From the NCBI RefSeq assembly GCF_024721585.1, contig NZ_CP102629.1, positions 1,302,001-1,366,000 of the forward strand: a stretch of DNA of 64,000 nucleotides. Direction: 5' to 3'. This DNA comes from Sphingomicrobium aestuariivivum. Lineage in GTDB: Bacteria > Pseudomonadota > Alphaproteobacteria > Sphingomonadales > Sphingomonadaceae. Every line of letters starts with the position of its first letter. The stretch's first letter is position 1. A model generated the notes under the pieces. That model was not told where the DNA came from. It saw only the letters and a list, made by a program, of their open reading frames with translations, and ran no database searches. Positions 1 to 64,000 of the stretch are shown here, piece after piece. The position numbers and the translations under genes were made by a program.

Positions 1-447
1 CGCGTCAGCTGGGACGGCAACAACAAGATCGACATCCGCATCACCCACCCCAATATCGAGGGCGCGTCCATCGCGGGCTCGGGCAGCGTGCAGATCGCCG
101 AGGCCTCGGGCAGCCGCTTCGACGGCTCGATCGCCGGCTCGGGCGACTTGCGGATCGACAGCCTCACCGCCACCAGCGCCGATTTCTCGGTCGCGGGCTC
201 GGGGGACATCTACGCCTCGGGCAAGGTCTCGCGCCTCGATATCTCGATCGCCGGGTCAGGCGGGTTCGAGAACCCCGAGCTGGAAGCCGAGAGCGCCGAT
301 GTCTCCATCGCCGGATCGGGCGATGTCGCCGCGATCGTGACCGGCGCGGCCGACGTCTCGATCATCGGGTCGGGCGACGTCGTCTTCACCGGCGGCGCCG
401 AGTGCACCGTCTCCAAGGCCGGTTCGGGCGACGTGACCTGCAGCTAG
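1..447 (+). CDS. GIN-domain (DUF2807) protein, 5' truncated
   Basis: The frame is open from the first base of the window, so the start lies upstream; 148 residues are visible. The protein is a run of short repeats with the core S-I-A-G-S-G-D, recurring about every 15-20 residues. This is the pattern of the GIN/DUF2807 right-handed beta-helix fold (putative autotransporter adhesin head family). The last residues (GSGDVTCS) hold one of two Cys. The family is usually exported to the periplasm or cell surface; the signal peptide would lie outside the window. A second DUF2807 protein follows 51 bases downstream, so this is a tandem pair. The precise role is unknown. Confidence 0.85.
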   Translation, partial: RVSWDGNNKIDIRITHPNIEGASIAGSGSVQIAEASGSRFDGSIAGSGDLRIDSLTATSADFSVAGSGDIYASGKVSRLDISIAGSGGFENPELEAESADVSIAGSGDVAAIVTGAADVSIIGSGDVVFTGGAECTVSKAGSGDVTCS

Positions 448-498
448 GCGCGCGCCTCTTCTGGCGTTGTTAACCATTTTGGGCGATGGTCCTTTTCC

Positions 499-1191
499 AT
501 GAGGATCATCGCCCTTTTTCTTGCCGCCCTCTCCCTAGCCAGCCCTGCGCAGGCCGAGGAGCGTCGTTTCACCGTCACCGACTTCGACAAGGTCCGCCTC
601 GATGGCGGCTTTGCTGTCGAGATGGTGACCGATCGCTCGCCCTTTGCCATCGCCGAGGGCAATTCGGCCGCGGTGGACGGGGTGCGCATGCGGGTCGAGG
701 GGCGCACGCTCATCATCTCCGCCAACCGCTCCAACTGGTCGGGCAGCGAGCGCGACCGCGCCGAACCGGTCGCCATCCGCATCGGCACGCACAATGTCCG
801 GCAGGTTTGGGTCAATGGTTCGGGCATGATCGCGATCGACAAGGTGAAAGGTCCGGCTTTCGGCCTTGCCATCCAGGGTGCGGGCCGCGCCACCGTCGGC
901 AATGTCGTCGTCGAGGAACTCGAGGTCGCGCTAAACGGCGCGGCGAGCGCCGAGGTGGCGGGCGATGTCGAGGATGCCACGCTGATCGTGCGCGGCATGT
1001 CGTCGCTGGCCGCCGAAGGGCTGGAGAGCGACCGCGCCATTATCGGCGTGGACGGTCCCTCGATGGTCCGTCTCGGCCCCGCGCGCGAGGCGCGGATCGA
1101 CGCCATCGGCACCGGCGACATCAGCCTTGCCGGTCGCCCCAATTGCGAATTGCGCCTCGTCGGCTCGCCGAGCGTGACGGGCTGCCGCTAG
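499..1191 (+). CDS. GIN-domain (DUF2807) secreted protein
   Basis: This 230-residue protein begins with a clear cleavable signal peptide (MRIIALFLAALSLASPAQA, cut after about residue 19). The body is a DUF2807 beta-helix that starts with a typical 'FDKVRLDGGFAVEM' segment and ends in a short Cys-containing strand (CELRL...SVTGCR). It is more divergent than the upstream paralog, with fewer GSGD repeats. Family members are exported proteins of unresolved function, often called adhesin-head-like. No Shine-Dalgarno sequence is obvious before the ATG. It is convergent with the DUF1489 gene, with 3 bases between the stops. Confidence 0.85.
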   Translation: MRIIALFLAALSLASPAQAEERRFTVTDFDKVRLDGGFAVEMVTDRSPFAIAEGNSAAVDGVRMRVEGRTLIISANRSNWSGSERDRAEPVAIRIGTHNVRQVWVNGSGMIAIDKVKGPAFGLAIQGAGRATVGNVVVEELEVALNGAASAEVAGDVEDATLIVRGMSSLAAEGLESDRAIIGVDGPSMVRLGPAREARIDAIGTGDISLAGRPNCELRLVGSPSVTGCR

Positions 1192-1194
1192 GCC

Positions 1195-1599
1195 TCAGAC
1201 CAGCGCCAGCGCGGCAAGCTTGCCGTAGAGCCGCGGCGGCAGGGCACCGATGCCGGTGCCGTCATCCTCGTCGCCGGGCGCATCCTTCGCCTCGAGATAA
1301 CGCCAGCCCTGGTGCGCGCGCTTGGGCTGCGCCGCGCAGGGCTCGAGCTGGTCCGACAGGACGATATCCCAGCGCCCGTCGGAACGCTCCTCGAAGCCGA
1401 TGACCTTCGAGCGGGCGACGATGCGATGCTTGACGATCCAGTGCAGGCGACCGCCGTTGAGCACCTCGGCGTGGCGCACGGGGCGGCGCTTGGTGACAAT
1501 GCGTACCTTGCCCCCGCTCGCGCGCCGCGCGATCCGCTTCTCGAGCGTCGGCAGGCTCGCGCAGCCATAGGCCACCTTGGTCATGTGCACGCAGGACAT
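1195..1599 (-). CDS. DUF1489 family protein
   Basis: This 134-residue cytoplasmic protein matches the alphaproteobacterial DUF1489 family. The hallmarks are an N-terminal 'K-x-A-x-G-C' segment, a central 'R-P-V-R-H-A-E-V-L-NGG-LHWIVK' region and the 'HQGWRYLEAKDAP' motif near the C-terminus. Its function is unknown. An open frame extends to 1635, but the ATG at 1599 gives the family N-terminus. That start is also preceded by a promoter-like TTGAAC-N17-CACTTT pair ending 7 bases before it, which suggests a leaderless transcript. The ATG at 1584 is the alternative. Confidence 0.8.
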   Translation of the reverse strand: MSCVHMTKVAYGCASLPTLEKRIARRASGGKVRIVTKRRPVRHAEVLNGGRLHWIVKHRIVARSKVIGFEERSDGRWDIVLSDQLEPCAAQPKRAHQGWRYLEAKDAPGDEDDGTGIGALPPRLYGKLAALALV

Positions 1600-1639
1600 G
1601 GGCCACAAAGTGGCGCTTTCCTGCTGCCCGTTCAATACC

Positions 1640-2989
1640 TTACAAAAGGACCGCGCTGGCCAGCCCGAGGAAGGCGAGGAAGCCCATCGTGTCGGTCACG
1701 GTGGTCACGAACACGCTGCTCGCGACCGCAGGGTCGGCGCCGAAGCGGTCGAGGACGACGGGCACCAGCACGCCCGCGAGGCCGGCAACGAGGATGTTGA
1801 AGAGGATGGCGACGGCGATGACCGCGCCGATCATCGGGTCGAGGAAGATCGCCACCCCGACGCCGAGCACCAGCGCGATGGTCACCCCGTTCAACAACGC
1901 GACCAGCCCCTCGCGGCGGATCGCACGCCAGCGGTTCGACCCGGTAAGCTGGTTGGTGGCGAGCGCGCGCACGGTGACGGCGAGCGCCTGCGTGCCGGCA
2001 TTGCCGCCCAATGCCGCGACGATCGGCATCAGCGCGGCGAGGATGGCGAGCCGCGCGATGGTGTCCTCGAACTGGGCGATGACGAAGGTCGCCAGCAGCG
2101 CGGTGCCGAGGTTGGCGATGAGCCAGCGTACGCGCCCCGAATAGGCCTCGCGCACCGGCTCGTTGATGTCGCCCTCGCCCGCACCCGAGAGAAGCAGCGT
2201 ATCCTCGCCCGCTTCTTCCTGGATGATGTGGACCACGTCATCGACCGTGATCATGCCGACAAGCCGCCCGCTGTCGTCGACCACCGCGGCCGAGATGAGC
2301 GCGTATTTCTGGAACTTGAGCGCCACTTCTTCTTGGTCGAGCTCGACGGGGATGAGCGTTTGCTCTTCCTGCATGATCTCGGTGATCGGGACGGTCCGCT
2401 GGGTCCTGAGCAGCGTCGACAGCTTGGTGGTGCCGACGGGATGGTGCTGGGGGCCCACCACGAAGATTTCCCAGAAGTCGCAGGTCAGCTCGTCGCCGGC
2501 GCGCAGATAGTCGATGACCTGGCCGACATTCCAATGCTCGGGCACCGCGATGAGGTCGCGCTGCATGATGCGGCCCGCGGTCTCCTCGGGATAGGAGAGC
2601 GCTTCCTCGACCGCGGCGCGATCGTCGGGCTCCATCCGCTCGAGGATGGCCTGCTGGTCCTCCTCGTCGAGATCCTCGAGGATGGCGACGGCATCGTCGG
2701 TGTCCATCTCGGAGGCCAGGCCAGCGGCGTCCTCGGGCTCCATTTCCTCGATGACGAGCTCGCGGACGTGCTCGTTCATCTCGGCATAGACGTCGGCGTC
2801 GATCAGGCTGCCGAGCGCGGTGATGATGGCGGGGCGGTCCTCGGGACCGGCAAGCTCGATCAGGTCGGCGCGGTCGGCGGGGTGCAGTTCGGCGACCAGC
2901 GCGCAGGCATCCTCGATGCGCCCCTCGCGCACATCCTCGACCACCTCGCGGACGAAATCGGGGCGCATGCGATCGTCCTCGTCGAGCAC
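1640..2989 (-). CDS. mgtE: MgtE-type magnesium channel
   Basis: This protein is a Mg2+-gated Mg2+ channel of the inner membrane. In order it has an acidic N domain with repeated D/E-rich helices (roughly residues 1-130), two CBS domains (about 130-250) and five C-terminal membrane segments. The membrane part carries the conserved pore stretch around 'ALGGNAGTQALAVTVRAL' and the final 'VVTDTMGFLAFLGLA'. Length (449 aa) is normal. The start is uncertain. GTG at 2989 is used here. An in-frame ATC at 3028 has a perfect GGGGGAG seven bases upstream, and an ATG at 2968 has GAGGA seven bases upstream. Homologs carry an acidic leader before RxRPxFV, which favours one of the longer forms. Confidence 0.95.
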   Translation of the reverse strand: MLDEDDRMRPDFVREVVEDVREGRIEDACALVAELHPADRADLIELAGPEDRPAIITALGSLIDADVYAEMNEHVRELVIEEMEPEDAAGLASEMDTDDAVAILEDLDEEDQQAILERMEPDDRAAVEEALSYPEETAGRIMQRDLIAVPEHWNVGQVIDYLRAGDELTCDFWEIFVVGPQHHPVGTTKLSTLLRTQRTVPITEIMQEEQTLIPVELDQEEVALKFQKYALISAAVVDDSGRLVGMITVDDVVHIIQEEAGEDTLLLSGAGEGDINEPVREAYSGRVRWLIANLGTALLATFVIAQFEDTIARLAILAALMPIVAALGGNAGTQALAVTVRALATNQLTGSNRWRAIRREGLVALLNGVTIALVLGVGVAIFLDPMIGAVIAVAILFNILVAGLAGVLVPVVLDRFGADPAVASSVFVTTVTDTMGFLAFLGLASAVLL

Positions 2990-3102
2990 GAGATCTTCGT
3001 CATCGAGCGTCGTCGGCAGGTTGCTGATGTCGGATCTCCCCCGCGAAAATTGCGCCTTTCCCTCCTAGGCCGCGCCCGGGGATGGCGCAACAACAGCCTC
3101 TA

Positions 3103-3130
3103 TTGCAATGGTGTATTAATACGCTATGAC
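3103..3130 (+). promoter_or_regulatory. Predicted promoter of amidohydrolase gene with embedded palindrome
   Basis: TTGCAA (3103-3108), a 16-base spacer, then TATGAC (3125-3130) lie 33 bases before the amidohydrolase ATG. A perfect 10-base palindrome, GTATTAATAC (3113-3122), sits in the spacer, where a repressor could block polymerase. The regulator is unknown. Confidence 0.4.
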
Positions 3131-3162
3131 GGTGATCCAGATCCAGTCGTAAGGGGGCTTCC

Positions 3163-4719
3163 ATGAAATTCATCACCTTGGCGGCGACGGCCGCACTCGC
3201 AGCCGCAGCCGCCGGATGCACGAGCGCACCGCAAGCCACGGTTGCCGCCACCTCATCGGCCGCAATGCCCGCCGCGATCGGCGCCGACGTGCTAATCCGC
3301 GACGTGCGTGTCATCGATCCGGCAACGCGCCGCGTGCTCGAGGCGCAGGATGTCCTCGTCGAAGGCGGGTCCATCGTTGCGCTCCACCCCACCGGATCGG
3401 CTCGGGTCGCCGCGCGGCAGGTGGTCGACGGGCGCGGCCTGACGCTGCTTCCCGGCTACATCGATATGCATGCGCATGTCGGTTACGGCATGCTCCACGA
3501 GACGACGCTAGCGCTGATGCTGGCCAATGGCATTACCGGCCTGCGCGACATGTCCGCCGACTGCCCGCAAGGCGAAGGGCCGATGAACATGTGCCGCCAG
3601 CAGTTGCTCGAGAGCCGGGAGAAGATCGCTGCCGGACAGCTGGCCGGCCCCACCCTGCTCTCGCTGGGTACTGCAAAGATCGACAGCAACCGCCCCGACG
3701 AGGCGCAGGGCCGCGCGGCGCGCTACCATGTCGCGACCCCCGAGCAGGCGCGCGAGGCCGTCGCGGCTTTCGATGCCGAGGGCATGACCTTCCTCAAGGT
3801 CAGCCAGGAATTCATGCCCGATGCCTTCGAAGCGTTGCTCGACGAAGCTTCCGCGCGCGACCTCGGAGTTGCCGGCCATGTGCCGCTCATGTTCTCGGTT
3901 GGCGAGGTCGCCGCCATGGGAATGAGCTCCATCGAGCATGCAAGAGACCTGCCGCTCGACTGTTCGCGCCATGGCGCGGTGTTCCGCGGCGCCGTCGCCG
4001 CGGCGCTGACCGGCGCTGGCGACTGGCCCGATCGCGCGGCCATGCCGGGCCTTGCCCGCGACAGTTTCGATCCTTCCATCTGCGAGGCACAGATCGCCGC
4101 GATGCGCGAGGCGGGAACCGGCTATGTGCCGACCCACCTCACCCGCGAGATGGACTATCGCGCCGCCGATCCCGCCTATCGCGGGGATCCGCGGTTCGCC
4201 TATGTCCCCGCGCTCCAGAAGCATTATTGGGACCGGGACCTCGACCGCACGGCGGCGATGCCCGACGCGCTGCGCGACGACCTCGAGGATTTCTACCGGC
4301 TCGGGCTACGGACTACGAAACTGGCGCATGATGCCGGGGTGCCCGTGATGGTCGGGACCGATGCCAATGACACCATGTCCTTCCCGGGCTTTTCCTATCA
4401 TGACGAGATGTCGCATCTCGTGGCGGCAGGTTTGAGCGAGATGGACGTGCTGCGAGCCGCAACAAGCGTGGCCGCAGGCTTCCTCGGGCGCGAGGACCTC
4501 GGCGCCATCGCCCCGGGCCAGCGCGCCGACCTCGTGCTCCTGTCGGGCGATCCGCTGGCGGACATCGATGACAGCGACACGATCGTGGCGGTTGTCCACG
4601 CGGGCAGGCTGCACGGCCGCGATCAGCTCGATGCGCTGCTGGCCGATGTGGAGGACAAGGTCGCGGCCATGGGCGCGGGCGCGGCGGGCAACGATGCGGG
4701 TCAAGGGGGTGGCCAGTAG
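3163..4719 (+). CDS. Amidohydrolase family lipoprotein (imidazolonepropionase-like)
   Basis: This 518-residue protein is a metal-dependent hydrolase of the amidohydrolase superfamily, exported as a lipoprotein (signal ends AAAAAGC-T, lipobox Cys about residue 19). It shows the N-terminal HxH metal motif (H103, H105 in 'YIDMHAHVGYG'). Further metal or active-site regions are 'VAGHVPL', 'SSIEHARDL' and the Asp of 'MVGTDAND'. The C-terminal beta sandwich includes 'GAIAPGQRADLVLLSGDPL'. Related periplasmic enzymes hydrolyse dipeptides or cyclic amides, but the substrate cannot be read from sequence. An AAGGGGG Shine-Dalgarno precedes the ATG. Confidence 0.88.
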   Translation: MKFITLAATAALAAAAAGCTSAPQATVAATSSAAMPAAIGADVLIRDVRVIDPATRRVLEAQDVLVEGGSIVALHPTGSARVAARQVVDGRGLTLLPGYIDMHAHVGYGMLHETTLALMLANGITGLRDMSADCPQGEGPMNMCRQQLLESREKIAAGQLAGPTLLSLGTAKIDSNRPDEAQGRAARYHVATPEQAREAVAAFDAEGMTFLKVSQEFMPDAFEALLDEASARDLGVAGHVPLMFSVGEVAAMGMSSIEHARDLPLDCSRHGAVFRGAVAAALTGAGDWPDRAAMPGLARDSFDPSICEAQIAAMREAGTGYVPTHLTREMDYRAADPAYRGDPRFAYVPALQKHYWDRDLDRTAAMPDALRDDLEDFYRLGLRTTKLAHDAGVPVMVGTDANDTMSFPGFSYHDEMSHLVAAGLSEMDVLRAATSVAAGFLGREDLGAIAPGQRADLVLLSGDPLADIDDSDTIVAVVHAGRLHGRDQLDALLADVEDKVAAMGAGAAGNDAGQGGGQ

Positions 4720-4776
4720 GCCACCGCGCGCCTACATCGGCCTGCAACATCAAACCCAAAGCGGAGAAATCGCCTC

Positions 4777-5226
4777 ATGGCCGATACCCTGACCCTCACC
4801 CTTTCGACCGGCGGCGACGTCGTCATCAAGCTGCGTCCCGACCTCGCGCCGGGCCATGTCGAACGCATCACCGGCCTCGCCAAGGACGGCTTTTACGACG
4901 GCGTCGTCTTCCACCGCGTGATCCCGGGCTTCATGGCGCAGGGCGGCGACCCCACCGGCACCGGCACCGGCGGCTCGGACCTGCCCGACCTCAAGGCGGA
5001 ATTCTCGGCCGAACCGCATGTCCGCGGCACCTGCTCGATGGCGCGCACCCCCGATCCCAACTCGGCCAACAGCCAGTTCTTCATCTGCTTCGACGACGCG
5101 CGCTTCCTCGACAACCAGTATACCGTCTGGGGCCAGGTCGAGAGCGGCATGGAGCATGTCGATGCGCTGCCCAAGGGCGAGCCGGTGCCCAACCCGGGCA
5201 AGATCGTGAAGGCGACCGTTTCCTGA
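4777..5226 (+). CDS. ppiB: Peptidyl-prolyl cis-trans isomerase, cyclophilin type
   Basis: A 149-residue single-domain cyclophilin without a signal peptide, so probably cytoplasmic. It catalyses cis-trans isomerisation of Xaa-Pro bonds. Visible family motifs are 'DGVVFHRVIPGFMAQGGDP' (catalytic Arg and the FHRVI strand), 'GTCSMARTPDPNSANSQFFI' and a C-terminal 'VWGQVESGMEHVD'. A GGAG Shine-Dalgarno lies upstream. It is followed after 10 bases by the SDR gene, so the two may be co-transcribed. Confidence 0.95.
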   Translation: MADTLTLTLSTGGDVVIKLRPDLAPGHVERITGLAKDGFYDGVVFHRVIPGFMAQGGDPTGTGTGGSDLPDLKAEFSAEPHVRGTCSMARTPDPNSANSQFFICFDDARFLDNQYTVWGQVESGMEHVDALPKGEPVPNPGKIVKATVS

Positions 5227-5236
5227 GGATCGGCGC

Positions 5237-5995
5237 ATGACCAAGCTTGTCACGCTGATCACCGGGGCCTCGGCGGGCCTCGGTGTCGAATTCGCCCGCC
5301 AATATGCGGCGAAGGGGCATGAGCTCGTGCTGGTCGCGCGTCGTCGCGACCGGCTCGATGCGCTTGCCGCCGAGCTCGGCAAGGCGCGGGTGGTGGCGAT
5401 GGACCTCTCCGAGCCGCACGCCGCCAGCCGCCTCCTCGCCGACATCGCCTCGGCAGGCGAGCAGGTCGGCACCCTCGTCAACAATGCGGGCTTCGGGCTG
5501 GTCGGCGCCTTCGATGCGCTCGACAGCGCGCGCCAGCGGCAGATGGTCGACCTCAACTGCGGGCTCCTCGCCGAGCTCGCGCATGGCGTCATCCCCGGCA
5601 TGAAGCGCCTCGGCCACGGCGGCATCCTCAATGTCGCCTCGGTTGCAAGCTTCCAGCCGGGGCCCGGCATGGCGACCTATTTTGCCACCAAGGCCTTCGT
5701 GCTGTCGCTGTCCGAAGCGCTCCACGAGGAATATCGCAAGACGGGCATCCACGTCAGCGCGCTCTGCCCCGGCCCGACCGCGACCGAATTCGGCGATGTG
5801 GCGGGTTTCGGCGGCAATTCGGCGGTCGATGTCGTGAAGATGACCGCCGAGCAAGTGGTCGCGGCCGGCATCAAGGGCCTTGAGGCCAACAAGGCGGTGG
5901 TCGTGCCCGGCGTAGCCAACAAGATTTCGGCCAATTCCAGCCGTTTTCTGACCCGCAAGGCGGTGCGCAAGGTCGTCGGCATCATAAAAAAGTGA
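5237..5995 (+). CDS. Short-chain dehydrogenase/reductase (SDR)
   Basis: A classical SDR of 252 residues with a Rossmann fold. The nucleotide-binding motif is TGASAGLG near residue 10, followed by 'LVNNAG' and catalytic Tyr148 and Lys152 (YFATK). The 'ALCPGPTATEF' turn is typical of the DltE/YqjQ-like branch of cytosolic oxidoreductases. The substrate is unknown. The gene has a GAGG Shine-Dalgarno. Its stop codon lies inside a perfect 12-base palindrome, reported separately. Confidence 0.9.
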   Translation: MTKLVTLITGASAGLGVEFARQYAAKGHELVLVARRRDRLDALAAELGKARVVAMDLSEPHAASRLLADIASAGEQVGTLVNNAGFGLVGAFDALDSARQRQMVDLNCGLLAELAHGVIPGMKRLGHGGILNVASVASFQPGPGMATYFATKAFVLSLSEALHEEYRKTGIHVSALCPGPTATEFGDVAGFGGNSAVDVVKMTAEQVVAAGIKGLEANKAVVVPGVANKISANSSRFLTRKAVRKVVGIIKK

Positions 5996-6003
5996 ACGTT
6001 CAC
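5992..6003. promoter_or_regulatory. 12-base palindrome over SDR stop codon, possible operator
   Basis: GTGAACGTTCAC is a perfect palindrome beginning in the last SDR codon and ending 8 bases past the stop. It lies just upstream of the -35 hexamers of the predicted sRNA promoter. Its form resembles TetR- or LacI-type operators. No cognate regulator is encoded nearby. Confidence 0.3.
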
Positions 6004-6008
6004 AACTT

Positions 6009-6043
6009 TTGCACTTGCACAATAAATGGTGCGGTGCGATAAA
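6009..6043 (+). promoter_or_regulatory. Predicted sigma-70 promoter of the small RNA
   Basis: Two abutting TTGCAC hexamers occupy 6009-6020. From the second one (6015-6020) a 17-base spacer leads to GATAAA (6038-6043), predicting a start near 6050. The surrounding 16 bases TTTTGCACTTGCACAA (6007-6022) recur exactly at the rsh promoter (12553-12568). Confidence 0.5.
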
Positions 6044-6049
6044 GGTTGC

Positions 6050-6120
6050 GTCGAACCACTGGTTCGGCATCCTCTCCTGACGGGGCCCGGTCGTTTCGGC
6101 GATCGGGCCCCATTTTCTTT
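6050..6120 (+). ncRNA. Candidate trans-acting small RNA with anti-Shine-Dalgarno loop
   Basis: A roughly 70-nt transcript is predicted between the promoter above and a strong intrinsic terminator. Hairpin 1 is CGAACC-ACT-GGTTCG (6052-6066). A single-stranded linker with CCTCTCCTGA (6071-6080) follows, then the terminator stem. The pyrimidine-rich CUCUCCU linker could pair with ribosome-binding sites. The layout (short hairpin, exposed CU-rich stretch, terminator, about 70-80 nt) recalls Hfq-dependent alphaproteobacterial sRNAs such as the alpha-r8/SuhB group; this resemblance is inferred, not tested. No credible ORF occupies the interval. Confidence 0.5.
6082..6120 (+). terminator. Intrinsic terminator
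   Basis: A 12-bp stem is formed by 6082-6093 and 6100-6111 (GGGGCCCGGTCG with its complement, one G-U pair) around a TTTCGG loop. It is followed by ATTTTCTTT. It ends the predicted sRNA and any readthrough from the SDR gene. Confidence 0.8.
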
Positions 6121-6223
6121 CCGGGCGAGCGCGCACCCCGCCCCTTTTTTCATTCCGGTCCCTTTCCCATCTGAACCTTTGCCGAGCCCGACCCATTGTC
6201 GGTGAAAGAGCGAAGGAGCATCC

Positions 6224-8560
6224 GTGGCCGAGAGTGACAGCGATACCCGCGTAAAGCCCAACCGCGTCCAGGTGGCGAGCCTGCCGCCCGCCGATTCGGG
6301 GCGCGGCCTCGCGCGGCTGCCCGCGGGCCTCATGGACGCGCTCGGGCTGGCCGACGGCGATGTCATCACCATCACCGGCAAGCGCACCACCCCGGCGCGC
6401 GCGATCCGCCCCTACAAGGACGACGCCGGCCTCGACATCATCCGCCTCGACGGGCTCCAGCGCACCAATGCCGGCGTCGGCGCGGGCGATTTCGTGACTG
6501 TCGAGAAGGCGGTGTCCAAGCCCGCGAAGAAGGTCAGCTTCGCTCCCGCCCAGCATGGCTTGCGGCTGTCCGGCTCGACCGATGCGTTGAAGCGAAGCTT
6601 CTTCGGCGCGCCGCTGACCAAGGACGATTTTGTCGCCACCGCTGGCCACCAGCGGGTCAATACCGACATGCCCGAGAACATCCGCGAACTCCTGCAGGCG
6701 CCCACCTTCGCGCTGCAGGAGATCCGCCTGCGCGTGGTCGCCACCCAGCCGCAGGACATCGTCCATATCGATGCCCAGACCGAGATCGAACTGATGCCCG
6801 AAGGGCCCAAGGTCGAGGCGGGCGATCGGCCCGCCATCACCTATGACGACCTCGGCGGCATGACCGACACGATCGACGCGCTGCGCGAGATGGTCGAATT
6901 GCCGCTGCGCCATCCCGAACTGTTCCAGCGCCTCGGCGTCGACCCGCCCAAGGGCGTGCTGCTCCACGGCCCGCCCGGCACCGGCAAGACCATGCTCGCG
7001 CGCGCCGTCGCCAACGAAAGCGATGCCGAATTCTTCCATATCGCGGGCCCCGAAGTCATGGGCTCGGCCTATGGCGAATCCGAAAAGAAGCTGCGCGAAC
7101 TGTTCGAGAATGCCGCCAAGGCCGCGCCCTCGATCGTCTTCATCGACGAGATCGACTCGATCGCCCCCAAGCGCGACAAGGTGCAGGGCGAGGCCGAAAA
7201 GCGCCTCGTCGCCCAGCTCCTCACCCTGATGGACGGCCTCGAGCCGCGCGCCAACCTCGTCGTCATCGCCGCGACCAACCGTCCCGACGCGATCGACCCC
7301 GCATTGAGGCGCCCAGGCCGCTTCGACCGCGAGATCGTGGTCGGCGTGCCCGACGAGGCGGGGCGTCGCGAGATCCTCGGCATCCACACCCGCGGCATGC
7401 CGCTGGCCGACGATGTCGACTTGGACAAGCTCGCGCGCCGCACCTATGGCTTCGTCGGCGCCGACATGGCGAGCCTGACACGCGAGGCCGCGCTCGAGGC
7501 GGTCCGTCGCATCATGCCGCGTATCAATCTCGGCGAGGACGAGATCCCGCAGGAAGTGCTCGAAAGCCTCGCGGTCACCGCCGATGATTTCCGCGAAGCG
7601 CAAAAGCGCGTCCAGCCGTCCGCCATGCGCGAGGTGATGGTGCAGGTCCCGCGCGTCGGCTGGGACGATATCGGCGGCCTCGACGAGGCGCGCGACAAGC
7701 TCAAGGAAGGGATCGAGCTGCCCTTGAGGCACCCCGACGCCTTCCGCCGCCTCGGTATCCGCCCGGCCCGAGGCTTCCTCCTCTACGGCCCGCCCGGCAC
7801 CGGCAAGACACTGCTCGCCAAGGCCGCGGCGCGCGAGTCGGAGGCCAATTTCATCGCCACCAAATCCTCCGACCTTTTGTCCAAATGGTATGGCGAGAGC
7901 GAACAGCAGATCGCCCGCCTGTTCAGCCGCGCCCGGCAGGTCGCCCCCACGGTGATCTTCATCGACGAGATCGACAGCCTCGTGCCCGCGCGCGGCGGCT
8001 CGATGGGCGAACCGGCGGTCACCGAGCGCGTCGTCAACACGATCCTCGCCGAGATGGACGGGCTGGAGGAGATGAACAATGTCGTCGTCATCGGTGCTTC
8101 CAACCGCCCCAACCTCCTCGACCCCGCGCTCTTGCGCCCCGGCCGCTTCGACGAGCTGATCTACGTCGGGCCGCCCACCCTCGAGGGGCGGCGGCGGATC
8201 CTCGAGATCCACACCGGCCAGATGCCGCTTGGACCGGACGTCGACCTCGACGATCTCGCGCAGCGCACCGACCGCTTCACCGGCGCCGACCTCGAGGACC
8301 TCGTGCGCCGCGCCGGCCTCATCGCCATGCGCCGCGACATGGAGCGCGCCGAGGTGTGCAAGGAGGATTTCGAGAAAGCACTCGAGGAGACCAAGCCCTC
8401 GGTCACGGCCAAGATGCTCAAGCAATATGAACGCATCCGCTCCAACCTGAAGCAGGAAGCGCTGAAACCCCAGCCGACCATCGGCTTCGTCTCGCCCGGC
8501 ATGCTCAGTCCCAAGTCGAAGACCAAGAACGGCCCTTCGACGGACGAGGAAGAGGAGTAG
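6224..8560 (+). CDS. CDC48/VAT-type AAA ATPase
   Basis: A 778-residue tandem AAA+ ATPase, the bacterial counterpart of archaeal VAT and eukaryotic p97/Cdc48. The N domain (about 1-190) has the double-psi barrel and following subdomain ('GRGLARLPAGLMDALGL'). D1 carries Walker A GPPGTGKT near residue 245 and Walker B FIDEID near 305. D2 has the second Walker A near 520, FIDEID near 580, and 'ATNRPDAID' and 'ASNRPNLLD' sensor regions. These enzymes form hexamers that unfold or segregate proteins. The gene starts at GTG with GAAGGAG upstream. The highly charged C-terminus ends in DEEEE. The bacterial substrate or protease partner is unknown and none is adjacent. Confidence 0.93.
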   Translation: MAESDSDTRVKPNRVQVASLPPADSGRGLARLPAGLMDALGLADGDVITITGKRTTPARAIRPYKDDAGLDIIRLDGLQRTNAGVGAGDFVTVEKAVSKPAKKVSFAPAQHGLRLSGSTDALKRSFFGAPLTKDDFVATAGHQRVNTDMPENIRELLQAPTFALQEIRLRVVATQPQDIVHIDAQTEIELMPEGPKVEAGDRPAITYDDLGGMTDTIDALREMVELPLRHPELFQRLGVDPPKGVLLHGPPGTGKTMLARAVANESDAEFFHIAGPEVMGSAYGESEKKLRELFENAAKAAPSIVFIDEIDSIAPKRDKVQGEAEKRLVAQLLTLMDGLEPRANLVVIAATNRPDAIDPALRRPGRFDREIVVGVPDEAGRREILGIHTRGMPLADDVDLDKLARRTYGFVGADMASLTREAALEAVRRIMPRINLGEDEIPQEVLESLAVTADDFREAQKRVQPSAMREVMVQVPRVGWDDIGGLDEARDKLKEGIELPLRHPDAFRRLGIRPARGFLLYGPPGTGKTLLAKAAARESEANFIATKSSDLLSKWYGESEQQIARLFSRARQVAPTVIFIDEIDSLVPARGGSMGEPAVTERVVNTILAEMDGLEEMNNVVVIGASNRPNLLDPALLRPGRFDELIYVGPPTLEGRRRILEIHTGQMPLGPDVDLDDLAQRTDRFTGADLEDLVRRAGLIAMRRDMERAEVCKEDFEKALEETKPSVTAKMLKQYERIRSNLKQEALKPQPTIGFVSPGMLSPKSKTKNGPSTDEEEE

Positions 8561-8563
8561 ACG

Positions 8564-9856
8564 TCAGCTCCGGCGAAACAAGGCGAGGCTCGCCACCAGC
8601 AGCGCGATCAGCGTCACGAAGGCGAGCCAGGGCGCCAGCTTGTAGAGCAACAGCGTGCCGGTCGGCGCGAAGATGAAGGCGAAGCCGTTCACGCTGGTCG
8701 TCAGTCCCGCCACCGCGCCCTGTTCGGCAAGCGGGACCGCAAGGCTCGCCCCCGCGGCAAAGCCCGGGCGGGTGAGGCCGAAGCCGAGGCAGGCCACCCC
8801 ATAGCTCAGGACCAGCCCGTGGAGCGTGCCCGCGAGCATCACCGCCACCACGCCGAAGATCGCCACCCAGGCGCCAACGAGGATGAGCTGGCGCGGGCTC
8901 CAGCCGGTGCGCGGGATGATCCCCCATTGCGCGACCAGCGAGGCGATCGCCCCGCCCATCAGCACCAGCCCGACCTCGCCCAGCGCGCCCGCCGGGTCGA
9001 GCCCGAGCTGGTCGATCACGTAAAAGCCCATCACCGTCATCAGCCCCGCCAGCGCGGTATTGGTGATCGCGCCCGCCACCAACCAGTCGCGCACCCGCGC
9101 GTCGGTCCATTTTAGCCGCGCGGTCGGGCGCGGGCTGGTCGCGGCGCGCAGCGCGGCGCCCGTCGGGCTTGCGCTCGGATAGCCCATCGCCGCGGCGCGC
9201 GACCGGCGCACCCGCTGGCGGTCGTCGGGCAGCCACACCGAGACGGCGACCAGCGTGGCGACCCCGAAAGCGGCAAAGACGTAGAGCGGGCCGATGAGCT
9301 CGAGCCCCGGGATGGCGAAGGCGGGCACCAGCGCGGGGCCGATGACGGTGCCGAGCCCGAAGGCGGCGGTGAGCCCCGACAGCGCCACCGTGCGGCTCGA
9401 GCGGCGGGTGCGCGCGGCGAGATAGGCTTGCGTGCCCGCGGGCGTGGCGCAGCCGAGCAGCCCGTAGACCGCGCGGATCACGGCAAAGCCGATCATCGCG
9501 GGCAGCACCCCGACCCATCCCGCCAGTCCCGCCTGCAGCGCGATGGCGCAGCCGAGGGTCGAGACGATGAAGCCGACCAGACCGATCAGCACCAGCGCCT
9601 TGCGCCCGTGCTTGTCCGACCGCCGCGCCCAGATCGGTGCGCACACCACCCAGGCGATGGCCGAGGTGGTGAAGGCCAGCGCCATCCAGTAATCCTCGAT
9701 CCCGAGCGAGCGGCCGACCGGCGGGATGATCGTCTGCATCGCCGTATTGCCCGTCGCGGTGACCAGCATCGCCCCCCACAGCAGCGCGAAGTCGCGGCGC
9801 GTCAATGCGCTCCCCGGCACCTTGCCGAAGGGGGTGGCGGACGGCGCGCTCGCCAT
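8564..9856 (-). CDS. MFS transporter
   Basis: A 430-residue major facilitator with about 12 membrane segments. The loop 2-3 signature is present as 'WARRSDKHGRKALVLIG' (G-x-x-x-D-x-x-G-R-R/K type). The two halves are separated by a central basic loop (about 195-235). Substrate is not predictable; the layout resembles drug or small-molecule exporters. The ATG overlaps the stop of the upstream phospholipase D gene by one base (TGATG), so translation is probably coupled. The 3' end converges on the CDC48 gene, with 3 bases between stops. Confidence 0.88.
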   Translation of the reverse strand: MASAPSATPFGKVPGSALTRRDFALLWGAMLVTATGNTAMQTIIPPVGRSLGIEDYWMALAFTTSAIAWVVCAPIWARRSDKHGRKALVLIGLVGFIVSTLGCAIALQAGLAGWVGVLPAMIGFAVIRAVYGLLGCATPAGTQAYLAARTRRSSRTVALSGLTAAFGLGTVIGPALVPAFAIPGLELIGPLYVFAAFGVATLVAVSVWLPDDRQRVRRSRAAAMGYPSASPTGAALRAATSPRPTARLKWTDARVRDWLVAGAITNTALAGLMTVMGFYVIDQLGLDPAGALGEVGLVLMGGAIASLVAQWGIIPRTGWSPRQLILVGAWVAIFGVVAVMLAGTLHGLVLSYGVACLGFGLTRPGFAAGASLAVPLAEQGAVAGLTTSVNGFAFIFAPTGTLLLYKLAPWLAFVTLIALLVASLALFRRS

Positions 9857-11016
9857 CAGTCGTCGCTCCCCAGCGGCAGGTTGAGGCGGCGGCTCACGGT
9901 GTAGTCCATGCTGGTGACGAGGAAGTTGGAGATCGCCCAGAGCGTGCGCTGCCACAGCGTGTCGCGGCGTGCGTGAAGTTCGGGGGTGATGGCGCGCGAA
10001 TCGGCCAGTTCGGTGCGCACCCAGTCACGCATGAGCTGCGCCGCCTTTTCGTCATGGATGCGCAGCATCACCTCGAGGTTGAGGAACAGGCTGCGAAAGT
10101 CGAAATTCGAGCTGCCGATATGCACCGCGTCATCGACGATGACGAGCTTGGTGTGCATCTTGGTCTTCTCATATTCGTGGATCTCGACACCCGCTTCCAA
10201 GAGCTGGTGATAATTGTGCCGCGCCGCCGCGATGGTGGTGTCATTGTCGGACTTGGCAGGCGTCAGGAGGTTTACCCGTCCGCCATCCTTCGCCACCCGC
10301 TCGAGCCGCCGCAACATGGCGGCCGAGGGGCTGAAATAGGCCGCTACGAGGTCGACCTCCTTGGCGCTCCACAGGTCGCGGATCAGTCCAGACGGCCAGG
10401 GCGTGTGACGCGGCCAGGGTGCTGAGAACTGCCATTGCAGCGGGCCACTCGTCGTGCTCGCCCGCGCCACGAGGTCGGCGAGCTTGCGCAGCCGCGCCTT
10501 CTTGTCCCCCATCCACTCGTAGATGGCGTCATAATAGTCGCCGAGCGCCACCACGCAGTCGCCCTCGACCCGCAGCCACAGGTCGCGCCAGCAGCCGTCC
10601 TCGTCGCCGAGATAGTCATCGGCGATATTGGCGCCGCCGATGATCGCGGTGGCGCCATCGGCGATGAGGATCTTCTGGTGGTTGCGGATGAGATAGCGCC
10701 GTCCGAGGCTGGCGTTGAAGGCGAAGCCCGAGGCGCCTGCCTCGCGCAAGGGGGCGAAGAAGGTTTCGGCATCGGCCATGTCCCTGAGCCCGAAGCCGTC
10801 GATGACCAGCCGCACGGCGACCCCGCGCCGCGCCGCCGCGATGAGGGCATCGCGTACCGCAACGCCGCTCTGGTCGTCCGCGAAATCGTAGAACAGGAGG
10901 TCGAGCGTCTCGCGCGCGCCGCCGATGGTGTCGAGGATCAGCCCGCGCCGCCGCGCCCCCGAGGGCACCATCGCGAAGTCGTTGTCCGCGACCGAAAAGG
11001 CGATTTCGGGCTCCAT
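9856..11016 (-). CDS. Phospholipase D-like / cardiolipin synthase family protein
   Basis: A 386-residue protein with two HxKxxxxD (HKD) motifs: H113-K115-D120 ('NHQKILIAD') followed by GGAN, and H288-K290-D295 ('[10 protein letters not shown]') followed by GSSNFD. Paired HKD motifs form one active site and act by phosphatidyl transfer or hydrolysis, as in cardiolipin synthase. There are no N-terminal membrane segments, unlike ClsA, so it is closer to ClsB/ClsC or soluble PLDs. An open frame runs upstream to 11112; the ATG at 11016 is chosen because homologous sequence begins just after it. It is co-transcribed with the MFS gene. Confidence 0.85.
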
Positions 11017-11135
11017 GCGGGGAGCCTTGGCGGGCCGCGGGGGCGCTGGCAAGCCGCATTGACTCTTGGGGCGCCAATGCCTATCTCGCCCGTTCGGAAT
11101 TCCTAACCCCAAGATTTCAAGAGGATCAGCGGCTT

Positions 11136-11471
11136 ATGGCGCGCGTTACCGTCGAAGATTGCGTCGACAAGGTCTCGAACCGGTTCGATCTCGTCCTGCT
11201 CGCAGCCGAGCGGGCGCGTCAGATTTCGGGCGGTGCCGATCTCACCATCGATCGCGACCGCGACAAGAACCCCGTCGTCGCGCTGCGCGAGATCGCCGAG
11301 CAGACCGTCAAGCCCAAGCATCTCGAGGAAAGCCTCATCTCGGGTCACCAGCGCGTCCAGATGGACGATGACGACGAGACCGATGAACTGTCGAGCCTCA
11401 GCGAATCGGCCGAAGCCCTGCGCCTCACCGCCTCGGCCCCGCCGCGCCCGACCCCGGGTGCCGCCGACTAG
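11136..11471 (+). CDS. rpoZ: RNA polymerase omega subunit
   Basis: A 111-residue omega subunit that helps assemble RNA polymerase by latching the beta' subunit. The family start '[20 protein letters not shown]' is followed by '[12 protein letters not shown]' and '[12 protein letters not shown]'. The C-terminus is a variable acidic and Pro/Ala-rich tail. In proteobacteria omega contributes to ppGpp binding site 1, and rsh lies 1.1 kb downstream. A GAGG Shine-Dalgarno precedes the ATG, and a strong terminator follows. Confidence 0.97.
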
Positions 11472-11493
11472 GGCTCTCGCGACAAGCGACATG

Positions 11494-11528
11494 AAAAAAG
11501 GGCGGTGCCGCGAGGCGCCGCCCTTTTT
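11494..11528. terminator. Bidirectional intrinsic terminator (rpoZ / hxlR)
   Basis: A 10-bp GC stem (11500-11509 with 11514-11523, one G-T pair) with a GCGA loop is flanked by six A on the left and five T on the right. It can therefore terminate both rpoZ and the convergent HxlR gene. Confidence 0.85.
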
Positions 11529-11549
11529 CGTTCAGGCCCTGGCCGCGGC

Positions 11550-12071
11550 CTAGAGCTCGACCTTGTCCATCTGGTGACGGCGGATCGTCGCGCCGGTGCG
11601 GCGGTCGATCCACATCAGGTCCTTCAATCCCAGCACAGTGCCGTCCTGCGCGGTGACCGAAACGCGCGCCACCGACTTGCCGTCGCGCACGTCGGCGAGC
11701 TGGATGTCGGAACAGCCATGACCCCAGTCCTCGCCCCACTGCCGGAGCGCGACCACCACGGGCAGCAGCGCCTCGCCCTTCTCGGTCAGCTGGTAGACCA
11801 CCTTGCGCCCGTCATTGGGATCGGGCTGGCGGTCGAGGATGTCGCCCGCGACCAGCTTGGACAGCCGGTCCGACAGGATATTGCGGGCGATGCCGAGACC
11901 CGCCTGGAACTGCTCGAAATGCTTCAGCCCGTTGAAGGCACCGCGCAGGATGAGGAAGGACCAGCGCTCGCCGATCAGCTCGATCGCGGGCGGAAGCGGA
12001 CAGCGCAGTGCCGCGTCCCGGAATGACTCGATGTCGGGTTCGATGCCGCTCAATCCTGTGTCCTTTGTCAT
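11550..12071 (-). CDS. HxlR family transcriptional regulator
   Basis: A 173-residue winged-helix regulator of the HxlR type. The N-terminal signature is 'CPLPPAIELIGERWSFLILR', then 'FNGLKHFEQFQAGLGIARNILSDRLSKLVAGDIL' spans the HTH, and the wing is 'DGRKVVYQLTEKGEALLPV'. A C-terminal extension of about 55 residues goes beyond the minimal HxlR fold. It is divergent from the CC_3452 family gene and probably regulates it and itself through the inverted repeat at 12133-12155. Confidence 0.92.
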   Translation of the reverse strand: MTKDTGLSGIEPDIESFRDAALRCPLPPAIELIGERWSFLILRGAFNGLKHFEQFQAGLGIARNILSDRLSKLVAGDILDRQPDPNDGRKVVYQLTEKGEALLPVVVALRQWGEDWGHGCSDIQLADVRDGKSVARVSVTAQDGTVLGLKDLMWIDRRTGATIRRHQMDKVEL

Positions 12072-12130
12072 GGCCGCCTCGCGGGCTAGCCCCCATGGGT
12101 GGGCACAGTCATAGGCGCGTCATTTTCAAA

Positions 12131-12166
12131 ATAACAGTTGCTAAACGAGACTGTTTCAACCTAATA
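12131..12166. promoter_or_regulatory. Overlapping divergent promoters with inverted-repeat operator
   Basis: The inverted repeat AACAGT-N11-ACTGTT occupies 12133-12155. Rightward, TTGCTA (12138-12143), 17 bases, then CTAATA (12161-12166) drive the small secreted protein. Leftward, TTGAAA (complement of 12154-12159), 17 bases, then TGTTAT (complement of 12131-12136) drive the HxlR gene. The two promoters are face to face and both overlap the repeat, so one bound dimer would control both. Confidence 0.55.
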
Positions 12167-12198
12167 GGTTTCCGAACAAAACCGAAAGGACGACCATC

Positions 12199-12489
12199 AT
12201 GCGCACCCTTCTGGCCCTCGCTGCCGCCGCCACCCTCGCCGCGCCCGCTGCCGCTGCCGCGCCGCTGCTGAGCGCCGACCTTGCCGCCGCCGCCGAGGCG
12301 CGCGTAATCGTCAAGGGCGCCGCTTTCGCCTGCGAGGGCGAGACCTGCACCACCCGCTCGGCCGCCAGCCGCCCCGCCGTGCTGTGCGAGCGCCTCGTCA
12401 AGGAAGTCGGTCCCGTGACCAGCTTCAAAGTCGATGGCGAGGAAATCGATGCGCGCGATCTCGAGCGCTGCAACGCCAAGGCGCGCTAA
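12199..12489 (+). CDS. CC_3452 family secreted protein
   Basis: A 96-residue protein with an Ala-rich signal peptide (cut near AAAAA-APLL, about residue 20). It matches the short CC_3452-type family of Caulobacter and sphingomonads in its 'ARVIVKGAAFACEGETCTT' core, followed by a C-terminal 'VTSFKVDGEEIDARDLERC'. Four Cys could form two periplasmic disulfides. Function is unknown. It is transcribed divergently from, and likely controlled by, the HxlR regulator. Confidence 0.75.
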   Translation: MRTLLALAAAATLAAPAAAAAPLLSADLAAAAEARVIVKGAAFACEGETCTTRSAASRPAVLCERLVKEVGPVTSFKVDGEEIDARDLERCNAKAR

Positions 12490-12515
12490 CCCGCGTCAAA
12501 CGCCTGAGGCAACTT

Positions 12516-12556
12516 GCGAAAGGCTCGTCCGACAGGGCGGGCCTTTCGTGCGTTTT
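12516..12556 (+). terminator. Intrinsic terminator-like hairpin
   Basis: A 14-bp stem (12517-12530 with 12535-12548, two G-T pairs) closes a GACA tetraloop and is followed by TGCGTTTTGC. It separates the small secreted protein from the rsh promoter, whose first bases overlap the T tract. Confidence 0.6.
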
Positions 12557-12590
12557 GCACTTGCACAAGCGCCCCCCGCGCCCCCATTAA
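12553..12590 (+). promoter_or_regulatory. Predicted rsh promoter with shared 16-base element
   Basis: TTTTGCACTTGCACAA (12553-12568) is identical to the element at the sRNA promoter (6007-6022). The second TTGCAC (12561-12566) is followed by 18 bases and CATTAA (12585-12590). The start site would fall at about 12597, the first base of the rsh GTG codon, predicting a leaderless mRNA. Confidence 0.5.
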
Positions 12591-12596
12591 TTAACC

Positions 12597-14693
12597 GTGC
12601 TGAGACAATATGAACTGGTCGAGAAGGTCCGGGCCTATGACCCCGACGCCGACGAGGCGCTGATCAACCGCGCCTATGTCTTCTCGATGAAGGCCCATGG
12701 CGCCCAGCTCCGCGCCAGCGGAGACCCCTATTTCTCGCACCCGATCGAAGTCGCGGGCATCCTCACCGACCTCAAGCTCGACGACGAGACCATCGTCACC
12801 GCCATCCTCCACGACACCATCGAGGACACGGTCGCCACGCCCGAGCAGATCGAGAACCTGTTCGGCGAGGAAGTGGCCCGCCTCGTCGACGGCGTGACCA
12901 AGCTGTCGAAGGTCGAGGCGATGAGCGAATCGCAGCGCGCCGCCGAAAACCTTCGCAAGTTCCTGCTCGCGCTGTCGGGCGACATCCGCGTGCTGCTGGT
13001 GAAGCTGGCCGACCGGCTCCACAACATGCGCACGCTGCATCACATTCCCAAGGAGCATAAGCGCCGTCGTATCGCCCGCGAGACGATGGACATCTATGCG
13101 CCGCTCGCCGAGCGCATCGGCATGTACGAGATGATGAAGGAGATGCAGACGCTCGCCTTCCAGCATCTCGAGCCCGATGCCTATGCCTCGATCCTCAAGC
13201 GCCTCGACCAGCTCAACGACAAGGGCGGCGATGTCATCAACCGCATCGGCCTCGGGCTCCAGCTCCACCTGGCCGACCATGGCCTCGATGCCGACGTCAC
13301 GGGGCGCGAGAAACATCCCTATTCGATCTGGAAGAAGATGGCCGAACGGCACATCAGCTTCGAGCAACTGTCCGACGTCATGGCCTTCCGCGTCATCGTC
13401 GACACGGTCGAGGACGTCTATCGCGCGCTGGGCCTCATCCACCAGCGCTGGCCGATGGTCCCGGGGCGCTACAAGGATTACATCTCGACCCCCAAGCGTA
13501 ACGGCTACCGCTCCTTGCACACCTCGGTGATCCACGACACCAACATGCGCATCGAGATCCAGATCCGCACGCGCGAGATGCACGAACAGGCCGAGCGCGG
13601 GCTCGCCGCGCACTGGGCCTATAAGGAAGGCGCGCCCAAGGGCGACAAGCCGGTCATGTGGATCAACGACCTCGTCGAGATCCTCGACCATGCCGCCGAC
13701 CCCGAGGAACTCCTCGAGCACACGCGCATGGCGATGTACCAGGACCGCATCTTCGCCTTCACCCCCAAGGGCGAGCTGATCCAGCTGCCCAAGGGCGCCA
13801 CCGCGGTCGATTTCGCTTATGCCGTCCACACTGACCTTGGCGACCAGACGGTCGGCGTGAAGGTCAACGGGCGCGTCGTGCCGCTGCGCACCGTGCTCGA
13901 CAATGGCGACCAGGTCGAGATCCTCGCCAGTGACGCGCAGCAGCCCCAGCCGTCATGGCTGCGCTTCGTCGCCACCGGCAAGGCGCGCGCCGCCATCCGC
14001 CGCTTCGTGCGCCACAAGGAGCGCGACGAAACGATCGAGCTGGGCACCAAGATCTTCGCCGAGATCCTCGAGCGCCTGCCGTCGGCACCGCGCGCGGGTG
14101 CGACCAAGCGCGCCGCCAAGCGTCTCAAGATGGACGACGAAGCCGCGCTGATGGAAGCAATCGCCAAGCGCCGCATCGCCGATGAAGCGGTGATGGAAGC
14201 ACTCGTCCCCGGCTCGACCGCCAAGCTCGAGAAGAAGGACGGCCGCGCGCCCGAACAGCGCAACGCCATCTCGATCAAGGGCCTCACCCCCGGCGTCGCC
14301 TTCGAACTTTCCGATTGCTGTCACCCGATCCCGGGCGACCGCATCGTCGGCGTACGCGGCGAGGACGAGATGATCGCGGTCCATGTCATTGGCTGCGAAC
14401 AGCTGCTGGCCTCCGACGACAGCGACTGGCTCGACCTGTCCTGGGGCGAACAGTCGGACGGCGGCACCGCGCGCATCCGCGTCATCCTCCACAACGTGGC
14501 GGGCGCGCTGGGCGAGATGGCGGGGATCTTCGGCGCCAAGCGCGCGAATATCGTCAACCTCGGCCTCGTCCACCGCGACGGGGCCTTCCACACCTTCGAC
14601 GTGGATTGCGAACTGCACGATCTGGCGCACCTTCACGCCATGATCGCCGCCCTGCGCGCCAGCGACAGCATCAGCGCCGCCGACCGCATCTAG
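12597..14693 (+). CDS. rsh: Bifunctional (p)ppGpp synthetase/hydrolase (RelA/SpoT family)
   Basis: A 698-residue long-form RSH enzyme of the stringent response. The HD hydrolase domain has H48 ('YFSHPIEVAG') and H72-D73 with ED at 76-77 ('LHDTIEDT'). The synthetase domain has 'GRYKDYISTPKRNGYRSLHT' near 291-310; the basic RxKD loop is the bifunctional (Rel/SpoT) form, not the acidic RelA form. A TGS domain (about 383-446), a conserved Cys/His region ('SDCCHPIPGD') and a C-terminal ACT domain (about 621-698) follow. The start is GTG; no Shine-Dalgarno is present, and the promoter position suggests leaderless translation. As in most alphaproteobacteria it is probably the main RSH enzyme. Confidence 0.96.
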   Translation: MLRQYELVEKVRAYDPDADEALINRAYVFSMKAHGAQLRASGDPYFSHPIEVAGILTDLKLDDETIVTAILHDTIEDTVATPEQIENLFGEEVARLVDGVTKLSKVEAMSESQRAAENLRKFLLALSGDIRVLLVKLADRLHNMRTLHHIPKEHKRRRIARETMDIYAPLAERIGMYEMMKEMQTLAFQHLEPDAYASILKRLDQLNDKGGDVINRIGLGLQLHLADHGLDADVTGREKHPYSIWKKMAERHISFEQLSDVMAFRVIVDTVEDVYRALGLIHQRWPMVPGRYKDYISTPKRNGYRSLHTSVIHDTNMRIEIQIRTREMHEQAERGLAAHWAYKEGAPKGDKPVMWINDLVEILDHAADPEELLEHTRMAMYQDRIFAFTPKGELIQLPKGATAVDFAYAVHTDLGDQTVGVKVNGRVVPLRTVLDNGDQVEILASDAQQPQPSWLRFVATGKARAAIRRFVRHKERDETIELGTKIFAEILERLPSAPRAGATKRAAKRLKMDDEAALMEAIAKRRIADEAVMEALVPGSTAKLEKKDGRAPEQRNAISIKGLTPGVAFELSDCCHPIPGDRIVGVRGEDEMIAVHVIGCEQLLASDDSDWLDLSWGEQSDGGTARIRVILHNVAGALGEMAGIFGAKRANIVNLGLVHRDGAFHTFDVDCELHDLAHLHAMIAALRASDSISAADRI

Positions 14694-14717
14694 GCGGCCG
14701 GCAGCGCCTCGCGTCTC

Positions 14718-17030
<2,313 letters not shown>

Positions 17031-17127
17031 TTTTCTCTCCTGTATGGCGCCGCCATAAAAAGAGGCCCCTGAAGAGTCACGGACTTAATGGAAACGGCGG
17101 GGGAAAGCGGCTAGCGTTGCCCGCAAG

Positions 17128-19740
17128 ATGGCCCGCGACGATTCAACTCCCAAATCCACCCCCGTGATGCAGCAGTTCCACGACCTCAAGGCGGAGGCGG
17201 GGGACGCGCTCCTGTTCTTCCGCATGGGCGATTTCTTCGAGCTGTTCTTCGAGGACGCCAAGGTCGCGGCCCAGTGCCTCGACATCGCATTGACCGCGCG
17301 CGGCACCGACCGCGGCCAGCCCGTGCCGATGTGCGGCGTGCCCGTCCATGCCGCCGAGGCCTATCTCGCGCGCCTGATCAAGGCGGGTCACCGCGTCGCC
17401 ATCGCCGAACAGACCGAGAGCCCCGCCGAAGCCAAGAAGGCTCGCGGCTCGAAGGCGCTCGTCGCGCGCGGCATCGTCCGCGTCGTCACGCCCGGCACGC
17501 TGACCGAGGACACGCTGCTCGACAGCGCCGCCGCCAACTGGCTCGCCGCGGTGGGCCGCGCGGGCGATGACTATGCGGTCGCCGCCTGCGACATCTCGAC
17601 GGGCCGTTTCGAGCTCATCGCCTGCGACACCGGCGGGCTGCCAGCCGAGCTGGCGCGCCTCGATGCCGCCGAGGTCATCGCCGGCGAGGCCATCCCCGGC
17701 GTAGACACGCTCCCGGGCGCGGGCGGGTTCGACAGCCGCGCGGGTGAAGAAGCATTGAAGCGCCGCTACGGCGTCGCCGACCTCGCCGGTTTCGGCAGTC
17801 CCGGCCGCGCCGAATGCGCCGCCGCGGGCGGGCTCCTCGCCTATCTCTCCGCCACCCAGAAAGAGGCGACCGCGCACCTCGCCGCGCCGCGCCGCATCGA
17901 ACGTTCGAGCCTGATGGCGATCGACCCCTCGACCCGCGACAGCCTCGAACTGCTCCGCGGTGCCGACGGCACGCCCGCGACCAGCCTCCTCCACGCCATC
18001 GACCGCTGCGTCACCGCAGGGGGCCGCCGCCTCCTCGCCGCCGATATCAGCGCCCCGCTCGCCACGTTGGACCCGATCAACCGCCGCCTCGCGCTGGTGC
18101 AATATTTCGTCGAGGACCAGCTGCTGCGCGACGAGGTCCGCAGCCGCCTCAAAGCATTGCCCGACCTCGCCCGTGCGCTGTCGCGCCTCGTCGCTGGCCG
18201 CGGCAGTCCGCGCGACCTCGGCCAGCTGCGCGACGCGCTCGCCGGTGCCGCCGACCTGCATGAGCGCCTGTCGGAGGTCGAGGCCCGCCCCGACCTCCTC
18301 GCCGAGCTCCTGCCCCGCCTCACCGGCCATGACATGCTGCGCGGCCTGCTCGCCGCCGCGCTGGTCGACAGCCCGCCGATCGAGACCGCCAAGGGCGGCT
18401 ATGTTCGCGAGGGCTTCGATGCCGACCTCGATGCCCTGCGTGACCTCAGCCGCGGCGGGCGGCAGGCCATCGCGGCACTGGAAGCCAGATATCGCGAGGC
18501 GACCGGCGTCACGTCCTTGAAGATCAAGCACAACAACGTCCTCGGCTATCATATCGAGGTGCCCGCCAAGGCCGCCGCCCCGCTCATGGCGGAGGATTCG
18601 GGCTTCACCCATCGCCAGACGATGGCCAATGCCGTCCGCTTCAATTCGCCCGAGCTGCACGAACAGGCGACCGCGCTGGGCGAGGCGGGCGACAAGGCAC
18701 TGGCGCTCGAGGCCGAGCACCTCTCCCGCCTCGTCGCCGCCGCCGTCGGCGAGGCCGCCCCGCTCACCGCCGCCGCCGACGCGCTTGCGCGGCTCGATGT
18801 CGCGGCGGGGCAGGCGCACCGCGCGGTCGAGGGTGACTGGTGCCTGCCGAGCCTTGCCGAGCAGCCCTGCCTTGAGGTTGAAGGCGGCCGCCATCCGGTG
18901 GTCGAGGCCGCTGTCGAGAAAGCGGGCGAACGCTTTATCGCCAATGATTGCCAGCTCGGCCCCGCCGACCGGCTCTGGCTTATCACCGGCCCCAACATGG
19001 GCGGTAAATCGACCTTCCTCCGCCAGACCGCGCTCATCTGCCTCATGGCGCAGGCGGGCGGCTATGTCCCCGCGACCCGTGCCAAGGTGGGCCTCGTCGA
19101 TCGCCTCTTCAGCCGCGTCGGCGCCTCCGACAATCTCGCGCGCGGGCGCTCGACCTTCATGGTCGAGATGGTCGAGACCGCCGCCATCCTCGCGCAGGCG
19201 ACAAGGAACAGCCTCGTCATCCTCGACGAGATCGGGCGCGGCACCTCGACCTATGACGGGCTCGCCATCGCTTGGGCGGTGACCGAGGCGTGCCACGACA
19301 CGATCCGCGCGCGCACCCTGTTCGCGACCCATTATCACGAGCTCACCCGCCTCGCCGACCGCTTGGATGCCCTCAGCCTCCACCATGTCCGTGCGCGCGA
19401 GTGGAAGGGCGACCTCGTCCTCCTCCACGAAGTCGCGGAGGGCCCCGCCGACAAGAGCTACGGCATCGCGGTCGCCAAGCTCGCCGGCCTGCCCCCCGCC
19501 ATCCTCGCCCGCGCCCGCGACATCCTGTCGCGGCTCGAGGCCGGTCGCGACGAAACGGGCGGCATCGCCGCGGGGCTCGACAGCCTGCCGCTGTTCGCCG
19601 CCACCGCCACGCCGGAGGAAGAGACCGACCCGCTGATGGAGGCGCTGGCCGCGCTCGACCCCGACGCGCTCACCCCGCGCGAGGCACTGGACGCGCTCTA
19701 CCGCCTCAAGGCGCTCCACGACGAGGGCGGGGCCGGCTGA
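17128..19740 (+). CDS. mutS: DNA mismatch repair protein MutS
   Basis: An 870-residue MutS that recognises mismatches and recruits MutL. Domain I has the mismatch-reading Phe-x-Glu in 'RMGDFFELFFEDA'. The connector, lever and clamp domains follow. The ATPase has Walker A GPNMGGKST near residue 620, Walker B VILDEIGRGTSTYDG near 697 and the 'FATHYHELT' region. Length is standard. There is no Shine-Dalgarno; a TGGAAA-N17-TAGCGT pair ends 10 bases before the ATG, compatible with a leaderless or near-leaderless mRNA. The stop overlaps the glnD start by one base. Confidence 0.97.
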   Translation: MARDDSTPKSTPVMQQFHDLKAEAGDALLFFRMGDFFELFFEDAKVAAQCLDIALTARGTDRGQPVPMCGVPVHAAEAYLARLIKAGHRVAIAEQTESPAEAKKARGSKALVARGIVRVVTPGTLTEDTLLDSAAANWLAAVGRAGDDYAVAACDISTGRFELIACDTGGLPAELARLDAAEVIAGEAIPGVDTLPGAGGFDSRAGEEALKRRYGVADLAGFGSPGRAECAAAGGLLAYLSATQKEATAHLAAPRRIERSSLMAIDPSTRDSLELLRGADGTPATSLLHAIDRCVTAGGRRLLAADISAPLATLDPINRRLALVQYFVEDQLLRDEVRSRLKALPDLARALSRLVAGRGSPRDLGQLRDALAGAADLHERLSEVEARPDLLAELLPRLTGHDMLRGLLAAALVDSPPIETAKGGYVREGFDADLDALRDLSRGGRQAIAALEARYREATGVTSLKIKHNNVLGYHIEVPAKAAAPLMAEDSGFTHRQTMANAVRFNSPELHEQATALGEAGDKALALEAEHLSRLVAAAVGEAAPLTAAADALARLDVAAGQAHRAVEGDWCLPSLAEQPCLEVEGGRHPVVEAAVEKAGERFIANDCQLGPADRLWLITGPNMGGKSTFLRQTALICLMAQAGGYVPATRAKVGLVDRLFSRVGASDNLARGRSTFMVEMVETAAILAQATRNSLVILDEIGRGTSTYDGLAIAWAVTEACHDTIRARTLFATHYHELTRLADRLDALSLHHVRAREWKGDLVLLHEVAEGPADKSYGIAVAKLAGLPPAILARARDILSRLEAGRDETGGIAAGLDSLPLFAATATPEEETDPLMEALAALDPDALTPREALDALYRLKALHDEGGAG

Positions 19741-22484
19741 TGCTGCCGCCGCGCACGTCGCTGATCGAGGATCGCCGCGCGATCATCGACCGCCGCGCGC
19801 TCGATGATCGCCTCGAGACACTTCCCTATGGCGACAAGGCGCGCGCGCCCGCGCTCGAGATCATCGGCGAGGCGCTCGAGCAGGGCCGCGCCGAGATCGA
19901 CCGGCGCATGGTCGCGCAGCCCTATCGCGGGCGGGTCCATGCCGCCGCCACCAGCTTCCTCTACGACCAGCTCCTGCGCCTCGCCTATGACGTCGTCACC
20001 CAGCGGCTCTTCCCCAACCCCAATCCCACGCCCGCCGAGCGGCTCTGCCTCGTCGGCATTGGCGGCACGGGTCGCGGCGAGATGGCGCCGCACAGCGACC
20101 TCGACCTCCTCCTCCTCGTACCCGACCGCCGCAACGCCTGGGTCGAGCAGGCGATCGAGGGGCTGCTCTACCTCCTCTGGGACCTCCAGCTGAAGGTCGG
20201 CCACGCGGTCCGCACCCCCGAGGAAGTGATCGCCCTGTCGAAGACCGACATGAGCGTGCGCACGGCCACCTTGGAGGCGCGCTACATCTGGGGCGACGAC
20301 CTCCTCTTCCACGAGATGGAAGTCCGCTTCGCCCGCGAGGTGGTGCGCGGCAGCGCGCATGAATTCGTCGCCGCAAAGCTGGCCGAGCGCGACGAGCGCC
20401 ACGCGCGCATGGGCGACACGCGTTACCTCGTCGAACCCAACGTCAAGGACGGCAAGGGGGGCCTGCGCGACCTCCACACGCTCTACTGGATCGGCAAATA
20501 TGTCCACGGCGTCGACCGCCCCGCCGACCTCGTCGACAAGGGCATGTTCTCGGCCCGCGAGTTCCGTCGTTTCGAGCGCGCCGAGCGCTTCTTATGGTCG
20601 GTGCGCTGCCACCTCCACCGCGTCACGGGCCGCCCCGAGGACAGGCTCGGCTTCGACCACCAGCGCGAGATCGCCGAGGCGATGAATTACGCCGACCGCC
20701 CGGGCAAGGCGGCGGTCGAGCGCTTCATGCACTTCTACTTCCTGAACGCCAAGGCGGTGGGCGACCTCACCGGCGTCTTCCTCGCCCAGCTCGATGCCCA
20801 GCTGGCCGACGAGGGGCGCCGTTTCGCCCTGCCCACGCTGCTCCGCCGCGAGAAGAAGCTGGGCGGCTTCCCGCTCGATCGCGGGCGCCTGTCGGTGAAG
20901 ACGCAGGCATGGCTCGAAAAGGACCCGGTGCGCCTCTTGCAGCTCTTCCGCACTGCCCAGAAGGAAGGGGTCGAGATCCATCCCGACGCGATGCGCGCCG
21001 CCGCCCGCGCCGCGCGCGCCGTCGACGAGGTCCGCGAGGATCCGCGCGCCAATGCCATTTTCCTCGACATCCTGTCAGGGCGCGAGCAAACCGACACGGT
21101 GCTCCGCTGGATGAACGAGGCGGGCGTGTTCGGCCGCTTCGTGCCCGACTTCGGCCGCGTCGTCGCCCAGATGCAGTTCGACATGTATCACCACTATACC
21201 GTCGACGAGCATACCATCCGCGCCATCGGCCTCACCGCCGCGATCGACCGCGGCGAAATGGTCGATGACCATCCGCTCGCCAGCGCGCTCATCAAGCAGG
21301 TCGCGAGCCGCCGCGCGCTCTATGTCGCGGTGCTGCTCCACGACATCGCCAAGGGGCGCGGCGGCGACCATAGCGAACTCGGCGCCGAGATCGCCTACGA
21401 GCTCGGTCCCCGCTTCGGGCTGACGGCGGGCGAGACCGACATGGTCGCCTGGCTCGTGCTCCACCACCTCCTCATGAGCTCGACCGCCTTCAAGCGCGAC
21501 CTTGCCGACCCCACCACCATCGACGATTTCGTCCGGCAGGTGCAGAGCCCCGAGCGGCTGCGCATGCTCCTCATCCTCACCGTGGTCGACATTCGCGCGG
21601 TGGGGCCCGGTACCTGGACCGACTGGAAGCGCCGTCTCCTGCGCACCCTGTTCGAGGCCGCCGAGGAGCGCCTCCGCCTCGGCCACAAGCAGCATGGACG
21701 GAGCGAACTCGTCTCGGCACGCAAGGCCGAGCTGGACGAGCAGCTCGACTGGCCGCGCGATGCGCTCCACGCCCACCACAAGCGGCTCCCCGACAGCTAC
21801 TGGCTGGCCGAACCGACGGGCTGGCAGGTCGACAATGCGCTGCAGGTCGCCGAGGCCGAAGCCGCCGCCGCGCTCGGCCCCGCCCGCCCCTCGATTCGCA
21901 TGAAGCGCGACCGCGAGAGCGACGCCACCCGCCTCTCGATCTTCGCCGAGGATGCGCCCGGCCTCTTCTACCGCATCTGCGCGGGGCTGAGCGCGGCGGG
22001 GGCGAGCATCATCGATGCGCGCATCCACACCACCCGCGACCAGCGCGCACTCGACAATCTCCTCATCACCGATGCGCAGGGGCGGCGCTATGCCGACAAG
22101 CGGCGGCGCAAACGCCTGGAAGCGAGCCTTGTCGAGGCGATCGAGGCAGAGGCCCCGCCGCCGCCGCCCGCGCCCGAGCCCCTGTCCGACCGCGATGCCG
22201 CCTTCGACGTGCCGCCCAACATCATCGTCAGCCAGACCGCCTCGACCCGCATGACGGTGGTCGAGGTGCATGCCCGCGACCGATCGGGGCTGCTCGCGCG
22301 GCTCGCCCATGCGATCCTCTCGGTCGGCGCGGTGGTGCATTCGGCGCATGTCACCACCTATGGCGAGCGCGCGGTCGATACCTTCTACCTGACCGACGAT
22401 CACGGCCGGAAGCTCAGTCACGAGACCGCCGATGCGTTGCGCGAGGCCTTGCGCGAGGCCGCCGCCGACCCTGTCGCCGCCTAG
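19740..22484 (+). CDS. glnD: Bifunctional PII uridylyltransferase / uridylyl-removing enzyme
   Basis: A 914-residue GlnD, the glutamine sensor that uridylylates PII under nitrogen limitation and deuridylylates it in excess. The nucleotidyltransferase motif is GIGGTGRGEM with SDLDLLLL (about 105-125), followed by a linker. The HD phosphohydrolase has 'VLLHDIAKGRGGDHSELG' near 532. Two C-terminal ACT domains begin near 730 and 838. The frame is open upstream through mutS, but ATG at 19740, in TGATG with the mutS stop, gives the family N-terminus and implies coupling. No PII gene is nearby. A strong bidirectional terminator follows. Confidence 0.96.
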   Translation: MLPPRTSLIEDRRAIIDRRALDDRLETLPYGDKARAPALEIIGEALEQGRAEIDRRMVAQPYRGRVHAAATSFLYDQLLRLAYDVVTQRLFPNPNPTPAERLCLVGIGGTGRGEMAPHSDLDLLLLVPDRRNAWVEQAIEGLLYLLWDLQLKVGHAVRTPEEVIALSKTDMSVRTATLEARYIWGDDLLFHEMEVRFAREVVRGSAHEFVAAKLAERDERHARMGDTRYLVEPNVKDGKGGLRDLHTLYWIGKYVHGVDRPADLVDKGMFSAREFRRFERAERFLWSVRCHLHRVTGRPEDRLGFDHQREIAEAMNYADRPGKAAVERFMHFYFLNAKAVGDLTGVFLAQLDAQLADEGRRFALPTLLRREKKLGGFPLDRGRLSVKTQAWLEKDPVRLLQLFRTAQKEGVEIHPDAMRAAARAARAVDEVREDPRANAIFLDILSGREQTDTVLRWMNEAGVFGRFVPDFGRVVAQMQFDMYHHYTVDEHTIRAIGLTAAIDRGEMVDDHPLASALIKQVASRRALYVAVLLHDIAKGRGGDHSELGAEIAYELGPRFGLTAGETDMVAWLVLHHLLMSSTAFKRDLADPTTIDDFVRQVQSPERLRMLLILTVVDIRAVGPGTWTDWKRRLLRTLFEAAEERLRLGHKQHGRSELVSARKAELDEQLDWPRDALHAHHKRLPDSYWLAEPTGWQVDNALQVAEAEAAAALGPARPSIRMKRDRESDATRLSIFAEDAPGLFYRICAGLSAAGASIIDARIHTTRDQRALDNLLITDAQGRRYADKRRRKRLEASLVEAIEAEAPPPPPAPEPLSDRDAAFDVPPNIIVSQTASTRMTVVEVHARDRSGLLARLAHAILSVGAVVHSAHVTTYGERAVDTFYLTDDHGRKLSHETADALREALREAAADPVAA

Positions 22485-22513
22485 GGCGACCACCGCTCCA
22501 TCCCGCCAAAAAG

Positions 22514-22558
22514 AAAAAGGGCCCCGCGCTCATCGCGCGAGGCCCTTTCCCCCTTTTT
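22514..22558. terminator. Bidirectional terminator (glnD / TonB receptor)
   Basis: An 11-bp stem (22519-22529 with 22535-22545, one C-A mismatch) has a 5-base loop. It is flanked on the left by AAAAAGAAAAA, read as a T tract on the minus strand, and on the right by TTTCCCCCTTTTT. It serves both convergent genes and is the stronger terminator on the minus strand. Confidence 0.85.
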
Positions 22559-22569
22559 AGCCTGTGGCC

Positions 22570-25680
<3,111 letters not shown>

Positions 25681-25775
25681 GTACATGCCTCCCCTGAATA
25701 CGAAGCTGTGAAATCCTCACCGGCCTACGCCAGCAACACGGCGTTAGGGAAGCTTTTACAGGGGGCGCGCAGGGC

Positions 25776-25805
25776 TATTCAGGAGGGGTTGGTGCCCAAA
25801 TGCAA
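25776..25805 (-). promoter_or_regulatory. Possible promoter of TonB receptor gene
   Basis: On the minus strand TTGCAT (complement of 25800-25805), 18 bases, then TGAATA (complement of 25776-25781) give a plausible promoter with a leader of about 90 nt before the receptor ATG. Confidence 0.3.
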
Positions 25806-25808
25806 CAT

Positions 25809-25840
25809 CGTGCAGCGCAGCATTTACGCTGCACTGCACG
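25809..25840. repeat. 32-base near-perfect inverted repeat upstream of TonB receptor
   Basis: CGTGCAG (25809-25815) pairs with CTGCACG (25834-25840). After one C-A mismatch, GCAGC pairs with GCTGC around an ATTTAC loop. It lies directly upstream of the predicted receptor promoter and could be a regulator site or an RNA hairpin at the end of the infC transcript. Confidence 0.5.
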
Positions 25841-25864
25841 ATAGGTTGCTTATACTGTACCGAA

Positions 25865-25883
25865 CTGCCGCGTTTCGCGGCAG
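25865..25883 (-). terminator. Hairpin after infC, possible weak terminator
   Basis: CTGCCGCG (25865-25872) and CGCGGCAG (25876-25883) form a perfect 8-bp stem with a 3-base loop, 10 bases past the infC stop. Only TTC follows on the minus strand, so termination would be weak; 3'-end protection is the alternative. Confidence 0.35.
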
Positions 25884-25893
25884 GGGTGCGCCG

Positions 25894-26439
25894 TTACTTG
25901 GGCGCAACCACCATCAGCATCTGGCGCCCTTCCATGCGGGGGCGCTGTTCGACCTTGGCGATCTCGGCGGTGTCCTCCTCGACGCGGTTGAGGACCGCCA
26001 TGCCGAGCTGGTTGTGCGCCATCTCGCGGCCACGGAAACGGATGGTGAGTTTGACCTTGTCGCCGTTCTCGATGAACTGGACGACCTTCTTCATCTTCAC
26101 CTGGTAATCGTGGTCGTCGATATTGGGACGCATCTTGATCTCCTTGATCTCCTGCGTCTTCTGGGCCTTGCGCTTGGCATTGGCCTTCTTCTGCGCTTCG
26201 TACTTGTAGCGCCCGATATCGAGGAACTTGGCCACGGGCGGATCGGCGTTGGGAGAAATCTCGACCAGGTTGAGGCCAATCTCGTTGGCCTGCTCCATTG
26301 CCTCGCGGGTGAACATGACGCCCAGGTTGTCGCCATTCTCGTCAATCACCCGGACCTTGGGCGACTGGATGTGCTTGTCATAGCGGGGTCCGGATAGGGG
26401 CGGCGGCGACATCCCACGTCGCGAAAGGGGCGGTCGTAT
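25894..26439 (-). CDS. infC: Translation initiation factor IF-3
   Basis: IF-3 binds the 30S subunit and rejects wrong start codons and initiator tRNAs. The N domain ('SPKVRVIDENGDNLGVM'), Lys-rich linker ('YKYEAQKKANAKRKAQKTQ') and C domain ('IKMRPNIDDHDYQVKMKK', 'RPRMEGRQMLMVVAPK') are all present. The first ATG is at 26412 but has no Shine-Dalgarno. In the same frame an ATA at 26439 has AAAGGAG eight bases upstream and adds nine residues (xRPPLSRRG, basic and Pro-rich like the leader of relatives). A rare start codon is the classic device by which infC autoregulates, so 26439 is used here, giving 181 aa. Confidence 0.95.
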   Translation of the reverse strand: MRPPLSRRGMSPPPLSGPRYDKHIQSPKVRVIDENGDNLGVMFTREAMEQANEIGLNLVEISPNADPPVAKFLDIGRYKYEAQKKANAKRKAQKTQEIKEIKMRPNIDDHDYQVKMKKVVQFIENGDKVKLTIRFRGREMAHNQLGMAVLNRVEEDTAEIAKVEQRPRMEGRQMLMVVAPK

Positions 26440-26498
26440 AGCGATTTCTCCTTTGAGTCGTTGTCTCTTCTGGGCCCGAAGTAGGGTTTCCGAGCGCT

Positions 26499-26536
26499 AA
26501 AATAAAGGGGCACGGCACGCGGCGGTGCCATGCCCC
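26499..26536 (-). terminator. Intrinsic terminator of the chemotaxis-protein gene
   Basis: On the minus strand a 12-bp stem with one mismatch (26525-26536 with 26507-26518) and a 6-base loop is followed by TTTATTTT. It lies 21 bases after the stop of the methyl-accepting protein and separates it from infC. Confidence 0.85.
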
Positions 26537-26556
26537 TCGTCAAGTCGTGGCGTGGG

Positions 26557-28761
26557 TCAGGCGGCCTGCGCCGACTGGAGGTCGTTGAGGAACTGCTCGA
26601 CGTCGACGCGGACGGCCTCGGCGAGCTGGGCGAGTTCGCCCGAAGCGGCCTTGACCTGCGTCGCCGCGGCCATGACCGAACCGGCGCCCTCGTCGACCGC
26701 GCGGGCGCGGGTGGCCACGGTATCGGCGATGCGCGCGGCACCCTCGACGCCATGACTGAGCTGTTCGGTCGCTTCCGACTGCTGGCGCACGGTGGCGGCG
26801 ATCGCGGTGGCGGCCTGGCTGATGCGCTGGATCGCCTCGTCGACCTGGCCGAAGCCCGAGACCGAGCGGGTGATCGAGCCCGACATCTCGCCGACGGTGG
26901 CGGCCGCGCTCGCGGTCGCCTCGCCGGTCTGTTCGGACAGGGCCTTCACTTCGCCCGCCACGACCGCGAAGCCGCGCCCCGCCTCGCCCGCGCGCGCCGC
27001 CTCGATGGTGGCGTTGAGGGCAAGGAGGCCGGTTTTCTTGGCGACATCGTCGATCATGCCGACCATCTCGCCGACGCTGCCGGTGGCATCGGACAGGCGG
27101 CGCACTTCGCCCGCCGTGTCCGAGCTCTTCTCGGCGGCCTGGCTCGAGGAGCTGCGCTGCTCCTCGATCTGGCGGGCGATGTCGGAGATGGCGAGGCGGA
27201 TCTGGTCGGCCGCCGCCGCCGCTTCGCGCACGTGGGACGAGGCATTGCCCGTCTCGCGCGCCACTTCGGACAGCTGGCCCGTCGTGTTGCCGAGCTGTTC
27301 GACCATGAGGTCGGCGGTCGCGCTCATCTCGTCGGCGGCGGACGCCAGCGTCGAGATGGTCTCGTGCATGCGGCGGGTGAAATCATTGCCCGCATCGGCG
27401 AGCTGGCGGGCGCGCAGCTCGCGCTCCTCGACGGCACGCTGTTCGGCGGCGAGCGCGGCTTCGCGCGCTTCGGCATTGTGGCGTTCGGCCTCGATCTTGG
27501 CCGCTTCCAGCGCCTCCCGCTGGGCGACGGCATCCTTGAACTGCGCCAGCGTGCGGGCGATCGAGCCGATCTCGAGCGCGCGGGCCTCGACCGGCAGGCG
27601 CACATCGAAGCGGCCCTTGGCGATGAGGCGGGTCGCACCCATCACCTCGTTCATCGGCTGCTGGACATGGCGCACCGTGACCCAGATGAGCCCGAGCACG
27701 GCGAGGACGGCCGCCGTCAGGAGCGAGGCCTGGATGACGATCGACCAGAGCGAGCTTTCGAGCTGGCGGTCGACCCAGAAGAGGGTGGCGGCTTCGGCGG
27801 CGTCGGTGATCTCGAGCAGCGGCTCGATGGCCTGGGTCGACGCGTCGAACCACTCGTAGGCGCCCATCGGATAGGGCATGCCGCTGTCGCTGGCCATGTA
27901 GATGCCGGCGCGCACCCGGTCGTAATCGGCGAAGAAGGTCTTGCGCGCGGCATCGGTCGCCTCGTCCATGTCGAGGCGGTCGGCGCTGGCGGTCTTGAGG
28001 ACCTGCAGCGCGTCCCAAGCGCTTAGCACGCGGCCGCGGTTCTCGATGATCGTCGCGCGCTGGGCCGGCGTGACCTGTTCGTTCGCGGCGATCTGGCCGG
28101 CGACGATGGCGCGCTCGCGCCCCGCATATTCGCCCATTTCCCACGACAGGTGCTTGAGCATCATGAGGTTGGCGATCGAGCCCTCGGTACCCGCCTGCGC
28201 GGCGGTCGTGAAGCGCAGCTCCTGCGCAGCGGTGATGCGGCGGGTGGCGGCGCCGAGGAAGCGCATGGCAAGCTCGGGGTCGCGCAGGCTGCCCGCCTCG
28301 CGCATGGCGCCGAGCGCCTGCGTCTCGACCTTGGCGAATTCGGCGTCGGCGGTCTTGAACGTGTCGAAGATGGCGCGCTCGCTCACGCTCTGGGGCTCGA
28401 AGCGCGACAGTGCGGCGTCCATCGCGCGATTGCCCGCCAGGCGGTGGCGGCGGATATTGTCGAGGGTCTTGCGGCTGACCGGCGCGGGGTCCTTCAGCGC
28501 CGTATAGACAAGCCCGCGCGAGACCGCCCAGCGTTCGCCTGCGGTCACGACGTCGGTGGTGAAGGCATTGACGCTGCGCAGGGTCGCGGCCTGCTGGCGG
28601 TCGGCGATCGAGCCGACGAATCCGCTCGTCGCCATGCCGACGATGATCAGCGCCATGATCGAGATGGTGATGATAATCGCGCGCGTCAGCGAGAAGGTGC
28701 CTTTCGACACGCGTTTGATCGTCAGCGCTGCCTGCGCATAAGCCGTCTTGAAAGGATTCAC
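26557..28761 (-). CDS. Methyl-accepting chemotaxis protein with HAMP domain
   Basis: A 734-residue transmembrane chemoreceptor. TM1 ('[20 protein letters not shown]') lies near residues 25-50. A long helical periplasmic domain of about 280 residues follows, resembling NIT-type sensor domains. TM2 ('[17 protein letters not shown]'), HAMP ('[21 protein letters not shown]') and the signalling hairpin with tip '[20 protein letters not shown]' complete it. No CheW-pentapeptide tail or other che or flagellar genes lie in the window. The start is taken at GTG 28761 (sequence VNPFKTAY); the frame is open to an ATG at 28833. It sits between thrS and infC, which are usually neighbours, and has its own terminator. 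Confidence 0.9.
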
Positions 28762-28916
28762 ATCCGCCCCGTCTGTCCCCACCGGCTCCCGAGCGAGCCG
28801 GCCTCGACAATGGGGTCTAAACGGAGAGCGCAAATGATTGGTTAACAGCTCCGAAACGAGGAACGGCGAAAAACCGTTATCGTATCGGAGCCGTCACAAC
28901 TTCCGGCCTGCCGATC

Positions 28917-30935
28917 TCAGGCGAGGTCGGGCGGAGTCGCTTCCTTGATCGCGGCGGCGATGAATTCGTCGAGGCTCACGATCTCCTGGTCGCGGCTGCC
29001 GAGCCGGCGAAGGGCAACCTTGCCCTCCTCGGCCTCGCGCTTGCCCACGACCGCGATGATCGGGACCTTTGCAAGGCTGTGCTCGCGCACCTTGTAGTTG
29101 ATCTTCTCGTTGCGGAGGTCGGTCTCGACCCGCAGTCCCGCCGCCTCCAGCTTGGCCGCGGCTTGCTTCGCGAAGTCGTCGGCATCGGAGACGATGGTGG
29201 TGACCACGATCTGCGTCGGCGCCAGCCACAACGGCATCTTGCCGGCATAATGTTCGATCAGCATGCCGATGAAGCGCTCGTAGGAACCGAAGATGGCGCG
29301 GTGGAGCATGACGGGGCGATGCTTCTCGCCATCCTCGCCCACATAGGTGGCGTCAAGGCGTTCGGGCAGCACGCGGTCCGACTGGATAGTGCCGACCTGC
29401 CAGGTGCGGCCGATGGCGTCGGTCAGGTGCCACTCGAGCTTGGGCGCGTAGAAGGCGCCCTCGCCCGGCAATTCTTCCCAACCGTAATCGTCATTATCCA
29501 TGCCCGCGGCCTTCACCGCGTCGCGCATTTCCTGCTCGGCCTTGTCCCACATCTCGTCCGAGCCGAAGCGCTTTTCGGGGCGCGTCGCGAGCTTGACCGA
29601 ATAGGTATAGCCGAAGTCCTTGTAGATGCGGTCGGCCAGCTTGCAGAACTTCTGGATCTCCTCGACCACCTGCCCTTCGGTGCAGAAGATATGCGCATCG
29701 TCCTGCGTGAACTGGCGCACGCGCATGAGGCCATGGAGCGCCCCGTGCGGCTCGTTGCGATGGCAGCAGCCGTTTTCGTAGAGGCGGAGCGGCAGGTCGC
29801 GGTACGACTTGATGCCCTGGTTGAAGACGAGGATGTGCGCCGGGCAGTTCATCGGCTTGATCGCCATCCAGTCGGCGTCCTCGGCGACATCGGGGGCCGC
29901 GGCTTCTTCCTCGCTCTCCACATTGGGGACGATGTCGGGAACCGCGAACATGTTCTCGGCATATTTCCCCCAGTGGCCCGAGCGGGTCCACTGCTTGACG
30001 TCCATCAGCTGCGGGGTCTTGATCTCGCGATAGCCGCCATCGTCGATGGCGCGGCGCATATAGGCCTCGAGCGCACGCCACATCTTGAAGCCCTGCGGGT
30101 GCCAGAAGACGCTGCCATGCGCCTCCTGCTGGAGGTGGAACAGGTCCATCTCGGCGCCCAGCTTGCGATGGTCGCGCTTGGCCGCTTCCTCGAGGCGATG
30201 CAAATGCTCGGCGAGCTGCTTCTTGTCGAGCCAGGCGGTACCGTAGATGCGGCTGAGCATCGGGTTCGACTGGTCGCCGCGCCAATAGGCGCCCGACACG
30301 CGGGTCAGCTTGAACGCCTTTGGGTCGAGATAGCCGGTGCTCGGCAGGTGCGGCCCGCGGCACAGGTCGATCCAGTCGGCCTCGCCGGTGCCGGTCTTGT
30401 ACATGGTGATGGGTTCGTTCTCGGGCAGCTCCATCACCCACTCGGCCTTGAAGGCCTCGCCATTGTCGATGAAGAACTGGCGCACCTTCTCGCGGTCCCA
30501 GACTTCGCGGATCAGCGGCTTGTCGGCCTTGATGACGCGGCGCATCTCTTCCTCGATCGCGGGCAGGTCCTCCTCGGTGAACATGCCGCGGCCGGGGGCC
30601 GGCGCGAAATCGTAGTAGAAGCCGTCGTCGGTCGCCGGACCGAAGGTGATCTGGGTGCCGGGATAGAGGTTCTGCACCGCTTCGGCGAGCACGTGCGCGA
30701 AGTCGTGACGCACCAGCTCCAAGGCATCGGCCTCGTCGCGCTTGGTCACGAGCGCGAGTTTCGCATCGCCCTCGAAGGGACGCTTAAGGTCGCGCAATTC
30801 GCCGTCGACGCGCGCGGCGATCGCTGCCTTGGCAAGGCCGGGGCCGATCTCGGCGGCGACATCATAAGGGGTCGCGCCGGACTTCATTTCCTTCACGCTG
30901 CCGTCGGGCAGGTGGATTTTCACCATCTCGGTCAT
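28917..30935 (-). CDS. thrS: Threonyl-tRNA synthetase
   Basis: A 672-residue class II synthetase that charges tRNA-Thr. Domains in order: TGS ('KIHLPDGSVKEMKSGATPYD'); the editing SAD domain with 'RHDFAHVLAEAV'; the catalytic core with the zinc Cys in 'KPMNCPAHILVF', motif 2 'YENGCCHRNEPHGALHGLMR' and motif 3 'HRAIFGSYERFIGMLIEHY'; and the C-terminal anticodon-binding domain. ATG at 30935 with GGTGGG just upstream is chosen; an open frame to 31022 is not supported by homology. No T-box or long leader is visible upstream. Confidence 0.97.
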   Translation of the reverse strand: MTEMVKIHLPDGSVKEMKSGATPYDVAAEIGPGLAKAAIAARVDGELRDLKRPFEGDAKLALVTKRDEADALELVRHDFAHVLAEAVQNLYPGTQITFGPATDDGFYYDFAPAPGRGMFTEEDLPAIEEEMRRVIKADKPLIREVWDREKVRQFFIDNGEAFKAEWVMELPENEPITMYKTGTGEADWIDLCRGPHLPSTGYLDPKAFKLTRVSGAYWRGDQSNPMLSRIYGTAWLDKKQLAEHLHRLEEAAKRDHRKLGAEMDLFHLQQEAHGSVFWHPQGFKMWRALEAYMRRAIDDGGYREIKTPQLMDVKQWTRSGHWGKYAENMFAVPDIVPNVESEEEAAAPDVAEDADWMAIKPMNCPAHILVFNQGIKSYRDLPLRLYENGCCHRNEPHGALHGLMRVRQFTQDDAHIFCTEGQVVEEIQKFCKLADRIYKDFGYTYSVKLATRPEKRFGSDEMWDKAEQEMRDAVKAAGMDNDDYGWEELPGEGAFYAPKLEWHLTDAIGRTWQVGTIQSDRVLPERLDATYVGEDGEKHRPVMLHRAIFGSYERFIGMLIEHYAGKMPLWLAPTQIVVTTIVSDADDFAKQAAAKLEAAGLRVETDLRNEKINYKVREHSLAKVPIIAVVGKREAEEGKVALRRLGSRDQEIVSLDEFIAAAIKEATPPDLA

Positions 30936-30975
30936 GCCCACCCACCTAATGCAGCGGCGCAAAGCCTTCAACCAA

Positions 30976-31041
30976 AAGGACAAAGCAAGGACACTTGTCC
31001 TTATGTCAACCTCGCTTGACAAGATGCGCGACTCATGTCAA
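30976..31041. promoter_or_regulatory. Repeat-rich operator region between thrS and the XRE operon
   Basis: AAGGACA occurs at 30976-30982 and 30987-30993, 11 bases apart (one helical turn), and inverted as TGTCCTT at 30996-31002, giving a 7-2-7 palindrome. Next come TGTCAA (31004-31009), TTGACA (31016-31021) and TGTCAA (31036-31041). TTGACA could be a -35 of the rightward operon, but no good -10 is visible. It is the likely binding region of the XRE regulator at 31857. Confidence 0.45.
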
Positions 31042-31075
31042 ACAAGCTTTACAAATTGAAAAGGGAGTTTGACCC

Positions 31076-31252
31076 ATGAACATCAATGTGCGGGCCCTGC
31101 TTTACGCCGCCGCCCTGCTGATCGCCGCCTTTGCGGGCAAGGAAGCCGGCCTGTCGAGCCAAGCCAATTTCGCTATCATGAGCGCTCTCATCGCGACCTT
31201 CATCGCCACCCAACGACGCGCCGGCTGCTGCGGCAAGGCAGGCGCCCGATGA
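31076..31252 (+). CDS. Small membrane protein of the XRE operon
   Basis: A 58-residue ORF with an AAAAGGGAG Shine-Dalgarno and an ATGA overlap with the next gene. It has one or two hydrophobic helices (LLYAAALLIAAFAG; NFAIMSALIATFIAT) and a basic, Cys-containing tail ending RAGCCGKAGAR. I recognise no family. Coupling to the next membrane protein and the XRE regulator suggests a shared unit. Confidence 0.7.
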   Translation: MNINVRALLYAAALLIAAFAGKEAGLSSQANFAIMSALIATFIATQRRAGCCGKAGAR

Positions 31253-31860
31253 ACGACAGTGTCCCGACGCGGCGCCGCCCGGTCGTCCTCTGGTTCCTGC
31301 TGTTTATCGCCACGCTGGTAGCGATGGGCATCGTGGTGAAGGCGACCGACATCGGCGGCACGATCTACGGCAAGGCGATGATGCTGGCCTCGTTACCCTT
31401 CCTCATCAAGGCGGGTTTGAACGCGGCGGCCAACGCGCAGTCGAGCGGGAGCCGCGGTACCCCGCAGGCCAGTTACCTGCGTCGGATGCTCGCGGTCAGT
31501 CTCCTCTATCTCGGCTCGCTGTTCGCAGCGGTCGCCCTGATCGATGACGGCGATCCGATCACGCCGATCTCCGCCCTGCTCGCGCTCATGCCCGGCATTG
31601 CGGTCGCGGGCTATTTCTGGGCGGTCGGCCGCTTCCTCGTCGAGATCAAGGACGAGTTTCTTCGCATGCTGCAGATTCGCGCCGCACTGTTCGCCACCGG
31701 CATCTCGCTCTCGGCCGCCTCGATCTGGGGTTTCCTCGAGAATTTCGGACAGGTCCCACATGTCGACGCCTTCTGGTGGCCGATCATCTGGTTCTTCGGT
31801 CTTGGACTGGGTTCGTTGTGGAACAAGCTGACCTACGGCACCACCGGGGAATGCCCGTGA
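31249..31860 (+). CDS. Integral membrane protein of the XRE operon
   Basis: A 203-residue protein with about six hydrophobic segments, beginning 'RRRPVVLWFLLFIATLVAMGIVV' after a short basic start. The frame is open upstream, but ATG at 31249 (ATGA with the previous stop) is the coupled start. It overlaps the XRE gene by a GTGA. Membrane protein plus a small HTH regulator in one transcript is a common sphingomonad module of unknown purpose, in which the regulator usually controls its own operon. I cannot name a transport or signalling function. Confidence 0.75.
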   Translation: MNDSVPTRRRPVVLWFLLFIATLVAMGIVVKATDIGGTIYGKAMMLASLPFLIKAGLNAAANAQSSGSRGTPQASYLRRMLAVSLLYLGSLFAAVALIDDGDPITPISALLALMPGIAVAGYFWAVGRFLVEIKDEFLRMLQIRAALFATGISLSAASIWGFLENFGQVPHVDAFWWPIIWFFGLGLGSLWNKLTYGTTGECP

Positions 31861-32051
31861 AGAACCGGCTCAAGGTCCTGCGCGCCGAGCGCGACTGGAG
31901 CCAGTCCGACCTTGCCGACAAACTCGGCGTCTCGCGCCAGAGCGTGAACGCCATCGAGACCGGCAAATACGACCCCTCGCTCCCCCTCGCCTTCACTATC
32001 GCCGAAGTCTTCGACCTCGCGATCGAACAGATTTTCGACCCCAGGGGATAA
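31857..32051 (+). CDS. Small XRE-family (Cro/C1-type) HTH regulator
   Basis: A 64-residue single-domain regulator: 'KNRLKVLRAERDWSQSDLA', recognition helix 'VSRQSVNAIETGKYDPSLP', then 'LAFTIAEVFDLAIEQIF'. This is the YozG-like minimal HTH. GTG at 31857 is chosen over ATG 31851 because GGGGA lies six bases before the GTG, GTGA couples it to the upstream stop, and the family starts (M)KNRLK. It probably binds the AAGGACA repeats upstream of the operon. Confidence 0.9.
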   Translation: MKNRLKVLRAERDWSQSDLADKLGVSRQSVNAIETGKYDPSLPLAFTIAEVFDLAIEQIFDPRG

Positions 32052-32084
32052 GCGCGCCGGCGCGCCCATCGAAAAGGTAGAACC

Positions 32085-33803
32085 ATGAAACATCACCTCA
32101 CGGGCGCGCTCGCCGCGCTCCTCCTCGCCGCGCCCGACATGGCGCTCGCCCAGACCGCTGAAGATCCCGTCGGCAGCTGGCACGGCGATATCGCCACCCC
32201 GATGGGCGACCTCACCCTCGTCCTCACCGTCGAGCGCGAGGACGACGGCGACCTCGTCGGCAAGCTTGAGAGCCGCGACCAGGCGCCCGGCCGCCTGACC
32301 GAGGTCGACGACCTCGTCATCACCGCCGAGGAACTCCGCTTCGGCGTGGCGCGCATCAACGCCACCTACAGCGCCAGCTGGAACGAGGCCGCGGGCCGGT
32401 GGGACGGCCAATGGGTCCAGGGACAGGGCCTGCCCCTCGCCCTCGAACCGGGCGAACCCGACCCCGATCCTGTCATCGAGGGGCTCGACGGCACCTGGAC
32501 CGGCGAGGTCGTGCGCAACGGCGTCACGCTGCGGCAGGTGCTGCGCATCGCGACCGGCGATGACGGCACGGCCGTCTTCTACGATTCGCCCGACCAGATG
32601 ATCCAGTCGCTGCCCATCGCCGACCTGTCCCGCGAAGGCGCGGATGTCGGCTTTTCCATCTATCGCGGCGTCGTCCGCTTCGACGGCACGCTCGATGGCG
32701 ACACCATCACCGGCAAATGGACCGCCGAGAACCAGCCCGACATGGACCTCGTCCTGACCCGCGGCGAGGCGCAAGAGCCTAGGGAAGCCAAGCGCCCGCA
32801 GCTGCCCGTCGGCCCTTTACCCTATGAGGTGGAAGAAGTGGAATTCGACAATGCGTCCGCCGGCCACAGCCTCGCGGGCACGCTGACCCTGCCCGAGGGC
32901 GAGGGGCCACATCCCGCCGCCATCCTCATCTCGGGCTCGGGCCCGCAGGACCGCGACGAGAGCCTGCTCGGGCACAAGCCCTTCGCGGTGCTCGCCGATC
33001 ACCTTACCCGCAACGGCATCGCCGTGCTGCGCTTCGATGATCGCGGCGTCGGCGGGTCGGGCGGCGATTTCGCCGCCGCCACCTCGGCCGACCATGCGAC
33101 CGACGCCAATGCCGCCTTCGCCTTCCTCGAAGGGCGCGATGATATCGCCGCCGACGCCATCGGCTTCATCGGCCATTCGGAAGGCGGGATGATCGGCCCC
33201 ATCGCCATGCGCGACAATGACGCGGTCGCCTTCCTCGTCATGCTGGCCGGCCCCGGCACGCGGCTCGACCAGCTGCTCCTGTTGCAGCGGCGCCTGATGG
33301 GCGCGCAGATGGGCATGAGCGAGGAAGAGATCGACCGCGGCGAGCCGGTGATGAAGGAAATCTTCGCTGCCATCGGCGCCGCGACGAGCGAGGAACAGGC
33401 CGCTGCCAATATTCGCGCCATCCTCGATGCAGAGGCGATGCAGGCGCTCGGCCTGCCCGCCGACGCCGACCCCGCGCTGGTGATCGGGCAGATGGAATCG
33501 CCCTGGTACGCCTATCTCCTGCGCTACGACCCGCGCCCCAATCTCGAGGCAGTGGATGTACCGGTCCTCGCGATCAACGGCACGCTCGACCTGCAGGTGC
33601 CGGCACAGGACAACCTTTCCGCCATCCGCGTCGCGCTGGCGCGCAATCCCGATGTCACGGTTCGCCAGCTCGACGGGCTCAACCACCTGTTTCAGACCGC
33701 GACGACCGGTTCGGTGGGCGAATATCGCGACATCGAGGAGACCTTCGATCCGGCCGCGCTCGAAGTCGTGTCCGACTGGCTACGCGCCCGCTTCCTGCGC
33801 TGA
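32085..33803 (+). CDS. Secreted alpha/beta hydrolase
   Basis: A 572-residue exported hydrolase. The signal peptide ends MALA-Q (about residue 23). An N-terminal beta-rich region (about 25-235) contains two 'GxWxGxx' lipocalin-like repeats ('GSWHGDIATPMGDLTLVL', 'GTWTGEVV'). The C-terminal alpha/beta hydrolase has nucleophile Ser365 in GHSEG, oxyanion region 'ISGSGPQDRDE', acid 'NGTLDLQVP' and His 'GLNHLFQ'. Esterase or peptidase activity is likely; substrate is unknown. Confidence 0.88.
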   Translation: MKHHLTGALAALLLAAPDMALAQTAEDPVGSWHGDIATPMGDLTLVLTVEREDDGDLVGKLESRDQAPGRLTEVDDLVITAEELRFGVARINATYSASWNEAAGRWDGQWVQGQGLPLALEPGEPDPDPVIEGLDGTWTGEVVRNGVTLRQVLRIATGDDGTAVFYDSPDQMIQSLPIADLSREGADVGFSIYRGVVRFDGTLDGDTITGKWTAENQPDMDLVLTRGEAQEPREAKRPQLPVGPLPYEVEEVEFDNASAGHSLAGTLTLPEGEGPHPAAILISGSGPQDRDESLLGHKPFAVLADHLTRNGIAVLRFDDRGVGGSGGDFAAATSADHATDANAAFAFLEGRDDIAADAIGFIGHSEGGMIGPIAMRDNDAVAFLVMLAGPGTRLDQLLLLQRRLMGAQMGMSEEEIDRGEPVMKEIFAAIGAATSEEQAAANIRAILDAEAMQALGLPADADPALVIGQMESPWYAYLLRYDPRPNLEAVDVPVLAINGTLDLQVPAQDNLSAIRVALARNPDVTVRQLDGLNHLFQTATTGSVGEYRDIEETFDPAALEVVSDWLRARFLR

Positions 33804-33877
33804 TCCGCACCGGCCCGTGGCGCGTCGCTCCAACGGGCGACTAGCCGCGGGCCGCCATGCTTCCTAGATGGGGGAGC

Positions 33878-34648
33878 ATGAACGACCAGCCGACTATCCA
33901 GCACCTCGACGTCGAGGGCCGCCCGATCGCCTACCGCCACCGTCGCGGGTCGAAGGGCATCACCTACCTCTTCCTGCCCGGCTATGCCTCCGACATGGAG
34001 GGCGGCAAGGCGACCGCCATCGACGCCTATGCCGCGCAAGGCGGGCGCACCTCGATCCGCATGGACTATTCGGGCACGGGCAGCTCGCCCGGCGACTTCG
34101 CCGACGGCACGCTTACCCGCTGGCTCGAGGAAGTACTGGCGGTGATCGACCGGCTCGCCAAGGGCCCCGTCATCCTCATCGGCTCCTCGATGGGCGGCTG
34201 GCTCGCGCTTGCCGCCGCGCAGGCCCGCCCGACCCGCGTCGCCGCCGTCCTCGGCCTCGCCGCCGCGCCCGACTTCACCGACTGGGGCTTTTCGGACGAA
34301 GCGAAGGCGATGCTCGAGCGCGACGGCAAGCTCGAACGCCCGAGCGACTATGACGACAGCGTCATGGTGACCCACAAGGGCTTCGTCGATTCCGGCGCCG
34401 ACCTCCGCCTCCTCGACAAGCCGATCGCCTTCGACGGCCCTGTCCGCTTCGTCCATGGCGAGAAGGACAAGGACGTGCCCGCGCGCATCGCCGCCAAGGC
34501 GCTCCAGCGCCTCACCAGCCCCGATGTTCAGCTGCGCCTCATCAAGAATAGCGGACATCGCCTGTCCGAGCCGCACGAGATCGCCGCCATCCTCGGCGAG
34601 CTCCATGCGCTCGACCTGCTTGTCACGCAAAGCGGAGCGACCGCCTGA
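33878..34648 (+). CDS. Alpha/beta hydrolase, ABHD10-like
   Basis: A 256-residue cytoplasmic hydrolase. It closely resembles mitochondrial ABHD10 (palmitoyl-protein and acyl-glucuronide thioesterase/esterase) in 'RMDYSGTGSSPG' and 'GPVILIGSSMGGWLALAAA' (nucleophile Ser104), with an acid in 'HGEKDKDVP' and a His in 'NSGHRLSEP'. ATG at 33878 is preferred over 33857 because homology begins right after it. It heads a chain of overlapping genes (TPR, gloA, gloB, NTF2-like). In eukaryotes ABHD10 acts on S-acyl groups, which would fit a thiol-detoxification neighbourhood; that link is inference. Confidence 0.85.
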   Translation: MNDQPTIQHLDVEGRPIAYRHRRGSKGITYLFLPGYASDMEGGKATAIDAYAAQGGRTSIRMDYSGTGSSPGDFADGTLTRWLEEVLAVIDRLAKGPVILIGSSMGGWLALAAAQARPTRVAAVLGLAAAPDFTDWGFSDEAKAMLERDGKLERPSDYDDSVMVTHKGFVDSGADLRLLDKPIAFDGPVRFVHGEKDKDVPARIAAKALQRLTSPDVQLRLIKNSGHRLSEPHEIAAILGELHALDLLVTQSGATA

Positions 34649-35367
34649 TGTCCCTTTCCCTCCTCGCCCTCGCCCTCCTCGCGCAGGACGCGCCGCCATC
34701 GGTGGCAATGCCGGGCGAACTGCTCGTCTGCGGCACCGACGACAGCATGGAGAGCCGCGAATGCCGCGCCCAGCTCGCCATGAAGGACGGGCGGCAGGCC
34801 GATGCCGCCGCCGAATTCATGGCCATCGCGGGCGAGGCGACCGATTTGCGCAGTGCCGGGCAGGCCTATGCCGCCGCCGCCACGCTCTACAATGTCGCGA
34901 AGGACTATGAGCGCGCCCACGAGGCCGCCGCCGCGGCGGCCGCCACCAACAGCCTCGAGCCGATGCAGCTCGGCTGGGTGCTGGTCGACCAGGCGTGGGC
35001 GCTCCACGAACTGGGGCGGCTCGAGGAATCCAACGCCGCGCTCGCCAGCGCCGGCCAGCTCGTGCAGGACGACCCCTTCTACTGGCTCGCCGCCGCCGAG
35101 ATGGCCGGACAGTCGGGCGACTATGCCACCGCGCTCACCCGCATCGGCCAGGCCGAGCAGCGCGCCCCCGACAGCCCCGAAGTGCTCTTCACCAAGGGCG
35201 AGGTGCTGATGGCCTCGGGCGACGAGGCGGGCGCGAAGGCCGCCTGGCAGGCGGCGATCCTCGCCATGCCCGACCATCCCGCCGCCCAGATCGCCAACGA
35301 ACGGCTGCAGGCACTCGAGCCGCTTGCCCCCACTCCCGACGTCCCCCCCGAGGAGCCCGCCCGATGA
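34648..35367 (+). CDS. Tetratricopeptide-repeat protein
   Basis: A 239-residue protein starting in TGATG with the previous stop. A short hydrophobic N-terminus (MSLSLLALALLAQ) suggests export. Helical repeats from about residue 50 to 225 include 'AGQAYAAAATLYNVAKDYERA', 'LGWVLVDQAWALHELGRLEE' and 'SPEVLFTKGEVLMASGDEAG', typical of TPRs. It is probably a scaffold; partner unknown. It overlaps gloA by 4 bases. Confidence 0.8.
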   Translation: MSLSLLALALLAQDAPPSVAMPGELLVCGTDDSMESRECRAQLAMKDGRQADAAAEFMAIAGEATDLRSAGQAYAAAATLYNVAKDYERAHEAAAAAAATNSLEPMQLGWVLVDQAWALHELGRLEESNAALASAGQLVQDDPFYWLAAAEMAGQSGDYATALTRIGQAEQRAPDSPEVLFTKGEVLMASGDEAGAKAAWQAAILAMPDHPAAQIANERLQALEPLAPTPDVPPEEPAR

Positions 35368-35786
35368 CCGCTTTCCTCCACACCATGATCCGCGTCACCG
35401 ACCCCGAGGCGACGATCAACTTCTTCAAGCTGCTCGGCCTCGAAGGGCGACGCGTGAAGGAAAGCGATCCCGGTCGCTTCACCCTCTATTTCCTTGGCGT
35501 GCCCGGCGAGGATGCCGAGATCGAGCTCACGCACAATTGGGACGGCGAGGGCGAGGATTTCGGCGGCGGGCGCAATTTCGGTCATCTCGCCTTCGAGGTC
35601 GATGACATCTACGCCACCTGCGAGAAGCTGCAGGCCCATGGCGTCACCATCAACCGGCCCCCGCGCGAGGGCCGCATGGCCTTCGTGAAGACCCCCGACG
35701 GCATCTCGATCGAGCTCTTGAACAAGGGCGGCGCGCAGGAACCGAAGGAGCCGTGGGCCTCGATGGAGAATGTCGGCACATGGTGA
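35364..35786 (+). CDS. gloA: Lactoylglutathione lyase (glyoxalase I)
   Basis: A 140-residue glyoxalase I that isomerises the methylglyoxal-glutathione hemithioacetal to S-lactoylglutathione. The four metal ligands are visible: His6 ('FLHTMIRV'), Glu in 'AEIELTHNW', His in 'FGHLAFEV' and Glu in 'GISIELLN'. The metal is normally Ni2+ or Zn2+. It overlaps the TPR gene upstream and gloB downstream (7 bases), so both glyoxalase steps are made from one message. Confidence 0.95.
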   Translation: MTAFLHTMIRVTDPEATINFFKLLGLEGRRVKESDPGRFTLYFLGVPGEDAEIELTHNWDGEGEDFGGGRNFGHLAFEVDDIYATCEKLQAHGVTINRPPREGRMAFVKTPDGISIELLNKGGAQEPKEPWASMENVGTW

Positions 35787-36532
35787 CGCGCGCAGGCTAT
35801 GAGATCGACAAGGTCGGCGATCTCGAGATCGCCTGTGTCCCCGCGTTCAGCGACAATTATCACTGGCTGGTGAAGCTCGGCAATGCCGTGCTGGTGGTCG
35901 ACCCGGGCGACGGCGCAGCCTGCCTCCAGGCGGCGGAAAAGCTCGGCTGGACCATCACCCACGTGCTCGTCACCCACTGGCACCCCGACCACACCGGCGG
36001 CAATCTCGCCATCAGGGAGGCGACCGGCGCGCAGATCCTCGGCCCCGCCCCCGAAGCCGACAAGATTCCCGGCCTCGACGTCGCGCTCGAGGACGACCAG
36101 CTCTTCTCGATCGAGGGCCAGCCGATCACCGTCTGGCACGTCCCCGGCCACACCCTCGGCCACATCGCCTACGTCTTCCACGACGGCCCCGTCTTCTGCG
36201 GCGACACGCTGTTCGCGATGGGCTGCGGAAGATTGTTCGAGGGCACGGCGGCCCAGATGCACGCGAGCCTCCGCCGCTTCGCCGACCTTCCCGGCGGCAC
36301 GCCGCTCTATTGCGCCCACGAATATACGCTGTCGAATGGCCGCTTCGCGATCACCGCCGAGCCCGACAATGCCGCCATCGCCGAGCGCCTCGCCGCCGTC
36401 GAGACCGCGCGCGCCGCGGGCCGCCGCACCGTCCCCACCACGGTGGGCGAGGAGCTGGCGACCAACCCGTTTATGCGCGCGGAGAGTGCTGAAGAGCTCG
36501 CCCGCCGCCGCACCGCCAAGGACAATTTCTGA
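35780..36532 (+). CDS. gloB: Hydroxyacylglutathione hydrolase (glyoxalase II)
   Basis: A 250-residue metallo-beta-lactamase-fold hydrolase releasing lactate and glutathione from S-lactoylglutathione. The metal site is complete: THWHPDHTGG, H of 'VPGHTLGH', D of 'FCGDTLF' and H of 'YCAHEYT'. The C-terminal glutathione-binding domain ends 'AEELARRRTAKDNF'. ATG at 35780 lies inside the gloA 3' end, implying coupling. Confidence 0.95.
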   Translation: MVTRAGYEIDKVGDLEIACVPAFSDNYHWLVKLGNAVLVVDPGDGAACLQAAEKLGWTITHVLVTHWHPDHTGGNLAIREATGAQILGPAPEADKIPGLDVALEDDQLFSIEGQPITVWHVPGHTLGHIAYVFHDGPVFCGDTLFAMGCGRLFEGTAAQMHASLRRFADLPGGTPLYCAHEYTLSNGRFAITAEPDNAAIAERLAAVETARAAGRRTVPTTVGEELATNPFMRAESAEELARRRTAKDNF

Positions 36533-36999
36533 TGCGCCTCACGATCATCGCCCTCGCGCTCGGCCTCGCCGCCTGCCAGCAGCAGGAGCCCGACGCGCCC
36601 GCCGCACCCGACCTCGCCGAAACCCGCGCCGCGATCGAGGCCGTGCTGGATGCCAGCGACGACGGCTGGAACGAGGGCGACATGGACAAATTCCTGTCCA
36701 TCTATTCGGACGATCCCGCCACCAGCTATGTCGGCTCGAAGGGGCTCTCCCGCGGCAAGGCCGAGTTCGAGGAACGCTATCGAAACGCCTATGACTGGTC
36801 GGCTCCCGACAATAGCGAACGCGGAACCCTGTCGATGGAAACGCTCGACGTCCGCCCCCTCGGCCCCGACCATGCGCTCTATATCGGCCGCTATACGCTG
36901 ACCTATGCCGACGACCGCGATCCCGACACGGGGCTCACGAGCCTCGTCTTCGCGCGTGAGGGCGAAGATTGGCGTATCATCGCCGACCATTCGAGCTGA
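36532..36999 (+). CDS. NTF2-like (SnoaL/DUF4440) lipoprotein
   Basis: A 155-residue lipoprotein (lipobox LAAC-Q, Cys about residue 15). It has an NTF2-like alpha+beta fold: 'IEAVLDASDDGWNEGDMDKFLSIY' then beta strands 'ALYIGRYTLTYAD' and 'LVFAREGEDWRIIADHSS'. Members include small hydrolases, isomerases and binding proteins; no catalytic residues can be assigned. The start overlaps the gloB stop by one base. Confidence 0.85.
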   Translation: MRLTIIALALGLAACQQQEPDAPAAPDLAETRAAIEAVLDASDDGWNEGDMDKFLSIYSDDPATSYVGSKGLSRGKAEFEERYRNAYDWSAPDNSERGTLSMETLDVRPLGPDHALYIGRYTLTYADDRDPDTGLTSLVFAREGEDWRIIADHSS

Positions 37000-37070
37000 T
37001 CCGTTCAGGCCAGCGAAACATCGGCGGGCCGAGAATCGTTTCAAGAGCGGAACCCTTCAGGAGTCGCGCC

Positions 37071-37466
37071 ATGAACAAGATCCTTGCCCTCGCGCCGCTG
37101 GCGCTGCTCGCCGGCTGCACCACCTCCGAACCCTATGCGATGAGCGCCGATGACGAGGCCGAGCTCGCCGAGCTGCTCGGCGACCGCGTGCCCGGCGAGC
37201 CGGTCAGCTGCCTGCCCGCCAACGTCACTTCCTCGACCGTGGTCGATGATCACACCATCGTCTATCGCGTCGGCCGCACCCGCTACCTCCAGACCTTCGA
37301 TGCCCCCTGCAGCGGGCTCGACCGGATCGGCCACGTACTGGTGATCGAAAGCCCGATGGGGCGCACCTGCCGCGGCGACCGCGCCCGCGTGGTCGAGACG
37401 ACGGCGGGCATGACCGGCGGCTTTTGCACCTTCAGCCACTTCATCCCCTATCGCGACGCCGACTAG
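37071..37466 (+). CDS. DUF6491-like lipoprotein
   Basis: A 131-residue lipoprotein (lipobox LLAGC-T). The core 'PVSCLPANVTSSTVVDDHTIVYRV' followed by paired Cys (four after the lipobox) resembles the DUF6491 family of sphingomonads and xanthomonads. Function unknown. AGGAG eight bases upstream fixes the ATG. The stop lies 3 bases from that of the convergent CPBP gene. Confidence 0.7.
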   Translation: MNKILALAPLALLAGCTTSEPYAMSADDEAELAELLGDRVPGEPVSCLPANVTSSTVVDDHTIVYRVGRTRYLQTFDAPCSGLDRIGHVLVIESPMGRTCRGDRARVVETTAGMTGGFCTFSHFIPYRDAD

Positions 37467-37469
37467 GCC

Positions 37470-38177
37470 TCAGGCGACATAGGCGAACCAGATGATCGCC
37501 AGCACGGCGGCATTGTGGACGCCATGCGCGAAGATGGGCGCGGTCAGCCGCCGCGTGGCGACGAACAGCGCGGTGTAGACGAGCGTCGGCACGAGGATGG
37601 TGATCCACTGCAGCGTATCTTGCGGCAGGTGCCCGACCATGAAGATGACGACCGACAGGGGCACGGCGATGGCGAGGCCGAGGCGCTTGTTGGCGAAGGC
37701 CGAGCGCAGCACGTTGATGGTGAAGCCGCGGTTGAAGATCTCCTCCGCCACCCCGCCGCCGAGCACGCCGAGCACGAGCCAGCCCGCCATCGCCGCGGGG
37801 CGCCCGCCAATACTCTCGATGATGTCCGCGACGTCGACCTGGTCGGCGCCGCCATAAGCGGGAATGACGACAAGCATCTCGACGAGCGCCCAAGCGAGCC
37901 CCACCACCGTGCCGACCAGCGCATCGCCGCGCCACCGGCTCCAGTCCCAGCCGATATCGCGATAATCACCGCCGAGCAGGCGCAGGGCGAACCAGACCAG
38001 CGCGCTGACGCTGAAAAGTTGGAACAGCCCCATCCAGAGCCGGTTTTCGCCCGTCAGCCCGCCCGCGGGCTTGAAGATGCCGAGATAGAGGTTGGGCAGG
38101 ATGAAAAGCGCATAGCCCAGCAACAGCGTGGCGACATAGATCGCCACCGTGCGTCCGCGTCCCGCAGTCAATGCCAT
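37470..38177 (-). CDS. CPBP family intramembrane metalloprotease
   Basis: A 235-residue membrane protein with about seven or eight helices and the three CPBP (Abi/CAAX protease) motifs: EExxxR in 'VAEEIFNRGF', FxxxH in 'IFMVGHLP' and HxxxN in 'FAHGVHNAAV'. Relatives cleave prenylated or membrane peptides; in bacteria the role is mostly unknown. Weak signals precede the ATG; a nested inverted repeat lies 15-40 bases upstream. Confidence 0.9.
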   Translation of the reverse strand: MALTAGRGRTVAIYVATLLLGYALFILPNLYLGIFKPAGGLTGENRLWMGLFQLFSVSALVWFALRLLGGDYRDIGWDWSRWRGDALVGTVVGLAWALVEMLVVIPAYGGADQVDVADIIESIGGRPAAMAGWLVLGVLGGGVAEEIFNRGFTINVLRSAFANKRLGLAIAVPLSVVIFMVGHLPQDTLQWITILVPTLVYTALFVATRRLTAPIFAHGVHNAAVLAIIWFAYVA

Positions 38178-38191
38178 GTTCCAGCCCCCGT

Positions 38192-38217
38192 TAGTGTATT
38201 ACCTTAATAGGTCACTA
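38192..38217. promoter_or_regulatory. Nested inverted repeat upstream of CPBP gene
   Basis: TAGTG (38192-38196) pairs with CACTA (38213-38217), and within it TATTA (38197-38201) with TAATA (38205-38209). The double dyad lies just before the CPBP start, where -10 elements are expected. It could be an operator for an unlinked regulator. Confidence 0.35.
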
Positions 38218-38236
38218 GGGGAGCCGGAAGCGATGA

Positions 38237-40003
38237 TCAACCCTTGTAGAGCTTGCTCAGCCGGTCCTCGTAGACCGCGTTGATCTTGTGACGGCGGATC
38301 GACTGCTTGGGGGTGAGCATCTCGTTATCGACGGTGAAGGCCTCGTCGGCGATGATGAAGCGGCGAACCTTCTCGATGACCGACAGGTCGGCGTTGACGC
38401 GGTCGACCGCGGCGCCAAGCGCGCGCTTCACCTCTTCCTCGTTCATGCCGCGGGTGGCTTCGGCATCGGGCACCAGCAGCGCCACGATATAGGGGCGGCG
38501 GTCGCCATAGACCATCGCCTGCCCGATCTCGGGCTGCAGCGTCAGGATGCCCTCGATCCGCTGCGGCGCGACATTGTCACCCTTGTCGAGGACGATGAGG
38601 TCTTTCTTGCGGTCGGTGATCTTGATGCGGCCCTTCTCGTCGATATGGCCGACGTCGCCGGTGAGCAGCCAGCCCTCCTCGTCGAGCACCTTGGCGGTGT
38701 CATCCTTGTTGCGCCAGTAGCCGGTCATCACCAGCTCGCCGCGCACGCAGATCTCGCCATCCTCGGCGATCTTCACCTCGGTGTTCTTCAAGGGCGGGCC
38801 GACCGTGTCCATGCGCAGGCCGGCGCTCGGCCGGTTGCAGCTGATGACCGGACCGCTCTCGGTCTGGCCATAGCCCTGGAGCATGGTGAGCCCCATCGCC
38901 TGGAAGAACAGGCCGACATCGGGATTGAGCGGCGCCCCGCCCGAGACCATTGCCTTCATCCGGCCACCGAACTTGTCGCGGACCTTCTTGCGCAATGTGT
39001 TCCCGAGGATCGCGTTCATCGGGATATCGAGCACGCTCGACTTGCCGTTGTAGCGCTTCTCCTCGATCTGCAACGCGCGGCGGAGGAGGTAGGCGGCAAC
39101 CCCACCTTCCTTCTCGATGGTCTTGAGCATCTTGGCGCGCAGCATCTCGAACAGGCGCGGCACGACGACCATGATCGTCGGCTTCGTCTCCTCGATATTG
39201 GCGGCGAGCTTCTCGAGCCCCTCGGCATAATAGATTTCCGCGCCGAGCCCGATCGGGAAATGCTGCCCCCCGGTATGCTCGTAGGCGTGGCTCGCGGGCA
39301 GGAAGGAGAGGAACACCTCGTCCTCCCAGCCGAAGTCGTTGGCGATGACGTCGACGCAGCCTTCCACATTGTGGAGGATCATGCCGTGATGCTGCTTGAC
39401 CCCGCGCGGCGCGCCGCCGGTACCGCTCGTGTAGATGAGGCAGGCAAGGTCGCCGCGCGTCTTCTGGCGGGCTTCTTCCTCATAGGCGATGAGGTCGGCC
39501 TCGGTGCCGAGCAGCTCGTCCCAATGGTGGAACTTGGCGACATCGGGCGATTGGCCGGTGATGATGTCGTCGATCGAGATGATGTGGTGGCATTCGCTCG
39601 CGAACAGCACGGCGGGAATGAGCGGCTCGGCCAGCTTCTGGGTCGAGACGATCACCGCGCGCGCATCCGAATTGCCGAGGATATGCTGGTGGTCGCGGGT
39701 CGTGTTGGTGGTGTAGGTCGGCACGGTGACGCAGCCCGCCGCCATGATGGCGAGATCAGCGATCAGCCATTCGGGACGGTTCTCGGAGACCAGCATGACG
39801 CGGTCGCCCTCTTCCATCCCGAGATCGCGTAAGCCCTGCGCCATGCTCGCCACCATCTCGGCGGCGCGGCGCCAGCTGGTCGACTGCCATTCGCCGTCCT
39901 TCTTGGCCCAGAGGAACGGCTTGTCGCCCTTCTCCCGAGCCCGCGTGAAGAACATCGTCACGAGGTTGGGGAAATGTTCGAGTTCGGTGCGGCGGCTCGC
40001 CAT
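38237..40003 (-). CDS. Long-chain acyl-CoA synthetase (AMP-forming)
   Basis: A 588-residue ANL-superfamily enzyme activating long-chain fatty acids to acyl-CoA. The P-loop is 'LIYTSGTGGAPRGVKQHH' (AMP-binding; variant of TSGTTGxPKG). Further motifs are 'GYGQTESGPVISCN', 'WLLTGDVGHIDEKGRIKITD' and 'RKKDLIVLDKGDNVAPQ'. The class resembles the FAA1/bubblegum-type long enzymes. ATG at 40003 is set by GGAGAGGAG; upstream open frame lacks homology. No other beta-oxidation genes are adjacent. Confidence 0.93.
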   Translation of the reverse strand: MASRRTELEHFPNLVTMFFTRAREKGDKPFLWAKKDGEWQSTSWRRAAEMVASMAQGLRDLGMEEGDRVMLVSENRPEWLIADLAIMAAGCVTVPTYTTNTTRDHQHILGNSDARAVIVSTQKLAEPLIPAVLFASECHHIISIDDIITGQSPDVAKFHHWDELLGTEADLIAYEEEARQKTRGDLACLIYTSGTGGAPRGVKQHHGMILHNVEGCVDVIANDFGWEDEVFLSFLPASHAYEHTGGQHFPIGLGAEIYYAEGLEKLAANIEETKPTIMVVVPRLFEMLRAKMLKTIEKEGGVAAYLLRRALQIEEKRYNGKSSVLDIPMNAILGNTLRKKVRDKFGGRMKAMVSGGAPLNPDVGLFFQAMGLTMLQGYGQTESGPVISCNRPSAGLRMDTVGPPLKNTEVKIAEDGEICVRGELVMTGYWRNKDDTAKVLDEEGWLLTGDVGHIDEKGRIKITDRKKDLIVLDKGDNVAPQRIEGILTLQPEIGQAMVYGDRRPYIVALLVPDAEATRGMNEEEVKRALGAAVDRVNADLSVIEKVRRFIIADEAFTVDNEMLTPKQSIRRHKINAVYEDRLSKLYKG

Positions 40004-40145
40004 GGGGTCTCCTCTCCGAGCGGGGAACGCGCGTCCTGACAGGCACGATCCCGAAGAATTTCGGCGTTCATAGCGCATTTTACCGCTCAAGGAAGAGCGG
40101 CGGTCCAATGGACAGCGTCGTGGCGGCGCGATAGCAACCCTTGTC

Positions 40146-41816
40146 ATGACCCGCACGCTCCTGCCGCTTCTCGCGCTTCCGCTCGCCGCCTGCACCACCA
40201 TCCAGCCGGTGGAGCAGGAGACGCACACCCCCTTCGTCATCGCCGCCAACCCGCTCGCCGCGCAGGCGGGGATGGACATCCTCGAGCATGGCGGGAGCGC
40301 CGCCGATGCCGCGGTCGCGGTGCAGGCGATGCTGAGCCTCGTCGAGCCGCAGTCATCGGGTGTGGGCGGCGGCGCCTTCCTCCATTTCTACGACGCGGGC
40401 AGCGAAACCACTTTGGTCTATGACGGCCGCGAGATCGCGCCCGCTGGCGCCAGCCCCACCATGTTCCTCGGCGAGGATGGCGAACGGCTCGGCTATGGCC
40501 GCGCCGTCCTGTCGGGCCGCGCGGTCGGCGTGCCCGGCGCGGTCGCCGCGCTGCATGCCGCGCACGAGGACCATGGCCGCCTGCCGTGGGACCTCCTCTT
40601 CACCGACGCGATCGTCACCGCCGAACAAGGCTTCGCCATCAGCCCGCGCCTCGGCAACTTCCTGACGCAGGACTGGCCGCAACTCTCGCAGCCCGATGCG
40701 CAGCGCTATTTCGCGGACAAGGGCACGGGCGATACGCTTCGCAACCTTGCCTATGGCGACTTCCTCCGCCGTCTCCGCCTCGAGGGCCCGTCCGCGCTGC
40801 TCGAGGGCGAGACCGCGAAAGCGATCGTCGCCAAGACGCGCGAGGGCGAGCTTCCCGGCACGCTGACCCTCGCCGACATGGCGGGCTACGAGGTCATCGA
40901 AAAGGCCAGCGTGTGCAGCGAATGGCTGCGCTATGACGTCTGCGCGCCGCCGCCGCCCTCCTCGGGCGCCGCCTTCCTCCAGCTGCTCGGTCTCCTCGAG
41001 CGCACCGACATCGCCGCCACTAGCGCCGATGATCCCGAGGGCTGGTACCTGTTCGCCATGGCGAGCCGCCTCATGTACGCCGACCGCGACGCCTATTTCG
41101 GCGATGTCGACACGGTCCCCATCGCGGGCCTCCTCGCCCCCGACTATCTCGACGAGCGCGCCGCCCTGATCGGACCCGTCGCCGGGCCCGCACCGGAAGC
41201 GGGCGTGCCCGAGGGCGCCCCCGCCACTACCGTGCCCGACGCCACGCTCGAGCCCACCGGCACCAGCCATTTCATCGTCCGCGACAAATGGGGCGATGCG
41301 ATTTCCATCACCACCACCGTCGAGAGCATTTTCGGCACGGGCCGGATGGTCGACGGCTTCTTCCTCAACAACCAGCTCACCGACTTCAGCTTCGATCCGA
41401 TGACCGACGGCGGCGCGCCCCACCCCAATGCGGTGGCACCGGGCAAGCGCCCGCGCTCCTCGATGATCCCGCTGATCCTGCTCGAGGATGGCGACTTCGC
41501 AGGCGCCATCGGAAGCGCCGGGGGCAATTCGATCCCCGCCTATGTCGGCAAGACGCTGGTCGGCGCGACCTATTGGGGGCTGACGATGGAGGAGGCGCTC
41601 GCGCTGCCCAACATGATCGCGCGCGGCGAGCGCGTCGGTGCCGAGGCCGACAAGCTGCCGCAGGACGTGATCGACGGGCTGGCGCGACGCGGCGTGACGC
41701 TGGTGCCGGGGCAGGGCGAGGGCTCGGGCGTCCACGGCGTCATCATCCGCGAGGACGGCACCATCGACGGCGGGGCGGACCCGCGCCGCGAGGGCGTCGT
41801 GCTGGTCGGCGACTAG
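40146..41816 (+). CDS. ggt: Gamma-glutamyltransferase lipoprotein
   Basis: A 556-residue gamma-glutamyltranspeptidase precursor that autocleaves at its nucleophilic Thr and transfers or hydrolyses gamma-glutamyl groups of glutathione. The nucleophile is Thr373 in 'EPTGTSHFIV' (TSH in place of the common TTH). 'GGNSIPAYVGKTL' provides the oxyanion loop region. The N-terminus is a lipoprotein signal (LPLAAC-T), so it is membrane-anchored. No Shine-Dalgarno; TGGACA-N17-TAGCAA ends 8 bases before the ATG. Its stop is 3 bases from that of pyrD. Confidence 0.93.
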   Translation: MTRTLLPLLALPLAACTTIQPVEQETHTPFVIAANPLAAQAGMDILEHGGSAADAAVAVQAMLSLVEPQSSGVGGGAFLHFYDAGSETTLVYDGREIAPAGASPTMFLGEDGERLGYGRAVLSGRAVGVPGAVAALHAAHEDHGRLPWDLLFTDAIVTAEQGFAISPRLGNFLTQDWPQLSQPDAQRYFADKGTGDTLRNLAYGDFLRRLRLEGPSALLEGETAKAIVAKTREGELPGTLTLADMAGYEVIEKASVCSEWLRYDVCAPPPPSSGAAFLQLLGLLERTDIAATSADDPEGWYLFAMASRLMYADRDAYFGDVDTVPIAGLLAPDYLDERAALIGPVAGPAPEAGVPEGAPATTVPDATLEPTGTSHFIVRDKWGDAISITTTVESIFGTGRMVDGFFLNNQLTDFSFDPMTDGGAPHPNAVAPGKRPRSSMIPLILLEDGDFAGAIGSAGGNSIPAYVGKTLVGATYWGLTMEEALALPNMIARGERVGAEADKLPQDVIDGLARRGVTLVPGQGEGSGVHGVIIREDGTIDGGADPRREGVVLVGD

Positions 41817-41819
41817 GCC

Positions 41820-42857
41820 CTAGAGGTCGGCGCCGACGATCTCGGAGATGTTGGCCACGCCTTCCTCCTCGAGCCGCCGCGCGAGCTGGCCGTTGAGGCG
41901 CATCGCGAGCCCCGGCCCCTCGTAGACCAGCGCCGAGTAGATCTGGACGAGGCTCGCGCCCGCCCGTATCCGCTCCCACACGTCATCGACCGTCTCGATG
42001 CCCCCCGCCGCGATCAGCGGGATGCGCCCCTTGGTCTCGCGCGCAAAGGCCCTGAGCGCCTCGAGCGCCTTCTCCTTGAGCGGCCGTCCCGACAGCCCGC
42101 CGGCCTCGCCCGCATGTTCGGACTGCAGCGTGTCGGGCCGGTCGATCGTCGTGTTCGAGACGATGATGCCGTCGATCTTGGTCGAGATCGCCACCCGCAC
42201 GATGCGCGCCGGATCGTCCTCGGCAAGGTCGGGCGCGACCTTGAGGAAGATGGGCGGCCCGTCCTGCCCCCTCGTCTCGCGCACGGTGTTCAACAGCTCG
42301 CGCAGCGCCTTGGGGCTCTGCAGCTGGCGCAGGCCGGGCGTGTTGGGCGAGGAGATGTTGACGGTGAGATAATCGGCATAGGGCGACATGGACACGACCC
42401 CGCGCCGGTAATCGGCGATGCGGTCCTCGCTGTCCTTGTTGGCGCCGATATTGACCCCCATCAGCCCGCGCCGGTGGTCGCGATAGCCGATGCGCTTGCG
42501 CGCCGCGTCCTGGCCCTCGTTGTTGAACCCCATGCGGTTGATCACCGCGCGGTCCTCCTCGAGCCGGAACAGGCGGGGCTTTTCATTGCCCTCCTGTGGT
42601 CGCGGCGTGACGGTGCCGACCTCGACGAAGCCGAAGCCGAAGCCGAGCATCGCGTCGGGCACCTCGCCATTCTTGTCGAAGCCCGCCGCCAGCCCGATCG
42701 GGCTCGGGAAATGCAGACCGGCCACGTCCTGCCCGAGGCTGGACGCGAACTTGGGCACCGGCCGCTTGGGCAGCAGCTTCAGTGCGGTAATGGTAAGCCG
42801 ATGCGCCTTTTCGGGATCCATCCGGAACACCAGCGGGCGCGTGAGACCGTAGAGCAT
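41820..42857 (-). CDS. pyrD: Dihydroorotate dehydrogenase (quinone), class 2
   Basis: A 345-residue membrane-associated enzyme of pyrimidine synthesis that oxidises dihydroorotate with quinone. The class 2 N-terminal helix region ('MLYGLTRPLVFRMDPEKAHR') precedes the FMN barrel with 'GLAAGFDKNGE', 'NRMGFNNEG' and 'TVNISSPNTPGLRQLQ' (catalytic Ser). 'PLIAAGGIETVDD' forms the phosphate site. No Shine-Dalgarno; TTGCCC-N18-TAGTGC ends about 6-7 bases before the ATG, suggesting a leaderless mRNA. Confidence 0.97.
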   Translation of the reverse strand: MLYGLTRPLVFRMDPEKAHRLTITALKLLPKRPVPKFASSLGQDVAGLHFPSPIGLAAGFDKNGEVPDAMLGFGFGFVEVGTVTPRPQEGNEKPRLFRLEEDRAVINRMGFNNEGQDAARKRIGYRDHRRGLMGVNIGANKDSEDRIADYRRGVVSMSPYADYLTVNISSPNTPGLRQLQSPKALRELLNTVRETRGQDGPPIFLKVAPDLAEDDPARIVRVAISTKIDGIIVSNTTIDRPDTLQSEHAGEAGGLSGRPLKEKALEALRAFARETKGRIPLIAAGGIETVDDVWERIRAGASLVQIYSALVYEGPGLAMRLNGQLARRLEEEGVANISEIVGADL

Positions 42858-42928
42858 GGTTCGGCACTAGCCTTCCCTCACCATGGCGGGCAAGGTGTCC
42901 TCGATCCTAATTTTTCGGAGACGACCTT

Positions 42929-44746
42929 ATGCGCCTAGCCCTTCTTGCTGCCTCGAGCCTTGCCGTGATGGCCTGCACCCCCGCCGTGACCGGGGCGCCC
43001 GCCTCCACGGCGGCAGCGCCCGCCGCGCCCGCGGCGGCAGAAGCGCGCGATCCGGCGCTCGCGGCCCTGTTCGAGGCGCATGATGCGGCGATGCTCGAGC
43101 TCTCCCCCGTGGCCAAGAGCTATCGCGGCATCATCGACGAGGATTACGGCACCTGGGGTGATGTCTCCGAAGAAGCCAGTGACAAGCAGCTCGCGCTGAT
43201 GCGCGACACCGCGGCCAAGCTGAAGGCGGGCTTCGACCCCGCCACCCTGTCGGTGCAGGACCGCCTTTCCTACGAGATTTTCCTGCGCAACCTCGCCAAC
43301 CAGGAACGGCTCGAGCCCTACGACCGCCACGGCTTCATCTTCAACCAGATGTTCGGCGCGCAGGCGCAGGCCGCCGCCTTCCTCATCAACATCCACCGCA
43401 TCGGCGAGCCCGCCCATGCCGAGGCCTATATCAGCCGCATCGCCGACATCGGCCGCGTCCTGCCCGAACTGTCGCGCCAGTCGAAGGACCGCTCGGCGCT
43501 CGGCATCGCGCCGCCCAAGTGGGTCTACCCTTACGTCATCGCCGACGTCGACAACCTCCTCGAGGCGGGCATGGACAATGCGGTGCTCGAGGATTTCCGC
43601 GGCAAGGTCGCCAAGCTCGACATCGCGGACGCCGAAAAGGCCGACCTCATCGCCCGTGCCGATGCGGCCTGGGCGAACGAGGCCGTGCCCGCCTATCAGG
43701 CACTGCGCGCCGAGATGGTCCGGCAGGAAGCCGTGGCGGGCATGGACGACGGCATCTGGCGCCTGCCCGATGGCGCCGGCTATTATGCGAACCTTCTCAA
43801 GCAATATACCGACAGCGACATGAGTGCCGACGAGGTCCACGAACTCGGCCTCGCCAATGTCGCGCGCATCCATGACGAGATGCGGCAGATCATGGAGAAG
43901 GTCGGCTTCACCGGCACGCTGTCCGAATTTTTCGAATATACCCGCACCGACCCGCGCTTCTTCGCCAAGAGTCGCGAGGAATATCTGGACCGCGCCGCCA
44001 CCGTGCAGGCCGCGATGGACGAGAAGCTGCCCGAATATTTCGGCACGCTGCCGTCCGACCCGCTGGTCGTGAAGCCGGTCGAGGCCTTCCGCGAGAAATC
44101 GGCGGGCAAGGCCTTCTATAACGCGCCTGCCCCCGACGGCTCGCGCCCCGGCGTCTATTACGTCAACCTCTACGACCTCAATGCGATGAGCCTCAACGAA
44201 CTGGAAGCGCTCGCCTATCACGAGGGCAGCCCGGGCCATCACCTCCAGCGCTCGATCCAGACCAATCTCGAGGCCCTGCCGCCCTTCCGCCGCTTCGGCG
44301 GGCAGACCGCCTATACCGAAGGCTGGGGCCTCTATTCCGAAGAACTTGGCAAGGACATGGGCTTCTATACCGATCCCTATTCCGACTTCGGACGGCTCGG
44401 CATGGAGCTTTGGCGCGCCGCGCGCCTCGTCGTCGACACCGGCCTCCACCACAAGCGCTGGACCCGCGAGCAGGCGATCGACTACCTCATGACCAACACC
44501 CCCAATCCCGAGGGCGATGCGGTCAAGGCGATCGAGCGCTATATCGTCATGCCGGGGCAGGCGACCGCCTATATGGTCGGCAAGCTCAAGATCATGGAAT
44601 TGCGCGACCGCGCCATGGCCGAGCTCGGCGATGATTTCGATTGGCGCGGCTTCCACGATGCCGTGCTCGTCACCGGCCCCATTCCCCTCGACCTCGTCGA
44701 GGATAGCGTCGAGCGCTGGATTGCGCAGGAAAAGCAGTCGCTCTAG
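42929..44746 (+). CDS. DUF885 family peptidase-like lipoprotein
   Basis: A 605-residue lipoprotein (lipobox VMAC-T). It belongs to DUF885, a probable zinc metallopeptidase family: the variant zinc motif is 'LAYHEGSPGHHLQ', followed by 'YTEGWGLYSEELGKDMGF' and 'MPGQATAYMVGKLKI'. A distal Glu would complete the site. Relatives are periplasmic dipeptidase-like enzymes; none is defined here. GGAG upstream sets the ATG. A perfect 16-bp hairpin follows the stop. Confidence 0.9.
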   Translation: MRLALLAASSLAVMACTPAVTGAPASTAAAPAAPAAAEARDPALAALFEAHDAAMLELSPVAKSYRGIIDEDYGTWGDVSEEASDKQLALMRDTAAKLKAGFDPATLSVQDRLSYEIFLRNLANQERLEPYDRHGFIFNQMFGAQAQAAAFLINIHRIGEPAHAEAYISRIADIGRVLPELSRQSKDRSALGIAPPKWVYPYVIADVDNLLEAGMDNAVLEDFRGKVAKLDIADAEKADLIARADAAWANEAVPAYQALRAEMVRQEAVAGMDDGIWRLPDGAGYYANLLKQYTDSDMSADEVHELGLANVARIHDEMRQIMEKVGFTGTLSEFFEYTRTDPRFFAKSREEYLDRAATVQAAMDEKLPEYFGTLPSDPLVVKPVEAFREKSAGKAFYNAPAPDGSRPGVYYVNLYDLNAMSLNELEALAYHEGSPGHHLQRSIQTNLEALPPFRRFGGQTAYTEGWGLYSEELGKDMGFYTDPYSDFGRLGMELWRAARLVVDTGLHHKRWTREQAIDYLMTNTPNPEGDAVKAIERYIVMPGQATAYMVGKLKIMELRDRAMAELGDDFDWRGFHDAVLVTGPIPLDLVEDSVERWIAQEKQSL

Positions 44747-44753
44747 ACGCCTC

Positions 44754-44790
44754 TTTCCGGTCGTTGCGAACGACTCGCAACGACCGGAAA
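44754..44790. terminator. Perfect 16-bp hairpin between DUF885 gene and suf regulator
   Basis: TTTCCGGTCGTTGCGA (44754-44769) and its exact complement (44775-44790) flank a 5-base loop. The ends give AAA/TTT but only TCGCTTG follows, so it may be a terminator with a poor U tract, a protein site or a 3'-stabilising structure. Confidence 0.5.
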
Positions 44791-44826
44791 TCGCTTGAAA
44801 TTCCGCCGCCGCATCCCTAGCTCGCC

Positions 44827-44849
44827 AATCGGAACGAATTGGTCCGATT
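44827..44849. promoter_or_regulatory. Candidate operator of the suf regulator
   Basis: AATCGGA (44827-44833) and TCCGATT (44843-44849) form a 7-bp inverted repeat with a 9-base spacer, 20 bases before the regulator ATG. A second dyad, CCAAT-N8-ATTGG (44825-44842), overlaps it. A TTGAAA (44795-44800) lies upstream at promoter distance. This fits autoregulation by an Rrf2 dimer. Confidence 0.5.
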
Positions 44850-44869
44850 AAACGCTAGAGCCTAGAGAG

Positions 44870-45265
44870 ATGCGCCTCACCCACCTTGCCGACTATGCGG
44901 TCGTGATGATGACCGCCGCCGCCCGCACCCCGGGCGAGCGGCTGTCGGCGTCCGCGCTGGCGGAGGAAACCGGCGTGCCGCTGCCGACCGCGCAGAAGCT
45001 GATGCAGGCCTTGGGCCGCGCCGGTCTTCTCGTCGGCCAGCGCGGCGCAGGCGGCGGCTATCGCCTCGCGCGCGATCCGCAGGCGATCAGCCTTGCCGAC
45101 ATCATCGAGGCGGTCGAAGGCCCCATCGCCATGACGCAATGCTCGGACGGCCCCTCGGACTGCGCGCTCGACACGCATTGCCGCGTCAAGCCGCACATGG
45201 GCCTTGTCGGACAGAAGGTACGCGGCGCCCTCGACGCCGTGAAATTGAAGGAACTCACCCAGTGA
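44870..45265 (+). CDS. Rrf2/IscR-type regulator of SUF iron-sulfur assembly
   Basis: A 131-residue Rrf2 regulator. The winged HTH ('[16 protein letters not shown]', '[27 protein letters not shown]') is followed by the wing '[14 protein letters not shown]'. Cys91, Cys98 and Cys104 match the three [2Fe-2S] ligands of IscR (C92, C98, C104). It probably senses cluster status and controls the operon it heads. The GTG of sufB overlaps its TGA stop (GTGA), so regulator and pathway are co-translated. Confidence 0.94.
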
Positions 45266-46752
45266 GCGAACAACGCGAACTCACCTCCCGCGAGGAAATG
45301 AACCCCGAGGCCCGCGAGGCGCTCGACAAGGATTACGAGTGGGGTTTCTCGACCGACATCGAGCAGGAATTCGCGCCCAAGGGGCTCGACGAGGACACGG
45401 TGCGCTTCATTTCGGCCAAGAAGGGCGAGCCCGAGTGGATGCTCGAATGGCGCCTCAAGGGTTTTCGCGCCTGGCTCGAGATGGAAGAGGTCGACTGGGC
45501 CAAGCTGACGATCCCGCCGATCGACTACCAGGACGCTTATTATTACGCCGAGCCCAAGAAGAAGCCGACGCTGAAGTCGCTCGACGAGCTCGACCCCGAA
45601 ATCCGCCGCACCTACGAGAAACTCGGCATCCCGATCGAGGAGCAGAAGGTGCTCGCGGGCGTCGAGGGCGCGCGCAAGGTCGCGGTCGATGCCGTGTTCG
45701 ACAGCGTCTCGGTCGCCACTACCTTCCGCGACGAACTGGAGAAGGCCGGCGTCATCTTCCTCTCCATCTCGGAAGCGGTGAAGAAGCATCCCGAGCTTGT
45801 GAAAAAGTATCTTGGCTCGGTCGTGCCGCAGCGCGACAATTATTTCGCCTGCCTCAACTCGGCGGTCTTCTCCGACGGCACCTTCGTCTACATCCCCGAG
45901 GGCGTGCGCTGCCCGATGGAGCTGTCGACCTATTTCCGCATCAATGCCGAGAATACCGGCCAGTTCGAGCGCACGCTGATCGTCGCCGAAAAGGGCAGCT
46001 ACGTCTCCTATCTCGAGGGCTGCACCGCGCCGATGCGCGATGAAAACCAGCTCCATGCCGCCGTGGTCGAAATCTACGCCCACGAGGATGCCGAGGTGAA
46101 ATACTCCACCGTCCAGAACTGGTATCCGGGCGACAAGGAGGGCAAGGGCGGCATCTACAATTTCGTGACCAAGCGCGCGCTGTGCGCGGGCGACCGCTCG
46201 AAGGTGAGCTGGACGCAGGTCGAGACCGGCAGCGCCATCACCTGGAAATATCCGAGCTGCATCCTCAAAGGTGCCGACAGCGTCGGCGAATTCTATTCGG
46301 TCGCGCTCACCAACAATTACCAGCAGGCCGACACCGGCACCAAGATGGTGCACATCGGCCCGAACAGCCGCTCGACGATCATCTCCAAGGGAATTTCGGC
46401 GGGCAAGTCGGACAACACCTATCGCGGCCTCGTCAAGGTGATGCCGGGCGCCGAGAATGTCCGCAACTTCACCCAGTGCGACAGCCTGCTGCTCGGCTCC
46501 AGCTGCGGCGCGCACACCGTGCCCTATATCGAGGTCAGGAACCCGACCGCGACGATCGAGCATGAGGCGACCACCTCCAAGATCAGCGAAGACCAGATGT
46601 TCTACGCGCAGGCCCGCGGCCTCGACGAGGAAGCCGCCGTCGCGCTCATCGTCAACGGTTTTGCCAAGGAAGTGCTGAAGGAACTCCCGATGGAGTTCGC
46701 CGTCGAGGCGCAGAAGCTCCTCGCATTGTCACTGGAAGGGAGTGTCGGATGA
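45262..46752 (+). CDS. sufB: Fe-S cluster scaffold subunit SufB
   Basis: A 496-residue SufB, core of the SufBC2D scaffold on which clusters are built. Family stretches include '[19 protein letters not shown]', '[20 protein letters not shown]', '[20 protein letters not shown]', '[15 protein letters not shown]' and the C-terminal '[20 protein letters not shown]'. The start is GTG at 45262, overlapping the regulator stop. A 59-codon ORF starts in its last codons. Confidence 0.97.
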
Positions 46753-46928
46753 TCCGTTACGTACCGCAAGACATCGCCAAGGACGTTACCGCCTTCGTCG
46801 AGAAGAGCTGCAAGGACACCGCCGTGCACAAAGACGAGGCCTCGGGCCGCGTCGCCATCGCGACGACGAGCAGCAAGGACATGGACGCCATCTCCAAGAA
46901 ATTCGCCGCCAAGGGATTTACCTACTAA
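46749..46928 (+). CDS. 59-aa hypothetical protein within the suf operon
   Basis: The ATG overlaps the sufB stop (ATGA), and its TAA lies 3 bases before the sufC ATG, so it fills the whole interval. The product ([20 protein letters not shown]..., ending [10 protein letters not shown]) is soluble, Lys- and Asp-rich, with one Cys (KSCKD, residue 21). I recognise no family. The exact fit between two coupled genes and codon use like its neighbours argue for a real gene, perhaps an accessory of cluster assembly. Confidence 0.7.
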
Positions 46929-46931
46929 GCC

Positions 46932-47675
46932 ATGCTGAAGATCGAAAACCTCCACGTCGCGACCGGCGACAAGCCCATCCTCAAGGGCCTCGACCTCACC
47001 GTACCCGCGGGCGAAGTCCATGCCATCATGGGCCCCAATGGCGCGGGCAAGTCGACGCTCGCCTATGCGCTCGGCGGCCGCCCCGGCTATGACGTGACCG
47101 GCGGCAGCGCCGACTTCGGCGGCAAGGACCTCCTCGACATGGAGCCGCACGAGCGCGCCGCCGCGGGCCTCTTCCTCGGCTTCCAATATCCGGTCGAGAT
47201 CCCCGGCGTCTCGATGCTCCAGTTCCTGCGCGAGAGCCTCAACGCCCAGCGCCGCGAGCGCGGCGAAGAGGAACTGTCGGGCGCCGAGTTCATCAAGCTC
47301 GCGAAAGAGCAGTCGTCCGCCCTCGGGCTGCCTGCCGACATGCTCAAGCGCCCCGTCAACGTCGGCTTCTCGGGCGGCGAGAAGAAGCGTGCCGAGATGG
47401 TCCAGATGGGCATCATGCAGCCGAAGTTCGCCATCCTCGACGAGACCGACAGCGGCCTCGACATCGACGCATTGAAAGCCGTCGGCGAGGGCATCAACCG
47501 CATCATGCGCGCACCCGACAAGGGCGTGCTCCTCATCACCCACTACCAGCGCCTCTTGGACTATGTGCAGCCCGACAGGGTGCACGTCCTGTCGGCCGGC
47601 CGGATCGTCAAATCGGGCGGCCCCGACCTCGCACTCCAGCTCGAGCGCGAAGGCTATGCCGAGGTGGTGGCCTAA
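46932..47675 (+). CDS. sufC: Fe-S assembly ATPase SufC
   Basis: A 247-residue ABC-type ATPase of the SUF scaffold. Walker A GPNGAGKST (about 34-42), the Q-loop in 'LGFQYPVEIPGVS', signature 'NVGFSGGEKKRAEM', Walker B 'FAILDETDSGLDIDAL' and the H-loop His in 'LLITHYQRLL' are all present. The 'SGGEKKR' signature is the SufC form. It is 3 bases downstream of the 59-aa ORF. Confidence 0.97.
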   Translation: MLKIENLHVATGDKPILKGLDLTVPAGEVHAIMGPNGAGKSTLAYALGGRPGYDVTGGSADFGGKDLLDMEPHERAAAGLFLGFQYPVEIPGVSMLQFLRESLNAQRRERGEEELSGAEFIKLAKEQSSALGLPADMLKRPVNVGFSGGEKKRAEMVQMGIMQPKFAILDETDSGLDIDALKAVGEGINRIMRAPDKGVLLITHYQRLLDYVQPDRVHVLSAGRIVKSGGPDLALQLEREGYAEVVA

Positions 47676-47677
47676 GC

Positions 47678-48418
47678 ATGACCGCCCCGCTCCCCACCCG
47701 CGCCGACGAGGCCTATCGCTACGCCGATATCAAGGCGCTGGGCGAGGTCTGGGACGACCTTTCGGCCCCCGAGGCGATCGAAATTGCTGCGCACAAAAAG
47801 TTGCAGCAAATCTGGATGCCGAGCGGCGATGCGATCGACGTGAAGCGCGCCGCCGTGACCATCGCCGAGGGCGCGACCTTCGACCTCTATGCGCTCAATT
47901 GCGCCGACCGCTACGGCCGCATCGAGCTCGACGTGACACTGCACGAGGGCTCGGATTTCACCTTCCACGCCGCCAATGTCGGCAGCGGTGACGCGACGCT
48001 CGAGGTCGTCACCTTCGTGCGCCACATCGCCCCCGGCGCGACTTCGACCCAGACGGTCCGCACGGTGCTGGGCGGCAAGGCCACCGGCACCTATCTCGGG
48101 CAGGTCGCGGTCGCGCGCGAGGCGCAGAAGACCGAGAGCGAGCAGGACGTGAAGGCCATGCTCCTGAGCCGCGAGGCCACCGCCAACGCCAAGCCCGAAC
48201 TCGAGATCTTCGCCGACGACGTCGCCTGCGCGCATGGCGCGACGGTCGGCGAACTCGACGCGATGCAGCTCTTCTACGCGCAGGCCCGCGGCCTCTCGCC
48301 CGAAGATGCCAAGGCGCTGCTCCTCGAAGGTTTTATCGGCGGCTTGTGGGACGAGCTTGGCGAAGAGGCGGACATCGCCACCCTCGCCCGCACGAAATTG
48401 CGCGAGCTGACGCGATGA
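47678..48418 (+). CDS. sufD: Fe-S scaffold subunit SufD
   Basis: A 246-residue SufD. It is much shorter than the enterobacterial protein (about 420 aa), the missing part being N-terminal; short forms are usual in sphingomonads. The beta-helix and C-terminal core are recognisable: 'TQTVRTVLGGKATGTYLGQV', 'AMLLSREATANAKPELEIFA', 'CAHGATVGELDAMQLFYAQARG'. It pairs with SufB. Its TGA overlaps the sufS ATG. Confidence 0.93.
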   Translation: MTAPLPTRADEAYRYADIKALGEVWDDLSAPEAIEIAAHKKLQQIWMPSGDAIDVKRAAVTIAEGATFDLYALNCADRYGRIELDVTLHEGSDFTFHAANVGSGDATLEVVTFVRHIAPGATSTQTVRTVLGGKATGTYLGQVAVAREAQKTESEQDVKAMLLSREATANAKPELEIFADDVACAHGATVGELDAMQLFYAQARGLSPEDAKALLLEGFIGGLWDELGEEADIATLARTKLRELTR

Positions 48419-49623
48419 ACGCCCACGCCGCCATCCCCACCGACCTGCGCGCCCGGTTTCCGGGGCTCGGCGGGTGGCACTATCTCGACAGTGCCGCGAC
48501 CGCTCAAAAACCGCAGGCGGTGATCGACGCCATCGCCGAGGGCTACGGCCCGCGCTACGCCACCGTGCATCGCGGCGTCTATGATCGCTCGGCGGCGATG
48601 ACGCGCGCCTATGAAGCCGCGCGTAGCCGCCTCGCCACCTTCCTTGGCGGCAAGGCGGAGGAAGTGGTGTTCACCCGCGGTGCGACCGAGGCGATCAACC
48701 TCGTTGCCGCCAGCTGGGGCCGCGCCAACATCGGTGCGGACGACGCGATCCTCCTCTCGCGCCTCGAGCATCATTCGAACATCGTGCCGTGGCAGATGCT
48801 GGCGCTCGAAACGGGTGCCGAGATCCGCGTCGCCGACATCACCGGTGACGGCCGCATCGATCTCGACGACGTCCGCGCCAAGCTTGACGGCAAGGTCAAG
48901 CTGGTCGCGCTCTCGCACCTCTCCAACGTCACCGGCGCGCTGCTCGACGCCCCCGAGATCGCCGCGATGGCGCAGAACGCGGGTGCCAAATTCCTCCTCG
49001 ACGGCTGCCAGGCCGCGCCGCGCCTGCCCGTCGATGTCGCCGCCTTGGGTTGCGATTTCTACGTGGCCTCCGCGCACAAGATGTACGGCCCGACCGGCAT
49101 CGGCGCGCTCTGGGCAAAGGGCGAAATCCTCGATGCCATGCCCCCCTATCAGGGCGGCGGCTCGATGATCGACCGCGTCTCTTTCGAAAAGGGCACCACC
49201 TACGCCCCCGCGCCCACCCGCTTCGAGGCGGGCACCCCGCATATCGTCGGCGCGCTCGGCCTCCATGCCGCCTGCGACTGGATCGACGGCATCGGGCGCG
49301 AGGCCATCGCCGCCCATGAGAATGCCCTCGTCGCCGCGACCCTCGAGGCCCTTCGCGGCATCAACGACCTGCGCCTTTACGGCCCGGCCGACGCGCATGG
49401 CATCGTCAGCTTCAACATGGGCGACATCCATGCCCATGACGTCGCCACCATCCTTGACGATGCGGGCGTCGCCGTGCGCGCGGGCCACCATTGCTGCCAG
49501 CCGCTGATGGACCGCCTCGGCGTGCCCGCCACCGTGCGCGCGAGCTTTGCCGCCCATTCGGACATGGGCGATGTCGACGCCCTCCTCGAGGGCCTTCAGA
49601 AAGTGAAACGGATTTTCGGATAA
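48415..49623 (+). CDS. sufS: Cysteine desulfurase SufS
   Basis: A 402-residue group II desulfurase that takes sulfur from Cys for the SUF scaffold. PLP binds Lys in 'ASAHKMYGPTGIGALW' (about residue 222). The persulfide Cys lies in 'VRAGHHCCQPLM' (about 361), with the double Cys usual in this branch. 'DSAATAQKP' opens the fold. No SufE gene lies within the operon. Its stop overlaps the next ATG (TAATG). Confidence 0.96.
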   Translation: MNAHAAIPTDLRARFPGLGGWHYLDSAATAQKPQAVIDAIAEGYGPRYATVHRGVYDRSAAMTRAYEAARSRLATFLGGKAEEVVFTRGATEAINLVAASWGRANIGADDAILLSRLEHHSNIVPWQMLALETGAEIRVADITGDGRIDLDDVRAKLDGKVKLVALSHLSNVTGALLDAPEIAAMAQNAGAKFLLDGCQAAPRLPVDVAALGCDFYVASAHKMYGPTGIGALWAKGEILDAMPPYQGGGSMIDRVSFEKGTTYAPAPTRFEAGTPHIVGALGLHAACDWIDGIGREAIAAHENALVAATLEALRGINDLRLYGPADAHGIVSFNMGDIHAHDVATILDDAGVAVRAGHHCCQPLMDRLGVPATVRASFAAHSDMGDVDALLEGLQKVKRIFG

Positions 49624-50108
49624 TGAGCGAGCGCAAGATCACCGTGGAAGAAGTCGACGCCGTCGAGAAACCGCCCCGCGCCCGCGTCGGCGAGACCCCG
49701 ATGCAGCCCGCAAGCGCGCCTGAATCCGACGGCGCGAAGCTCGAGCGCAAGCGCGACTATCTCGAAGGCTTCCTCAACGCCGAAAAGGCTGCACCCGACA
49801 GCGCCGAGGAAGTGAAGGCCGCCATCGTCGAGGCGCTGCAGTCGATCTACGACCCCGAGATCCCCGTCGACATCTACAATCTCGGCCTCATCTATGGCGT
49901 CGAGGTGACCGAGGACGGCGATGCCACCGTGACCATGACGCTGACGACCCCGCACTGCCCCGTCGCCGAGACGATGCCGGGCGAGGTCGAGGTGCGCACG
50001 CTGAGCGTGCCCGGCGTGCGCGATGCCGAGGTGAAGCTCGTCTGGGACCCGCCGTGGGACCCCTCGAAAATGTCGGACGAGGCGCGCCTCGAACTGGGGA
50101 TGCTGTGA
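49623..50108 (+). CDS. SUF assembly protein with MIP18/DUF59 domain
   Basis: A 161-residue protein with a DUF59/MIP18 domain at residues about 60-160: 'VKAAIVEALQSIYDPEIPVDIYNLGLIYGVEV' and the conserved Cys in 'TTPHCPVAETMPGEVE'. The N-terminal 55 residues are polar and low complexity. It is of the SufT type, linked to Fe-S maturation. It is embedded between sufS and the A-type carrier, with one-base overlaps on both sides. Confidence 0.92.
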   Translation: MSERKITVEEVDAVEKPPRARVGETPMQPASAPESDGAKLERKRDYLEGFLNAEKAAPDSAEEVKAAIVEALQSIYDPEIPVDIYNLGLIYGVEVTEDGDATVTMTLTTPHCPVAETMPGEVEVRTLSVPGVRDAEVKLVWDPPWDPSKMSDEARLELGML

Positions 50109-50458
50109 TGACCGAAACCCGCACCCGCCCCGCCGCCATCACCCTGACGCCGGCCGCCGAACAGCGGATCGCCGACCTCATGGGGCAGGCGCCCGCCGAT
50201 GCCATCGGCGTCAAGCTCTCGACCCCGCGCCGCGGCTGTTCGGGGCTGGCCTATTCGGTCGATTACGTCACCGAGGAATCCACCTTCGATGAAAAGATCG
50301 AGACCCCCGGCGGCATCTTCTATGTCGACGGCGCGAGCGTGCTCTACCTCGTCGGCAGCGTGATGGACTGGAAGGAAGACGATTTCGCCGCGGGCTTCGT
50401 CTTCGACAATCCCAACGCCAAGGGTGCCTGCGGCTGCGGCGAGAGTTTTACCGTCTGA
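50108..50458 (+). CDS. sufA: A-type iron-sulfur carrier (HesB/IscA/SufA)
   Basis: A 116-residue A-type carrier accepting clusters from SufBCD. The three ligand Cys are C44 ('RRGCSGLAY'), C108 and C110 ('GACGCGESF'). 'ITLTPAAEQRIADLM' starts the fold. It ends the seven-gene suf transcript (eight with the small ORF). The ATG overlaps the previous TGA. Confidence 0.95.
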   Translation: MTETRTRPAAITLTPAAEQRIADLMGQAPADAIGVKLSTPRRGCSGLAYSVDYVTEESTFDEKIETPGGIFYVDGASVLYLVGSVMDWKEDDFAAGFVFDNPNAKGACGCGESFTV

Positions 50459-50499
50459 GCGGCTGATGGTAGGATGGCGCGGCCGACAGGAGACGCGTC

Positions 50500-50778
50500 A
50501 TGAAGTTCTTCATCCTCCTCCCCGCCCTCGCGCTGACCGGCGCCAGCCAGCCGGTACTCGAGATCTATCCCGACACGCATATCGAGGTGAGCCCGCGCGA
50601 GCCCTCGCCCGACATCCCGTCCTGCGCGCTGGACCGCCTCGCCGGCGAAGAGCCGGTGGTCGTGGAAAAGCGTGACCTCGGCGACCTGCCGCCGGCCGAC
50701 GCCTATATGGCGGTCTGGCGCACCGATGCCGAGGGCTGCGCCGATCCGCTCACCGCCAGCGCTTATCGCGACCGCTAG
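50500..50778 (+). CDS. Small secreted hypothetical protein
   Basis: A 92-residue protein with GGAG upstream and a signal peptide (MKFFILLPALALTGAS). The mature part is acidic and Pro-rich with two Cys ('IPSCALDRL', 'AEGCADPLT') that could form one disulfide. No family recognised. It ends convergently with the autotransporter gene; the two stops share the palindrome CTAG. Confidence 0.6.
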   Translation: MKFFILLPALALTGASQPVLEIYPDTHIEVSPREPSPDIPSCALDRLAGEEPVVVEKRDLGDLPPADAYMAVWRTDAEGCADPLTASAYRDR

Positions 50779-53078
50779 AAGTCGAGGCTGTAGCGGATCG
50801 CGCCGCCGAGGTCCGCGTCGGCATCGCCGACGTGGCCCGGCTGGCTGCGGCGATAGGCGTTGGCGCTGAGCCAGCCGCCCGCCAGCGCACGGCCGTAACC
50901 GACTTCCGCGACCCATTCGCGTCCCGAAGGTGACAGGCTGAAGCGCCGGTCGCCGAAGGTCGCGGTCTCGCTGGCATAGTCCCACGCGGTCGGCAGCCAC
51001 AGGTCGAACCCGCCCGCCTCGACGCGCAGCGGCTGGGCGAGGCGCAAGGCGAGCCGGTCGCCGCCGCTGAAGACGCCATTCGAGGCGATGGTCGCGCCAT
51101 AGGCGCTGGTCTCGAGCGCGCCGCCCGCAAAATCGGTCCAGCCGCGCCGTGCCTCGACCGACAGGTCGAGCGGCCCGAGGCTGCGCGACAGGCGGGCATC
51201 GAGGAAGCGGCTGCGCGCCCCCTCCCCCCCGCCGAGCCAGGACGCGACGCGCGCCCCGAGCAGGGTCTCGCTTTCGTCGACCTGGGTGAGTTTCACCCCC
51301 GCAGTGGCAAGGCCGCCGAGATCGCCCGACAGGCCGAGCGACCAGCTGGCATAGGCGCTTTCCCGCTCGCCCGCGCCGTCGCGGCTCCACACCGCGCCGC
51401 GGTCCACGCCAAGGCTCAGCGTCACCGCGCCCATGTCGCGGCTCAGCGCGACCGCTTCGCCCGCCACGGCGGCGAACCCGCGATCCTCGCGGCGCGCGGC
51501 GAGCCAATCACCCTCGGCCACGCCCTCGAGCTGGCGCTGCATGGCGCCTGCCCCTTGCGCGAAGCCGAGCGCGACGGCGGTTCGATCATCGATCCGTGCC
51601 ACCATCCGCGCGGCCAGCAGGCGCGCTTCCTCGCGCTCGGCGCCGACAAGGCCGAGCGGCTCGGCGTTGATGTCGCCGCGCGCCACCGTGTCGGTGCGCG
51701 GCTCGATGGTCATCGCCAGCGCGACGGGACCGGCAGCGACCGTCTCGCTGCGCTGCGCGGCACCCGCCAGCGCGCGGCCGAGCGGACGCTCGCCGGGCGC
51801 ACGGGCCAGTGTCGCGGTCGGATCGAAGGCATATGCGCGGTCATAGCGGTCGGTCACCAACGTGCCCTGTCCGCCGGGCGCATCGGGGCCGCCGCCATCG
51901 CCCGCCGCGGCGGGGAGCCCGCCATTGTCGTCGATCGACACGACCATGCCGGTGCCGGCAAGACTGGTCTGTCCCTGCGGCGCGAAGGCCGCCGTGATGT
52001 TGAGCCGCCCGTTGCCATAATCGCCGTCGACCCCCGCGGCGCCGAGGTCGTCGGCGCTGTTGAAGAGGATTTCGACGATTTCGCGACCGCTGAGGTTGGG
52101 AAAGGCCTGCGCCATCAGCGCGACGGCGCCCGAGATGACGGGGGCCGAGAAGCTGGTCCCCGACCACAGATATTCCTGCCCCGTATGATCGGGCGCGCGC
52201 ACCCGCGTGCCGAGCGCGGCGAGATAATGGTCCGCGCTCGAGCCCGCATGGTTCGAATAGTCGGCAAGGACGTTTTCATCGAGGCCGTAGCCGCTCGAAC
52301 TGCCGAGCGCGCCGGCGATGATCACCAGCCCCGGCGCAAGGTCGGCCATCGCCGAGGCGAGCACGTCAGGCTGCGCGCCGAGCCTCGGGTCCTCGCCGTC
52401 ATTGCCCGCCGAGACGACGATGACGACGCCTGCCGCCGCCGCACCCCGCACCGCTTCCTGCAGCGTGCGGCCCGGATCGCCGCCGCCGAGCGAGATGTTG
52501 ATGACCCGCGCCCCGCCCGCGACCGCGGCGTCGATGCCATTGGCGATGGCGCTGTCCGAGATGAGGCAGCCATCGGTATCGGCGCAGCTGCCGGGATCGT
52601 CGGCGCGGAAGGCGAGGATGGTCGCTTCATAGGCCACCCCCATGGTGTCACTGCCATCGCGCGCGGCCGCCGCGACCGCGGTCACCGCGGTGCCATGACC
52701 GTCGACGTCATTGACGCTGGAATTGCCCGCCACGTCGCGGCTGAGGTCCGACACGCGGCCCGCGAAGGCGGACAGCGAAGGATTGATACCGGTGTCGATG
52801 ACGGCAAGGCCGATGCCCTCGCCGCTCGCACCCGCTTCATAGGCGCCGATCGCCTGCGTCGCCCCGAGATAGGTGGAGGCGCGATATTCGGCGGTGTCGA
52901 AGTCGACCGTGGGATCGGGCGCGGGAGCGGGCGCCGGTGCCGGTTCGGGCGGCGGGCTGGCGTCATTGTTCGACGAGGGCGGCGGCAGCGGGGTCGAGCG
53001 CGGCGGGCTCGAGCCACCGCAGGCCGCCAGCGCGAACGCCAGTGCCACGATGCTCGTCGTCCCCAGACCCCGCTTCAA
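50775..53078 (-). CDS. Autotransporter subtilisin-like protease, lipoprotein type
   Basis: A 767-residue autotransporter. A signal peptide ending LAAC-G is followed by a Pro/Ser linker. The S8 peptidase domain has the triad Asp95 ('LAVIDTGIN'), His128 ('DVDGHGTAVTA') and Ser309 ('WSGTSFSAPV'). A Gly-rich linker and a C-terminal beta-barrel (about 470-767) end in Phe ('IRYSLDF'). Acylated subtilase autotransporters such as NalP of Neisseria and SphB1 of Bordetella have this plan. The start is taken as TTG at 53078 because GGAGG is seven bases upstream and a clean KR-initiated signal follows; ATG at 53096 has no Shine-Dalgarno. Confidence 0.9.
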   Translation of the reverse strand: MKRGLGTTSIVALAFALAACGGSSPPRSTPLPPPSSNNDASPPPEPAPAPAPAPDPTVDFDTAEYRASTYLGATQAIGAYEAGASGEGIGLAVIDTGINPSLSAFAGRVSDLSRDVAGNSSVNDVDGHGTAVTAVAAAARDGSDTMGVAYEATILAFRADDPGSCADTDGCLISDSAIANGIDAAVAGGARVINISLGGGDPGRTLQEAVRGAAAAGVVIVVSAGNDGEDPRLGAQPDVLASAMADLAPGLVIIAGALGSSSGYGLDENVLADYSNHAGSSADHYLAALGTRVRAPDHTGQEYLWSGTSFSAPVISGAVALMAQAFPNLSGREIVEILFNSADDLGAAGVDGDYGNGRLNITAAFAPQGQTSLAGTGMVVSIDDNGGLPAAAGDGGGPDAPGGQGTLVTDRYDRAYAFDPTATLARAPGERPLGRALAGAAQRSETVAAGPVALAMTIEPRTDTVARGDINAEPLGLVGAEREEARLLAARMVARIDDRTAVALGFAQGAGAMQRQLEGVAEGDWLAARREDRGFAAVAGEAVALSRDMGAVTLSLGVDRGAVWSRDGAGERESAYASWSLGLSGDLGGLATAGVKLTQVDESETLLGARVASWLGGGEGARSRFLDARLSRSLGPLDLSVEARRGWTDFAGGALETSAYGATIASNGVFSGGDRLALRLAQPLRVEAGGFDLWLPTAWDYASETATFGDRRFSLSPSGREWVAEVGYGRALAGGWLSANAYRRSQPGHVGDADADLGGAIRYSLDF

Positions 53079-53157
53079 TTCACGCCCTCCGCTCATACGC
53101 TAACCCGTTCCAAACAGTGAGAAATCTCAGGCCTTATAGTAAAGGAAAACTTACGCT

Positions 53158-53186
53158 TTGCTGAAAGACGGACCAAAAGCTAGACG
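53158..53186 (+). promoter_or_regulatory. Predicted promoter of HAD nucleotidase (leaderless)
   Basis: TTGCTG (53158-53163), 17 bases, TAGACG (53181-53186), then six bases to the ATG. The start site would coincide with the start codon. Confidence 0.45.
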
Positions 53187-53192
53187 GGGGCC

Positions 53193-53867
53193 ATGGATCC
53201 CCGCCTCTCCCATGTCCGCGACTGGATTTTCGATCTCGACAATACGCTCTATCCGGCGTCGAGCGGGCTGTTCCGCCATGTCGATCGCCGCATGACCGCC
53301 TATATCGCGCGCCTCCTCGAGGTCGATCATGACGAAGCCTATCGCATCCAGAAAGGCTATTTCCACGGCCATGGCACGACGCTGGCGGGGCTGATGGCTG
53401 AGCATGGGGTCGACCCGCACCATTTCCTCGAGGACGTGCACGACATTCCGTTGGAGGACCTCACCCCCGACCCGCGCATCGTCGAGGGCATCGCGGGCCT
53501 GCCGGGCCGCGCATTCATCTACACCAATGGCGATGCGCCTTATGCGACCCGCGTGCTCGAACGGCTCGGGCTGCACAGCCATTTCGTCCATGTCCACGAC
53601 ATCCATGCCACCGCCTATCGCCCCAAGCCCGAGCGGCACGGCTACGAGCTGCTGCTTGGCCAGTTCGACATCGACCCCGCCGCCGCGGTGATGGTCGAGG
53701 ACATGGCCAAGAACCTGAAGCCCGCCAAGGAGCTCGGGCTGACCACCGTGTGGGTCGACAATGGCTCCGAACAGGCGCAAGAAGCGCCCGAAACGGCGCA
53801 TGTCGACATCGCCATCGGCGATGTCGGCGTCTGGCTGCAATCGCTTAGGCAAGGGGAACAGGGATGA
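53193..53867 (+). CDS. HAD-family pyrimidine 5'-nucleotidase-like phosphatase
   Basis: A 224-residue HAD phosphatase. Motif I is DLDNTLYP ('[17 protein letters not shown]'), motif II the '[11 protein letters not shown]' strand, Lys in '[13 protein letters not shown]', and motif III '[17 protein letters not shown]'. The DLDNTLYP form and C1 cap match the SDT1/PhoN-like pyrimidine nucleotidases. It overlaps dapD by 4 bases (ATGA). No Shine-Dalgarno precedes the ATG. Confidence 0.88.
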
Positions 53868-54682
53868 GCATCGAGCGCGAGATCGAACAGGGTTGGGACC
53901 GCCGCGACAGCGTGAGCGCATCGGACGAGGCGCTCGCCGAGGCCGTCAAGGAAGCCATCCTGATGCTCGATCGCGGCGAAGCCCGCGTCGCCGAGCCCGA
54001 CGGAAACGGCGGCTGGCGCGTCAACCAGTGGCTCAAGAAGGCGGTGCTCCTTTCCTTCCGCCTCAACCCGATGCAGACGATCCCCGGCGGCCCCGGCGGC
54101 GCGCCCTGGTGGGACAAGGTCGATTCCAAGTTCCTCGGCTGGGGCGAGGACGCCTTCAAGCAGGCGGGCTTTCGCGCCGTGCCGGGCGCCATCGTGCGCC
54201 GCGGCGCGCATGTCGCCAAGAATGCCGTCCTCATGCCGAGCTTCGTCAACATCGGCGCTTATGTCGGCGAAGGCGCGATGATCGACACCTGGGCCACCGT
54301 CGGCTCTTGCGCGCAGATCGGCCGCAACGTCCACCTCTCGGGCGGCGCGGGCATCGGCGGCGTGCTCGAACCCTTGCAGGCCAATCCCGTGATCATCGAG
54401 GACGACTGCTTCATCGGCGCCCGCTCGGAAGTCGCCGAGGGCGTCATCGTCGAAAAGGGCGCGGTCCTGTCGATGGGCGTGTTCATCTCGGCCTCGACCA
54501 AGATCGTCGAGCGCCACACCGGCAAGGTCCATTACGGCCGCGTGCCGGCCTATTCGGTCGTCGTCCCCGGCACCCTGCCCGGCCGCGACGGCGGGCCAAG
54601 CCTCGCCTGCGCCGTGATCGTCAAGACGGTCGACGAGAAAACGCGAAGCAAGACCTCGATCAACGATCTGCTCAGGGACTAA
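53864..54682 (+). CDS. dapD: Tetrahydrodipicolinate N-succinyltransferase
   Basis: A 272-residue left-handed beta-helix acyltransferase of the lysine/diaminopimelate pathway. The N-terminal helical part contains '[20 protein letters not shown]'. The hexapeptide repeats run from '[20 protein letters not shown]' to '[16 protein letters not shown]'. The C-terminal arm ends '[14 protein letters not shown]'. It is coupled to the nucleotidase gene; other dap genes are not in the window. Confidence 0.97.
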
Positions 54683-54764
54683 GTCGTCGCCCCAGCGAAG
54701 GCTGGGGCTCATGCCATTGCGATAGTGCTCCGGGACATGGATCCCGGCCTGCGCCGGGATGACG
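54683..54764. repeat. REP-like palindromic element
   Basis: Two hairpins lie in the gap between dapD and the convergent tlpA-like gene: CCCCAGC-GAAG-GCTGGGG (54690-54707) and ATCCCGGC-CTGC-GCCGGGAT (54741-54760). GTCGTC and GATGAC are at the outer ends. This is the form of dispersed alphaproteobacterial REP/BIME elements mobilised by RAYT transposases. It also ends both genes and may protect or terminate their transcripts. Confidence 0.7.
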
Positions 54765-54772
54765 CGTCTGGA

Positions 54773-55309
54773 CTAGTCCAGCTCGGCGATGAGTCCCGCT
54801 GCCTCGGTGCCCGACCAGTCGAGGTCGCCGAGGTAGCGCCACACTTCCTTGCCGTCGGCGTCATAGAGCACCGTCGCCGGCATCACCGCGACGGGAAGCT
54901 CGGTCGAAAAGGCCATCTCGGGGTCCTGCCAGCGCTCGACATCGTCGAGACCCGCATCCTCGAGGAAGGCGGCGATCGAGGCGGGAGGTGCCATGTCCTG
55001 GCTCAGCGTCAGCACCGCGACATCGCCGCGGTTGGCAAGCTCGACCAGCGTCGGCAGCTCCTCGACGCACGGCGCGCACCAGCTCGCCCACAAATTGACC
55101 AGCAGCGGCTCGCCCGCCGCGACATCGGCCAGCGCCACCGTCTCGCCCTCGGGCGACAGGATGTCGATTGCGGGCATGGGCGCGCCGGCGTGGCTGCGAT
55201 CGACGCCCGCCTCGCTGCCGATGACCGGTTCGTCGGTGACGGGCGCGTCGTTGCCGCAGGCGGCGAGCGATGTGAAAAGGAGCGCGGCTCCGAGGGTTTT
55301 CCAAGACAT
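54773..55309 (-). CDS. TlpA-family thioredoxin-like lipoprotein
   Basis: A 178-residue periplasm-facing thiol-disulfide protein: lipoprotein signal (TSLAAC-G), then a thioredoxin fold with active site WCAPC ('LWASWCAPCVEELPTL') and cis-Pro region 'VAVMPATVLYDADGK'. Such proteins reduce disulfides in cytochrome c maturation or in other envelope proteins. No Shine-Dalgarno; a TTGCCG-N17-TAGGTA promoter ends six bases before the ATG. Confidence 0.92.
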   Translation of the reverse strand: MSWKTLGAALLFTSLAACGNDAPVTDEPVIGSEAGVDRSHAGAPMPAIDILSPEGETVALADVAAGEPLLVNLWASWCAPCVEELPTLVELANRGDVAVLTLSQDMAPPASIAAFLEDAGLDDVERWQDPEMAFSTELPVAVMPATVLYDADGKEVWRYLGDLDWSGTEAAGLIAELD

Positions 55310-55315
55310 GTCGCT

Positions 55316-55344
55316 TACCTAGGGAGTTGGCAGCAGCGCGGCAA
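55316..55344 (-). promoter_or_regulatory. Predicted promoter of tlpA-like gene (leaderless)
   Basis: Minus strand: TTGCCG (complement of 55339-55344), 17 bases, TAGGTA (complement of 55316-55321), six bases, ATG at 55309. Confidence 0.45.
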
Positions 55345-55362
55345 TGCGGCATTGCGGCGGGG

Positions 55363-55734
55363 ATGAAGCTTCGCCTTGCCCTTGTCCTCATGCCCGCCGC
55401 CGCGCTTGCCGCCTGCGGCGATGCCGGCCCGTTGAAGCCCGCCGTGGGCAGCGACCTGCCGCCGCGCCCCGCGCTGGCAAGCACCACGCCCGATGCAGAT
55501 GATCTGTTAACCCCGCCGCCCTATGCGCGCCCCGAACGGATCGACGAGATCGTGCGCAAGTCGACACCGCGGCAGCCCGACCCGTTCGACCTGCCCCCGC
55601 CCGAAGGGGGCGCCGCTCCGCAACCCGATCCCGCGACCGATATCGACGAGGCGTCGAACGACCCCTCCGACATCATCGGCCCCGCGCCCGGTCCCGATAC
55701 GCCCACCGACGTCCCGAACGACGAGGAAGACTGA
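55363..55734 (+). CDS. LptM-like small lipoprotein
   Basis: A 123-residue lipoprotein (ALAAC-G). The first mature residues, 'CGDAGPLKPA', follow the CGxxGPLxxP pattern of LptM, a lipoprotein assisting LptD maturation in LPS export. The rest is a Pro- and Asp-rich disordered tail ending DVPNDEED, much longer than in LptM. ATG at 55363 is favoured over 55327 because it leads directly into the signal peptide. TGATG couples it to galU. Confidence 0.7.
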   Translation: MKLRLALVLMPAAALAACGDAGPLKPAVGSDLPPRPALASTTPDADDLLTPPPYARPERIDEIVRKSTPRQPDPFDLPPPEGGAAPQPDPATDIDEASNDPSDIIGPAPGPDTPTDVPNDEED

Positions 55735-56597
55735 TGCCCAAACCCGTCAAATATGCCGTATTCCCCGTGGCCGGTCTCGGCACGCGGCTCCTGCCCGCGA
55801 CCAAGACCATGCCCAAGGAGATGCTGACGATCGTCGATCGTCCGCTCATCCAATATGCGGTGGACGAGGCGCGCGAGGCCGGCATCGAACGGCTGGTGTT
55901 CGTCACCGGCCGCGGCAAGGCCAGCCTCGTCGACTATTTCGACATGGCCTACGAGCTCGAGAAGACGATGGAAGAGCGCGGCAAGTCCAAGGCCCCGCTC
56001 GCCCCCAGCCGCGCGGGGTTCGGCGAACTCCTGACGGTGCGTCAGCAGGAACCGCTCGGCCTCGGCCACGCCATCTGGTGCGCGCGCCACATCACCGGCG
56101 ATGAACCCTTTGCGGTGCTCCTCCCCGACGACCTGATGGTCGGCAAGCCGGGCGCGCTCAAGCAGATGATGGCGGCTTATGAACAGCATGGCGGCAACAT
56201 CGTCTGCGCGCAGGACGTGCCGCGCGAGAAGACCTCCAGCTACGGCATCGTCGAGCCCGGCGAGACCGCCAATGGCGCGACCGAGGTCAAGGGCATGGTT
56301 GAAAAGCCCAAGCCCGAGGATGCGCCTTCCACCCTCGGCATCGTCGGCCGCTACATCCTCCAGCCCGAGGTGATGGACGAGCTCTCCGCACATGAAAAAG
56401 GCGCGGGCGGCGAGATCCAGCTGACCGACGCGATGGCCAAGCTCATCGGCAAGCAGCCCTTCCACGCGGTCGCGGTCGACGCGGTCCGCCACGACTGCGG
56501 GACCAAGGCGGGCTTTGCCCTCGCCAACCTCGCCCTCGGCATGGACGACCCCGAGGTCGCGCCGAAGCTCAAGGAATGGATGGCCGCAAACGGCTGA
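55734..56597 (+). CDS. galU: UTP-glucose-1-phosphate uridylyltransferase
   Basis: A 287-residue GalU that makes UDP-glucose for polysaccharide and glycolipid synthesis. 'VFPVAGLGTRLLPATKTMPK' is the nucleotide-binding start, then 'EPLGLGHAIWCARH', 'VLLPDDLMVG' and 'GEIQLTDAMAKL'. It is coupled to the LptM-like gene. Its stop lies 3 bases from that of the HNH nuclease. Confidence 0.96.
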   Translation: MPKPVKYAVFPVAGLGTRLLPATKTMPKEMLTIVDRPLIQYAVDEAREAGIERLVFVTGRGKASLVDYFDMAYELEKTMEERGKSKAPLAPSRAGFGELLTVRQQEPLGLGHAIWCARHITGDEPFAVLLPDDLMVGKPGALKQMMAAYEQHGGNIVCAQDVPREKTSSYGIVEPGETANGATEVKGMVEKPKPEDAPSTLGIVGRYILQPEVMDELSAHEKGAGGEIQLTDAMAKLIGKQPFHAVAVDAVRHDCGTKAGFALANLALGMDDPEVAPKLKEWMAANG

Positions 56598-56599
56598 AG

Positions 56600-57172
56600 C
56601 TAGGCTTCCAGTTCCACATCCCAGTAGAGATAATCGCGCCAGCTCTCGTGGAGGTGATTGGGCGGAAAGCCCTTGCCATGCTCCTGCAGCTGCCAGCTCG
56701 TCGGGCGGATCGGTTCGCCCGTCAGCAGCGGCATGTGCGCTTCGGCCGGCGTGCGCCCGCCCTTGCGCAAATTGCACGGCGCGCAGGCGGTGGCGACATT
56801 CTCCCAGCTCGTCCGCCCGCCCTGCCGGCGCGGCACGACATGGTCGAAGGTCAATTCCTTGCCCGACCCGCAATAGACGCAGGAGAACTTGTCCCGCAGG
56901 AACAGGTTGAACCGCGTGAAGGCCGGATATTCGTTGGGTTTGACGTATTGCCGCAGCGCGATGACGCTCGGCAGCTTGATGTCGCAGCTCGGCGAATGCA
57001 CCGTGCGCTCATAATGGTCGACGATATCCACCCGTTCGAGGAACATCGCCTTGACCGCGGTCTGCCACGGCCACAGGCTCAAGGGATAGTAGGACAGCGG
57101 CGTATAGTCGGCGTTGAGCACGAGGCAGGGGCAGCTGTCGGGATGGCGGGTGAGGTCGGGGTGGTGATGCAC
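56600..57172 (-). CDS. HNH endonuclease family protein
   Basis: A 190-residue HNH protein: 'LVLNADYTPLSYYPLSLWPW', two zinc CxxC pairs ('FSCVYCGSG', 'ACAPCNLRKGG') and the HNH core 'ELTFDHVVPRRQGGRTSWEN'. This is the chromosomal single-copy type common in alphaproteobacteria, whose role (repair or tRNA-related) is unsettled. GTG at 57172 (then HHHPDLTRHP) with GAAAGG upstream is favoured; ATG at 57199 is an alternative and the frame is open to 57361. The 200 bases before it show no clear promoter. Confidence 0.88.
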   Translation of the reverse strand: MHHHPDLTRHPDSCPCLVLNADYTPLSYYPLSLWPWQTAVKAMFLERVDIVDHYERTVHSPSCDIKLPSVIALRQYVKPNEYPAFTRFNLFLRDKFSCVYCGSGKELTFDHVVPRRQGGRTSWENVATACAPCNLRKGGRTPAEAHMPLLTGEPIRPTSWQLQEHGKGFPPNHLHESWRDYLYWDVELEA

Positions 57173-57375
57173 GGACAAAGCCTTTCGTGTCGTTCCCATC
57201 CGGGCCCCGACACCGTCCCCCAGGCGCATCGCACTCACCGAGCGGGAGACCGGCGGCGTTTCAGCCCGTCTTTCCGTCTGTCGCCACCATGGATGCCAAC
57301 CCATGATGTTGATCTCATGACAACAGAATCTCGGGAATCTGACAAGAGTCACTTTTGCCACAGGGGCGAGTCGCG

Positions 57376-58224
57376 ATGATCACGCGTTTTGCCCCTTCGC
57401 CCACCGGCCATTTGCATCTGGGCCACGCCTACAGCCTCGCGCGGGGCCTGAAGGCGATCGCCTGGGGCGGCGAGATCCGCCTCAGGATCGACGATCTCGA
57501 CGCCACCCGCTGCCGCCCCGAATATGTCACCGCGCTCCACGAAGACATGGACTGGCTCGGCGTGTCCTTCGACGGCCCCGTGATGGTCGAGAGCGAGCGC
57601 GTCGCCGCCTATGACGAGGCGCTCGAGGGGCTTCGCCGCCGCGGCCTCCTCTACCCCTGTTTCTGCACCCGCAAGGACATCGAGGCCGCGCTCGCCGCGC
57701 CGCATGGCGATCCCGGCGCTTATTATCCCGGCACCTGCCGCGACCTGCCCGACGACCCTGCCCGCCGCGAGGCCGAGCCGCACAGCTGGCGGCTCGACCA
57801 TGAAAAGGCGCTCGCCCTCACCGGCGGCCTGCCGAGCTGGCAGGACCATGAGGGCACCATGCATTTCGCGCAGCCCGCCGACCTCGGCGATGCCATCCTC
57901 GCGCGCAAGGATGCGCCCGCCGCCTATCATCTTGCCTGCGTGCTCGACGATGCCGCGCAGGGGGTGACGCTGGTGACGCGGAGCGCCGACCTTGCCGGCT
58001 CGACCCCCATCCAGCGGCTCCTGCAACAGCTCCTCGGCCTGCCCGAACCCCGCTATCTCCACCACCGCATCGTCGTGAACGGGGACGGCAAGCGGCTCGC
58101 CAAGCGCGACCAGGCGCCCACCCTCCGCCAGATGCGCGCCGACGGCGTCGACGGCCCTGCCCTCCTCGATGCACTGATGGACGAAAGGCTGCCCTTGGGT
58201 TACCGCCTCGCCGACCCTACATAA
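57376..58224 (+). CDS. gluQ: Glutamyl-queuosine tRNA(Asp) synthetase
   Basis: A 282-residue GluQRS that glutamylates the queuosine base at position 34 of tRNA-Asp. It is a GluRS catalytic core without anticodon-binding domain: HIGH-like 'RFAPSPTGHLHLGHAYS', zinc ligands in 'YPCFCTRKD' with a later 'YYPGTC', and a KMSKS-like 'NGDGKRLAKRDQA'. ATG at 57376 gives the family start (MITRFAPSP). Confidence 0.94.
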   Translation: MITRFAPSPTGHLHLGHAYSLARGLKAIAWGGEIRLRIDDLDATRCRPEYVTALHEDMDWLGVSFDGPVMVESERVAAYDEALEGLRRRGLLYPCFCTRKDIEAALAAPHGDPGAYYPGTCRDLPDDPARREAEPHSWRLDHEKALALTGGLPSWQDHEGTMHFAQPADLGDAILARKDAPAAYHLACVLDDAAQGVTLVTRSADLAGSTPIQRLLQQLLGLPEPRYLHHRIVVNGDGKRLAKRDQAPTLRQMRADGVDGPALLDALMDERLPLGYRLADPT

Positions 58225-58233
58225 GGCCCTATC

Positions 58234-58431
58234 ATGACGACATTCCTTATCATCCTCCTCATCCTCGCCATGGGCGCCACCGCCTACGTCCTCGTGCGCG
58301 GCGTCATCGCCATGGCCAACGGCAAGGACGTCTCGGGCGCGCAGCAGCAGAATTACATGCAGAAGCGCGTCATCTTCCAGGGCGTGGCGATCATGATCAT
58401 CTGCGCCATCCTGCTGGTCGCGCGCGACTGA
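58234..58431 (+). CDS. HIG1 domain small membrane protein
   Basis: A 65-residue protein with two membrane helices (FLIILLILAMGATAYVLVRGV; VIFQGVAIMIICAILLV) joined by a loop with 'MQKRVIFQG', the HIG1-type hairpin. Mitochondrial relatives support respiratory complexes. It lies directly before the adenosyltransferase gene. Confidence 0.85.
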   Translation: MTTFLIILLILAMGATAYVLVRGVIAMANGKDVSGAQQQNYMQKRVIFQGVAIMIICAILLVARD

Positions 58432-58450
58432 TCCCGCTAGGCTCGCCGCC

Positions 58451-59017
58451 ATGGTGAAGCTCACGAAAATCTACACCCGCTCGGGTGACGACGGCACCTC
58501 GGGCCTCGTCGATGGCAGCCGCGTCGCCAAGAATGCCCTGCGCATGCAGGCGATCGGCGATGTCGATGAAGCCAATTCGGCGCTCGGCGTCGCCATCAGC
58601 GCGGTCGAAGCGGGCAAGGAGGGCGAAGTCGAAGCCCTGCGCCGCATCCAGAACGAACTGTTCGACCTCGGCGCCGACCTCGCCACGCCGGAAGGGATCG
58701 AGGGCGCGCTGCGCATCCTGCCCGGACAGGTCACCCGCCTCGAGGACGAGATCGACGCGATGAACGAAGGCCTCGAGCCGCTCACCAGCTTCGTGCTGCC
58801 CGGCGGCTCGCCCGGCACCGCCCACCTCTATTTCGCCCGCGCCGTGGTGCGCCGCGCCGAGCGCAAGGCGGTCGCGCTGGCGGCGGAAGAAGCGGTCAAC
58901 GAGCATGCGCTCGCCTATCTCAACCGCCTGTCCGACCATTTGTTCGTGGCCGCGCGGGCGCTGGCGGCACAAGGGCGGGGCGATATCCTGTGGCAACCGG
59001 GAAAAACTCGAAATTAG
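58451..59017 (+). CDS. Cob(I)yrinic acid a,c-diamide adenosyltransferase (PduO type)
   Basis: A 188-residue PduO-type adenosyltransferase making adenosylcobalamin from cob(I)alamin and ATP. The N-terminal ATP site is 'KIYTRSGDDGTSGLVDGSRV', then 'GDVDEANSALGVAIS', 'FVLPGGSPGTAHLYFARAV' with 'RRAER', and 'NRLSDHLFVAARA'. All family blocks are present. TAGGCT ends 7 bases before the ATG and no Shine-Dalgarno is visible. Confidence 0.95.
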   Translation: MVKLTKIYTRSGDDGTSGLVDGSRVAKNALRMQAIGDVDEANSALGVAISAVEAGKEGEVEALRRIQNELFDLGADLATPEGIEGALRILPGQVTRLEDEIDAMNEGLEPLTSFVLPGGSPGTAHLYFARAVVRRAERKAVALAAEEAVNEHALAYLNRLSDHLFVAARALAAQGRGDILWQPGKTRN

Positions 59018-59067
59018 TCCAATACCCGTAGCGACAGCGTAACTTTAGCTGTTATGCTGCGATTATT

Positions 59068-60312
59068 GTGGCCCGTAGCGACGAGCAGCCAAGGCCGGAT
59101 CTCGGCAAAAACTATACGGCGACCCGTAGCCTGACGCTCGACCTCGCCGCGCCTTTGTCCGATGCCGATGCGACGCTCCAGCCGCACCCCGACGCCAGCC
59201 CCGCCAAATGGCATCTGGCGCATACCAGCTGGTTCTTCGAGACCTTCATCCTGCGCGACCATGTCGCCAGCTACACGCTCTACGACGAGCGCTGGCCGTT
59301 CCTCTTCAACAGCTATTATGACGGCGAGGGCGAGCGCCACGAGCGCTGCCGTCGCGGCATGATCAGCCGCCCCTCGCTCGACGAGATCCGCGCCTATCGC
59401 GCCCATGTCGATGCCGCGCTGCTCGCCGCCCTGCCGGGTTTCTCGCCCGAGGTGCGCGCGCTGGTCGAGCTCGGCATCCACCACGAGCAGCAGCATCAGG
59501 AGCTGTTCCTCACCGACATCCTCGCCACGCTCCACGAAAACCCGCTCGACCCGGCCTATCTGCCCGGCCGGGCACTGGCGGAAGGCAGCACGCCGCCGCT
59601 GGGCTGGACCCGCCATGACGGCGGCGAGGTGATGACCGGCACCGACGGCGACGACGGTTTCAGCTTCGATTGCGAGCGTCCGCGCCACCCCGCCCTCCTC
59701 GCCCCCTTCGAGATTGCCGACCGGCTCGTCACGCAGGGAGAATGGGCCGCCTTCATGCAGGACGGGGGCTATTCGACCCCCTCGCTGTGGCTGTCTGACG
59801 GTTGGGCATGGGTACGCGACAACCGTATCGAGAGCCCGCTCTACTGGCGCCGGCAGGACGGGGAATGGAGCCGTTTCACCTTGTCGGGCCGCCGCCCGAT
59901 CGAGCCTTCGCTCCCCGTCACCCACATCAGCTATTACGAGGCCGAGGCCTATGCCCGCTGGGCCGATGCGCGGCTGCCGACCGAGGCCGAATGGGAAGCC
60001 GCCTTCGACAATGCCGATCCGCAGGCCGGCAACCAGCTCGATACCGCCGCCCCCGTGATGCCCGATGGCACCCCCGGCCCCTTCGGCGATTGCTGGGAAT
60101 GGACCGGCTCGGCCTATCTCCCCTACCCCGGCTTCACACCCGAGGAAGGCACGGTCGGCGAATATAACGGCAAGTTCATGTGCGGGCAGTTCGTCCTGAA
60201 AGGGGCGTCCTGCGCGACCCCCAGGGGTCATGCCCGCGCCTCCTATCGCAACTTCTTCTACCCCCAGCAGCGCTGGCAGTTCACCGGAGTCCGACTTGCC
60301 CGAAACGCTTGA
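59068..60312 (+). CDS. egtB: EgtB-like sulfoxide synthase (ergothioneine pathway)
   Basis: A 414-residue non-haem iron enzyme joining a sulfur donor to hercynine at the sulfoxide level. The N-terminal DinB-like domain carries the iron triad His52 ('KWHLAHTSW'), His139 and His143 ('HHEQQHQE'). The C-terminal formylglycine-generating-enzyme fold has 'EIADRLVTQGEWAAFM', 'TEAEWEAAF' and the family end '[19 protein letters not shown]'. Start is GTG at 59068 with no Shine-Dalgarno. Whether it uses gamma-glutamylcysteine or Cys cannot be read; no egtA, egtC or egtE is nearby. Confidence 0.92.
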   Translation: MARSDEQPRPDLGKNYTATRSLTLDLAAPLSDADATLQPHPDASPAKWHLAHTSWFFETFILRDHVASYTLYDERWPFLFNSYYDGEGERHERCRRGMISRPSLDEIRAYRAHVDAALLAALPGFSPEVRALVELGIHHEQQHQELFLTDILATLHENPLDPAYLPGRALAEGSTPPLGWTRHDGGEVMTGTDGDDGFSFDCERPRHPALLAPFEIADRLVTQGEWAAFMQDGGYSTPSLWLSDGWAWVRDNRIESPLYWRRQDGEWSRFTLSGRRPIEPSLPVTHISYYEAEAYARWADARLPTEAEWEAAFDNADPQAGNQLDTAAPVMPDGTPGPFGDCWEWTGSAYLPYPGFTPEEGTVGEYNGKFMCGQFVLKGASCATPRGHARASYRNFFYPQQRWQFTGVRLARNA

Positions 60313-61270
60313 GGCCGAAGCCTCCACCACCGCCGATCCCGCCTTTCGCGCGGACGTGGCTCGCGGCCTCGCGCAGGCCCAGCCCGCCATCCCCGCGCGC
60401 TGGCTCTACGACACGCGCGGCTCCGAGCTGTTCGACGACATCACGCGCCTTGAGGAATATTATCCCACCCGGACCGAGACCGCGATCATGCGCGATAATG
60501 CCCACGCCATCGCGGCGGCGGCGGGCAAGGGCGGCGCGCTCATTGAATTCGGCGCGGGCAGCGCGACCAAGACCCCGCTGATGATCGATGCGCTCGAGCC
60601 CGACCATTATGTCCCGATCGACATTTCGGGCGACTATCTGCGCGCCTCGGCGGCCGATCTCCAGAAGGACCATCCGCACCTCGCCATCGACCCCGTCGAG
60701 GCCGATTTCACCAAGCCCTTCGACCTTCCGGACGAGATCGCGGGACTGACACGCGTCGGTTTCTTCCCCGGCTCGACCATCGGCAATTTCGTGCCGCGCA
60801 GCGCGACCGACCTGTTGCGCACCTTCCGCGACATCCTGCGCGACGGCTCGAAGCTGCTGATCGGCATGGACCGGATCAAGGACCTCGATCGCCTCCGCGC
60901 CGCCTATGACGACCGCGAAGGCGTGACCGCCGCCTTCAACAAGAACCTCCTCACCCGGATGAGGCGCGAACTGGGCGCGGGGCTCGACGAGGACGCCTTC
61001 GTCCACGAGGCGCGCTGGAACGAGATGCTGGGACGGATCGAGATGCATCTCGTCGCCATCCGCGACACCGAGATGCATCTCGATGGCCAGCGCTTCGCCT
61101 TCGCCAAAGGCGAGACGATCCACACCGAGAACAGCCACAAATACGGCCCCCGCGGGGCGCGCTGCCTCTTGCTCGCGGGGGGCTGGACGCCGACGCATGA
61201 ATGGACCGATCCGGCGCGCGATTTCGCCTTCATCCTCGCCGAGGCACAGCCCAACCGCTTCGCCCCCTGA
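60296..61270 (+). CDS. egtD: L-histidine N(alpha)-methyltransferase EgtD
   Basis: A 324-residue SAM methyltransferase that trimethylates histidine to hercynine. Motifs: 'EEYYPTRTE' (His-binding Tyr about 55-56), SAM site [10 protein letters not shown] (84-93), '[10 protein letters not shown]' (about 156-165) and '[15 protein letters not shown]'. The start is TTG at 60296, six bases after GGAG and 17 bases inside egtB; the ATG at 60230 has no supporting homology. Overlap implies coupled synthesis with EgtB. Confidence 0.94.
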
Positions 61271-61291
61271 TCGGCACTCGTCGAAGGATTG

Positions 61292-61320
61292 TTGCGGGCG
61301 CACATGGGGGCGGCTAAGCC
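61292..61320 (+). promoter_or_regulatory. Predicted promoter of YggT-folD operon (leaderless)
   Basis: TTGCGG (61292-61297), 17 bases, TAAGCC (61315-61320), six bases, ATG at 61327. No Shine-Dalgarno precedes the ATG. Confidence 0.45.
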
Positions 61321-61326
61321 GGTCCC

Positions 61327-61635
61327 ATGATCTACGCGCTCTTCGGTATCATCTCGCTCCTCCTGACCGCGCTCTTCTGGGTGATCGTCGCCCAGGTCGT
61401 GATCAGCTGGCTCTTCGTCTTCAAGGTGCTCGACCCCTACAGCCGGGTCGTCTCGACCATCGTCGAGGTGCTCGACCGCATCACGCGGCCGCTTTACCGC
61501 CCGATCCGCAAGGTGATGCCCGACTTCGGCGCCATCGACCTTGCGCCGATGGTGGTGATCTTCGGCATCATCGCGCTCCAGAATTTCATCATGCCCGGCA
61601 TCCTGATGGAAATCGGGCCGACGGTGGCGCGCTGA
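61327..61635 (+). CDS. YggT family membrane protein
   Basis: A 102-residue inner-membrane protein with two hydrophobic segments ([38 protein letters not shown]) and the YggT motif '[20 protein letters not shown]'. Members are implicated in osmotic and cell-envelope functions. TGATG joins it to folD. Confidence 0.93.
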
Positions 61636-62528
61636 TGGGTTGCGCCAGGCCGATCGACGGCAAGGCCGCCGCCGCCGCCCTGCGCGAGCGGGTCGCCGAG
61701 GCCTCGCGCGAATTTTCCCGCAAGGCGCTGCGCAAGCCCGGGCTCCATGTCGTCCTCGTCGGCGACGATCCGGCCAGCGCCGTCTATGTCGGCGCCAAGG
61801 AGAAAGCGCTCCACAAGGCCGGTATGGAAGGCGCGGTCCACCGCCTGCCCGCCGACACCAGCGAGGCCGACCTTCTCGGCCTCGTGGGCAAGCTCAATGC
61901 CGATCCCGCCGTGGACGGCATCCTCGTCCAGCTACCGCTGCCCGCGCATCTCGACGAGGCCAAGGTGCTCGACACCATCGACCCCGCCAAGGACGTCGAC
62001 GGCTTCCATGTCGTCAATGCGGGCAAGCTCGCCGTGGGCAAGGAGGCGCTGGTCCCCTGCACGCCCGCGGGCTGCATCCGCCTGTTGAAGGAAGAGCGCG
62101 GCGACCTCAGCGGCCTCCACGCCGTCGTGATCGGCCGCTCGAACATCGTCGGCAAGCCGATGGCGCAGCTGCTGCTCGCCGAAAATGCCACCGTCACCAT
62201 CGCGCACAGCCGCACGCGCAACCTTCCCGAGATCGCCCGCACCGCCGACATCCTCGTCGCCGCGGTCGGCCGCCCCGAGATGGTCAAGGGCGACTGGGTC
62301 AAGGAAGGCGCCACCGTCATCGACGTCGGCATCAACCGGCTGCCCCCGCCCGAGGAAGGCGCGAAGGGCAAGCTCGTCGGCGACGTCGCTTATGGCGAGG
62401 CTGCCGAAAAGGCCGCGGCGATCACGCCGGTGCCAGGCGGGGTCGGGCCGATGACCATCGCCATGTTGCTCGCCAACACGCTGACCGCCGCCCACGCCCG
62501 CGAAGGGCTCGAGCCCCCCAAGCTTTGA
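61635..62528 (+). CDS. folD: Methylenetetrahydrofolate dehydrogenase / cyclohydrolase
   Basis: A 297-residue bifunctional one-carbon enzyme. '[20 protein letters not shown]' holds the catalytic Lys region, '[10 protein letters not shown]' and '[11 protein letters not shown]' the folate site, '[17 protein letters not shown]' the NADP site, and '[19 protein letters not shown]' the C-terminal signature. The frame is open far upstream, but ATG at 61635 follows the YggT stop in TGATG. Confidence 0.97.
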
Positions 62529-63163
62529 TCCTCGCCCTGCTCCTCCAGGCCGCCGCGCCGGACTATGTCAGTCCGGTTGCCGCCGAAATCGGCTTCATGA
62601 GGGACGCGCAGGACAAGGGTCAGTGGCAGGCGTTCGGCCATTGGGCCGCCGAAGAGGGCATTCTCGTCGGACGCCGCATGCTGCCGGCGAAGGAACTGGC
62701 GGCAGCGCTTGCCGCCGACGAGCCCGAGCAGCCGCTCTACTGGCTCGCCACCCGCTCGATCCTCAGCTGCCATGGCCGCACCGCGATCAACAGCGGCCCC
62801 TATCTCGATCCCGCGGGCGGCACCGGCCGTTTCCATACTGTCTGGCAATGGCAGGAGGGAACGGGCTGGCGCTACCTTCTCGACCTCGGCATCGAGGATG
62901 CGGCAGCGCGGCTGCCCGCTGCCGCGCCGGTGGTCGAGCTCGAACGCCCCTCCTGTCGCAACCTGCCCGACCCCGACCCGCCGGTCGACTATGAGACCGA
63001 CAAAGCGCAGGGGCGCATCGCCATGAGCGGGGACGCCAGCCTCAAATGGGAGTGGCGGCTCGGCCAATGGGGCGATAGGGCGGAACAACGTCGCCTGCTT
63101 CGCGTCTGGGGTTGGGACGGCGGCGATTATCGCCTCCTCATCGAGGCCGAACAGGAGAATTAA
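62525..63163 (+). CDS. Putative secreted hypothetical protein
   Basis: A 212-residue ORF whose likely start is TTG at 62525 (TTGA with the folD stop), giving a short hydrophobic leader [12 protein letters not shown]. The body has '[22 protein letters not shown]', two Cys, and a C-terminal '[20 protein letters not shown]'. I recognise no named family. Coupled to folD and followed after 3 bases by marC. Confidence 0.7.
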
Positions 63164-63166
63164 GTC

Positions 63167-63817
63167 GTGACGTCGAGCCTCCTTGCCCTCTTCTCCTCGG
63201 CCTTCGTCACCTTCCTCGTGATCGTCGACCCGCCGGGCAATGCGCCGATCTTCGCAGGCCTCACCCGCGACGCCGCCGCAGCCGACCGCCGTCGCATGGC
63301 GATCCGCGCCGCGATCGTGGCCTGGTTCATCCTCCTCTTCTTCGCCTTCCTCGGCGAGCCGCTGCTCGATGCGCTGGGCATCAGCCTTGCCGCCTTCCGC
63401 ATCGCGGGCGGTATCATGCTCTTCATCATCGCGCTCGACATGGTGTTCGAGAAGCGCACCGAACGCCGCGAGAACCGCGCCCACGAAATCGAGGGCACGC
63501 CCGAGGCCGAGGACGTGTCGGTCTTCCCCATGGCGATCCCGATGATCGCGGGCCCCGGCACCATCGCCGCGATCATGCTCTACATGGCCGAGGCCGACAG
63601 CATGGCGGAAAAGGCCACCATCACCGCGGCAATGAGCGCGGTGATCCTCCTCACCATGATCGCGCTGCTGGCGGCGGGGCCGCTGATGAAGCTGATGGGC
63701 GCCAAGCTCGAGGCGATGATCACCCGCCTGCTCGGTGTCATCCTCGCCGCGCTCGCCAGCCAGTTCGTCATCGACGGCATCGCCGCCGCCTTGATCAGCG
63801 AACTTCGTACAATCTGA
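63167..63817 (+). CDS. MarC family integral membrane protein
   Basis: A 216-residue membrane protein with six helices in the UPF0056/MarC pattern: 'FLVIVDPPGNAPIFAGLT', 'GEPLLDALGISLAAFRIAGG' and 'FPMAIPMIAGPGTIAAIM'. Proposed to be transporters, without a proven substrate. Start GTG with ACAGGAG nine bases upstream. Its 3' end overlaps the convergent gene by 23 bases. Confidence 0.93.
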   Translation: MTSSLLALFSSAFVTFLVIVDPPGNAPIFAGLTRDAAAADRRRMAIRAAIVAWFILLFFAFLGEPLLDALGISLAAFRIAGGIMLFIIALDMVFEKRTERRENRAHEIEGTPEAEDVSVFPMAIPMIAGPGTIAAIMLYMAEADSMAEKATITAAMSAVILLTMIALLAAGPLMKLMGAKLEAMITRLLGVILAALASQFVIDGIAAALISELRTI

Positions 63818-64000
63818 GCGGCAGCCCTTCGAGGAAGGGCGCCTCGACCCGATCGAGCCAGTCGGGCGTCTCGCCCCGCAGCAGCCGCTCGTTGAGCCCC
63901 GGCCCCTCGGGCGCCTCGTCCATGCCGCCATCCTCGTCGCACACCATGAGGTAGTCGGCGCCATAGGCCCGCACCGTGCGCGCGGCGGCCTCATCCTCCT
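63795..64000 (-). CDS. C-terminal fragment of unidentified protein
   Basis: A frame is open from the window edge to the stop at 63795-63797 (67 full codons). The sequence includes 'VRAYGADYLMVCDEDGGMD', 'LNERLLRGETPDWLDRVEAP' and ends 'LPLRLYEVR'. The layout resembles C-terminal tails of sphingomonad membrane glycosyltransferase-like proteins, but this is a guess from one short segment. The start lies beyond the window. Confidence 0.6.
   Translation of the reverse strand, partial: EDEAAARTVRAYGADYLMVCDEDGGMDEAPEGPGLNERLLRGETPDWLDRVEAPFLEGLPLRLYEVR

What the first reader, a model, noticed from the sequence alone, without database searches (positions are those of the whole stretch)
6009..6120. 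Orphan small RNA candidate with promoter, two hairpins and anti-Shine-Dalgarno linker
The gap between the SDR and CDC48 genes holds a complete transcription unit without an ORF: TTGCAC-N17-GATAAA, a start near 6050, hairpin CGAACC-ACT-GGTTCG, single-stranded CCTCTCCTGA, and a 12-bp terminator with a T-rich tail. The exposed CUCUCCU is complementary to ribosome-binding sites, the mode used by several Hfq-dependent alphaproteobacterial sRNAs.
Basis: partly seen in the sequence, partly recalled or inferred. Interest (0 to 1): 0.7.

Follow-up and report, generated by a model that had tools for sequence, protein, structure and literature searches.

The report
Divergent SuhB-type small regulatory RNA gene
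The gap holds what is very probably a real small-RNA gene, a strongly diverged relative of a known alphaproteobacterial family (SuhB/MmgR/SisA) that silences messenger RNAs at their ribosome-binding sites, with a promoter that looks tied to carbon storage.

Summary
Window 6008-6120 has a promoter-like pair (TTGCAC 6015-6020, N17, GATAAA 6038-6043), an 8-bp hairpin (6050-6068), an exposed linker AUCCUCUCCUGAC and a 13-bp terminator.

It is not an orphan. A covariance model built without sequences of the window's genus finds it as the only significant hit in 64 kb (22.8 bits, E 2.4e-5; next 0.11). The same model hits just upstream of the same CDC48-type ATPase gene in 79 of 80 named loci. Six of ten copies tested at this locus in relatives pass Rfam RF00519, suhB/mmgR. 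The window copy does not match RF00519, so Rfam-based annotation would miss it.

Best reading: a diverged alphaR8/SuhB-lineage sRNA that pairs with ribosome-binding sites, probably with Hfq. Its promoter spacer carries a PhaR-type core (TGCGGTGCG, 6030-6038), also in 22 of 24 genus copies examined (0.2 expected); phaR is in the genome. The FGase-linked copy seen in relatives appears lost here.

Expression, Hfq binding, targets and PhaR control are inferred. Novelty: variant of a known family.

The parts
6008..6022 (+). conserved promoter block TTTGCACTTGCACAA, counterpart of TTCGCACTTGCACAA in relatives; contains the -35
   Evidence: [TC]GCA-N-TTGC in 70 of 70 regex-found CDC48-linked copies and in 79 of the 80 lines (L139 lacks it)
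6015..6020 (+). -35-like hexamer TTGCAC
   Evidence: sequence; 17 bp before GATAAA; inferred promoter
6030..6038 (+). PhaR-type core TGCGGTGCG (YGCRNYGCR) in the promoter spacer
   Evidence: core present in 22 of 24 genus copies (0.2 expected in mononucleotide shuffles) and 35 of 80 CDC48 loci incl. window (0.7 expected); consensus from passages of PMC12542648
6038..6043 (+). -10-like hexamer GATAAA; start of transcription inferred near 6050
   Evidence: sequence
6050..6068 (+). 5' hairpin GUCGAACC-ACU-GGUUCGGC, 8 bp
6069..6081 (+). single-stranded seed linker AUCCUCUCCUGAC, complementary to AGGAGAGGAU ribosome-binding sites
   Evidence: CTCTCC (6072-6077) invariant in 44 of 44 rows, the U and C before it in at least 90%; unpaired 0.68-1.0
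6082..6120 (+). intrinsic terminator, 13-bp stem (6082-6111) and U-rich tail
   Evidence: terminator helix covaries in relatives
6041..6122 (+). whole sRNA as matched by the leave-genus-out covariance model R2
   Evidence: 22.8 bits, E 2.4e-5, only significant hit in the window
6171..6199 (+). separate promoter-like element of the CDC48 gene (CTGAAC-N17-CATTGT)
   Evidence: TGAAC[CG] element in 14 of 16 genus loci with and 11 of 14 without the sRNA
5237..5995 (+). upstream gene: short-chain dehydrogenase
   Evidence: PF00106; homolog upstream in only 6 of 80 wider loci
6224..8560 (+). downstream gene: CDC48-type double AAA+ ATPase
   Evidence: PF02359, PF02933, PF00004 in two stretches

Best explanation
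Window 6050 to about 6118 encodes a roughly 69-nt trans-acting sRNA of the sphingomonad branch of the alphaR8/SuhB/MmgR/SisA lineage. SHOWN by computation: homology to CDC48-linked relatives of which several pass RF00519; conserved position, linker, a stem before the linker, and terminator; a conserved promoter block; a PhaR-type core in the promoter spacer; Hfq, PhaR and PHB synthase genes in the genome. INFERRED: it is transcribed from its own promoter. PhaR bound between -35 and -10 represses it, and repression is lifted when PhaR is drawn onto PHB granules (carbon surplus). With Hfq the linker AUCCUCUCCU pairs with AGGAGAGG-type ribosome-binding sites and blocks translation. The neighbouring CDC48 gene has its own promoter and is probably not its target. 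Because the FGase-linked copy seen in relatives is missing here and the searches run found no other copy, this may be the genome's only lineage member.
For: Leave-genus-out model R2 finds 6041-6122 as the only significant hit in 64 kb. R2 hits 79 of 80 CDC48 loci, always just 5' of the gene; 25 of these were at places used for training, and of the 55 others 54 hit. In the genus 16 of 30 loci hit (window included; the 30 best CDC48 matches of 61 genomes), with scores grading from 63 to 21 bits. Of the ten CDC48-linked copies among the 15 loci, six pass the RF00519 cut-off (L076, L082, L101, L119, L143, L019); L022 does too. CTCTCC invariant in 44 of 44 rows. Fold z -5.3. PhaR-type core in 22 of 24 genus copies, 0.2 expected. 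PhaR in 25 of 25 genomes searched, PhaC in 13 of 13, Hfq in 24 of 25. In S. meliloti PhaR binds the mmgR promoter and represses it (PMC12542648 passages). In Sphingopyxis a 61-nt Hfq-dependent SuhB represses thnR, and PHB granules favour its transcription (PMC6563040 passages). In Caulobacter SisA represses mRNAs through a 10-nt anti-SD core (PMC12559287 passages).
Against: The window copy gets no RF00519 match even at E 10, and four of the ten CDC48-linked copies also fail it. Its core AUCCUCUCCU is not the published alphaR8 10-mer UUUCCUCCCU. Hairpin covariation is weak. The PhaR-type core is absent from 45 of 80 CDC48-linked promoters; among 13 copies at other places it is in the spacer of 5 and elsewhere upstream in 1, so PhaR control cannot be general; the two LysR-side genus copies also lack it. 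The window site fits the S. meliloti core but not the full Bradyrhizobium 12-mer. Fourteen of 30 genus loci lack the sRNA, and only 28 of 61 genus genomes gave any R1 hit. The count of one copy in the own genome rests on searches that scored 79 of 1486 (R1) and 150 of 208 (RF00519) first-look candidates. No expression data were available.
Confidence: 0.75

Rival explanations
1. Cis-acting leader or attenuator of the CDC48 gene: the hairpins sit in its 5' UTR and gate read-through.
For: Position just 5' of CDC48 on the same strand in 79 of 80 loci; the linker lies about 110-240 nt before the gene in the 70 regex-found loci.
Against: Homologous copies occur elsewhere: of 23 RF00519 hits with this core in named genomes 10 are at CDC48 by coordinates and 13 are not. 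Neighbours of the latter include RpoN, FtsK and phosphomannomutase-type genes. A TGAAC[CG] promoter-like element lies before CDC48 whether or not the sRNA is there. The linker-CDC48 leader duplex is weak, -10.8 kcal/mol.
Confidence: 0.1
2. 3' UTR-derived RNA or plain terminator of the SDR gene.
For: It starts 55 nt after the SDR stop and ends in a strong terminator.
Against: An SDR homolog lies in the upstream DNA held (3 kb; less for L121, L122, L139) in only 6 of 80 wider loci while the sRNA is in 79. Promoter block present in 70 of 70 copies.
Confidence: 0.05
3. An unrelated anti-SD sRNA (for example AbcR/alphar15 type) that converged on a similar plan.
For: RF00519 fails on the window copy; Rhizobiales sRNA Atu_C4 fits its plan with 15.7 bits, E 1.
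Against: Graded intermediates at the same locus, same promoter block, R2 hit. All 8 Rfam matches have E 0.74-9.1.
Confidence: 0.05
4. The gene is real but its regulator is not PhaR; the TGC repeats are part of a general promoter or bind another factor (for example a LysR-type regulator).
For: A second, more widespread element, TTGCA-N4-6-TGCAA at a fixed place, in 66 of 70 loci (shuffle rate 0.55% per locus) has the T-N11-A spacing of LysR sites (recalled). Two genus copies sit next to a LysR gene. PhaR-type core missing in 45 of 80 CDC48 loci.
Against: That inverted repeat is not seen in the window clade (L075 misses it; window by eye), while the PhaR-type core is present there.
Confidence: 0.35

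Closest known systems
alphaR8 / suhB / mmgR family (Rfam RF00519), incl. S. meliloti MmgR and Caulobacter SisA-D
   Same: Short 5' hairpin, single-stranded CU-rich anti-SD core, intrinsic terminator; own promoter; PhaR-type site in promoter as published for mmgR; several copies in many genomes.
   Different: Core AUCCUCUCCU instead of UUUCCUCCCU; rebuilt 8-bp hairpin; the AAAACUUU-like stretch before the terminator is missing; CDC48-linked instead of FGase-linked; not matched by RF00519.
Sphingopyxis granuli TFA SuhB (61 nt, represses thnR with Hfq)
   Same: Shares the SuhB name and, on general knowledge, the order of bacteria; PHB granules reported to favour transcription (PMC6563040 passages).
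   Different: Its sequence and locus were not seen here (the primary paper is not held), so whether it is the CDC48-linked copy is unknown. thnR regulation is thought in that review to be a later addition.
AbcR (alphar15) and Rhizobiales Atu_C4 sRNAs
   Same: Anti-SD CU-rich unpaired stretches (AbcR); hairpin-linker-terminator plan (Atu_C4).
   Different: AbcR1/2: 114-120 nt, three stem loops (PMC7143759 passages); no significant model match to the window.

Membership tests
RF00519 suhB/mmgR (alphaR8) | Reaches Rfam gathering score (41 bits) | tested here: not met
   No match for the window copy at gathering, at E 10 on 261 bases, nor among the 28 weak hits in its own genome (150 of 208 candidates scored). 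Met at the same locus in relatives by six of ten copies, and by L022.
RF00519 suhB/mmgR (alphaR8) | 10-nt single-stranded core UUUCCUCCCU | tested here: not met
   Core here is AUCCUCUCCU; published core from PMC12559287 passages.
RF00519 suhB/mmgR (alphaR8) | Short 5' hairpin, then unpaired anti-SD core, then intrinsic terminator | tested here: met
RF00519 suhB/mmgR (alphaR8) | Adjacent to FGase gene (reported for most single-copy species, PMC12559287 passages) | tested here: not met
   The one FGase match is elsewhere (G000 2175261-2175935); after its stop only a terminator-like hairpin was seen before the next, SapC-like (by sight) gene, and no RF00519 match.
RF00519 suhB/mmgR (alphaR8) | Common descent with family members | tested here: met
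   R2 hit, same locus as copies passing RF00519, graded scores within the genus. No tree was built.
RF00519 suhB/mmgR (alphaR8) | Hfq association and RBS repression | not testable with these tools
   hfq present with two domain matches; binding not tested.
RF00519 suhB/mmgR (alphaR8) | PhaR (AniA) site in promoter, as in S. meliloti mmgR | tested here: inconclusive
   YGCRNYGCR core at 6030-6038, but not the full Bradyrhizobium 12-mer; binding itself not tested.
AbcR/alphar15 | Three stem loops, 114-120 nt, two aSD motifs | tested here: not met
   Two hairpins, about 69 nt, one aSD stretch; features from PMC7143759 passages.

The most novel reading that the evidence does not exclude
In sphingomonads the SuhB lineage became a PHB-gated, co-regulated sRNA set: a variant-seed branch that settled 5' of CDC48, multiplied in some genomes (six copies with this core in Sphingobium sp. 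Leaf26) while keeping one shared promoter plan (the TTCGCACTTGC block, often a TTGCA-N5-TGCAA repeat and, in part, a PhaR core). This is unlike Caulobacter's SisA-D, whose promoters are reported to share no motif. In the window's clade the set has shrunk to one copy with a rewritten hairpin that now alone carries the function of the lost FGase-linked copy.
Probability: 0.35. Interest if true: 0.6.

Novelty: new variant of a known kind. Interest (0 to 1): 0.42.

Why it matters
It shows that members of a curated RNA family can drop out of view within one genus while locus, linker and promoter persist, so 'no SuhB/MmgR' calls from Rfam in sphingomonads are unreliable (S. astaxanthinifaciens, G088, also gave no RF00519 hit). 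The conserved promoter makes a concrete, cheap test possible: does PhaR couple carbon storage to an anti-SD sRNA here, as reported for S. meliloti mmgR? The near-constant link to CDC48 (79 of 80 loci) also contrasts with the original statement that the suhB element is not associated with specific neighbouring genes (PMC1273637 passages).

Tried and rejected
Direct Rfam search of the window: nothing at gathering. With E up to 10 on the interval 8 weak matches, E 0.74-9.1 (mir-676, Atu_C4, P6, mir-Ro6-3 twice, MIMT1_1, Pxr, asX1). Rejected as chance, or in the case of Atu_C4 as similar plan only.

Plain DNA similarity: only 6 of 41 genomes matched, the own one included and two of them over the promoter alone. 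That is how the link to a suhB hit in G007 was first seen.

First conservation count by a regular expression gave 70 of 80 loci. It missed copies with altered linkers (Erythrobacter and others), so the model search (79 of 80) replaces it. Likewise a protein-motif test for CDC48 neighbours gave 7 of 23; coordinates give 10 of 23.

Model R1 contains the window, so its hit in G000 is not independent evidence. R2 was built without that genus for this reason.

Hairpin covariation as decisive evidence: dropped, too few distinct sequences. The consensus fold of A1 shows only the terminator.

Target prediction: AGGAGAGGN{0,8}ATG occurs 8 times in the genome against 2 for the reversed pattern; one of the 8 is the sRNA's own complement, leaving seven candidates with duplexes of -14.9 to -20.6 kcal/mol. 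They were chosen for complementarity, so the energies prove nothing, and conservation was not tested; no target is claimed.

Pattern for the upstream module in 13 genomes was too loose: many hits outside sRNAs.

Searches for a regulator: PhaR and short-chain acyl-CoA regulator (RamB/PccR) papers were listed; only two PhaR papers were looked into, by passages. The acyl-CoA regulator idea was not tested further.

Literature: no paper describing a CDC48-linked suhB copy was seen in the listings of searches; a search for sRNA + CDC48 + Sphingomonas found 0 papers. The library lacks most subscription journals. The two primary papers most likely to bear on it (Lagares 2016, recalled as the source cited for the family's phylogeny; Garcia-Romero 2018) were not read.

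Full report
WHAT IS THERE. The interval lies between a short-chain dehydrogenase gene (5237-5995) and a CDC48-type double AAA+ ATPase gene (6224-8560) on the same strand. The sequence shows two tandem TTGCAC; the second (6015-6020) has 17 bp to GATAAA (6038-6043). From 6050 it folds into an 8-bp hairpin, an unpaired stretch AUCCUCUCCUGAC, and a 13-bp terminator with U-rich tail. The fold is more stable than all 200 dinucleotide shuffles (z -5.3). The genome is taken as Sphingomicrobium-like: the closest named CDC48 match is S. astaxanthinifaciens at 91%.

IS IT CONSERVED. DNA similarity reaches only a few genus members (6 of 41 genomes, own included), but one of them (G007) has the promoter block directly before an RF00519 hit. 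Taking the CDC48 gene as anchor, 80 named loci were fetched (the best 80 of 266), and a regular expression found the linker upstream in 70. A covariance model R2 was then built from 38 sequences, none from handles or records of the window's genus. In the window its only significant hit is 6041-6122 (22.8 bits, E 2.4e-5; next best 0.11; E-values are rough). Over the 80 loci (651 kb) it gives 79 hits at E up to 0.01, each just 5' of CDC48 on its strand, the miss being L134. Of the 79, 25 were at places used for training (24 rows plus L146, the same place as row L175), so 54 of the 55 others hit; many of these are close relatives of training rows. In 30 genus loci (159 kb; the 30 best CDC48 matches of 61 genomes, window included) it gives 16 hits with scores from 63 down to 21 bits. 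Fourteen genus loci have none, and R1 found a copy anywhere in only 28 of 61 genus genomes (strict filters). The simplest reading is that the locus is old in the family, is often lost in this genus, and that the window clade is the far end of a continuum. No tree was built.

WHAT FAMILY. Of 15 loci given, ten are CDC48-linked copies; six of these pass the RF00519 (suhB/mmgR) gathering score (L101 58.0 bits, L119, L143, L082, L019, L076) and four do not (L099, L075, L004, L005). Of the other five, L010 and L021 (LysR-side, 42.9 bits) pass and L024, L026, L033 do not. The window copy does not match RF00519. The family has been characterised as MmgR in Sinorhizobium, SisA-D in Caulobacter (core UUUCCUCCCU, repression at 5' UTRs; PMC12559287, passages) and as a 61-nt SuhB in Sphingopyxis granuli (PMC6563040, passages). 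Here the core is AUCCUCUCCU. In 12 named genomes RF00519 found 28 hits in 11 (the twelfth is S. astaxanthinifaciens). Of the 28, 23 have the AUCCUCUCC core and 5 do not; 22 of the 23 and none of the 5 carry the upstream [TC]GCANTTGC block, 0.06 expected in shuffles. Ten of the 23 are at CDC48 and 13 elsewhere, beside RpoN, FtsK, phosphomannomutase-type, bacterial PH-domain and ROS/MUCR genes among others. So sphingomonads hold two branches: a canonical-core one and a variant-seed one with its own promoter block, of which the CDC48-linked copy is one place. In this genus RF00519 hits L026 and L031 lie beside genes with the HSGR motif of N-formylglutamate amidohydrolase (by sight). In the window genome the one FGase gene (PF05013) is followed only by a terminator-like hairpin and a SapC-like gene (by sight), with no RF00519 match.

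STRUCTURE EVIDENCE. In the 38-sequence alignment 8 of 13 pairs change on both sides and no shuffle of 500 reaches the score, but all 8 are in the terminator; the first helix is nearly invariant. In the window clade (5 sequences, 4 distinct) 96.9% of cells pair (25 of 500 shuffles as high) and only 1 pair changes on both sides (130 of 500). All 88 distinct 5' parts (from 117 copies) fold to a hairpin before the linker, a count without a null. The stem is thus kept while its letters were replaced in the window clade, but formal covariation for it is weak.

PROMOTER AND CONTROL. In 70 regex-found CDC48-linked copies the TTCGCACTTGCA block is almost invariant, and an inverted repeat TTGCA-N4-6-TGCAA ends 68-70 nt before the linker in 66 of 70 (shuffle rate 0.55% per locus). 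The window clade does not show that repeat (L075; window by eye). It has, in the spacer before the -10, TGCGGTGCG, which fits the PhaR core YGCRNYGCR published for S. meliloti, where PhaR binds the mmgR promoter and represses it (PMC12542648, passages); it does not fit the full 12-mer published for Bradyrhizobium (PMC6201568, passages). The core is present in 22 of 24 genus copies (0.2 expected; 24 of the 33 rows were used, dropping two duplicates, four weak hits and three rows without locus), in 35 of 80 CDC48 loci including the window (0.7 expected) and in 6 of 13 copies elsewhere (0.2 expected; in one of the six it lies upstream of the spacer) (mononucleotide shuffles). It is therefore not universal. 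PhaR is encoded in 25 of 25 genomes searched and PHB synthase in 13 of 13 genus genomes. The reported positive effect of PHB granules on suhB in Sphingopyxis (PMC6563040) agrees with PhaR titration by PHB, which is my inference.

HOW IT MOST LIKELY WORKS. Steps shown: sequence, homology, conservation, presence of Hfq (24 of 25 genomes, 23 with two domain matches and one with three), PhaR, PhaC. Steps inferred: transcription from 6050; PhaR repression; Hfq-assisted pairing of the linker with AGGAGAGG-type ribosome-binding sites. Together with the last bases of the hairpin the linker is complementary to a ribosome-binding site plus start codon (AGGAGAGGAUGC). Eight genomic places fit AGGAGAGGN{0,8}ATG against two for the reversed pattern, one being the gene's own complement. 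No single target is claimed. A cis role on CDC48 is unlikely: copies lie elsewhere too, CDC48 keeps its own promoter-like element with or without the sRNA (14 of 16 and 11 of 14), and the duplex with its leader is weak (-10.8 kcal/mol). Being part of the SDR transcript is unlikely: an SDR homolog is upstream in 6 of 80 wider loci.

VERDICT. A good catch: conserved, very probably a real gene, and invisible to Rfam at this locus, but a diverged variant of a known family rather than a new kind. By strict membership it fails two features of RF00519 (score, exact core) and is filed as a variant of homologous origin.

Noticed in passing
L165, L177, L181, L184, L187, L189 (Sphingobium sp. Leaf26) and L166, L178, L182, L185, L188 (Sphingomonas formosensis): Six and five copies of the AUCCUCUCC-core sRNA in one genome (one of each at CDC48); 22 of 23 such copies in the named genomes share the [TC]GCANTTGC promoter block.
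   Followed up: partly
about 84-69 nt upstream of the linker in 66 of the 70 loci: Inverted repeat TTGCA-N4-6-TGCAA at a fixed distance in 66 of 70 CDC48-linked copies, binder unknown, not seen in the window clade.
   Followed up: partly
G000:C1:215103-215492 and genus genomes: Hfq matches come in pairs with the same open-frame length, as of two Hfq domains in one gene, in most of the 24 genus genomes with a match (of 25 searched).
   Followed up: no
L021 (G004) and L033 (G007): A further copy of the sRNA next to and upstream of a LysR-type regulator gene.
   Followed up: no
L253 (G000:C1 around 2175 kb): Where relatives have an FGase-linked sRNA only a terminator-like hairpin was seen between FGase and a SapC-like gene.
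   Followed up: yes
L105 (record titled Bacillus sp. 2B10): A record named Bacillus carries a sphingomonad-type CDC48 locus with the sRNA, so the record is probably mislabelled or contaminated.
   Followed up: no
window 481-514 (+) and 11487-11565 (-): Terminator-like hairpins (14 pairs at 481-514) lying in the next best, non-significant model hits (E 0.11).
   Followed up: no
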